From an uncultured Desulfomonile sp. (lineage in GTDB: Bacteria; Desulfobacterota; Desulfomonilia; Desulfomonilales; Desulfomonilaceae), in NCBI GenBank assembly GCA_903853735.1, contig CAINUH010000001.1:1-30596 (forward strand): DNA of 30,596 nucleotides, in the 5' to 3' direction. A program made the position numbers and the translations under genes. Position 1 is the first letter of the stretch. Every line of letters begins with the position of its first letter. Shown here piece by piece: positions 1 through 30,596 of the stretch. Under the pieces are notes generated by a model. It did no database searches. It had not been told where the DNA came from and was given only the letters and a program-made list of their open reading frames with translations.

Positions 1-1251
1 CATCCTGACACTTTTGACGAGTTAGTAGACTTGAATACTCTGGGTCGGCCTGGGTGCTTGGATTCTGGAATGACGGAAGAGTATATATCCAGGAAGTTCA
101 GTCGGTCAGAACGGCTCCCCATTCATCCTAAGGTCTCGGATACAGGGCATCAGGGATTACCTCTGTTCCAAGAACAGATGATGCTTATAGCGCGAGAGCT
201 TGCAGGTTTCACTATGGCAGAAGCAGATACTCTGCGGAAAGCCATTGGTAAGAAACAGAAGGAACTGATGGACGCTCTGCGTGATAAGTTCATAAATGGG
301 TGCATATCCCATGCAGGTACCTCTACACAAGAAGCCGAGGGGGTGTGGGACACCCTAGAGAAGAGTGCCAGATATACCTGGAATCTATCACATGCAGTAG
401 CCTATACTATGATATCTTATTGGACGATGTGGCTATCGGCCAATAAACCAGTCAAATTCTTCTGCGAGCTTATTAATGGAGCAGATGACGCCGGGCGCAG
501 GAGAGTGCTCCTGTCTGAGTGCAACAGGCGAGGAATCAAGATACTCCACCCCCTAATTAACGTAGCTGAGGCCAGTCCTTCGGTACATAATGGAGGAATA
601 GTACTCGGCCTATTGGGTATCAAACAGGTGGGTGAGGTTGCCCTGAAATCTATCATGAAGGCCCGAGAGAACGGAGACTTCTTGGACTCAGCAGACCTGA
701 AATCCAGAACTAAGGTCAATTCAAGGACTCTAGAATATCTACTAAAAGCAGGTTGCTTCCCTGAGGAGAGGGAACCTTCCAGAGAAGAGGAATTGGACTC
801 AGTAGGGTACTCAATATCAGGGCGGGCCATCGATCAGGGTATCCTCGCCAAGATGCGGTCAGTATGCGAAATCATAGATGTGAAGCCCATCACTACCAAG
901 AAGGGTGACCCTATGTGCTTCCTGTCTGTTGAATTCCATGAAGGTATACAGTCTATTACTGTCTTTCCTAAGACTTATGAAGCCATGAGAGATTTCTTCA
1001 AGCCGGGTGCAGTCTTGGGTGTGAGATTAGATAAGGATATCTTGATAGGTTTATTCAATCCGTATGATATCTCTAAGATAGTAGTAGAGATTCCAGATGA
1101 GAAGGCAGACGAATTTATGACCTTCTTCCCATCCTGCGCAGGTAATCCTAACGTCTCGGCTGGTGGTATGGGTATCTCTAAGGTAAACATGACCGAAGAA
1201 ATGCTGGCATTTATAGATAAGGAATTTGGAATCGCATACATAATACGTTAA
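1..1251 (+). CDS. dnaE: DNA polymerase III alpha subunit (DnaE-type), C-terminal part, 5' truncated by window
   Basis: The frame is open from base 1, so the gene starts outside the window; 416 residues are visible. They align with the last part of bacterial DnaE replicative polymerases: RPGxLxSGM near residue 16, LFQEQMMLIARELAGFTMAE and RKAIGKK at 54-85 (fingers, nucleotide-binding side), NLSHAVAYTMISYWTMWL at 128-145, a helix-hairpin-helix-like region at about 180-255, and an OB-fold-like segment at about 285-350. The catalytic aspartates of this family lie upstream and cannot be checked. The role inferred from the family is phage genome replication. The gene leads a same-strand run with purB and recombination nucleases. 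It ends with TAA and is followed by a 42-base gap before the next start. DnaE identity is clear from conserved motifs; whether the missing half is intact or split is unknown. Confidence 0.9.
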   Translation, partial: HPDTFDELVDLNTLGRPGCLDSGMTEEYISRKFSRSERLPIHPKVSDTGHQGLPLFQEQMMLIARELAGFTMAEADTLRKAIGKKQKELMDALRDKFINGCISHAGTSTQEAEGVWDTLEKSARYTWNLSHAVAYTMISYWTMWLSANKPVKFFCELINGADDAGRRRVLLSECNRRGIKILHPLINVAEASPSVHNGGIVLGLLGIKQVGEVALKSIMKARENGDFLDSADLKSRTKVNSRTLEYLLKAGCFPEEREPSREEELDSVGYSISGRAIDQGILAKMRSVCEIIDVKPITTKKGDPMCFLSVEFHEGIQSITVFPKTYEAMRDFFKPGAVLGVRLDKDILIGLFNPYDISKIVVEIPDEKADEFMTFFPSCAGNPNVSAGGMGISKVNMTEEMLAFIDKEFGIAYIIR

Positions 1252-1293
1252 TCGGGGATTCTCTGAGGGACACTATACGGTATGGAGGAACAC

Positions 1294-2004
1294 ATGAGTG
1301 AAGAAAAACAGCCCGAAGAAGTAATCTTAAGCCTAGTACAAGAAGGCAAGGAATTGACTGTCTCCACGAAGAGCGTCAAGGAGATGATCGACGAGATGGG
1401 CAAAGTCGTCGTCGATAGCCAGGAGAAATACGACTGGCTCCTCAACTGGGTACGCAGGAATAAGGAAACCCAGAAAATCGTAATCGATGCCACCGAGACC
1501 AAGAGGGTCGAGGCCAAGGCCAAATATGACGCAGTCCTCACCAGTCGCAGTATCCTGATCAAACCACTGGAAACCGCCGAGAAGGTAGCCAGAGACCGGA
1601 TGACCGAATGGTCAACAGCACAAGAGAAGAAGCGTCGCGAGGAAGAAGCGGCCGTCCGAGCTACCTTGGTCGAGAAGAAGGAAGACGACAAGATCATGGA
1701 AGCTGAGACCCTACAGGCCATGGGACGGACCGACGCCGCCGAAGCTCTGATGGACAAAAAGACCATCGTGACCAAGTCTGCAGTCGCCGCAGTAATGACC
1801 ACCGCAAAGGTGGGCAAAACCATAGAGAAGTGGGAAGTCAAGGTGACTGACGTATCCAAACTTCTGGCCGAAGCGTCAGGGATACCTGATATCGCCGCGT
1901 GTATCACGATAAGCGAATCAGCCCTGGCCGCCTTCTGCAAGAAGTCGGGTACCAAGGCTCTCGCAGGGTGCACGGTAGAGCAGAAGTTCGTACCGGTACT
2001 CTGA
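1294..2004 (+). CDS. Uncharacterised charged helical phage protein
   Basis: A 236-residue product starting at the ATG at 1294, which has GGAGG five bases upstream; an earlier in-frame ATG at 1282 overlaps that SD and is less likely. The middle (about residues 60-150) is rich in Lys, Glu, Ala and Arg and should form long helices or a coiled coil, including a run near EKKRREEEAAVRATL. The C-terminus reads WEVKVTDVSKLLAEASGIPD..., ending in a short beta/helix segment with ALAAFCKKSGTKALAGCTVE. This layout (helical body, then a compact WxVKVTD... tail) is familiar from uncharacterised phage proteins near replication and recombination genes, but I cannot name a family. It sits between the polymerase and purB and ends one base before purB starts, so the two are probably translationally coupled. 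Confidence 0.75.
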   Translation: MSEEKQPEEVILSLVQEGKELTVSTKSVKEMIDEMGKVVVDSQEKYDWLLNWVRRNKETQKIVIDATETKRVEAKAKYDAVLTSRSILIKPLETAEKVARDRMTEWSTAQEKKRREEEAAVRATLVEKKEDDKIMEAETLQAMGRTDAAEALMDKKTIVTKSAVAAVMTTAKVGKTIEKWEVKVTDVSKLLAEASGIPDIAACITISESALAAFCKKSGTKALAGCTVEQKFVPVL

Positions 2005-2005
2005 T

Positions 2006-3391
2006 ATGGAGCATGACGAATACACCTCACCATTTTCGAATAGATATGGTGGGGAGAACATGCGGAAAATCTGGGGTGAGAAATACAAGCGGGCCTGCTG
2101 GAGAAGGGTATGGTCCGCTCTGGCATATGGTATGAGTGAAGTGGGCATGATACAGGTAGAACATGCCAGAGCGATTGCCAGACATGAGCATGAAATAGAC
2201 GTGGCCCGGTCTCTGGAACTAGAGAAGGAGACTGGTCATGACCTTGTTGCAGAGCTTCGGGTCTTCGCCAGTCAGTGTGGGGACTCAGGCCCATTTGTAC
2301 ATTTGGGTGCCACATCCTCTGATATCGAAGACAATGCTGATGCTCTGCGCATCAGAGAATCCTTATCCCTCGTCACCTCGTCCTTGAAGGCCCTTCTCAA
2401 TCGAATGGCCTTTATGGTAGAAGACTATGCGGATTTGGAGATTCCAGGATTCACACACCTGCAACCAGCCGAGACTACTACTTTAGGATATCGGATGGCT
2501 ATCTGGTCTCAAGACCTTCTGGAAGACTACAAAGACCTAATGGCTATCAAGGATGAAATTAAGCTGAAAGGATTCAAGGGTCCTGTAGGCACCTCGGCCT
2601 CGTACGTGAGTATGTCATCCAAGAAAAATGCAAGGGATATGGAGAGTATCGCTTGCAGGAAATTGGGTATGGACTTCTTTATGGTGGCGGCCCAGACATA
2701 CCCGAGAAGACAGGATTACAAAGTGCTCTCGGCTCTATCCAGCCTAGCCTGCTCGATGGCCAAAATGTCCTTAGATTTGAGATTGATGCAGTCTCCTCTT
2801 ATGGGTGGCATAAAGGAACCGTTTCGAAATAAGCAGGTGGGTTCATCGGCCATGCCCTTCAAACAGAATCCAATAATTTCAGAAAAGGTGTGTTCACTCT
2901 CAAGGATGGTAGCCGCTAATACCTCAATAGCATGGCAGAACGCTTCATTGTCTATGCTCGATCGGACTTTGGATGACTCAGCCAACAGACGGGCTATTCT
3001 CCCTGAATCGTTCCTAGCGATAGATGAAATGCTGATATGCTGTACCAAGGTGATGCATGGGCTGACTATTTGCGAGGAAGATTTGGCCCTGACGGTACGC
3101 GAGCATCAAAACTCTGAGTATTTCAGCAGGGTATTAAATCTCGCGGCCGCTAATGGTATAGACAGGGCTGAGGCTCATTCTGCACTGTCGACAATATGCG
3201 AGGAAGCTCGCCAGAAAGGGTGGAACTCGGAGAAGAGGATATCTGCTATCAAATCCTGTCTGATCTTTTCATCAATTAAAGTTTGGAGTACAGACATTTT
3301 CGAAAGGACTGAGGGGTACTCAGGTCTGGCTGAGACTCTGGCAAAGGACATGTCCACGATCATAAAAATCCGATGTACAAGGAGTCACTGA
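2006..3391 (+). CDS. purB: Adenylosuccinate lyase (PurB), phage-encoded
   Basis: A 461-residue member of the fumarase/aspartase superfamily, full length for PurB. The enzyme removes fumarate from adenylosuccinate to give AMP, and from SAICAR to give AICAR. Visible motifs: N-terminal YTSPFSNRY and WRRVWSALA; ETGHDLVAE with His78; GATSSDIEDN at 101-110; FTHLQPAETTTLGYR with the second active-site His151; FKGPVGTSAS at 190-199; and the family signature GSSAMPFKQNP at 279-289 carrying the mobile-loop serines. All expected catalytic residues are present, so it looks active. It starts one base after the upstream stop and its own TGA overlaps the next ATG (TGATG). A phage copy could supply purine nucleotides. 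If a PurZ-like enzyme lies outside the window it could instead serve 2-aminoadenine synthesis; that is inference, as no PurZ is visible here. Confidence 0.95.
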   Translation: MEHDEYTSPFSNRYGGENMRKIWGEKYKRACWRRVWSALAYGMSEVGMIQVEHARAIARHEHEIDVARSLELEKETGHDLVAELRVFASQCGDSGPFVHLGATSSDIEDNADALRIRESLSLVTSSLKALLNRMAFMVEDYADLEIPGFTHLQPAETTTLGYRMAIWSQDLLEDYKDLMAIKDEIKLKGFKGPVGTSASYVSMSSKKNARDMESIACRKLGMDFFMVAAQTYPRRQDYKVLSALSSLACSMAKMSLDLRLMQSPLMGGIKEPFRNKQVGSSAMPFKQNPIISEKVCSLSRMVAANTSIAWQNASLSMLDRTLDDSANRRAILPESFLAIDEMLICCTKVMHGLTICEEDLALTVREHQNSEYFSRVLNLAAANGIDRAEAHSALSTICEEARQKGWNSEKRISAIKSCLIFSSIKVWSTDIFERTEGYSGLAETLAKDMSTIIKIRCTRSH

Positions 3392-3609
3392 TGCAGGGTT
3401 TGAAGACTATCCTGATAATAGTCGCTGTGTTGGTATTCGTACTTTGGCTAGTGGTATTCTTTGGGAAACCAGTCAAGAAGTATTACCAGAATGACGGTAA
3501 GCAGGGATATGTAAGGGTTGGTAGAGAATGGATGACGTACGAAGATTATAGGAGGAAGTATGCCGAAGGCATGGAGAATCAGGAAAATCAGGATGGAAAA
3601 CGTAGTTAA
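3391..3609 (+). CDS. Small single-pass membrane protein
   Basis: A 72-residue protein whose ATG overlaps the purB stop by one base and has AAGGAG upstream at 3379-3384. An earlier in-frame ATG at 3373 would itself sit in front of that SD and is not favoured. Residues about 5-26 (LKTILIIVAVLVFVLWLVVF) form one strong transmembrane segment. The rest is hydrophilic and basic to acidic (GKPVKKYYQNDG... YEDYRRKYAEG...), so the likely topology is a short N-terminus, one helix and a soluble tail. There is no lipobox or catalytic motif. Its function is unknown; candidates include a membrane anchor or inner-membrane accessory for replication or lysis. Its end overlaps the next small membrane gene. Confidence 0.7.
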   Translation: MQGLKTILIIVAVLVFVLWLVVFFGKPVKKYYQNDGKQGYVRVGREWMTYEDYRRKYAEGMENQENQDGKRS

Positions 3610-3703
3610 ATGGACAATCTCCGACGAGAGATTTTGGACAGGACTGATTCTCGGAGCAGTAGTTACCTTCATTTCATGTGTATTATTGGCATATATAAAT
3701 TAG
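3560..3703 (+). CDS. Very small C-tail-anchored membrane protein, overlapping the preceding gene
   Basis: A 47-residue reading frame starting at the ATG at 3560, with GGAGG at 3551-3555 four bases before it, and ending at TAG 3701-3703. It overlaps the preceding gene by 50 bases in another frame. The N-terminal third is basic (MPKAWRIRKIRMENVV), then comes one hydrophobic helix at about residues 26-45 (TGLILGAVVTFISCVLLAYI), ending two residues later. The basic N-terminus predicts N-in/C-out. A second in-frame ATG at 3593 would give 36 residues. The stop codon TAG forms part of the SD of the next gene (AGGAGG at 3702-3707), which supports genuine coupled translation. Function unknown. Two adjacent overlapping one-helix proteins suggest a partnered membrane pair. 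Confidence 0.6.
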   Translation: MPKAWRIRKIRMENVVKWTISDERFWTGLILGAVVTFISCVLLAYIN

Positions 3704-3712
3704 GAGGTCTTT

Positions 3713-4504
3713 GTGCTTAATATTGTAAACGTAATCTATTCCCAAACCATCAGGGAGAACAAGGAACGAGAAAGGAAGCTCAGGCACTACCCATCCTCGG
3801 CTTGTGCCATATTAGATGGTAAGTTTATAGGGAAATGCAGGAAGGCTACATGGTTCGAATGGATGCGATTTAAGAAGACGAACCCCATGGATGCCCCGGC
3901 CCTGTTCAAGACGAATACCGGTAATCTCCTCCACGATCAGATGTCAGGTGTCCTCACCAGAGGTCTGATAGACTTAGGATATCAGGAAGAAGACCTGTAC
4001 GGTGAGGGCAAGGGTGACGAAGTTGAGTTCATCTGGCAACCCGAGGGTCTCAAATACCCATTCTCAGGAAGGAAGGACAAACGCTTCATCGGCCTGGAGG
4101 GGAATCGTCTCGTGATGGAGTGGAAATCCACTTATGGTAAGGGTACTGACTACATCAAAAGGGACGGCCCGAAAGAGGAGAATCTGCTCCAGTGTGCAAT
4201 CTATCTGGAACAGGATAAATGGCCTGTGGACGCGATAGCCCTTGTCTACGTGGCCAGGGATTCGGGTTATATCTTTGGGTTCTGGATTACCAAGGCCAAA
4301 TCCACCAAATCCGGATTATTGGTCGAGCACATGGGTTCCTCGGTGGCTAATTTCTCGGGTCTCTCATGGAATACGATACTGGAAGGTACCAAATCTCTTG
4401 AGGTTGCTCTTGCCAAAGACGAACCGCCAAAGTGCGATTATCCAGCGTCAGACTGGCATTGCAAATATTGTTCCTATGAAAGTATGTGCAGGGGGAGAGC
4501 ATGA
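3713..4504 (+). CDS. Cas4/RecB-like PD-(D/E)XK exonuclease with Fe-S cysteines
   Basis: A 263-residue protein with a GTG start preceded by AGGAGG at 3702-3707. It has the layout of Cas4/AddB-type nucleases. The first cluster cysteine is in GKCRKATWFEW (Cys42). The nuclease core follows: His74 in GNLLHDQMS, an Asp in GRKDKRF (about 122), Glu136-x-Lys138 in MEWKST, and a QxxxY-type motif in LLQCAIYLE (Gln160). The C-terminus has CKYCSYESMC (Cys250, 253, 259), the other three expected 4Fe-4S ligands. The predicted activity is 5'-3' or bidirectional single-strand DNA exonuclease work in phage recombination or end processing. There are no neighbouring CRISPR genes, so it is not adaptation Cas4. 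It overlaps the HNH gene by ATGA. Confidence 0.85.
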   Translation: MLNIVNVIYSQTIRENKERERKLRHYPSSACAILDGKFIGKCRKATWFEWMRFKKTNPMDAPALFKTNTGNLLHDQMSGVLTRGLIDLGYQEEDLYGEGKGDEVEFIWQPEGLKYPFSGRKDKRFIGLEGNRLVMEWKSTYGKGTDYIKRDGPKEENLLQCAIYLEQDKWPVDAIALVYVARDSGYIFGFWITKAKSTKSGLLVEHMGSSVANFSGLSWNTILEGTKSLEVALAKDEPPKCDYPASDWHCKYCSYESMCRGRA

Positions 4505-4878
4505 GTTACGGTTTATTCAAACGTGAGGTCTTGAAGAACGCTCATTTCGCCTGCGAGAATCCTCACTGTGATGGTGGTGCTGAAACGGTACATCACTTCC
4601 TGAAAAAGAGTACCCATTCTGAGTATTCTGAGGAAGTTGAGAATGGGATGGCCTGTTGCGGTCGCTGTCACACTGAAATAGAACGCAGGATACGTGAAGG
4701 TGAGGATTTCTTGGAACTCTACCCCATCGGCAGGTATAATATCATGATGGCCAAAGCTGGTATTACTCGGCCTGAGGGTTTCGACGTTCCTGAAAGGGTT
4801 GCGAAAGCCCGTGCCCTGAGGGTAAAGGCTGATGAAATTGCCCATGGTCAGGGATTCCTCGGCGAAGAGTTGATATGA
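4501..4878 (+). CDS. HNH-type endonuclease with zinc-binding cysteines
   Basis: A 125-residue protein. The start at 4501 is chosen because ATGA overlaps the upstream stop and a GGGGGAG SD lies just before it; an in-frame ATG at 4486 lies inside that SD region. Motifs: C-x4-C (CENPHC, Cys18 and Cys23), a double His in ETVHHFLKK (31-32), Asn48 in EVENGM, and C-x2-C-His in CGRCHTEIE (Cys53, Cys56, His57). This order (Cys pair, HH, N, Cys pair-His) is the zinc-stabilised beta-beta-alpha-metal fold of HNH nucleases. The C-terminal half is helical with no recognised motif. Placed between a Cas4-like exonuclease and a RuvC-like resolvase, it more likely serves DNA recombination or processing than homing, but a free-standing homing endonuclease cannot be excluded. 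Confidence 0.8.
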   Translation: MSYGLFKREVLKNAHFACENPHCDGGAETVHHFLKKSTHSEYSEEVENGMACCGRCHTEIERRIREGEDFLELYPIGRYNIMMAKAGITRPEGFDVPERVAKARALRVKADEIAHGQGFLGEELI

Positions 4879-5309
4879 AAGAAGTACCAGGACTTAAGGT
4901 ATTGCGGAGTACACCAAAGGTCATCATAGGGGTTGACCCTCATTATGCCAAGCCATTGTCCTTCACTGTCCTGAGAGGTGAGGAAATAGTGGCTCAGTCC
5001 AAGGGAGACATCCGGACTTTGGATATCTTGCTTGAAGCATATCACCCTGATCTTGTGGCTGTAGAGGACCAGTATCTCAACAAGAATTATAACACAGCCA
5101 AGAAGTTGGCTTGGGTCGCAGGTAAGGTCATGGGTCTGTGCGAACTGAGGAAGATTAGGTGTGAATCTGTCAACGTCTCTACGTGGAAAGCCTGCTTCCG
5201 AGTCCTCCGGGGTGGTCATGAGGACGTCTCCAAGGTCCTTGGTGGTATTCCGGACGATGATTTGGCCTCGTCGCACCTGATAGCCGCATGGGCCAGAGAC
5301 AATCTGTAG
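4875..5309 (+). CDS. RuvC-like Holliday junction resolvase
   Basis: A 144-residue protein with the RNase H-like fold expected of phage and bacterial RuvC-family resolvases (usual length 140-180). The first acidic residue is in VIIGVDPHYAK (Asp21). The second is Glu64 in LVAVEDQYLNKNYNTAKKLA, which also matches the conserved helix after it. The C-terminal acidic cluster is DDDLASSHLIAAWA (Asp127-129), the position of the last metal-binding residues in RuvC. The predicted role is cutting four-way junctions or branched DNA before packaging. It is translationally coupled to the HNH gene by ATGA. It is the last clear gene of the rightward block before the terminator at 5558-5585. Confidence 0.85.
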   Translation: MKEVPGLKVLRSTPKVIIGVDPHYAKPLSFTVLRGEEIVAQSKGDIRTLDILLEAYHPDLVAVEDQYLNKNYNTAKKLAWVAGKVMGLCELRKIRCESVNVSTWKACFRVLRGGHEDVSKVLGGIPDDDLASSHLIAAWARDNL

Positions 5310-5557
5310 ATAGTTATCGATCGTGTTAGGACTGGGGTTAATCGGAGTGCCCACTTCTTCCTCCTTGGTCATCGAATCGGCTCCGCCTATCGTCATGCGG
5401 AACCTCTCTACCTTCATCCCTCGGTACGTTGAAACTCACATGTGGTGCGGGGTTCGTCCTCAACGCCTGTTTGATGAAGTACGACCCGAGGGACCGGATG
5501 CACGGCCTCGCCAGGGACCAGGACTCCCTGGCCTAAGAGACAGTCAGATGTAAAGGC
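5310..5557 (+). other. Tail of the rightward block; no convincing gene, one possible 35-codon reading frame
   Basis: This stretch separates the resolvase from the terminator. Only weak candidates exist. A GTG-initiated frame at 5323-5553 gives 76 residues of low-complexity, Pro/Arg-rich sequence and looks spurious. In the next frame, 5429-5536 (TTG start, TAA stop) encodes 35 residues ending YDPRDRMHGLARDQDSLA. Its codons are strongly G/C at the third position, as in nearby genes, which hints at real or decayed coding, but no SD precedes it. I could not choose between a tiny gene, the remnant of a longer one, and a 3' untranslated region. Confidence 0.35.
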
Positions 5558-5585
5558 AGGCCGCCCGATTTGGGCGGCCTTTTTG
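5558..5585 (+). terminator. Rho-independent terminator between convergent operons
   Basis: A perfect 9-bp stem (AGGCCGCCC at 5558-5566 with GGGCGGCCT at 5572-5580), a GATTT loop, and a T-run (TTTTT, then GTATTTT) on the + strand. It ends the replication/recombination block. On the - strand the stem is followed only by GCCTTTA, so leftward termination is probably weaker, though the DUF932 gene ends just 10 bases away and may use it too. Confidence 0.92.
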
Positions 5586-5590
5586 TATTT

Positions 5591-6538
5591 TCAGGCCACG
5601 ACGCCAAGTTCGGTCTGGATGGCTTCCTGGGCGGACTTGAGAAGTTCGTTGCCGTCGATGTAGGACAGGAACCGGCGTTCCTTGGCGAGCGGTCCTTGGT
5701 AGGTGGGAGACTGATGAGCGGCCATGTCGGCGAAAGCGTTGTACAGACCCCATGCTGTCCCTCGGAAGTTCTGCAGGTCTGCGGTATCTGAATAGATATC
5801 GATTACACGATTCTTGAGGTTGAAAATCCGCTTGGCCTTGACGGGCTGGTCGATGAACTCGTCCTCGTCGCCGAAGACTTGATCGAGTATCCTATCGAGA
5901 CCTTCGGCCATGAGCTTGGCATCGAAGAGACGCTGTGCGGCTTCTTCTAGCGAGTCTATGTAGAGCCTCGCATTGAGCAGGGTTTCCCTAACCTGCTTGA
6001 GATTGTCGATGACCCCGGAAGCGTGTTCGAAGTGCCATACCCGCTTGGCTCCGTTTAGGGCTAGCTGATAGGTGTTGGCGCAGACTACGCGAGTGGAAGT
6101 GTCGAAGACCCTGATAGGGGTCTTGCCATCGTGCCCGGTTGCGAAAGTCAGGTACTGCTGGATTTCGTCGCCGAGGATTTTCCTGCCCTCAAGTCTTGCC
6201 AGCAACCATACCAGCTTTCCGCCCTTGAGGGACCCGGCTGTCTCGTAGGTGGCTCCGTTTCCGATCAGGGCATCCGTGAATTCGAAGGCTTCCCTGTTCT
6301 GTACTGGCACGTAGATGTCGGAGGTGATACCGAGTACCTTCCGGTCGGTGCTCCGGACGTTGGCTTTCCAGCCCTCTACCTCGATGCCATCCACTAAAAT
6401 CGGAGAGGGAATGACTTCCCAATCCAGCCCGGCGAGCCTGATGGCCTCGGCTGAGGTCATCGCGTGATCGACTGGTGTTCCGAGATCGTGCCATGGTGTC
6501 TCGCCTGCGTAAGCCATCGTTTCTACTTCGTGTGCCAT
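5591..6538 (-). CDS. DUF932 / phage-plasmid-like protein (TIGR03299 family)
   Basis: A 315-residue protein with the characteristic N-terminus MAHEVETMAYAGETPWHDLGTPV of the TIGR03299 (DUF932) family found in phages and plasmids. Other family-like stretches are GGKLVWLLARL, VRVFDTSTRVVCANTYQLAL (with IRVF here) and WGLYNAFADMAAH. Its biochemical role is not established; it is often found among early or accessory genes. The start is set by AGGAGG seven bases upstream. Directly before that SD is a perfect 5-bp hairpin (6551-6563), and upstream of it a hammerhead ribozyme motif (6569-6618), so the mRNA is probably cut just ahead of this cistron. It is the last gene of the leftward operon and ends at the bidirectional terminator region. 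Confidence 0.9.
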   Translation of the reverse strand: MAHEVETMAYAGETPWHDLGTPVDHAMTSAEAIRLAGLDWEVIPSPILVDGIEVEGWKANVRSTDRKVLGITSDIYVPVQNREAFEFTDALIGNGATYETAGSLKGGKLVWLLARLEGRKILGDEIQQYLTFATGHDGKTPIRVFDTSTRVVCANTYQLALNGAKRVWHFEHASGVIDNLKQVRETLLNARLYIDSLEEAAQRLFDAKLMAEGLDRILDQVFGDEDEFIDQPVKAKRIFNLKNRVIDIYSDTADLQNFRGTAWGLYNAFADMAAHQSPTYQGPLAKERRFLSYIDGNELLKSAQEAIQTELGVVA

Positions 6539-6550
6539 CTGTGGCCTCCT

Positions 6551-6563
6551 GACGCTATGCGTC
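6551..6563 (-). promoter_or_regulatory. Hairpin abutting the Shine-Dalgarno of the DUF932 gene
   Basis: On the - strand GACGC-AUA-GCGUC forms a perfect 5-bp stem with a three-base loop, followed with no gap by AGGAGG, the SD of the gene at 6538. It lies between the hammerhead and the SD, so it would be near the new 5' end after cleavage. Similar hairpins precede several other SDs in this window. Confidence 0.7.
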
Positions 6564-6568
6564 TATTT

Positions 6569-6618
6569 CCGGTTTCGACCTTAGGGTCTCATCGGGTGAG
6601 CGATAAGCTCACGACCGG
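6569..6618 (-). ncRNA. Hammerhead ribozyme (type III), intercistronic, one core substitution
   Basis: Read on the - strand from 6618: stem III strand CCGGU, cleavage-site C6613, stem I GUGAGC-UUAUC-GCUCAC (6612-6596), core CCGAUGA (6595-6589), stem II GACC-CUAA-GGUC (6588-6577), GAA (6576-6574), then stem III strand ACCGG (6573-6569). All 15 helix pairs are Watson-Crick. The core matches CUGANGA...GAAA except that position 4 is C rather than U (base 6594), which should reduce activity. Stem III is the open helix, making it type III. It sits between the gene ending at 6645 and the DUF932 gene, so cleavage would separate the two messages. Compensatory differences from the copy at 8777-8828 support the fold. 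Confidence 0.82.
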
Positions 6619-6636
6619 CCCTGCCCTGAGGCAGGG
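6619..6636 (-). other. Stable hairpin at the 5' edge of the intercistronic hammerhead
   Basis: A perfect 7-bp stem CCCUGCC/GGCAGGG with loop UCAG on the - strand, directly against the hammerhead and eight bases after the upstream stop codon. After ribozyme cleavage it would sit close to the new 3' end of the upstream message and could block 3' exonucleases. Identical arms with a UCCG loop occur at 7692-7709. Confidence 0.75.
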
Positions 6637-6644
6637 TCTGTGAC

Positions 6645-6947
6645 TTACTCTTTCATGGCGTCGAGGACAGCTTCTACCGGAGCATCCTTATCGTACTTGG
6701 TACACTGTGCCAAGGCGTCATCCTCAATCTTGCAGAAAAGCTCGTTTGCGAAATTGGCGAGTAAGTCTGAAATGTCGGTACTGTCGTAGTTGGTGAACTT
6801 TCCTTCTACCCTGATGGTCCTGAGTTCCCATTCGTCAGAGTCGTGAGGTCTGCGACACTGTACGGCAAATCGGGTCTTGATGCTGAGGGCTTCATCCTCG
6901 ATTACGACGTTGAAATCCCTGACTAAGTATCTCTGTGCTTCCGTCAT
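6645..6947 (-). CDS. Uncharacterised small acidic phage protein
   Basis: A 100-residue protein. The start at 6947 is chosen because its ATGA overlaps the upstream stop and a strong purine-rich SD (GGGGAGGGGG) precedes it; a longer frame to 7052 has no such signal. The N-terminal two thirds look beta-rich (YLVRDFNVVIEDEALSIKTRFAVQCRR... WELRTIRVEGKF), and the C-terminus is helical and acidic (ISDLLANFANELFCKIEDDALAQ). No family was recognised. It is translated in coupling with the gene at 6944-7225. Its stop is followed by a 7-bp hairpin and the intercistronic hammerhead, so it is the last cistron upstream of the predicted cleavage site. Confidence 0.75.
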   Translation of the reverse strand: MTEAQRYLVRDFNVVIEDEALSIKTRFAVQCRRPHDSDEWELRTIRVEGKFTNYDSTDISDLLANFANELFCKIEDDALAQCTKYDKDAPVEAVLDAMKE

Positions 6948-7225
6948 ATCCCCCTCCCCGAATAGACCTTGACGATTTCCTCGGAATCGGTGAGCAGGAC
7001 TCCTGACCCCATGGCCTTCCGGTTGTAGACCAGTATGAAAGCGGGTCTCCATCCGATCGTGATGCCTACGTAGCCCGAGAAGACTGCTCCAGTCTTGTCT
7101 CTGACCTGTATCCGGTGATTGGCTCGGAAGTGCTCCACGAACTTCCTCGCGAGACCGTCCGACTTGAAACGCGGGTCAGCGTCTTTCCTGTCGAGTAAGT
7201 AGTCCTCAAACGCTTGATTTGTCAT
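6944..7225 (-). CDS. Uncharacterised small phage protein
   Basis: A 93-residue protein starting at ATG 7225, which has AAGGAG six bases upstream; the in-frame ATG codons at 7246 and 7240 lie before or in that SD and are less likely. The N-terminal half is charged and helical (TNQAFEDYLLDRKDADPRF, LARKFVEHFRANH). The C-terminal half appears beta-rich (GAVFSGYVGITIGWRPAFILVYNRKAM). No catalytic motif or family was recognised. It overlaps the upstream gene by 20 bases and the downstream gene by ATGA, so the three are one translational unit in the leftward operon. Confidence 0.72.
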   Translation of the reverse strand: MTNQAFEDYLLDRKDADPRFKSDGLARKFVEHFRANHRIQVRDKTGAVFSGYVGITIGWRPAFILVYNRKAMGSGVLLTDSEEIVKVYSGRGI

Positions 7226-7397
7226 CGTGTTCTCCTTCATCGTCAAAATCGATCAGCCGCTTGGCCTCGGCTATGGTTGTGATTTCGCACTCTTCGAATT
7301 CGGCCAAGGCGGCTCTGAGGCATTCCTTGGGTGAGTATTCCTCGGAATCGAGGACCATGCTAGCGTCAGCAATTAAGGACAGGCCGAACGACCGCAC
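7206..7397 (-). CDS. Small acidic phage protein, start uncertain
   Basis: A 63-residue protein from a GTG at 7397. It is acidic and helical (LDSEEYSPKECLRAALAEFEECEITTIAEAKRLIDFDDEGEHDD). The open frame extends upstream without ATG, GTG or TTG (KCKADKGDASEF... precedes the GTG), and no good SD sits before the GTG, so the true start may be another GTG-like or non-standard codon, or the internal ATG at 7358. The segment ECLRAALAEFEECEITTIAEAK resembles part of the gene at 10105-10515 (ECIEAALDILRCASCETITEAKDLF), which also has AAL, C-rich and TxAEAK elements, suggesting distant paralogy. It overlaps the next gene by 20 bases. Function unknown. Confidence 0.6.
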   Translation of the reverse strand: MRSFGLSLIADASMVLDSEEYSPKECLRAALAEFEECEITTIAEAKRLIDFDDEGEHDDKSSV

Positions 7398-7431
7398 AAA
7401 TTCTGAGGCATCGCCCTTGTCGGCCTTGCAC

Positions 7432-7611
7432 TTAAGCCCTCTTGCAGACGTTGAGGCCGACGAGGTATTCCTTGCCGTTTGCCATGATCTTCACATTGCC
7501 ATGGGTACTGGAGACCACGAGGGTCTTGCCCGATGCGGAAGGACTGCCCGGATTCGAGAGATCGACCTCGATGACCATCTTCGTGCCGTTGACCGTAATC
7601 TTGGGTTCCAT
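7432..7611 (-). CDS. Conserved-looking 59-residue phage protein
   Basis: A 59-residue frame starting at ATG 7611 with GGAGG six bases upstream. The sequence is a small beta-rich domain: MEPKITVNGTKMVIEVDL, then a Pro/Ser linker, SGKTLVVSSTHGNVKI, and KEYLVGLNVCKRA. The SGKTLVVSSTHGN core and the VGLN ending are features I associate with tiny uncharacterised phage proteins found near early or recombination genes; there is no known activity. The SGKT is not a P-loop, since the preceding glycine-rich loop is absent. It lies in the middle of the leftward operon, with a 34-base gap to the next gene. The 127 bases upstream of it are full of stable hairpins. Confidence 0.8.
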   Translation of the reverse strand: MEPKITVNGTKMVIEVDLSNPGSPSASGKTLVVSSTHGNVKIMANGKEYLVGLNVCKRA

Positions 7612-7738
7612 AAAGTACCTCCGGCGCTGTGCGCCACTTGTTCTATCCCTCTGCGTCTTCCGCCGGGCTTGGGACCGGCTTGCCGCATTACCCCTGCCCG
7701 GAGGCAGGGAGGGCTGGTTTCCCAGCCCTTGATGGCCC
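7612..7738 (-). other. Structured intercistronic RNA region
   Basis: There is no coding frame here. On the - strand, from the stop of the winged-helix gene, it holds four elements: GGGCUGG-GAAA-CCAGCCC (7728-7711, 7 bp, GNRA loop); CCCUGCC-UCCG-GGCAGGG (7709-7692, 7 bp, UNCG loop); a possible composite fold with UGCG/CGCA (7687-7684 with 7655-7652) enclosing GCCGG/CCGGC (7679-7675 with 7666-7662); and GGCGC-ACA-GCGCC (7635-7623), which abuts the SD GGAGG of the next gene. The second hairpin has the same arms as the one next to the hammerhead at 6619-6636. No T-run follows any stem, so these are not classic terminators. I found no hammerhead core here. A role in message stability or processing is inference. 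Confidence 0.7.
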
Positions 7739-8743
7739 TCACTTCTGGCCGAAGCCTGTGAGCAGGTCCGACCCCCGGATGGTCATGCTATAGGCGGATT
7801 TCTTGCCTTTTCCGGTCGCTCGCTGTGAAACCAAGGCACCTTTCTCGACGAGCGAGGAGAGTGCACCACTAGTCTCGAAGACGTCAGCCATGAGAACCGA
7901 TGCGATCTGCTGGCAGGTGAGTCCGGCAGGCTCGTTGGTCAGGACCGGGCAGGCTCCGAGGACGATTGCCTGAAAGGGGGTGATGGTCTTGGCTTTCTCG
8001 GCCTTGACCTTCTCGGCTCTGGCCTTCCGGGCGGCATCGGTCTTGGCCTTGGCTTCCGGGGTCTTGGAAGTGGTCGTGGTGGCGGGGATGGCTTCGGGGG
8101 TACCCTTTCCCTTGGAGCAGGCGATTGCCATCAAGGCATCGTCCTTGAGGGTCCTGAGAGTGGGAAGGGTCAGCCACGAGCAATAAGCCTTGAGATTCCG
8201 GGGGGTACCCTTAATCCACATGGTGCCGAGAGCCTTATCGAGGACAGGCTCGAGAGCGGCCATTTCCGAGGGGGTCTCACTCGCGGTCGCTATCACGTCC
8301 TCGATGGTCTCGATGATGCCCTGCTTCTCGTCCTCGGCCTCGGCCTGAGCGATTGACTCGGGGGTCTCGCCGTCCTCGACCAGCCGGAAAGCAGGATTCC
8401 TGACCTCGGCTATGACGATATCGGCCAAGGCCGGGGTCTGGACTTCGACTTCAGCGGTCCTGATGGCTTCGAACTTCGCGAGCAAGTCGACCTTGAGGAT
8501 GCGGAGGTCGCCGAGGGGGAGGTCTCCGAGGCTCTTTCCTTCCTCGTTCATCTGAAAGAAAGCCGCCTTGACAGCTTCCGCATAGGCGGGGTTGTCGCTC
8601 TTGTGGGCTTTCTCCTGCAGTCCCTGAATCTCAGCCATGGTCTCGAGGGCTTTCTGGAAGCTTCCCGCTCCGTCGGTCAGCTTGACGATCTTGGTCGTCT
8701 TCGTGGTCTTGGTCGCCTTGGTCGTGGTGGTGCTGTTGCTCAT
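7739..8743 (-). CDS. Putative DNA-binding protein with C-terminal winged helix; first gene of leftward operon
   Basis: A 334-residue protein. The N-terminus is a Thr/Lys-rich tail (about residues 3-20). A helical acidic body follows (about 25-210), then a Thr-rich and Lys/Ala/Glu-rich basic linker (about 220-262, KAKTDAARKARAEKVKAEKAK). The C-terminal domain (about 263-330) reads like a winged helix: TPFQAIVLGACPVL, LTCQQIASVLMADVFETSGALSSLVEKGALVSQR, then SAYSMTIRGSDLL, the MarR-like order of helix, recognition helix and wing. The role could be transcriptional control or nucleoid-type DNA binding; not proven. The ATG at 8743 has AGGAG upstream, just after an ACCC-GAAA-GGGU hairpin. A hammerhead ribozyme and two tandem promoters precede it. 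Confidence 0.75.
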   Translation of the reverse strand: MSNSTTTTKATKTTKTTKIVKLTDGAGSFQKALETMAEIQGLQEKAHKSDNPAYAEAVKAAFFQMNEEGKSLGDLPLGDLRILKVDLLAKFEAIRTAEVEVQTPALADIVIAEVRNPAFRLVEDGETPESIAQAEAEDEKQGIIETIEDVIATASETPSEMAALEPVLDKALGTMWIKGTPRNLKAYCSWLTLPTLRTLKDDALMAIACSKGKGTPEAIPATTTTSKTPEAKAKTDAARKARAEKVKAEKAKTITPFQAIVLGACPVLTNEPAGLTCQQIASVLMADVFETSGALSSLVEKGALVSQRATGKGKKSAYSMTIRGSDLLTGFGQK

Positions 8744-8754
8744 TCTGGTCTCCT

Positions 8755-8766
8755 ACCCTTTCGGGT
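8755..8766 (-). promoter_or_regulatory. GNRA hairpin abutting the Shine-Dalgarno of the winged-helix gene
   Basis: On the - strand ACCC-GAAA-GGGU forms a 4-bp stem with a GAAA tetraloop, followed immediately by AGGAG, the SD for the start at 8743. It occupies the same position as the hairpin at 6551-6563, between hammerhead and SD. Confidence 0.6.
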
Positions 8767-8776
8767 TTGTTGGTCT

Positions 8777-8828
8777 CCGATTTCGGCCTTCCGAGCCTCG
8801 TCAGGCGAGCGGTCAAGCTCGCGATCGG
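8777..8828 (-). ncRNA. Hammerhead ribozyme (type III), complete consensus core
   Basis: Read on the - strand from 8828: stem III strand CCGAU, cleavage-site C8823, stem I GCGAGC-UUGACC-GCUCGC (8822-8805), core CUGACGA (8804-8798), stem II GGCU-CGGAA-GGCC (8797-8785, last pair U-G), GAA (8784-8782), then stem III strand AUCGG (8781-8777). Every conserved position of the hammerhead is present: CUGANGA, GAA, the A15.1-U16.1 pair and C at position 17. Stems I and II are capped and stem III is open, which is type III. It lies about 15-20 bases from the expected start of the nearer promoter, so cleavage after C8823 would remove the 5' leader. It is then followed by a hairpin and the SD of the gene at 8743. 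Confidence 0.92.
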
Positions 8829-8847
8829 TTCTTTCTTCTACCCGTCC

Positions 8848-8877
8848 AGTATACCACGAGGCGGGGTTCTGCGTCAA
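8848..8877 (-). promoter_or_regulatory. Promoter P3 (proximal promoter of leftward operon)
   Basis: On the - strand: TTGACG (8877-8872), an 18-base spacer ending CTCGTGG, TATACT (8853-8848). The G directly before the -10 and the TG before it give an extended -10. Upstream is GGGTAGGGGGGATAGGGGGA; downstream is GGACGGGTAGAAGAAAG. Transcription would start near 8841 and run into the hammerhead at 8828. Confidence 0.85.
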
Positions 8878-8923
8878 TCCCCCTATCCCCCCTACCCGCT
8901 TGCATTTGCTCTTCCATCCCCCT

Positions 8924-8953
8924 ATTGTACCACGAATCGATCTTGCCTGTCAA
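8924..8953 (-). promoter_or_regulatory. Promoter P2 (distal promoter of leftward operon)
   Basis: On the - strand: TTGACA (8953-8948), an 18-base spacer ending TTCGTGG, TACAAT (8929-8924). It is the same cassette as P3, with GGGGGCTAGGGGGA upstream and GGGGGATGGAAGAG downstream of the -10. Its transcript would pass through P3 and then the hammerhead. Confidence 0.85.
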
Positions 8954-9015
8954 TCCCCCTAGCCCCCTATACCCACTAGAACTAGACCCAAAGGAAGAAG
9001 AACTGGGCTGGGGGG

Positions 9016-9045
9016 TTGACGTCGAGCGGCTCCTCGTGGTATACT
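9016..9045 (+). promoter_or_regulatory. Promoter P1 (rightward, toward the small terminase)
   Basis: TTGACG (9016-9021), an 18-base spacer ending CTCGTGG, TATACT (9040-9045), an extended -10. It is preceded by GGGCTGGGGGG and followed by GTGGGGGTAGAAGAG. It is divergent from P2, with 62 bases between their -35 boxes, and drives the 59-residue gene and the small terminase. Confidence 0.87.
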
Positions 9046-9061
9046 GTGGGGGTAGAAGAGC

Positions 9062-9109
9062 GTCCGCAAGGACAGGAGACATGAGGCTCGCAAGGGCAGG
9101 GGAGACAAG
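9062..9109 (+). promoter_or_regulatory. Leader with two tandem hairpin-plus-SD modules
   Basis: GTCC-GCAA-GGAC (9062-9073) is followed by AGGAG and an ATG at 9081. GCTC-GCAA-GGGC (9086-9097) is followed by GGGGAG and the ATG of the 59-residue gene at 9110. Both hairpins carry a GCAA tetraloop and the two modules look like an imperfect duplication. The first ATG opens only a 14-codon frame that ends inside the gene, and its SD spacing is very short, so it may be a leader peptide or a decoy. Confidence 0.6.
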
Positions 9110-9289
9110 ATGCGCTACAAGGTAAGGTTCACGTACGAGAGCGGCAGGATCGTCAGATCGAGGTATGGTGTTACAAGAGCAGTCGAACAGGCTGTGAGGT
9201 TCGTGTCCGAGGAAGATTTGGACGAGGCTATCGAGCAGTTCCGTTCTTGCCATGAGGTATCTGAGGTCAGAATCGAGAAGAGACCCTGA
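9110..9289 (+). CDS. Small basic/acidic phage protein upstream of terS
   Basis: A 59-residue frame starting at ATG 9110 with GGGGAG five bases upstream, directly downstream of promoter P1. The sequence begins with a beta-rich basic part (MRYKVRFTYESGRIVRSRYG) and continues as an amphipathic acidic helix (VTRAVEQAVRFVSEEDLDEAIEQFRS), ending in a short strand EVRIEKRP. The layout, strand-strand-helix-helix-strand, could be a small compact domain; no family was recognised. It is the first gene of the P1 transcript and is followed by two hairpins and the small terminase, so a role in early regulation or packaging is possible but unproven. Confidence 0.72.
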   Translation: MRYKVRFTYESGRIVRSRYGVTRAVEQAVRFVSEEDLDEAIEQFRSCHEVSEVRIEKRP

Positions 9290-9294
9290 GGTCA

Positions 9295-9342
9295 GCCCGG
9301 TTTCCGGGCGGTGAGAATCTCCAAGAGACCATTTGGTCTCTT
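9295..9342 (+). promoter_or_regulatory. Two hairpins in the terS leader
   Basis: GCCCGG-TTT-CCGGGC (9295-9309) and AAGAGACC-ATTT-GGTCTCTT (9323-9342) are perfect 6-bp and 8-bp stems between the 59-residue gene and the small terminase. Neither is followed by a T-run, so they are unlikely to be full terminators. They could insulate or stabilise the terS message, or tune its translation. Confidence 0.6.
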
Positions 9343-9364
9343 GATGCGTATAGGAAGGTTCACG

Positions 9365-9961
9365 GTGGAAGAAATCGCCAGTCGAGAAGAGGTCGAGAAG
9401 CTTCCAGAGAGTGTCCGTCTGTTTGTCCTTGCTTACATCGAGGGCGACATGTCCAACGCTACCAAAGCCTACCAAGACAGTCACCCTACCTGCAAGAGCT
9501 ATAAAGCCGCGAAAGTCCAGTCCAGCCGGATGCTCGCCAAACCTTCCGTACAGGCTCTCCTGAGGGACGAACTTGCTCGTGTCCTCAAGCTCGCCCGGCA
9601 ACCGGTCGAGAAGCGGGTCTTGGACTTCTGGTTGAAGCGGGCTTTCGCCGACCGGACGTTGGTGGTTGGTTTGGATGGCACTCTCAAATTGACTGAGGCT
9701 GAACTGAGGGAGAAGGGTCTCGACTGCTTGATCGACGGTATCACTCCCCGGAAGACGCTCCAAGGTTCTTGGGTTGAGGTCAAGCTCGCGAATAGGGACG
9801 AGGCTCTCGAGAAGCTGGCGCAGTATTGCCAGCTGATAAAGCCTCAGGACCAACACATCCTGCTTGAGGACCTGAGGATTGGCACTCCCCCTCGCCCGGA
9901 CGACCTGCCCGGACGAGAGGATGCCAACCGGGCGGCTATAGCAGCCGCATCCGGGGTTTGA
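9365..9961 (+). CDS. terS: Terminase small subunit
   Basis: A 198-residue protein. The GTG at 9365 is chosen because AGGAAGG lies six bases upstream; longer in-frame starts at 9311 (GTG) and 9344 (ATG) lie before or around strong hairpins and have no SD. The N-terminal region has the pattern of small terminases: LPESVRLFVLAYIEGDMSNATKAYQDSHPTCKSYKAAKVQSSRMLAKPSVQALL, that is, a helix-turn-helix fold with the xxATKAYxxSxP and LAxPSVQALL elements of Terminase_2-type DNA-recognition subunits. The helical C-terminal part would oligomerise and contact TerL. It recognises the packaging site on concatemeric DNA. Unusually, the large subunit is not adjacent: a leftward cluster of four genes and a long non-coding tract lie between. 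It ends six bases from the convergent gene at 9967. Confidence 0.82.
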   Translation: MEEIASREEVEKLPESVRLFVLAYIEGDMSNATKAYQDSHPTCKSYKAAKVQSSRMLAKPSVQALLRDELARVLKLARQPVEKRVLDFWLKRAFADRTLVVGLDGTLKLTEAELREKGLDCLIDGITPRKTLQGSWVEVKLANRDEALEKLAQYCQLIKPQDQHILLEDLRIGTPPRPDDLPGREDANRAAIAAASGV

Positions 9962-9966
9962 GTGTC

Positions 9967-10101
9967 TCATAGGTCGTATTCAATGGCAAACTCGTTCTTG
10001 AGGTTGGCAAGGACCCGATCTAAGGCTTGGGCTTTGATGCCAGCTGTCTTGAGGATAAGGACGGCTTGTTCAAGCAGGGCTTTTCGTCTCTGTGCGTTTA
10101 T
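9967..10101 (-). CDS. 44-residue helical protein, probable ATA start
   Basis: An open frame of 44 residues whose only plausible initiation codon is ATA (10101-10099). AAGGAG (10113-10108) sits exactly six bases upstream, inside the end of the preceding gene. From that codon the protein reads (M/I)NAQRRKALLEQAVLILKTAG, aligning with the neighbour that starts VNKQRRKTVAQARSLLEQA from a GTG; the match begins precisely at the ATA. The product is basic then amphipathic-helical, likely coiled-coil. No ATG, GTG or TTG occurs in frame near the start. Either a rare ATA start is used, or an ATG has mutated and the gene is weak or dying. It ends six bases from the end of the convergent terS. Confidence 0.6.
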   Translation of the reverse strand: MNAQRRKALLEQAVLILKTAGIKAQALDRVLANLKNEFAIEYDL

Positions 10102-10104
10102 GGG

Positions 10105-10515
10105 TCACTCCTTGATACCAAAGAGGTCTTTGGCTTCAGTGATGGTTTCACAGCTAGCACACCTGAGGATGTCTAAGGCGGCTTCGATACACTCAGAGTT
10201 AGGGAGAGAGGTGGTTGTGATGCCTGATTCTCTGAGGGCTAGTCTTGCGGCATGGGGCATCCGCTTGTCCGTGTTTACCCAATCGACGAGGTCTTGTGGT
10301 AGCTCTTCCTCGCCCCGGTCAACGATTGGAAGCCCGGCTATGAGTAGTCGTCCCTCAGAGTCAAAGCTAGTGGCTCGTTTTCTGCTGTCTGCTGTTTGTT
10401 CGTTCATGGGTAGTTCCTTGGTTTCGATGGCCCTGAGGGCTGTTTCTTTGGTTTCGGCGTTAGTGGCTCTGGTTGTCTGGGGTAGTGCGCGGAGGGTTTG
10501 TCGTCTGTCGCTCAT
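10105..10515 (-). CDS. Uncharacterised small protein of the antisense cluster, two possible starts
   Basis: A 136-residue frame from ATG 10515, which overlaps the upstream stop as ATGA and has GGGGGAG upstream. A second in-frame ATG at 10407, preceded by AAGGA seven bases upstream, would give 100 residues beginning MNEQTADSRK, matching the MNxQ start of its neighbours. The 36-residue N-terminal extension is Thr/Arg-rich and may be separate or optional. The body contains SFDSEGRLLIAGLPIV, LPQDLVDWVNTDKRMPHAARLALRESGI and a C-terminal SECIEAALDILRCASCETITEAKDLFGI, distantly like part of the gene at 7206-7397. No family was recognised. It lies between TerS and TerL, transcribed against them. Confidence 0.68.
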   Translation of the reverse strand: MSDRRQTLRALPQTTRATNAETKETALRAIETKELPMNEQTADSRKRATSFDSEGRLLIAGLPIVDRGEEELPQDLVDWVNTDKRMPHAARLALRESGITTTSLPNSECIEAALDILRCASCETITEAKDLFGIKE

Positions 10516-10745
10516 AGGTCATCTCCCCCGTCAAGGTTGTCGATGGCCGATTCCGCATCTGAGAGTGCGTCCTCAAGGACCCCGATGGTCCCTTCCAGCT
10601 TCTGGCCTTGTTCCCCCTCTTGGATACTCTCGGGGAGGTTGTCGAACGCTTCTTGTTCCTCGTCTCGCGCTTGTTCCAAGAGATCCCTCGCTTGTTCAAG
10701 TAAGGACCTCGCCTGTGCTACCGTCTTTCGCCTCTGCTTGTTCAC
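10512..10745 (-). CDS. Small coiled-coil protein
   Basis: A 77-residue protein from a GTG at 10745, with AGGGGGT five bases upstream. The N-terminus NKQRRKTVAQARSLLEQARDLLEQARDEEQEA contains a tandem LLEQARD repeat in heptad register, typical of a coiled coil. The C-terminal half is very acidic (LEGTIGVLEDALSDAESAIDNLDGGDDL) and also helical. The N-terminus is shared with the ATA-initiated gene at 9967-10101 and partly with the other two cluster genes. No catalytic motif is present; an oligomerising or inhibitor-like role is only a guess. It is coupled to the downstream gene by ATGA and follows the upstream gene with a 10-base gap. Confidence 0.72.
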   Translation of the reverse strand: MNKQRRKTVAQARSLLEQARDLLEQARDEEQEAFDNLPESIQEGEQGQKLEGTIGVLEDALSDAESAIDNLDGGDDL

Positions 10746-10755
10746 GACTGACCCC

Positions 10756-11166
10756 CTACGCCCTGACGCCGAGTGCCAGAAGCTCGCGTTTGAGCATCTT
10801 AAGGCCCTTCTCTGACAGACTAAGATCCGCTCTGTCTCTTCGAAGTCCTGCGAGTAGTTCCCACTCGTTGCAGAGTGCGGAGAAGCTGGCCGTGAGGGCT
10901 GGGTCTTGCTGTCCCTTGCTTACTAAGTCGTGGCACTCGGCTTCCAACTCGCGGATCCTGAGGAACGTGGCCGAGTCCTTGGAAGCGGAGGCGGCATGGG
11001 AAAGGAGGCTACCTGCTTTGGTCGTGTTGGCGGTTGCTCCTATCCAAGGAGGCGTGAGGGTATCGCGGGCCTGCCGGACGAGTTCCCTTGCCTCGCAGAG
11101 TTTGCGGAAAGACCGTAGCTTGAGATCTTGTGCTCTGTCGCTGTCCTCGTACTCTTGCTTGTTCAT
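10756..11166 (-). CDS. Helical protein, first gene of the antisense cluster
   Basis: A 136-residue protein from ATG 11166, with AAAGGAG upstream just after an 8-bp leader hairpin. Nearly the whole sequence is predicted helical and charged: MNKQEYEDSDRAQDLKLRSFRKLCEARELVRQARDTL, then ATFLRIRELEAECHDLVSKGQQ, ALTASFSALCNEWELLAGLRRDRADLSLSEKGLKMLKRELLAL. Promoter P4 lies directly upstream. The first residues MNKQ are shared with the other small cluster proteins, suggesting duplication from one ancestor. No family was recognised. Because the cluster is antisense between terS and terL, its transcript and any rightward transcript from P1 would collide, which may matter for timing. Confidence 0.72.
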   Translation of the reverse strand: MNKQEYEDSDRAQDLKLRSFRKLCEARELVRQARDTLTPPWIGATANTTKAGSLLSHAASASKDSATFLRIRELEAECHDLVSKGQQDPALTASFSALCNEWELLAGLRRDRADLSLSEKGLKMLKRELLALGVRA

Positions 11167-11179
11167 CGGTTGCTCCTTT

Positions 11180-11198
11180 GTAGGACCTTTGGCCCTAC
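11180..11198 (-). promoter_or_regulatory. Leader hairpin before the SD of the antisense cluster
   Basis: On the - strand GUAGGGCC-AAA-GGUCCUAC forms an 8-bp stem (one G-U pair) with an AAA loop, followed directly by AAAGGAG, the SD of the gene at 11166. It begins within the first bases of the P4 transcript. Confidence 0.7.
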
Positions 11199-11204
11199 CC
11201 CCAA

Positions 11205-11234
11205 ATCATACCACGAAGAGGGGTTGTCGCACAA
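11205..11234 (-). promoter_or_regulatory. Promoter P4 (leftward, antisense cluster)
   Basis: On the - strand: TTGTGC (11234-11229), an 18-base spacer ending TTCGTGG, TATGAT (11210-11205), an extended -10. Upstream is GGGGGGATGGGGGTAC and downstream TTGGGGGTAGGGCC, matching the P1-P3 cassette. The -35 is the weakest of the four. Confidence 0.75.
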
Positions 11235-11594
11235 GTACCCCCATCCCCCCGGCAACCCCCCGAGGCCACAGTCCGGACGCGTCCCAGCCCTCCTCTCACT
11301 TTACACCTGTTACCCCCACTCTGTGGGGGGTCAGCCCTACCCGGCCTAGTCTCGCCTGCCCGGCCTCGCCTGCCTGCCTGCCCGCTCGCCCGGAAGGCCG
11401 TACCGCCTCTGGTCCTCAGCCCCGCCCGGCGTCTGGTGGTAGGGGGTCCCTAGGTGGGGGGAGGGGGAGACCCGGTCGGGCTTTTCGGACGGCCAGCCAC
11501 ACTACCACCCCCGGCAACTCGGGGGGGAGGGGGTCGGGGAGGGGTTTTGGCATCTTTCCCTGCCGTGGCATGGGTATCAAACACCTCTATCAAT
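11235..11594 (+). other. Non-coding G/C-tract-rich region between promoter P4 and terL
   Basis: No convincing gene lies here; the long frames crossing it are low-complexity Pro/Arg/Ser shadows. The first half is C-rich on the + strand (runs at 11238-11242, 11245-11250, 11256-11261), then come repeated CTGCC/CGCC tracts at about 11350-11395. The second half is G-rich: 11442-11467 (G5, G6, G5) and 11521-11544 (G7-A-G5-TC-G4-A-G4), the latter a very strong potential G-quadruplex. The sequence ACTACCACCC occurs twice (about 11500 and 11599). Such a region next to terminase genes could hold a packaging site or origin, but nothing seen proves it. Confidence 0.6.
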
Positions 11595-11600
11595 TATACT
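11595..11600 (+). promoter_or_regulatory. Possible -10 box upstream of terL
   Basis: TATACT lies 25 bases before the TerL start. No good -35 box is present at 16-18 bases upstream (GGGTAT at 17), so if it works it may need a phage activator. The leader between it and the start is short and lacks a strong SD. Confidence 0.35.
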
Positions 11601-11624
11601 ACCACCCATGCGTGTGAGTAAAAT

Positions 11625-12902
11625 ATGCCGTCCATAGATTTTTCAACTCTGCCTTCTTGGATGAATACTCAACCTTACAATGCAATATGGGATCATAATC
11701 GCTTTAATATAGTGGTTGGGGGTGCAGGGTCAGGAAAATCAGTAGGATTCACCCAGAGAGACATTTACCGGCTAACAGCCGAGAAAGGTCATAATTTCCT
11801 GATAGTACGTAAAGTTGCAGAATCCAACAGATTCTCTACCTTCGCCGCATGTATGGAGTGGATAGCCAAGTGGAAGCTTGAGCCTGTATATGAGATTAAT
11901 GAATCTCAGATGCGGATAGTCAATAAATACAACGGCAATGAAGTGGTATTCATGGGACTCAATAATGCCGCCGCCCGAGAGCGCATAAAGTCCCTTACCT
12001 TCAAATCAGGCCCATTGACTGATATTGATGTGGACGAGGCTTCGGAATTGGATGCCGAGGACGTACATCAGCTTAACCTCAGGTTGCGCGGACAGGCGGC
12101 ACAGCCGTTCCAATTCACATTAAAGTTCAACCCAGTATCAGTAGACAATCATCTAAAAGCAAGGTTCTTTGATGACCCACAGCCCAATGTATCACTATTT
12201 CATTCCACATACCTCGACAACCGCTTCATAGACGCCGACTACCGAGGGGAGTTAGAAGCCCTATCCCGTTCGGACCCTACTTTATATGATGTCTATGCCC
12301 TTGGCCGGTGGGGCAGGATGGGTGGAAAAGCCTTCCCCAATGTAATATTTACCCATGGACACCCCGAAGACTTCGAACGCGTAGCGTACGGAATGGACTT
12401 CGGATACTCCCACTACCACTCGATAGAAGGTATAGGGATGATCGGCGATGCCCTCTATTCCTTCTCGGAACTTTACGTGAAAGAGAGGACAAACCCAGAG
12501 ATTATGGGACTGGCCGCCCCGATACTCAAGCGATCACAGACTGTAAAAGCCGATGCCGCAGAACCCAAGTCTATCCAAGAGTGGCAAGACGGCGGATATT
12601 CTGTAGAAGCATGTAAGAAATATGCAGGCTCAGTAAATGCTCAGTATGGCTGGCTCAGATCGAGACCTTGGTATATTGATGAAGATGCCTGCCCCGGACT
12701 GGCCGCAGAAGTACGTGGGGCATCATTCAAGAAGGATCAACAGGGGAGAATCACAGAAGAGATATCAGCTTTCCGGGACGATGCCATGGCCGCCTGCAGA
12801 TATGCAGGTGAGGAACTATCAGGAGCGGCTACAGAGTTTGATGGAAAATTAAGGGCCGCGATGCGAGCAAGGCGCAGGTTCAGAGGGGAGATACGAAGAT
12901 GA
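11625..12902 (+). CDS. terL: Terminase large subunit (PBSX/Terminase_3-like)
   Basis: A 425-residue packaging motor. ATPase domain: Walker A VGGAGSGKS (Gly32-Ser39), Walker B TDIDVDEAS with Asp137-Glu138, and a coupling-type segment LKFNPVS. C-terminal RNase H-like nuclease domain: Asp258 in YGMDFGYS, Asp310 in VKADAAEPKSI, and Asp385/386 in FRDDAMAACRYA. Length and motif spacing fit the Terminase_3 family. It cuts concatemers and pumps DNA into the prohead. The ATG at 11625 gives the expected N-terminus, but the SD is weak. It overlaps the portal gene by ATGA. It begins the late operon and is separated from terS by 1.66 kb. Confidence 0.95.
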   Translation: MPSIDFSTLPSWMNTQPYNAIWDHNRFNIVVGGAGSGKSVGFTQRDIYRLTAEKGHNFLIVRKVAESNRFSTFAACMEWIAKWKLEPVYEINESQMRIVNKYNGNEVVFMGLNNAAARERIKSLTFKSGPLTDIDVDEASELDAEDVHQLNLRLRGQAAQPFQFTLKFNPVSVDNHLKARFFDDPQPNVSLFHSTYLDNRFIDADYRGELEALSRSDPTLYDVYALGRWGRMGGKAFPNVIFTHGHPEDFERVAYGMDFGYSHYHSIEGIGMIGDALYSFSELYVKERTNPEIMGLAAPILKRSQTVKADAAEPKSIQEWQDGGYSVEACKKYAGSVNAQYGWLRSRPWYIDEDACPGLAAEVRGASFKKDQQGRITEEISAFRDDAMAACRYAGEELSGAATEFDGKLRAAMRARRRFRGEIRR

Positions 12903-14350
12903 GATTACGAGACTGGTGGGAGCACGGAAACAGGTTCAGCTGGAGAGGTTCACGCGACATCGAAGTTACCAAGCAGGACCGCCGAGTCCCATCTTCAAGG
13001 GACTTGTCTGAATCCTTCGTCGTCAACTCCGAGCTAACCAAAGGGATATTCTACAACTCCTATCCAGGACTCAAACTGGCAGGTGCTCTAGGATATGCCC
13101 CGATCGCTCACCCGGTATCCTTTATGGGACTACCCACCCCAAAATCCGAAGATGCGGCCACACAGGAAGCCCTGGATAAACTGGTACTTCAGATGTCGGG
13201 TAGGATGCCCTCGATGCACATATCAGTTTCGAGAGAGGGAACTCTCTGGGCATGGCCGAGATTTGATGCAAAGAGAGGAAGGGTAACCTGGGAGCTTATC
13301 CCAGACGATTCCATATCCGATCTGCTCAAATCCCCGGACTTACAGGAGACTGTGGAAGTCCGGACGGACGAGGAATTTAAAGTATCCTTAGGTGAGGGAC
13401 AGATCGCCTACGCCCGGCGCAAACGCAGATTTACCGAGTCCATGATCTACGTAAACTGGACTGAGAAGGGTGGTCTGCAGAACAGTCTCATGGACAGATC
13501 ATCCAAAAACGTGATTGGAATACTGCCCATTGCCTTCGCCAATATGCGCGAAGTGGGCGATGATAGGGGTCACTCGGATTATGAGAGGCTCCTGTATGAC
13601 CTCAAGGATTATCACGATATCGACCTCGCCCGGTCCCAAATACTCGTAAAGTTCAAGCCGAAGATGGTTCAGGAAGTCACAGACGTCGAAAAATGGCTAG
13701 CCAATAACGGCTACGACTCTCTCCAAGAAATCGATCCATGGTCAGTAGACTTCGTAGTCAACGTCATTGGCAAAGAGAAGACGACTTTCGAGACTGCCAA
13801 TGGTGCTACGGATGCCTATGAGACAGCCCTCGTCAACAAGTATTGGAAGGTCGTCGAGGGGTCAGGGATTCCTGAGATATTCTGGGGCTTGCAGGCCGCA
13901 GGCAACCAAGCATCAGTTGACGACCAACGCCAAGCCATGGTACGATATGTGGAAGGCAAGCGCGAACAGTTGAACGAGTCATATTACAAACTGTTCCAGG
14001 CTTCTCTTGAGCTTATGTCCGTAGCGGGTATGGGCAAGTTCAAGGATTTCACTATGGGGTGGAACCGGCTTTCTGCCGCATCTGAAATGGTCAAATCCAC
14101 AATATTCAGGAATTTTGCTACTGGTGTTGCGGCCATGGCCAGTAACAGGTGCATTACCGAGGAACAACTTTATAATCTCTGGAAGGAGAATTATCCGGAT
14201 TCCACAGAGAAGACTTTCAAGGAGTTCCAAGAGCACTATCGGCTGGCCGCCTCTTCGGAGAAGGCTCCCGAAAAGCCGGGTAAACCTGTGGACCCCAATA
14301 CAGAGCCGTCCGAAGAGGATACACCCGGAACAGGAATGGAGACGATATGA
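12899..14350 (+). CDS. Portal protein
   Basis: A 483-residue protein directly after TerL with an ATGA overlap, the canonical portal position. Sequence features fit phage portal proteins of the SPP1 gp6-like group: an N-terminal clip/wing region with Trp-rich motifs (TLWAWPRFDAKRGRVTWELIPDD), a central stem with long helices (DYERLLYDLKDYHDIDLARSQILVKFKPKM), a segment GIPEIFWGLQAAGNQASVDDQRQAMVRYVEGKREQLNESYYKLF resembling the crown/helical barrel part, and an acidic Pro-rich tail. The predicted role is a dodecameric ring at the capsid vertex that docks the terminase and the neck. The family call rests on position, length and overall pattern rather than on a unique motif. Confidence 0.85.
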   Translation: MRLRDWWEHGNRFSWRGSRDIEVTKQDRRVPSSRDLSESFVVNSELTKGIFYNSYPGLKLAGALGYAPIAHPVSFMGLPTPKSEDAATQEALDKLVLQMSGRMPSMHISVSREGTLWAWPRFDAKRGRVTWELIPDDSISDLLKSPDLQETVEVRTDEEFKVSLGEGQIAYARRKRRFTESMIYVNWTEKGGLQNSLMDRSSKNVIGILPIAFANMREVGDDRGHSDYERLLYDLKDYHDIDLARSQILVKFKPKMVQEVTDVEKWLANNGYDSLQEIDPWSVDFVVNVIGKEKTTFETANGATDAYETALVNKYWKVVEGSGIPEIFWGLQAAGNQASVDDQRQAMVRYVEGKREQLNESYYKLFQASLELMSVAGMGKFKDFTMGWNRLSAASEMVKSTIFRNFATGVAAMASNRCITEEQLYNLWKENYPDSTEKTFKEFQEHYRLAASSEKAPEKPGKPVDPNTEPSEEDTPGTGMETI

Positions 14351-14667
14351 GAAGTTTGTTTAAGGTGATGAAAAAGAGAATAGCCATTCTCAAAGACGAT
14401 TATCTTGACTGGTCCAAGATACCAGTGGACTGTGGATTCGTGGCTGTGGATGCCATAGATACAGGCCCATACCCGGCTGGTACTCCCATCGCCTATCAGC
14501 GTGAACCAACTTTCATAAAGGGTCGTTGGCTCCGGAAGTGGATAGAGGGCGTAAACATCAAAAAGGACTTGCCAGTGGCCGTCCCGCATGCTATAATAGG
14601 GAAGGTACCGCAGGCGGCAGATTCGTTGAGGAAACGTCCTGTAGGAGGAAAGAATGGCCGTTCTTAG
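14347..14667 (+). CDS. Uncharacterised small late protein
   Basis: A 106-residue protein coupled to the portal by ATGA and overlapping the protease gene by 14 bases. The first 15 residues are basic and the rest mixed (DDYLDWSKIPVDCGFVAVDAIDTGPYPAGTPIAYQREPTFIKGRWLRKWIEG). The C-terminus is basic (LRKRPVGGKNGRS). Its last quarter contains a consensus promoter (14569-14597) and the leader and SD of the next gene, so the C-terminal codons may be constrained by that dual use. No family was recognised; position suggests a minor head or assembly factor. Confidence 0.7.
   Translation: MRSLFKVMKKRIAILKDDYLDWSKIPVDCGFVAVDAIDTGPYPAGTPIAYQREPTFIKGRWLRKWIEGVNIKKDLPVAVPHAIIGKVPQAADSLRKRPVGGKNGRS
14569..14597 (+). 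promoter_or_regulatory. Consensus sigma70-type promoter inside the preceding gene
   Basis: TTGCCA (14569-14574), a 17-base spacer, TATAAT (14592-14597). The downstream ATG of the protease/scaffold gene is 57 bases from the -10, with TAGGAGG before it. It lacks the G-tract and YTCGTGG features of P1-P4, so it belongs to a different promoter class, perhaps for extra head-protein mRNA. Confidence 0.72.
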
Positions 14668-16075
14668 GAAGTTCAATTTCAGAAGCGCCCCGGACTCTAA
14701 GCTGGCCGAATCCCCGGATGCCGTCCCCACCCTATCTCCCCAAGAGGCAGTAGACCTGTTTAAGGGAGAAGACAAAAACCCCTACTTCAAGTTGGAAGCC
14801 ATTGAATATCCTACCCCGGCCAATGGGTGGATATATACCGAGGAATTCTGGAAATCGTATGTAGGGAAGCTCAATACCGCCCCGATTCCCGGAAGCGCAA
14901 GGGGTCACGAGACCAGATGGGGTGCTCGTGGATACACCGACTTCATCGTAATCGGCGGAAGGATGGATTCCAAGGGAGACGGCACCGGTACGGTCTACTT
15001 GAAGACCTACGTACCTCCCAAGGGCGAATCCGGAGACAATGCAGTATTCATCGCCAGTTGCAAAGCTGGCATGGTGGATTTCTCGATAGTATCCTATACC
15101 AGAGACCTGATCGAACAGCAACCCGATGGAAATTATACTCGCAAGTGCGTCGAATCGATGTTCGGCGAGCGTAATGACGCTGTAGACCTTGGTGCTGGTG
15201 CAATGGACCTCAAAACCAATGCCAATGGGCAACGGCTTAACAAGAAGTGCCTGACTTTCGCCAAGTCCCTTATCTCCTCCGGAAAGGTAGATTCTTCCTC
15301 CGCCTGGAAAATGACCAGCTCGGACGAGGATACTATGCTCGGAGCCGACGAGGATTGGGAAGAGTACGCCAAGTGGCACTTGGTTGAAGATCAAAGTTCC
15401 TCTGAGGACACGAAGGCTCGGTGGAAATATCCTGTTGGTAAATCCGGCAAAGTCTACCGGTCTGCACTGAGGGCAATCGCTTCCAGAGCATCGGCAAATG
15501 GACTAGAGGATGTATCCAACACGGCGAGCGATCTCATAAAAGAGATCGACAAGAAGAAGGGAAGTCATATGGACAAGGTAGAGACGCTTTCCGCCCTCGG
15601 GGCGTTGAAGCGCAATTCCGAAGTCACCCTCGACGAAGTGGCCGACGCTATGGGACAGAAATCCATGGTAAAGTCCGTCCAAGACGAGGCTGACCTCGCG
15701 AAGTTCAACTCGATCAAGTCCCTGATTGGCGAAGGCGATCCCGAAATCCTGGTCAAGGGTTTCATGGATACTGCCAAAGCCAACGCCGAAGCGGCCAGAG
15801 CGAAGATGCTCACCGATGAATTCGGGGTCAAGTCGAGCAAGGTCGGCGAAGTGGAAGTGGTCAATCCCGCTTACCAGTACGCCGACAAATCCACAGTGGG
15901 ACTGTCCGGCGAAAAGCTCAACGCCGCAGTAGTCGCCCTCAAGGACGATATCGTGATGAAGGGACTGAGAGCCAACATGGCCGATCAGGATTCCCCCTTC
16001 AACGTTATCGTCGAAGGCGACAAACCCAAGGTCAATGCGTCCGACAAGTTCGTCGGTTCCGCAGTCAGCCTGTAA
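14654..16075 (+). CDS. Putative capsid maturation protease fused to scaffold
   Basis: A 473-residue protein between portal and capsid genes, where head protease and scaffold normally lie. The N-terminal 190 residues look like a compact protease domain: ANGWIYTEEFWKSYVGKLNTAPIPGSARGHETRW with His85, and KAGMVDFSIVSY (about 138-148), with a possible catalytic Ser, followed by VESMFGERNDAVDLGAGAMD. The middle segment DTKARWKYPVGKSGKVYRSALRAIASRASANG (about 254-285) resembles a short domain often seen inside phage head proteases. From residue 306 on the sequence is Ala/Lys/Glu-rich and helical like a scaffold (LSALGALKRNSEVTLDEV..., ANAEAARAKML). The start has AGGAGG upstream. Catalytic residues are inferred, not proven. 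Confidence 0.65.
   Translation: MAVLRKFNFRSAPDSKLAESPDAVPTLSPQEAVDLFKGEDKNPYFKLEAIEYPTPANGWIYTEEFWKSYVGKLNTAPIPGSARGHETRWGARGYTDFIVIGGRMDSKGDGTGTVYLKTYVPPKGESGDNAVFIASCKAGMVDFSIVSYTRDLIEQQPDGNYTRKCVESMFGERNDAVDLGAGAMDLKTNANGQRLNKKCLTFAKSLISSGKVDSSSAWKMTSSDEDTMLGADEDWEEYAKWHLVEDQSSSEDTKARWKYPVGKSGKVYRSALRAIASRASANGLEDVSNTASDLIKEIDKKKGSHMDKVETLSALGALKRNSEVTLDEVADAMGQKSMVKSVQDEADLAKFNSIKSLIGEGDPEILVKGFMDTAKANAEAARAKMLTDEFGVKSSKVGEVEVVNPAYQYADKSTVGLSGEKLNAAVVALKDDIVMKGLRANMADQDSPFNVIVEGDKPKVNASDKFVGSAVSL
15569..16075 (+). CDS. Possible nested scaffolding protein (internal start)
   Basis: An in-frame ATG at 15569 (residue 306 of the larger protein) is preceded by AAGAAGGGAAG, a usable SD. Translation from it would give a 168-residue helical protein starting MDKVETLSALGALKRN, with no protease part. 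This mirrors the lambda C/Nu3 arrangement, where scaffold is made from an internal start inside the protease gene. The basic AAGAAGAAG codons just before encode KKK, so the purine run has a coding reason too; the call is therefore tentative. Confidence 0.5.
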   Translation: MDKVETLSALGALKRNSEVTLDEVADAMGQKSMVKSVQDEADLAKFNSIKSLIGEGDPEILVKGFMDTAKANAEAARAKMLTDEFGVKSSKVGEVEVVNPAYQYADKSTVGLSGEKLNAAVVALKDDIVMKGLRANMADQDSPFNVIVEGDKPKVNASDKFVGSAVSL

Positions 16076-16077
16076 GC

Positions 16078-16092
16078 AGGGTCAAAGGCCCT
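16078..16092 (+). promoter_or_regulatory. Leader hairpin before the decoration-protein SD
   Basis: AGGGTC-AAA-GGCCCT forms a 6-bp stem (one G-T pair) directly followed by AAAGGA, the SD of the gene at 16106. It resembles the P4 leader hairpin in its AAA loop and position. Confidence 0.55.
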
Positions 16093-16105
16093 AAAGGAAA
16101 GAATC

Positions 16106-16684
16106 ATGTCGAATCCCATCGTTTTTGCGATAAAGGAAATGGCCAAGACCATTACCGTAGTCGTCGCCGCCTTGGTCTCGCAGGGCGCTCTCGTGGTCGT
16201 GAGGCCGTGGTGCGGCGTTGCCCTCAATGCCATCACGCAGGATGACCTCGACGAAGGCGAAGCCGGAACCGGAGCCGCCTATCTGGGACTGGACGTATCC
16301 GAGTGCCAAGTGGACTTGGATGCGGCCTCCGAAATGTTCACCGCAGTCGGCGCGGAGGTCTGGCTCTCCTCGGCTGGAGCTTTCGCCGCTACCGGGGCTA
16401 CTGGCTCCTACCTCGTCGGCTACTGCACGATCCCCTGCCTCGCGGCGGACCCTCATACTTTCCGTTTCGAGAAGCTCAGGAAGGCAGTTCCCTTCACCGA
16501 GATTGTCCTCGCGGACATTTCGGACCTCGACGAACTCGAAATCGAAATGGCCCAGGTCACCGACCTTGATGAACTCAAGTTCGAAGACCTCGCGGATGTG
16601 GCCGCCGTCGCGCCCACCAACAACGATACGCTCAAGTTCGTGACCTCCACTCACAAGTGGACCACGGTCGCGGTAACGGACTAA
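16106..16684 (+). CDS. Capsid decoration / head-fibre-like protein (DUF2190-like)
   Basis: A 192-residue protein directly upstream of the major capsid gene. The N-terminal 100 residues are small, Ala/Val/Gly-rich and beta-type (ITVVVAALVSQGALVVVRPWCGVALNAITQDDL... GTGAAYLGLD), similar to DUF2190-type decoration proteins. The C-terminus contains DISDLDELEIEMAQVTDLDELKFEDLADVAAVAPTNNDTLKFVTSTHKWTTVAVTD. This is the LxDLxDVxxxxPxxxxxLxFxxxxxxW pattern repeatedly seen at the ends of phage surface and fibre proteins. Codons are strongly C/G-ending, as in the capsid gene, suggesting abundant expression. The likely role is binding to the outside of the capsid. Confidence 0.65.
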   Translation: MSNPIVFAIKEMAKTITVVVAALVSQGALVVVRPWCGVALNAITQDDLDEGEAGTGAAYLGLDVSECQVDLDAASEMFTAVGAEVWLSSAGAFAATGATGSYLVGYCTIPCLAADPHTFRFEKLRKAVPFTEIVLADISDLDELEIEMAQVTDLDELKFEDLADVAAVAPTNNDTLKFVTSTHKWTTVAVTD

Positions 16685-16695
16685 GGAGACCAGGA

Positions 16696-17922
16696 ATGGA
16701 AAAGACAATTTCCCTCTACCCCAATAAGGTAGTCGAGAGGCAACTCGCCAGCGGAATGAGGCTCAATTCGGGTCTCTTCTTCGACAAGGCGAACGAGAAA
16801 GCACCCTCCTTCGGCGAAATCGTGGACCTCAAGTACAACGGTTCGGTGATCGTCGAGGCAGGTTCGAAGCCCTTCGACCAGTCGCCGAAGTTCGACGAAC
16901 TCATGTCGTCCATCGCCGCCAAGCGGAGCGCTCTGCAGGCAGTCATCAAGGGCGGACTCAAGGCCAACGCCTCGCAGTTCCCCTCCGACTACTACGACTA
17001 CGTCAACCTCCTTCGCCTCTACATCACGAGGCGCAGGGCCGACTTCGCCGATTTCACCGGAATGTTCGCGCAGGAGTCCTCCAATCCCAACGCGGGCAAG
17101 TCCATCCTCTTCGACGAGTTCAAGCCCTATATGGGAGCTTTCGAGGAAATCAAGGGACGCGGCGAATCGGTCCCCATGATCGAGCACACCACCGGTCGCG
17201 AAGGCTCGGCCAGGGTCAAGCTCTATGCCCTCGGCGATTCCCGGACCCTCGAGGATGAACTCTTCAACCTCGACATCTACGAACTCCAGAAGGTGCTCGA
17301 CGCCTTCACGAGGGCCTTCATCGCCAAGAGGAACGACCTCTCCATTGGTATCCTCAGGGCCGCCACATGGCAGTCCGACCAGCAACAGGCCGCCGATACG
17401 ACCGCTACGGCGACTCCCGAGCAGAAGCTCTATACGACCCTCAACAACGCCATCGAGAAGATCAGGCTCCTCAAGGACCCCCTGACCCTCCAGTACATCG
17501 ATGCGTCGAGGATGGTCCTGGTCTGCTCCTACCCGGACGAGCGCAGAATCAACCGCATCATCAACGGTCAGCTGGAGAACACGAAGGGGACCACGCTCAA
17601 CCTGACCCCGCTCTCCGAAATCATGGAGCTGTGGCCCTATCAGGGCGATACGATCAAGGTCGGGACGCGCACTCACACCTACAACGGTGTGGCACAGAAC
17701 AAAGCCTACCTGATCGTCCCCGGCTCCTTCAACGCTCCCTCCTACGTCGTGACCAAGCGGCCAATGACCTACGAAGTTGGCCGAGGCGACGTGCTCTCCC
17801 TCTCCCGCGACGAGCGGGTGGCCTACTTCGCGCAGGCCGAGTACTACAAGGAGTTCCTGGGCCATACCGGCGGAGAAGCGACTGCGACCGGCTACTGCGT
17901 CGAGGTTTCCCTCCCCAGCTAA
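16696..17922 (+). CDS. Major capsid protein (HK97-fold)
   Basis: A 408-residue protein starting at the ATG at 16696 with AAGGAG seven bases upstream; an earlier in-frame start at 16657 overlaps the previous gene and has no SD. It sits after protease/scaffold and decoration genes, the standard place for the major capsid protein. Its features fit the HK97 fold: an N-terminal arm, a long helix region (FDELMSSIAAKRSALQAVIKGG), DSRTLEDELFNLDIYELQKVLDAFTRAFIAKRNDLSIGIL as the spine-helix area, and a C-terminal beta-rich domain (SEIMELWPYQGDTIKVGTRTHTYNG... AYLIVPGSFNAPSYVVTKRPMTYEVGRGD). Third codon positions are almost all C or G, far more than in flanking genes, as expected for a very highly expressed protein. 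The strong codon bias creates long false frames on the other strand. Confidence 0.85.
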   Translation: MEKTISLYPNKVVERQLASGMRLNSGLFFDKANEKAPSFGEIVDLKYNGSVIVEAGSKPFDQSPKFDELMSSIAAKRSALQAVIKGGLKANASQFPSDYYDYVNLLRLYITRRRADFADFTGMFAQESSNPNAGKSILFDEFKPYMGAFEEIKGRGESVPMIEHTTGREGSARVKLYALGDSRTLEDELFNLDIYELQKVLDAFTRAFIAKRNDLSIGILRAATWQSDQQQAADTTATATPEQKLYTTLNNAIEKIRLLKDPLTLQYIDASRMVLVCSYPDERRINRIINGQLENTKGTTLNLTPLSEIMELWPYQGDTIKVGTRTHTYNGVAQNKAYLIVPGSFNAPSYVVTKRPMTYEVGRGDVLSLSRDERVAYFAQAEYYKEFLGHTGGEATATGYCVEVSLPS

Positions 17923-17946
17923 TGGGGATGATCATGGAGGGCAGGA

Positions 17947-18438
17947 ATGGCTAGCTTTACGGCTATCAAAGAGCTTCGGCTCAAAATCTCAGACCCTGCG
18001 GGGGTGTTCGACAAAATAATCGACATCATTTCCGTAGCCAACGTAGGGTCTCTGCCCTCCTCCCCGGCGCGTCAAACAGCCTACTTCAAGGCCGATAATA
18101 ATGAGTACATAGCGTACGATTTTGATCTATCGGCTTGGAGTGACCCGCTCAAGCTCAAGATTTCGGACGAGCGGTTGGGTAATTTGATAGACTTATGGGG
18201 TGATGCGGCCGCCGCAAAGGCTATAAGGGCGATACTCTCGTCCATCGGCCAGGATATCCAGATCGTAAGGACAACCAAGGGGGCGGATTCCACGGAATAT
18301 ACCACTCTCAAGGACACGTACGAGTATTACAAGAATCTCATTGAGGAGTTCAAGGACGAGCAGAAAGAGGAAGCCGGAGTATCAACTGGCCGATACTTTA
18401 CTACTCACCGTCCCAGAATAGCCGGGGGAAGGGTTTGA
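17947..18438 (+). CDS. Head-tail connector-region protein (putative)
   Basis: A 163-residue protein immediately after the capsid gene, the usual place for head completion (adaptor) proteins. The ATG has a GGAGGG SD. The content is mixed helix: ISDPAGVFDKIIDIISVANVGSLPSSPARQTAYFKADNN, then LSAWSDPLKLKISDERLGNLIDLWGDAAAAKAIRAILSSIG, and a charged helical end (LKDTYEYYKNLIEEFKDEQKEEAG). No decisive motif was seen; an adaptor role is inferred from order only. It overlaps the next gene, which begins TTGA at its stop. Confidence 0.6.
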   Translation: MASFTAIKELRLKISDPAGVFDKIIDIISVANVGSLPSSPARQTAYFKADNNEYIAYDFDLSAWSDPLKLKISDERLGNLIDLWGDAAAAKAIRAILSSIGQDIQIVRTTKGADSTEYTTLKDTYEYYKNLIEEFKDEQKEEAGVSTGRYFTTHRPRIAGGRV

Positions 18439-18914
18439 GTAAGATAACTCAGGCCAGAGCCGCAGTCATCAAGACTATCCAAGATGACCCGACAGTAATT
18501 ACTGTGGTCAGGAAAGCCTTGATGAATGATGGCTTCAATTCTCTCATAGACGATTCTGGAGGTGCTTCAAGAGAGTACAAGTTCAGGGTAAGAATTTCAC
18601 ACGAACGTTCAGTCGTGGCAAAAGTAGAAACGTCTCCTATAGGAGGTGTCATCAATCCACGATTGATGATTACCGTAGACTATCGAGGCGGCCCATTGGA
18701 AGGTGATGCATTCACAATGCCTAGATTGAGGAAGTCCATACAGATGGTTTCAGCTAAATACAGTGAAAACCAGATAATGTATAACAGTGAACCTGTAGCA
18801 ATAGATTTGGACTTGTCCTTCTCTGAGTCATACATCATAGGCAGAATGGATGAACTTACCGAAGATGGAGTAGTAGTGGGATATCAAGCTCCCATGATAA
18901 AGGCGGGGTCATGA
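18435..18914 (+). CDS. Neck/head-completion protein (putative)
   Basis: A 159-residue protein that starts with TTG overlapping the upstream stop (TTGA) and follows GGGGGAAGG. It is beta-rich in the middle (REYKFRVRISHERSVVAKVETSPIGGVINPRLMITVDYRGGP) with helical ends and a C-terminal half SESYIIGRMDELTEDGVVVGYQ. The size and position between a putative adaptor and a gp10-like protein fit a head-closure (stopper) or similar neck component; no specific family was recognised. Codon use is more A/T-rich than in the capsid gene, typical of low-copy structural proteins in this window. Confidence 0.55.
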   Translation: MSKITQARAAVIKTIQDDPTVITVVRKALMNDGFNSLIDDSGGASREYKFRVRISHERSVVAKVETSPIGGVINPRLMITVDYRGGPLEGDAFTMPRLRKSIQMVSAKYSENQIMYNSEPVAIDLDLSFSESYIIGRMDELTEDGVVVGYQAPMIKAGS

Positions 18915-19276
18915 GCGTAAATCCGACAGCTGGTGTGAAAGCCGCTGTTAATGTCATATATGAAGCCCGCAAGGCCCAAGTATTGGCTCTCGCTCATATC
19001 TATGCTAAGAAATGTCTAGAAGAGTTCCTCAGGGAACAGCAGACCGGAGCCGGTGTTATAGGCAAATACTGGTACAACAGGACTGCAAACGCGAGCGATA
19101 CCATGTTTTCGGATGCCTATTCCGAAGACAACGTCGTAGCTTGGTTTATGTCGCATTACATGTTCTATGGAGTATACCTGGAGATATGCAACGACCGAAA
19201 ATATGAAGCTATTCGACCCTTAGTAGAGAAATGGGGGACGGAGTTCATATTAGCGGTAAAGGGGCTTTACGAATGA
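18911..19276 (+). CDS. HK97 gp10-like neck/tail-completion protein
   Basis: A 121-residue protein starting ATGA at the upstream stop. It has an N-terminal helix (AVNVIYEARKAQVLALAHIYAKKCLEEFLREQ), then YWYNRTANASDTMFSDAYSEDN and VYLEICNDRKYEAIRPLVEKWGTEFILAV. The pattern NRTxxxxxTxF... then YLExxxxxxYxAIRPLxE is that of HK97 gp10-like (tail completion) proteins, where the mid region is NRTGxLxxSI and the end is LEFGxGxxxxRPAL. The function inferred is joining the tail to the capsid neck. The match is of pattern only and somewhat divergent. Confidence 0.65.
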   Translation: MSVNPTAGVKAAVNVIYEARKAQVLALAHIYAKKCLEEFLREQQTGAGVIGKYWYNRTANASDTMFSDAYSEDNVVAWFMSHYMFYGVYLEICNDRKYEAIRPLVEKWGTEFILAVKGLYE

Positions 19277-19629
19277 TAACCAAAATCGTAGAGGTACTGA
19301 AAACAGGTAGCATTCCTGATGTGGTGCAGTTCGGCTCCAAGTCTGGACCTTCCTCTAAGCGGTATGTGGTAGTCAAGCCAGAGAATGCATCTGGAGGTAG
19401 GCGACGGTGGAGGATAATCGTACACGTACAACCCGGCGAGAATATAGTAGCCGAGCGGTATATATTCAAGGAGGCTTCTGAGCTATTGAGTGAGTACGAG
19501 GTAACGACGAGGAGCGGGAATACACAATCCCTCGACAAAGGATTGGAATATTCTGATGTGGCTCCGCCAAGCGACGATGGTACAATTTCCATGGAGCGGA
19601 TATTTTACAGTCCGCTAATTCTGTTTTAG
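19273..19629 (+). CDS. Putative tail terminator / neck protein
   Basis: A 118-residue protein. The ATG at 19273 overlaps the upstream stop (ATGA); a longer in-frame start at 19231 lies inside the previous gene and is not favoured. The sequence begins MITKIVEVLKTGSIPDVVQFGSKSGPSSKRYVVVKPENA and continues as beta strands (RWRIIVHVQPGENIVAERYIF), with a helix-strand order like small tail-terminator proteins. Position directly before the presumed tail-tube gene supports that role. No decisive motif is present. It ends nine bases before the next gene, after which a strong SD appears. Confidence 0.58.
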   Translation: MITKIVEVLKTGSIPDVVQFGSKSGPSSKRYVVVKPENASGGRRRWRIIVHVQPGENIVAERYIFKEASELLSEYEVTTRSGNTQSLDKGLEYSDVAPPSDDGTISMERIFYSPLILF

Positions 19630-19638
19630 GAGGGCATC

Positions 19639-20550
19639 ATGCTCAGATCAGCTGGTAAATTCGTTCGCGGAGTCTCCCGAATCCGCTTTATCCCCCATTG
19701 CGGAAATGGGACTCTCCCCGGAGCAGTAAGCGGGGTGTTCGGCGGTACCGGACCCTTCGATTTCACCTCGGCCCATGCGGTCATCGCGGCTGTCCCCATC
19801 AGCCTCAAGCTGGACAGCGGGGTGGTACTCAACGATACCCTGGACCTGCACCTCGCCACGGAAGCCGCCGTCACGGCCGCACAGTGGGTCGCCGCATTCA
19901 CCGCTACGACGGTCGGCGGCGACTGGACGGCCTCAGTCGATGCCACCACCGGCAGGGTGAAGATCGTCAACGCTACCGGTTCCTACGCGCAAGTGTACGG
20001 ACTGGCCGCCGAACTCGCCGGATTCGGCATGGGAATCGGCGCACAGATCGTCAAGAGCGATACCATCGTTTCGGCGACTGTCGTCGAGACCAAGAAGGAC
20101 GACACGGTCATCGCCACGACCCCCTCCGACATGCGCGAGACTTCGGTCATCATTCCCGGCTACATCAAGGGAGCCACAGGTGCAATCGTCGACTCGGTGG
20201 TCGACTACTACCTCAAGCGCATCTTCGGCGGCGGGATCATCGACACCAACGGCGTCTTCCATTGGCCGACCCTCGACACCGTGAAGCCCTATTTCATGAT
20301 CGAGATGTACAACGAGGTCTACGAAGAGGGCGAGAATTTCGAGGGCGACAAGGTCGGCTACATCAAGACGGTCATCAAGAAGTGCATGGGTACCAACGGC
20401 GACAAGACCATGGACCAGAATATCCAGAACCCGACCTACAATTACACCGCGACGGACTATAAGACGTCCGCCGGGGTGAACGAGTCAGCCGTGACCGAGG
20501 AAGAACTGACCGTGGCCCAGTTCGAAGCACTCAACATCGACAACGTGTAA
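19639..20550 (+). CDS. Major tail (tube) protein
   Basis: A 303-residue protein placed between neck genes and the tail chaperone/tape measure, where the tail-tube protein normally lies. It is small-residue and beta-rich (Thr, Ala, Val, Gly), with AVIAAVPISLKLDSGVVLNDTLDLHLATEAAVTAAQW and TSVIIPGYIKGATGAIVDSVVDYYLKRIFGGG. Its codons are overwhelmingly C- or G-ending, like the capsid gene and unlike its neighbours, as expected for a protein made in hundreds of copies. The ATG has GGAGGG upstream. An internal segment with repeated ATxGRVKIVNATGSYAQVYGLAAELAGFGMG may be an added Ig-like or decorative domain. The call rests on position, composition and codon use. Confidence 0.75.
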   Translation: MLRSAGKFVRGVSRIRFIPHCGNGTLPGAVSGVFGGTGPFDFTSAHAVIAAVPISLKLDSGVVLNDTLDLHLATEAAVTAAQWVAAFTATTVGGDWTASVDATTGRVKIVNATGSYAQVYGLAAELAGFGMGIGAQIVKSDTIVSATVVETKKDDTVIATTPSDMRETSVIIPGYIKGATGAIVDSVVDYYLKRIFGGGIIDTNGVFHWPTLDTVKPYFMIEMYNEVYEEGENFEGDKVGYIKTVIKKCMGTNGDKTMDQNIQNPTYNYTATDYKTSAGVNESAVTEEELTVAQFEALNIDNV

Positions 20551-20552
20551 AA

Positions 20553-21248
20553 ATGGGCATCAAGAGTCTATTCTCCAAGAGGCCCTTATCGGCGGCTCCG
20601 AATCAAATCGAGGCCGCCGAGTTTAAGTTGCTTGTGGTACACTGGAAAGGGAATCCATGCGTTGTAAGGGTGCGCGAGCTTTCTGATGTACAGATACAAG
20701 CCATAGGTAATTTCTCGCTGATAGAGCATGGTAACTATAAGTGGAGCAAAGCACCCAAAACTACCATGCCTTGGAGTGAATATCTAGCCTATGCGAACAA
20801 GACTACTGCAATCTGTAGAGCCGCCCTTCATTCACCCTCATATCAAGAGATATTTGATCTAGTTGGGAAGAGTAATTTCAAAAATGATGTTGATTCTCAG
20901 ATAAAGGATATCAATGAGAATCTCAAGTTGATGCCTCCAGGACCTGCCAAGAATGAACTTGAGGCTATACGAGATTCCCTCATATTGGCATGGGACATCA
21001 TACTTCCGGACGATTTCAGGGCTGAGATAATCGAATATGCATTGAAGATCAACAGGACTGATATCAAAAAGGTCACTGATGATATGTTGTATAATGCGGC
21101 TATTCTCGCAGAGAGGGGGCATGGTAAGCCCCATGATTATATAAAGGGCATATTTGATGATTTCAACATGAGAGATATAGATACTCAAGCGTGGATCATT
21201 TTTGACGAGAGGAACGAAGGATTCAAGAAGAATAGAAAGAGGCAATAA
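20553..21248 (+). CDS. Tail assembly chaperone (putative)
   Basis: A 231-residue protein between the tail-tube and tape-measure genes, the standard place of the tail assembly chaperone. It is helical and charged, with AAEFKLLVVHWKGNPCVVRVRELSDVQIQAIGNFS (a beta/helix N-terminus typical of the G-type chaperones), and an acidic C-terminus (DDMLYNAAILAERGHGKPHDYIKGIFDDFNMRDIDTQAWIIFDERNEGFKKNRKRQ). In many siphophages this gene makes a second, frameshifted product; I see no separate extension frame here, because the tape measure begins within its stop codon (TAATG). It may be translated as one polypeptide that combines both roles. Confidence 0.62.
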   Translation: MGIKSLFSKRPLSAAPNQIEAAEFKLLVVHWKGNPCVVRVRELSDVQIQAIGNFSLIEHGNYKWSKAPKTTMPWSEYLAYANKTTAICRAALHSPSYQEIFDLVGKSNFKNDVDSQIKDINENLKLMPPGPAKNELEAIRDSLILAWDIILPDDFRAEIIEYALKINRTDIKKVTDDMLYNAAILAERGHGKPHDYIKGIFDDFNMRDIDTQAWIIFDERNEGFKKNRKRQ

Positions 21249-24200
21249 TGGGCATCGATGCCGGTTCTATATATAGCGAAGTACGAATCAAGCTTGATAA
21301 ACTCAAAGCCGACATCACGGCGATAAATACTGTATACGACCAGTTTGGTAACGATTTTACGAATAAAGCCCAAAAATACTCTGATTTGGCTGGTCAGAAG
21401 TACGTAAATTCACTAAAGTCTATATCCTCCAGTATAAAGAATATCCAATCTCTGATAGGTCAAGGAGCATTGACTGAACAGGAAGCTGTAAAAAGGACTC
21501 TATCTCTCAGACAACAAGAACTTAAATTACTAGAAAATCGTGCTGTAAAAGAAGGTGTCGCTACATCACAGACTATAAGTGCAATCTCTTCTGTAAGAAC
21601 TGCAATTTCTGGATTACAACAATCTCAAGAATTACTCAGTAAATCTGTTACTACAGATAGACAGACAGCACAATATGATATACTTAATGCACGAATAAAT
21701 GCTACGACTTCTCTCGTACAATCTGGAATCCTATCTGAGAGTGCAGGATTAAAGACTATAATATCACTCAGACAACAAAAGTTGAATATGTTGGAGCGGG
21801 AAGCTACCAATAGTGCAAGTGTTTCTACATCTACAATATCCAACATACAAGCCGAACAAAATGCTATATCTGAATTAAGAGTACGTCACGAGGAACTGAC
21901 AATTTCTCAAGATAAATCGTCAGAATCCATGTTAAGTAAAATACCTAAGATCGCTTCGAATGTATTTTATATAATCAGATCTATAAGGCTAGTTACTTCG
22001 GTAATACAAGGGATTATAAAGCCCTTTCAGGATTCCATCAAAGCATGGGAAGATCAAGAAGAAGCGGCCACAAAAGTTATATCTGTTTTTAATTCAACGG
22101 GTGCGGCGGCATGGACGACCGAACAACATATTCTTGATCTTGGTAAAAGTCTTGCGGCAGTAACAAAATTTAGTGATCAAGAGATAAATTCGATGGACGC
22201 TGTACTCTTAGGATTTAATAAGATACAGGGTATAAATTTTGATAGAGCGACCGAAGCGGTATTAAACGTTGCTACGGTCATGAAATATGATCTTACTTCT
22301 TCTGCACAAGCAGTAGGTAAAGCGCTTGAGTATCCCTCCCAGATGCTAGAGGGATTGAGACGACAAGGGTTCAGATTTACCGACGAACAAAAAACGATGA
22401 TAAAGACCCTTGAAGCGGCTGGAAATCTTGAGGGTGCACAGAATATCATCCTTGATGAACTAACTCGTGCTTACGGTGGTGCGGCTCGTGCTGTTGCTGA
22501 TACTGATGCCGCACTCAAGACGATGAAAGACAAGTCGTTAAAAGACTTAAGCGAGGAGATAGGAAGATCAATTACTGGTTCTGGGTGGATGATTACATGG
22601 AGAAAAGTCATAAAGGATTTAGCTGATGGTTGGCGGAATGAGATAAAAGCCCAGAATGACGCTCGTGATGCCTTAAAGAAAGAACAGGGTGGTGGGACAC
22701 TTACTGTAGATGAGAATCTATCCATACTCACTCAAAGGTTAAAAGCCTTAAATTATGAGAAAGAAACGTATGCAGGATTTTCTACTGATGTAGGATATAC
22801 TTCTCTCGTCGCTGAGATTGCGGCCACCGAAAAATCCATCCAATTATACCAAGCCGCCGCAGTCGCTAGAGCAAAATTGAACGCGGCTACTTCATCTGAT
22901 GTACGAGTAAAGGCAAAAATAGAATTGGATGCCGCTGATAAAGCGTATCTTGCCGCACAAGCCGAAGAGAAATTCATAAAAGATCGAAATAAATTAATTA
23001 ATGATTATGAAGCTAAAATTTATGCCATAAATGACGCCGCGAATACCGGAACTAAGGGGCAAGTCGAAGCTGACACCGAGATACTAAGTTTGAATCAAGC
23101 AATTGTAAGTAGCCTTGAGGATATGAAGGGAGAGTATAAAGATGTAAAAGATGCCGATGGGAAGCCGATGTGGGGCACGAATAGCATTGCGGCACTCGCT
23201 AAATATAGTGGTCTACTTAAAGAACAGAAAAGGACATCTGATGCTTTGGCTTTAGAGCAAAGTCGAGGTTTGGAACAATATGAGTATAATGCCAAACTGC
23301 AAGCTGAAATAGATGATACTGAGATAGAGGAACTCAAGAAAGCACAGCAAAAGAGATTGGCACTTGCAGATGCAATATATCTAGAACAGCAGTATGGAAT
23401 GGAACAATATACTCGTACAGCTAAATTAAAAGCAGAAGTTGACGATGATGAAATAGAGGAATTGAAGAAGACTCAGCAGGCACGGTTCAAAGTCATAGCT
23501 GATGCCATAGCTCTAGAACAGAGTTATAAAATGGAACAATATACTCGTACAGCCGAGTTAAAGGCTGAGGCTGATGATGACGAAATAGCCGCCCTAAAAG
23601 AAGCTCAGTTAGCACGATTCAAGGCAACAGAGGTCATAGCCCAATCGACTAGAACTGAACTTGAAAATAAGATTCAGGCAGTCCGGGATAATCTCAAGAC
23701 TGAATTGAAGCTCGTAGGCGAGAATGAAGATGCCAAGAAGATACTGATTGCTAAAGCAGAGGAAGATATAGCAAAAATCAAGGCAGACGCGTTCATAAGC
23801 ACTACTGAGACTATTATATCCTCCATAACTGATATTATGGGGGCGTATACTGATATTGTCACCCAAGGTTTCCAAGATCAGATGGACGCTCTCGAGACCT
23901 ATTATGACAAACAGAGAGAACTGCTCGAGAATGATGGAAAGACCAAGCGTGAGGTACTCGTACAGGAACTTGCAGATGCCAATGCATTAGGTGATGAGAA
24001 AGCTAAGAAAGATGCCGAGAGAGCACTGGTTCTCTTTGATCTTGAGCAGGAATTTAACAAAAAGAAGTTACAACTACAGTACGAATCTGATATGGCAACA
24101 TGGAAAGCGAAAGTAATAACGGCTACTGCAGATGCGGCCATGGCAGTATTGAAGGCTCTGAACACTCCTGCTCCATTAAATCTCTATTTTGCAGGACTCA

Positions 24201-24517
24201 CGGGATTGGCAGGACTGGCGCAAGTAGCCGCCGTGATATCCGCTAGGCCCCAAGCACCTAATGCCGCGACAGGTGGTGTAGTATTACCTCGTGATGGTGG
24301 TTCGATACTAAATGTAGCCGAGAATAAGCATGCTGAGCTTCTACTGAATGACAGCGAGCAGGGAGACGCAGTATTACAGGCATTTGCTAATAAGATAGCC
24401 AAGAATGTCAGTGGTTCTTCCACTCCAGTAATACTACAGGTTGTACTCAAGGATAAAGTAATCGCCGAGAGTACAGTGGAGCTTATAAACAATGGACAAG
24501 TGAGGCTTAAACGATGA
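21248..24517 (+). CDS. Tape measure protein
   Basis: A 1089-residue protein, the longest gene in the window, following the tail chaperone by TAATG overlap. It has the expected composition: long helical and coiled-coil stretches, low complexity and few aromatic residues. It starts MGIDAGSIYSEVRIKLDKLKADITAINTVYDQFG, contains several coiled-coil zones (about 60-240 and 540-640), and carries three near-identical tandem repeats of 43-44 residues at about 665-795 (D-A-x-x-LEQxxxxEQYxxxAxLxAExDDxEIxxLKxxQ). A hydrophobic C-terminal region (APLNLYFAGLTGLAGLAQVAAVISA, about 975-999) may insert in the host membrane. It sets tail length; 1089 residues suggests a tail of roughly 160 nm by the usual 0.15 nm per residue, an estimate only. 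Confidence 0.9.
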   Translation: MGIDAGSIYSEVRIKLDKLKADITAINTVYDQFGNDFTNKAQKYSDLAGQKYVNSLKSISSSIKNIQSLIGQGALTEQEAVKRTLSLRQQELKLLENRAVKEGVATSQTISAISSVRTAISGLQQSQELLSKSVTTDRQTAQYDILNARINATTSLVQSGILSESAGLKTIISLRQQKLNMLEREATNSASVSTSTISNIQAEQNAISELRVRHEELTISQDKSSESMLSKIPKIASNVFYIIRSIRLVTSVIQGIIKPFQDSIKAWEDQEEAATKVISVFNSTGAAAWTTEQHILDLGKSLAAVTKFSDQEINSMDAVLLGFNKIQGINFDRATEAVLNVATVMKYDLTSSAQAVGKALEYPSQMLEGLRRQGFRFTDEQKTMIKTLEAAGNLEGAQNIILDELTRAYGGAARAVADTDAALKTMKDKSLKDLSEEIGRSITGSGWMITWRKVIKDLADGWRNEIKAQNDARDALKKEQGGGTLTVDENLSILTQRLKALNYEKETYAGFSTDVGYTSLVAEIAATEKSIQLYQAAAVARAKLNAATSSDVRVKAKIELDAADKAYLAAQAEEKFIKDRNKLINDYEAKIYAINDAANTGTKGQVEADTEILSLNQAIVSSLEDMKGEYKDVKDADGKPMWGTNSIAALAKYSGLLKEQKRTSDALALEQSRGLEQYEYNAKLQAEIDDTEIEELKKAQQKRLALADAIYLEQQYGMEQYTRTAKLKAEVDDDEIEELKKTQQARFKVIADAIALEQSYKMEQYTRTAELKAEADDDEIAALKEAQLARFKATEVIAQSTRTELENKIQAVRDNLKTELKLVGENEDAKKILIAKAEEDIAKIKADAFISTTETIISSITDIMGAYTDIVTQGFQDQMDALETYYDKQRELLENDGKTKREVLVQELADANALGDEKAKKDAERALVLFDLEQEFNKKKLQLQYESDMATWKAKVITATADAAMAVLKALNTPAPLNLYFAGLTGLAGLAQVAAVISARPQAPNAATGGVVLPRDGGSILNVAENKHAELLLNDSEQGDAVLQAFANKIAKNVSGSSTPVILQVVLKDKVIAESTVELINNGQVRLKR
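23240..23630 (+). repeat. Three tandem 43-44-residue coding repeats in the tape measure gene
   Basis: Repeats begin at 23240, 23369 and 23501 (unit about 129-132 bases). Each encodes D-A-(L/I)-x-LEQ-x3-(L/M)EQY-x5-L-x-AE-x-DD-x-EI-x2-LK-x2-Q. They alternate heptad-like acidic and basic stretches and look like recent duplication, a known way for phages to change tail length. Confidence 0.85.
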
Positions 24518-25254
24518 AGATACTATTCGATAACCTTCTAGCCTCAGCCACCCTCTCCGCAGGGGGAACGTCTTTAAATTATCCACTGAGTAATCTATTA
24601 CATGCATTCTTGAAGAAGAAGTTCCAACAGACAGTAGATGGCTCTTCTGGAATGCCTGACGCAGATGCACTCACCTTGACGTGGCTGTCCAATCAAATAG
24701 TGGACTCAATATTTATAGGATATTCAAATGCGACTCTGTTCACGTTAAAGCTCTACGGTTCTACTGGTACCCTACTTTATACCAAGACATTCACGGACCT
24801 TGAAATGGGGGTTTCCTTCGCGGCTGTGTCCGGGGTAAGATCAGCCAAGTTGCTCCTCGATGACGAATTGGGATTAGCTTCGATGACTGTTTATCTTGGA
24901 GGTCTTGGAATCGGACAGTCTTATATAATGCCCGATCCACTGAATGATTGGACATTAGAACAGATCGATAATTCCATAGGGGATACCACGTTGGATGGTC
25001 AAGTCCTCGGACAGTATATAGAGCCGCTAAGGTCCTATTCTTTCAACTTCAAGATAGGATTGCGTTCCATATACTCGGCGGTGTATAATAAGGTGAAGGC
25101 GCTAGGAAGATATACGCCAGTATTTTGTGCACCGTTTGAAGACGCGATGGACGAGGTTCCAGCGATGTACGTAGTATTGGACGGAGGATTCAAGTCGCCT
25201 AGCAAGGACGACAACGTATTTGGATTTGCGCTGACGCTCTTGGAGGCCCGATAA
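24514..25254 (+). CDS. Tail-tip / distal-tail-like protein
   Basis: A 246-residue protein directly after the tape measure (ATGA overlap), the place of the distal tail protein. It is beta-rich (LTLTWLSNQIVDSIFIGYSNATLFTLKLYGSTGTLLYTKTF, MTVYLGGLGIGQSYIMPDPLNDWTLEQIDNS), with a C-terminal region of mixed strand and helix (IGLRSIYSAVYNKVKALGRYTPVFCAPFEDAMDEVPAMYVVLDGGFK) ending GFALTLLEAR. The GIGQSYIMPDP... and VFCAPF...YVVLDGGF elements are reminiscent of tail proteins that form the tip ring. No decisive domain hit can be claimed. It overlaps the next gene by TAATG. Confidence 0.65.
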   Translation: MKILFDNLLASATLSAGGTSLNYPLSNLLHAFLKKKFQQTVDGSSGMPDADALTLTWLSNQIVDSIFIGYSNATLFTLKLYGSTGTLLYTKTFTDLEMGVSFAAVSGVRSAKLLLDDELGLASMTVYLGGLGIGQSYIMPDPLNDWTLEQIDNSIGDTTLDGQVLGQYIEPLRSYSFNFKIGLRSIYSAVYNKVKALGRYTPVFCAPFEDAMDEVPAMYVVLDGGFKSPSKDDNVFGFALTLLEAR

Positions 25255-26114
25255 TGATAAATAAAATAGCTTCTCCGCTGGCGACACCGACAAGCTTAGG
25301 AGACTATACAGCCCAGAACTCGTTGATCTTGACCCTGGCCTTGGTATTCCAGAATACCATAAAAGTAGTGGCAAGCAACGTATTGAAGGGTGCTGTATTC
25401 TTCGTCGGAGGATCGATCTATTTGGCTGACGCGGATACAGCAATATCTGGCTCGGCCTCAGACTTTGTAAAGCTTACGCCATCCGAAGACGGACTCACCC
25501 TTGCGGCCACCTTCGTGGCAAATCTCACTGGAGTAACGTGGTCGAGCACGTATAATGGCTATTACGACGTCGATGGAAATCTGTACGAATTCGACGAGTT
25601 GAAGGCATTTTCTGGTGCCTTAATAGCCAATTTATCCTATAAATCAGTTGAGAGCAAGGGCATATCACTTGGTTGGGCAAAAGCTCTCATATCACCGGGT
25701 GCCGGTTGGGTTGAGGAACTGATATCCACAAGAGGATACACATCTTGTGGCCTCACCCAAAATATAATAGCCAGCGCTATTGCAGATGCTTCGTCCGTAG
25801 TAACTTCATATACCAAAGTCAAAGAGATTACGATAGATAGGGCAGGAACTATAAATGTCTATTTCAATCTCAGGAACGGATATACCACTGGTTCCTATAC
25901 TGCCCATGCTCGCATATATCTGGATTATGTACCAATTGGTACCGATAGAAGCAATTATGATAAATCCACTGGGGTGGTATATGGAGAGACCATCACTGTG
26001 ACCAAGGGGGCCAAAATACAGATATGGTCCAAGAGTGACAGTGGAGTCCCTGCTATAGTGTCTGCCATGAAATTGTGTGCAATTCCGTCTGGAATTGTCA
26101 TTAATATGGATTAA
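25254..26114 (+). CDS. Tail-tip structural protein (unassigned)
   Basis: A 286-residue protein starting in the stop codon of the previous gene. It is rich in Ser, Thr, Ala, Gly and beta strands, with little charge: SLGDYTAQNSLILTLALVFQN..., LTPSEDGLTLAATFVANLTGVTWSSTYNGYYDVDGN, and a C-terminal beta-sandwich-like half (ITIDRAGTINVYFNLRNGYTTGSYTAHARIYLDYVPIG... TVTKGAKIQIWSKSDSGVPAIVSAMKLCAI). The last half has the look of a carbohydrate-binding or C1q-like jelly-roll surface domain. Placed between the distal-tail and hub genes, it is probably a tail-tip or receptor-contact component. The family was not recognised. Confidence 0.6.
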   Translation: MINKIASPLATPTSLGDYTAQNSLILTLALVFQNTIKVVASNVLKGAVFFVGGSIYLADADTAISGSASDFVKLTPSEDGLTLAATFVANLTGVTWSSTYNGYYDVDGNLYEFDELKAFSGALIANLSYKSVESKGISLGWAKALISPGAGWVEELISTRGYTSCGLTQNIIASAIADASSVVTSYTKVKEITIDRAGTINVYFNLRNGYTTGSYTAHARIYLDYVPIGTDRSNYDKSTGVVYGETITVTKGAKIQIWSKSDSGVPAIVSAMKLCAIPSGIVINMD

Positions 26115-26123
26115 GGAATAGTA

Positions 26124-28871
26124 GTGACCCTATTTGAACTGTCCGTTCCGATCGAGCAAGACTCGTTCGAATGTGTCAGACCATTTATATACTCTTGCTA
26201 TCCCGGAATATATGAAACAGCTGATTATTGGACAAGTATATTTGGTGCACCCAAAGAGTCCTCAAACGAGGTGATGTTCATCACTTCATTCTATAGGGAT
26301 GGAGTGAGTCGGTATTCTCCAGTATCTACCCTATCAAGCTGTATCCTCACAGAGCAGTCATTCTATTGGGATAATACCGAACAGAAGCTCTATTTCCATA
26401 TAGAGCATGACCAGCTGATATTGGGTCCTGTCTGGCAATATGGCAAGGTACAGGGCTTCTCGAAAGAGCGAGCAATATATATAGGAGATATCTTCTATTC
26501 TCCGATAATCGAATCCATTCCCTCGCTTGATCAGTCACAAGACCTTGAGGCATTCGACGCTATGGCATTCATGTCGGGTGCCATCACATTAAAAAATCAC
26601 AATAGAGATTTGGATTGGATGCTCTCTAAGAAGCCGTTTGGATATGAATGTGCACTGGCTTACATTGAGGACACTGGCGCAGATTTATATGACAGGACGA
26701 GCTTATCATATCTCGCCTCGTATTACGTCGAAGATTTCTCTGCAACATTAAAACAGACTACTCTCAATTTACAAGATAGAAGAAAATCCCAAAATATAAT
26801 GATACCCACTGAGGTATTTACCAAGGAAGACTATCCAGATATTGAAGATTCCAACATCAACAAACCCATCCCCCTACTGTATGGTGAGGTCCGCGCTCTG
26901 ACTCCTGTACTACTTAATGGTACTAAAAAGTCTGGAACTGTATCATATAGGGTGGCACACAAGCTCTACTCGCTCGGTACTGTTCAAGTCAAAAGGACTG
27001 TGAACGACGAGGACAAATGGATTACAGTGGTACCTGATAGTATAGACTTGGAATCCGGGTCTTTTGTACTATCCAGCGCGGTCGGGCGAGACTCTAATAG
27101 TTCCCCTTATTCAGTACGGGTTCTGTACCCAAATCGGTACGTCCCATTCATAGATGAGGCAAGCAACCCTGTACTGCCTGGGGCCATCGAGACTTGCAGG
27201 ATACTGATGGATGATACTATGGAATTATGGTATACTTCTGCAGGGGGAGCCTTGTACTTCGTACAGGCTACAGATGCCCTCCTTAAAGAGTTCTCCAGTC
27301 CAGTAGCCACCGATATCAGTGCCTGCAGATTCCCGGTGATGTTCTACAATCCTGTGGATGAATATTACTACCTATTCACGCATATAGTAGATCAGGGTCC
27401 TATATACGTCTACAATACGTGGAACGGCACTACCTTCGCTATAAGGAATAATGGCCAGCCTATAATGGAGAGGTCTAGCGACCTGTCCTCGATATATCGT
27501 AATTTCTGGAATCCTGCAGTCTGCCTCGACGAGGATGAAGATACCCTACATTTTGTGATAGAATGTGGTGCACAGGGAGACCAATCAGATGTAGGTCTTG
27601 GATATTCGCATGTGAGTTTGGCCGCACTCATGAATGCCGAGACCTCTGGAATATCAGTAAGCTTTAATGATAATTTATCTACAGAGCATATAATATCCGG
27701 CGGCGGGAATCCGGATATCAAGACTGTCCCTGATAGAGATGCGATTCTAATACTTGCAGGTAATGTAAATATAGAAGATAGTTATTGGAGAATTCGAGCG
27801 CATTATGCGCCCAAGGATTTGGATTTAGCATTTGCCTCGTCATGGACCAAATCTCCTCATTTTAAAATAGATCATGATGCAATGCATACAACAGACCCAG
27901 ATTTTATAGAGACACCCGGAAAGACCTATGGGATGTTGATAGGATATATGTACAACCAGTCGTCGAGCTATCAGATTTATGTAGATATGACACTCAACGA
28001 ATTCTATGACTGGATAGCAGATGGTATTGGTGAAAATCCTGCAGATATCATCAAAGATTTGAATGATAGATATCTTAGCGTACAATATACCGAGGAAGAG
28101 TACGACGACACCGAATTTGAGATAGAAGCCGCACTCCTGAGGGATGTTGGCATCTTAATAAATACACAGGTAGAGTTGTATGAGGCTATCCGCAAATTAC
28201 AGGAAGGTGGTAACCTTGGTTTCAGATATGAATTCAATCATCTTGGTAAGCGTACTATAAGAATGGATGATTGGGATAGGGAAGCTTCATTCCGCATACG
28301 CAGAGAAGATATAGGTAATATTGAGGATGTCCAGATCGAGACAGATTCCGATTTACTGGCCGCTTCAATCAAGCTAAGCTATTCCAAAGATTATTCTGGA
28401 ACTATGGCCAAAGATGATAAAGAAGATGAATACTTAGTAGTTATAGATGCTTCGCTCAAGAGCGAGGTACAGCTGAACTACCGGCAAGAGCCTCAATTGG
28501 AATTTACTTCTCTACTACAGTATGAATCCGAGGCAGTTGAGGCCGCGCTGATCAAGGAAGAGAGATATGCCTCGGCCAGAATGATCGCCTCACTCAAGGT
28601 CCTTGGAGAGGACTTCTTGAATCTACGGATATACGACATTGTAGTAGTAGAACTTGTCCCTGTAGGATATGATGCAGACTCAGCTGTAATAGATGGATCG
28701 AAGTGGGTAGGGGTGTGGAGAGCAATAGTGCTTAAGGTAAATCCGGATGCATCAACACAGTCAAACGAAATATCCTTAGCACTTATTAGGGACTTGACGG
28801 ATTCGGTACCGTTAATACTCGACGGTGAGAATTATCTGACTGACGAGAGCGGTGTCCCGCTCGTGATATAG
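26124..28871 (+). CDS. Large tail-tip / hub protein
   Basis: A 915-residue protein with a GTG start six bases after AGGA. It occupies the place of the central tail hub (tail-associated protein) between the tip proteins and the fibres. It contains NKPIPLLYGEVRALTPVLLNG (a G-K/N-P-I-P-x-x-YG-like motif seen in phage tail hub proteins), long beta-rich segments (GSFVLSSAVGRDSNSSPYSVRVLYPNRYVPF), and late regions such as FRIRREDIGNIEDVQIETDSDLLAASIKLSYSKDYSG and LRIYDIVVVELVPVGYDADSAVIDGSKWVGVWRAIVLKVNPD. No clear peptidase or lysozyme motif was seen, so any cell-wall activity is unsupported. The C-terminus ends in a tandem repeat region that reaches into the next gene. Confidence 0.7.
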   Translation: MTLFELSVPIEQDSFECVRPFIYSCYPGIYETADYWTSIFGAPKESSNEVMFITSFYRDGVSRYSPVSTLSSCILTEQSFYWDNTEQKLYFHIEHDQLILGPVWQYGKVQGFSKERAIYIGDIFYSPIIESIPSLDQSQDLEAFDAMAFMSGAITLKNHNRDLDWMLSKKPFGYECALAYIEDTGADLYDRTSLSYLASYYVEDFSATLKQTTLNLQDRRKSQNIMIPTEVFTKEDYPDIEDSNINKPIPLLYGEVRALTPVLLNGTKKSGTVSYRVAHKLYSLGTVQVKRTVNDEDKWITVVPDSIDLESGSFVLSSAVGRDSNSSPYSVRVLYPNRYVPFIDEASNPVLPGAIETCRILMDDTMELWYTSAGGALYFVQATDALLKEFSSPVATDISACRFPVMFYNPVDEYYYLFTHIVDQGPIYVYNTWNGTTFAIRNNGQPIMERSSDLSSIYRNFWNPAVCLDEDEDTLHFVIECGAQGDQSDVGLGYSHVSLAALMNAETSGISVSFNDNLSTEHIISGGGNPDIKTVPDRDAILILAGNVNIEDSYWRIRAHYAPKDLDLAFASSWTKSPHFKIDHDAMHTTDPDFIETPGKTYGMLIGYMYNQSSSYQIYVDMTLNEFYDWIADGIGENPADIIKDLNDRYLSVQYTEEEYDDTEFEIEAALLRDVGILINTQVELYEAIRKLQEGGNLGFRYEFNHLGKRTIRMDDWDREASFRIRREDIGNIEDVQIETDSDLLAASIKLSYSKDYSGTMAKDDKEDEYLVVIDASLKSEVQLNYRQEPQLEFTSLLQYESEAVEAALIKEERYASARMIASLKVLGEDFLNLRIYDIVVVELVPVGYDADSAVIDGSKWVGVWRAIVLKVNPDASTQSNEISLALIRDLTDSVPLILDGENYLTDESGVPLVI

Positions 28872-28985
28872 ATGTTAGATCAAGGTATAAAGATCATTGA
28901 ATTGCCACTTGGAGAAGTGGCAGGAGGTAATAGATGTTAGATCAAGGTATAAAGATCATTGAATTGCCACTTGGAGAAGTGGCAG
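28869..28985 (+). repeat. 62-bp tandem duplication at the start of a fibre gene, with a truncated decoy ORF
   Basis: A 55-bp sequence at 28869-28923 is repeated exactly at 28931-28985, separated by GAGGTAA, giving a 62-bp unit present about 1.9 times. The first copy contains an ATG (28872) on the upstream stop codon and would encode only 22 residues (MLDQGIKIIELPLGEVAGGN..., stop at 28938-28940). The second copy opens the real gene at 28934. Each copy holds the inverted repeat GCCACTT-GGAG-AAGTGGC. Confidence 0.95.
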
Positions 28986-29644
28986 ATGGAATGTTCTTCC
29001 CCTGTGCCGATACGGAAGGAACTTATAAAGTATCATGGGAGCAATTGAAGGCTAATATCTTCGGCGGCTACAGTATGTATGCCCATGATATCCCTGGCTC
29101 CACTAATGAAATCGTCACGTTCAAAAATATGAGCGAAGTAGATGCATTCACAATTCTTGAGCTTCGTGCTCCCGGAAATGGAGCAACCCTCGAAGCTACC
29201 CTTTCATTACATAATTATTCCGAGGCCCTTGGTGAAGATTGGGTACGAGATATAACGATGCACAACTACTCGGGTTCAATGCTCGCTATAGATGTATTGT
29301 CAAATTTCACCAACGCAACAAGAGGTAAATGGCATTGGGTCTCAAAAGCTATAGATGGTGGCGTGGCTGTAGACAAGACTTGCGCCATCCTTGATGGAAC
29401 CACTGGATATTTATACACGAAAGGAAATATCGATCCCCTAATCAACGACGCCCAGAATCTTGGTGAGAGTGACATGGCATGGGCAAATGCCTATATTGGA
29501 TATGTAAAAGCCGCCGCCGTCCGCGTTTCCGGCTCCTTCCGGTTTTTAGATGGAGTCACAACGTATAATGGCGTTTCAGGAACATTTGTGGCTGATGGAC
29601 ACACCTTGACCATAAAGGGTGGTATTATAACGAGTATCGTGTAA
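28934..29644 (+). CDS. Tail fibre / tail appendage protein
   Basis: A 236-residue protein. The ATG at 28934 has AGGAGG six bases upstream (created at the junction of a tandem duplication). The first 45 residues (GIKIIELPLGEVADGMFFPCADTEGTYKVSWEQLKANIFG) match the common phage fibre N-terminus I-x-E-L-P-x6-G-x-x-x-P-x-x-x-x-x-x-T-x-K-V-x3-L, thought to attach fibres to the tail tip. The rest is beta-rich and Gly/Asn/Thr-rich, with the pattern of a trimeric fibre or receptor-binding shaft (NLGESDMAWANAYIGYVKAAAVRVSGSFRFLDG). It is preceded by the hub protein and followed by a small coiled-coil gene and another fibre gene. Confidence 0.72.
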   Translation: MLDQGIKIIELPLGEVADGMFFPCADTEGTYKVSWEQLKANIFGGYSMYAHDIPGSTNEIVTFKNMSEVDAFTILELRAPGNGATLEATLSLHNYSEALGEDWVRDITMHNYSGSMLAIDVLSNFTNATRGKWHWVSKAIDGGVAVDKTCAILDGTTGYLYTKGNIDPLINDAQNLGESDMAWANAYIGYVKAAAVRVSGSFRFLDGVTTYNGVSGTFVADGHTLTIKGGIITSIV

Positions 29645-29654
29645 GGAGACTTGA

Positions 29655-29876
29655 GTGATCATGATGGATGAAATTAAAAAGAGGATAGAGGTTCTCTCAG
29701 TAGAGATTATGAGAGATACTGAGACCTTGAACAGGCTATCGACTCAAGTCACCATGAAGAAAGGTGCAGTCGCTGAACTGAATACTATACTGAGGTCATT
29801 AGAAGTTGGGATAAATGAAAAACCCACTGTACCGGTCAAGTCCAAGGCCATTCCGAAGAAAGGAGCCAAGAAATGA
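29655..29876 (+). CDS. Small coiled-coil protein in the fibre cluster
   Basis: A 73-residue protein starting with GTG at 29655, which has AAGGAG six bases upstream; the in-frame ATG at 29661 is a less well-spaced alternative. The sequence is one amphipathic coiled coil (DEIKKRIEVLSVEIMRDTETLNRLSTQVTMKKGAVAELNTILRSLEVG) followed by a basic Pro/Lys tail (PVPVKSKAIPKKGAKK in part). Such small proteins next to fibre genes can be chaperones, trimerisation helpers or minor tail components. Function unknown. Its stop overlaps the next ATG (ATGA). Confidence 0.68.
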   Translation: MIMMDEIKKRIEVLSVEIMRDTETLNRLSTQVTMKKGAVAELNTILRSLEVGINEKPTVPVKSKAIPKKGAKK

Positions 29877-30596
29877 GCTATACCAAGAGCGATTATACAA
29901 TGGTAGAACCCTTAGAACTTGCGACCAAGCTCGCTCATGGCGAGGATGGCATAAAGGTGGCCAATGATAAGCTGGACAAAGAGACAGAGGCCGGGCGTAC
30001 TCTTGTCGAGGACGACCTCGCAGGACAGAAAGAGACCCTTGGCATTGATAAAATTGACAACACCTCCGACTCCGACAAGCCAGTCAGCGAGGCTCAGGCT
30101 GAGGCGTTGGGCCTAAAGGCCAATAAAGATTCTCTTGGTGATTCTGCGTCGAAAAACGTGGGTACTACTGCTGAGGATGTGGCGTCTGGAAGTGCTCCCG
30201 CCGAAGCGGTGTCCGCTCATGAACGAGCTTTCGATCACGAGAATATTCCTTCGGCCGACGGTAAAGCCGATGCAGATGCTCTCGCCGCTACTGAGGGTGA
30301 AACCCTTCCAGATAGAGTTACGGCTAATGTGAAGGACGCGACCGAGGAAGTAAAGGGTATCGCTCTTCTCGTACCGGAGGCCGATGAACTCAAGGAAGGG
30401 AAAATGCTTCTCGGGGCAAGCGGCGGGGCACTCAAGATCGCTCTCTCTCCCGATGTCCATACTGTTCCTCCCATAGATAAGACCCCCGGAACATGGCTGA
30501 TAGGGGACATTTCGGGGACAATGATTTACTGGAATTATACAAGTTGCTCTATCGTTATTTCCCCCTCTGGGAATCCCTTAATAACCGGCCCGAAGG
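29873..30596 (+). CDS. Tail fibre protein, 3' truncated by window edge
   Basis: Reading from ATG 29873 (ATGA overlap, AAAGGAG upstream), the frame stays open to the window end, giving 241 codons. It has typical long-fibre elements: an N-terminal helical part (SYTKSDYTMVEPLELATKLAHGEDGIKVANDKLDKET), LGIDKIDNTSDSDKPVSEAQAEALGLKANKD, matching the xxVxNTSDxDKPVSxAxxxALxLKAN repeat of phage tail fibres, then SASKNVGTTAEDVASGSAP (the KNVGTTxGTVAAGD-like repeat) and VKDATEEVKGIALLVPEADELKEGKML (a late-shaft repeat). The predicted product is a homotrimeric receptor-binding fibre; its tip and any host-specificity domain lie beyond the window. Confidence 0.88.
   Translation, partial: MSYTKSDYTMVEPLELATKLAHGEDGIKVANDKLDKETEAGRTLVEDDLAGQKETLGIDKIDNTSDSDKPVSEAQAEALGLKANKDSLGDSASKNVGTTAEDVASGSAPAEAVSAHERAFDHENIPSADGKADADALAATEGETLPDRVTANVKDATEEVKGIALLVPEADELKEGKMLLGASGGALKIALSPDVHTVPPIDKTPGTWLIGDISGTMIYWNYTSCSIVISPSGNPLITGPK

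Follow-up and report, generated by a model that had tools for sequence, protein, structure and literature searches.

A type III hammerhead, a twister and a candidate core-variant hammerhead precede three gene blocks of a putative phage operon

The window analysed here is a stretch of 30,596 nt from an uncultured Desulfomonile sp. (contig CAINUH010000001.1 of assembly GCA_903853735.1). Its - strand contains a 334-aa ORF (7739..8743), a middle block of genes that begins with a 59-aa ORF (7432..7611) and ends with a 135-aa ORF (6645..7052), and a DUF932 gene (5591..6538) whose homologues are named phage/plasmid-like and belong to the TIGR03299 family. Judged by strand and spacing, these genes probably form one operon, with the 334-aa ORF as its first and the DUF932 gene as its last member, and its gene content makes early expression plausible. 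The stop codon of the DUF932 gene is followed by a strong hairpin (5558..5580, -), which is a T-tailed terminator on the + strand and has no U tract on the - strand. Elsewhere in the window there is a phage-borne gene of the Lyase_1 family (2006-3391, +; Pfam PF00206, E 2e-28), which we take to be perhaps a purine-synthesis lyase.

Two tandem promoters of the - strand, both with a TG-extended -10 element, are located upstream of the 334-aa ORF: P1 (8924..8953; TTGACA-18-TACAAT, 11/12 matches) and P2 (8848..8877; TTGACG-18-TATACT, 10/12 matches), the latter with a putative start near 8841. A promoter module of 50-58 bp occurs in three copies, at 8834-8891 (-), 8910-8967 (-) and 9010-9059 (+), and the part common to the copies extends past the expected start site (GGGTAGAAGA). 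The third copy is inverted and faces the terminase side. It belongs to the divergent promoter P3 (9016-9045) with its leader (9010..9084, +), which is built like that of the 334-aa ORF from the promoter module, a hairpin with a GNRA loop and an SD, has no ribozyme and provides an internal comparison. Therefore, the ribozyme found in the leader of the 334-aa ORF seems to be an insert, separable from an otherwise standard leader.

This ribozyme, HH1, is a type III hammerhead at 8777..8828 on the - strand. Read directly, it runs CCGAUC^GCGAGC-UUGACC-GCUCGC-CUGACGA-GGCU-CGGAA-GGCC-GAA-AUCGG, with cleavage expected between C8823 and G8822 by analogy with the family. Stem III (CCGAU 8828-8824 / AUCGG 8781-8777) is open and C17 is position 8823; stem I (GCGAGC 8822-8817, GCUCGC 8810-8805) is closed by the loop UUGACC and stem II (GGCU/GGCC) by the loop CGGAA, yielding 6, 4 and 5 pairs in stems I, II and III, respectively. 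With CUGACGA at 8804-8798 and GAA at 8784-8782, HH1 possesses all positions of the core consensus (C3 U4 G5 A6 N7 G8 A9, G12 A13 A14, A15.1-U16.1, H17 not G), a feature list taken from the methods of PMC3088659. The initial annotation had described a complete type III hammerhead at these positions, placed between tandem promoters and an SD; both statements are borne out, the former by the direct reading and by a covariance model, the latter by the matches of P1 and P2.

The covariance model, R1, was built from 13 of 36 type III hammerhead rows from outside the window, which was itself left out; in its alignment 99% of the cells are paired and 10/17 pairs show changes on both sides. R1 assigned HH1 43.0 bits (E 2e-12), compared with a best background score of 18.1 bits in 10 loci (102 kb) that contain the U4C pattern described below and no descriptor-complete U4C hammerhead. 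Rfam gave a different picture. HH1 was not among the listed matches of a full-window scan at E<=5, and in a 201-nt scan with laxer filters RF00008 matched it over the full length at 27.3 bits (E 4e-4), leaving it unmatched at the curated cut-off of 48.5 bits. Eight phage loci with descriptor-complete type III hammerheads served as controls: five were matched at E<=0.1 with 29.4-44.2 bits, all below 48.5, and the remaining three were unmatched. This cut-off is strict for phage type III hammerheads, and a curated Rfam score is a reporting cut-off rather than a structural feature. A model match above threshold, whose absence the initial annotation had counted as refuting, thus fails at the Rfam cut-off, as it does for the five matched phage controls, and is upheld by the independent R1. 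The bare string CTGANGA..GAAA is not rare, with 5 matches in the window against 2.1 expected. When all stems were required, two complete hammerheads in total were found over 500 shuffled windows and two in the real one. A further R1 match at 7705-7758 (+; 12.2 bits, E 0.11) was taken as chance.

The second hammerhead, HH2 (6569..6618, -), lies just upstream of the DUF932 gene and was revealed by R1, with 37.3 bits (E 2e-10) whether filters were on or off. Until then HH1 had been regarded as single, on the basis of a strict-core descriptor. This view was dropped, and the single element of the initial annotation is now joined by two further ribozymes in the same operon, HH2 and a twister. HH2 has the three-stem type III architecture with 6, 4 and 5 pairs and departs from the consensus core by a C at position 4 (CCGAUGA, U4C), so that we regard it as a core-variant candidate; cleavage would be expected between C6613 and G6612. 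The Rfam hammerhead families gave no match to HH2 when run against 6500-6700 at E<=10. HH1 and HH2 are paralogous and can be aligned end to end, with 30/30 cells paired. They differ by three compensatory pairs, one per stem (C-G/U-A in stem I, G-C/A-U in stem II, A-U/G-C in stem III), and by one further pair changed on one side. Slid versions of the alignment yielded no compensatory pairs; the covariation was equalled by 61/500 shuffles, two sequences being too few for a strong test. The stems were complete in 23/86 phage instances of the U4C core with a stem II; when the flanks were shuffled, the mean was 0.75 and the maximum 2. U4C hammerheads are therefore a recurrent phage variant of both type I and type III and not noise. 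The exchange is reported to lower the activity considerably in vitro, and a viroid ribozyme with U4C is active enough in vivo (PMC3088659).

The gap between the 334-aa and the 59-aa ORF, between HH1 and HH2, contains a type-P1 twister (7643..7694, -), for which the family predicts cleavage between U7690 and A7689. Twister-P1 was the top Rfam match of the window among 4227 families (E 5e-4). With 34.4 bits it stays below the curated cut-off of RF03160 (67.2 bits), as does the best twister of a second contig, L115, with 66.1 bits. The conserved blocks UAAUGC.GC, GGUCCCAAGCCC and GC.GAGGG are present in the P1 order, and the blocks UAAUGC.GC, GGUCCCAAGCCC and GCAGAGGG are all intact. The 12-mer GGTYCCAAGCCC occurred only in the window and in the L115 contig within 3.56 Mb of fetched sequence. 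No base pairing was found in the P1 stem of the twister, where GGGG stands against AUAG; this stem has been described as dispensable for cleavage (PMC6154101).

All three ribozymes are embedded in the same surroundings. The distance from the end of the ribozyme to the ATG is 33 nt for HH1, 31 nt for the twister and 30 nt for HH2. Each of these gaps contains a small hairpin that reaches the SD: ACCC-GAAA-GGGT (8755..8766, -) adjoins the SD AGGAG (8754-8750), TGGCGC-ACA-GCGCCG (7622..7636, -) runs into GGAGG (7622-7618), and GACGC-ATA-GCGTC (6551..6563, -) adjoins AGGAGG (6550-6545). Over the window, hairpins abutting the SD were found at 6/28 SD starts, compared with 414/8000 random positions and 18/153 SD motifs, a modest excess. 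An earlier scan for hairpins before an SD, limited to GNRA loops, had returned 2 sites and is superseded by this broader one. The SD starts at 28934 (+) and 11166 (-) also have a strong hairpin touching the SD; the latter, opposite a long ORF of the + strand, may be spurious. On their upstream side, both operon-internal ribozymes are preceded by the 7-bp hairpin CCCTGCC-TC(C/A)G-GGCAGGG. The copy with the loop TCCG (7692..7709, -) ends 1 nt 5' of the twister cleavage dinucleotide, and the nearly identical copy with TCAG (6619..6636, -) directly adjoins HH2. HH1, whose upstream neighbours are the promoters, lacks such a hairpin.

Hammerheads are common in phages: scanning viral contigs with one form of the core returned at least 120 stretches, with 148 descriptor matches including duplicates and double readings. 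Among the matches listed and after deduplication, 29/35 type III and 90/141 type I hammerheads were followed within 60 nt by the start of an ORF that has an SD and at least 50 aa, against 56/700 and 317/2820 random positions and 0/35 and 1/136 on the antisense strand, respectively. Again among the matches listed, 14/36 type III versus 5/142 type I hammerheads had a hairpin (at least 5 bp) whose end lies 0-8 nt 5' of the ribozyme (Fisher test, 1e-7), with 213/1800 and 501/7100 at the corresponding random positions. Loci separately fetched by two other patterns gave 10/30 type III versus 2/70 type I (7e-5), with 122/1500 and 125/3500 at random positions, and in genome contigs the hairpin was found in 2/3 type III and 0/3 type I cases. 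The sets include related contigs, making these P values optimistic, and no more than roughly one type III hammerhead in three has the hairpin. For promoters and upstream hairpins alike, shuffles preserve base composition only, and random positions are the fairer control.

Strong sigma-70 promoters directly upstream were rare in the survey, with a score of at least 10 in 2/35 type III and 1/137 type I hammerheads among the matches listed; the notion that promoter-proximal placement is general among phage hammerheads was dropped. When TATAMT was required 20-50 nt ahead of the core, 45 complete hammerheads were obtained in 79 loci, three of them (L380, L324, L382) with a -35 element of at least 5/6 matches; as this targeted scan preselects the -10 element, it shows recurrence only. 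At L380:7561 (+), in a 302-kb viral contig, a type I hammerhead stands behind a TTGACA-17-TATAAT promoter and between the genes for tRNA-Arg and tRNA-His, as if trimming the leader of tRNA-His. Type III hammerheads 6-7 nt past a promoter-like -10 element were seen at L382:5389 (+) and L383:2571 (-), and each of these two contigs has further type III matches.

The mixture of ribozyme classes recurred once. When the twister-P1 model was run against 100 hammerhead-bearing viral records, a part of those fetched, it matched in one of them, L115 (IMGVR_UViG_3300048580_000175); the built-in control genomes gave no signal. One strand of L115 (-) carries a twister-P1 (6464-6400), a type III hammerhead (5871-5821; recognized by the descriptor and by R1 with 45.2 bits, not by Rfam), a second twister-P1 (5476-5413) and two twister-P5 (5133-5050, 4645-4562), with a start codon of a phage operon 21-49 nt past each of the five ribozymes. 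By eye, hairpins precede the hammerhead and both P1 twisters, and the P5 twisters stand close behind the previous stop codon with no hairpin. Hence, L115 shares with the window a mixture of twisters and a type III hammerhead carried by one strand, the position of every ribozyme ahead of a start codon, and hairpins that precede type III and P1 elements; it differs in having five ribozymes, including two of type P5, and a wider range of distances to the start codons. The array, a single contig, agrees with the assignment of hairpins by ribozyme type.

Relatives of the window phage were identified through the DUF932 protein and a 483-aa protein beside the terminase, which by its position is the probable portal; this yielded eight relative records. 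R1 and the twister-P1 model found no match in these records, which may be fragments; an empty result of this kind, in the absence of a positive control, carries little weight. No record with the leader of HH1 was identified among them, and the comparison with related phages proposed in the initial annotation is a weak test here. A descriptor scan over the fetched parts of relatives returned one weak match only, in L210. These results suggest that the ribozyme set was gained in, or lost around, the lineage of the window phage. The terminase matched 688 phage records, all below 60% identity, and had no match in the viral contigs; the 551-aa ORF had no relative in phage records, the 334-aa ORF found only itself in viral contigs, phage records and the protein database, and positions 8200-9200 had no match among 50,697 phage records. 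The DUF932 relatives in L204 and in L206/L207 (identical there) possess, by eye, their own TTGACA-18-TATAAT promoter, and the relative in L205 has no such promoter. In L204, a distant relative, this promoter is related to the window module and has CGTGG before the -10 element. A search for a promoter before the DUF932 gene of the window gave no match, and HH2 occupies the place. Thus the ribozyme may stand in for a promoter there, in a gene order that differs from that of the relatives.

From the anatomy of the sequence, the compensatory changes between HH1 and HH2 and the recurrence of the arrangement in other phages, all observed here, we consider it probable that self-cleavage divides the transcript into three mRNAs whose ends are capped by hairpins and that HH1 in addition erases the leader. 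A single transcript would run from P1 or P2, starting at 8841 (or 8917), to about 5558 and would be cut during its synthesis by HH1 after C8823, by the twister after U7690 and by HH2 after C6613. The products would be three mRNAs of ~1.1 kb each, with the 334-aa ORF on the first, the middle block with the 59-aa and 135-aa ORFs at its ends on the second, and DUF932 on the third. Every new 5' end would be a 5'-OH, and the 5' ends left by the hammerheads would be the first base of stem I and hence paired. RNase E-type decay is slowed by 5'-terminal hairpins and by the absence of a 5' phosphate, and protection of the mRNAs is a likely consequence. The hairpin touching the SD, in the gap of ~30 nt between ribozyme and start codon, may hold the SD clear of the ribozyme, and the operon-internal new 3' ends would lie just past a dedicated 7-bp hairpin. 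Because type III hammerheads and P1 twisters leave the ribozyme on the downstream RNA, the upstream RNA needs a 3' hairpin of its own; type I hammerheads leave their own hairpins upstream, which fits their lower frequency of upstream hairpins compared with type III. HH1 would strip the whole leader, ~19 nt of transcripts from P2 and 95 nt of those from P1, so that both promoters, whose transcripts differ by 76 nt before cleavage, would give the same mRNA. The 5'-end processing role proposed in the initial annotation is the likeliest reading of HH1.

A wider statement is more tentative, and we give it nearly even chances: that in some phages ribozymes of interchangeable classes replace internal promoters, terminators and RNases, that type III hammerheads and P1 twisters are paired with a capping hairpin whereas type I hammerheads and P5 twisters, which leave their own hairpins upstream, need none, and that HH1 is a natural leader-erasing insulator for the two tandem promoters.

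Several other explanations have to be weighed against self-cleavage into capped mRNAs. The predicted folds raise the possibility that HH1 is a bistable leader, alternating between an inactive rod and the active hammerhead, in which cleavage is a switch dependent on promoter, transcription rate or a factor. In the nearest-neighbour model, the hammerhead fold of HH1 is not the minimum-energy fold and is 4.8 kcal/mol less stable than the competing rod, the largest gap among 37 type III hammerheads, although gaps as large occur in 8% of 143 type I. In transcripts from P2 the predicted probability of stem I falls from 1.0 in prefixes to 8797 and 0.95 at 8785 to ~1% once stem III is complete, and transcripts from P1 give other values. 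HH2 could behave likewise, as its minimum-energy fold is the hammerhead when it is taken alone, and in a 111-nt leader stem III is predicted to be replaced by pairing with the SD region. However, the energy model ignores core and loop-loop contacts, and the early formation of stem I in P2 prefixes means that ordered folding may avoid the rod. Either tertiary contacts and the order of folding prevail over the rod, or the leader is bistable; we judge the latter to be rather unlikely. Once HH1 has cleaved, the SD of the remaining leader is predicted to be partly paired in the minimum-energy fold and free in the centroid structure.

The ribozymes might also be passengers, duplicated between phages and either active or decaying, with no benefit to the mRNA. 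This would suit the absence of matches from the eight relative records and the paralogy of HH1 and HH2, and both the U4C exchange and the missing P1 stem of the twister could be signs of decay. It is at odds with the three compensatory changes, one in each stem, with the uniform 30-33 nt before SD starts, with two unrelated classes at equivalent sites next to matched hairpins, and with the general placement of phage hammerheads in the survey; hence we regard it as unlikely. That the hammerhead pair makes a circular RNA, by joining the 2',3'-cyclic phosphate and the 5'-OH of the excised segment, is permitted by the chemistry, and similar elements yield RNA circles in eukaryotes. Here the intervening twister would cut the segment, which consists of coding blocks with their own SDs, and Perreault et al. 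report that they detected neither splicing nor circularization for bacterial hammerheads in tandem (PMC3088659), making circles very improbable. Finally, chance resemblance might be invoked because the scores lie below the Rfam cut-offs or an Rfam match is missing and because the bare core string is common. The yield of the shuffled windows when complete stems were required, the R1 E values of both hammerheads and the E value of the twister over all families speak against it so clearly that it is hardly credible.

The literature already contains hammerheads in phages, clusters of hammerheads and twisters, and an early viral operon that begins with a hammerhead (PMC3088659, PMC10085705, PMC4604425). 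In the haloviruses HF1 and HF2, an early polycistronic transcript has a hammerhead 13 nt ahead of its first ORF, and the mapped 5' end of the mRNA lies no more than 3 nt from where the ribozyme cuts (Perreault et al. 2011, PMC3088659). Together with the frequent position of the surveyed hammerheads just upstream of SD starts, this precedent leaves unsupported the suggestion of the initial annotation that the placement had not been described. HF1/HF2 resemble HH1 in having a hammerhead a few nucleotides before the first ORF of an early operon, and differ by an HHmeta-like core variant with a two-nucleotide insertion, by the archaeal host and by the 13 nt to the start; unlike in the window, neither a second ribozyme class nor an SD hairpin is mentioned for them in the accessible text (PMC3088659). 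Tandem prophage hammerheads were reported for A. tumefaciens (ardA), A. caulinodans and C. scindens; they cleave in vitro, that of A. tumefaciens also in E. coli (PMC3088659). As in the window, several of them share one transcript and flank genes, but in the accessible description these cases comprise hammerheads only, whereas the window has a twister at one position and its first ribozyme is promoter-proximal. Moreover, hammerheads and twisters cluster near phage genes and other ribozymes (PMC10085705, PMC4604425), and the reason for the association was called unknown (PMC10085705). These reported clusters are an association, for which the operon anatomy of the window suggests a reason: both classes stand at equivalent sites and at a fixed distance from the start codon, with hairpins where cleavage would leave unprotected ends. 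The operon layout and the hairpin rule make the vague link between ribozymes and phages testable.

The closest parallel to HH1 is synthetic. The insulator RiboJ consists of a promoter, hammerhead, hairpin, ribosome binding site and gene, and removes promoter-specific leaders (PMC6206723). The same order, by the definition given there, is found at HH1, with promoters followed by ribozyme, hairpin and ribosome binding site, and HH1 may act as an insulator in a comparable way. No natural or phage hammerhead insulator was described in the open-access papers retrieved, as judged by titles and the beginnings of abstracts, from which we claim no absence. As far as the literature search goes, the two-class, three-ribozyme operon with fixed spacing, its promoter-proximal RiboJ-like copy and the hairpin rule are new. 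RiboJ was engineered from a plant satellite ribozyme (PMC6206723), whereas the layout in the window is natural and reused within one operon. If the proposed reading is true, nature possesses a protein-free RNA grammar for carving operons, and the RiboJ layout has natural counterparts.
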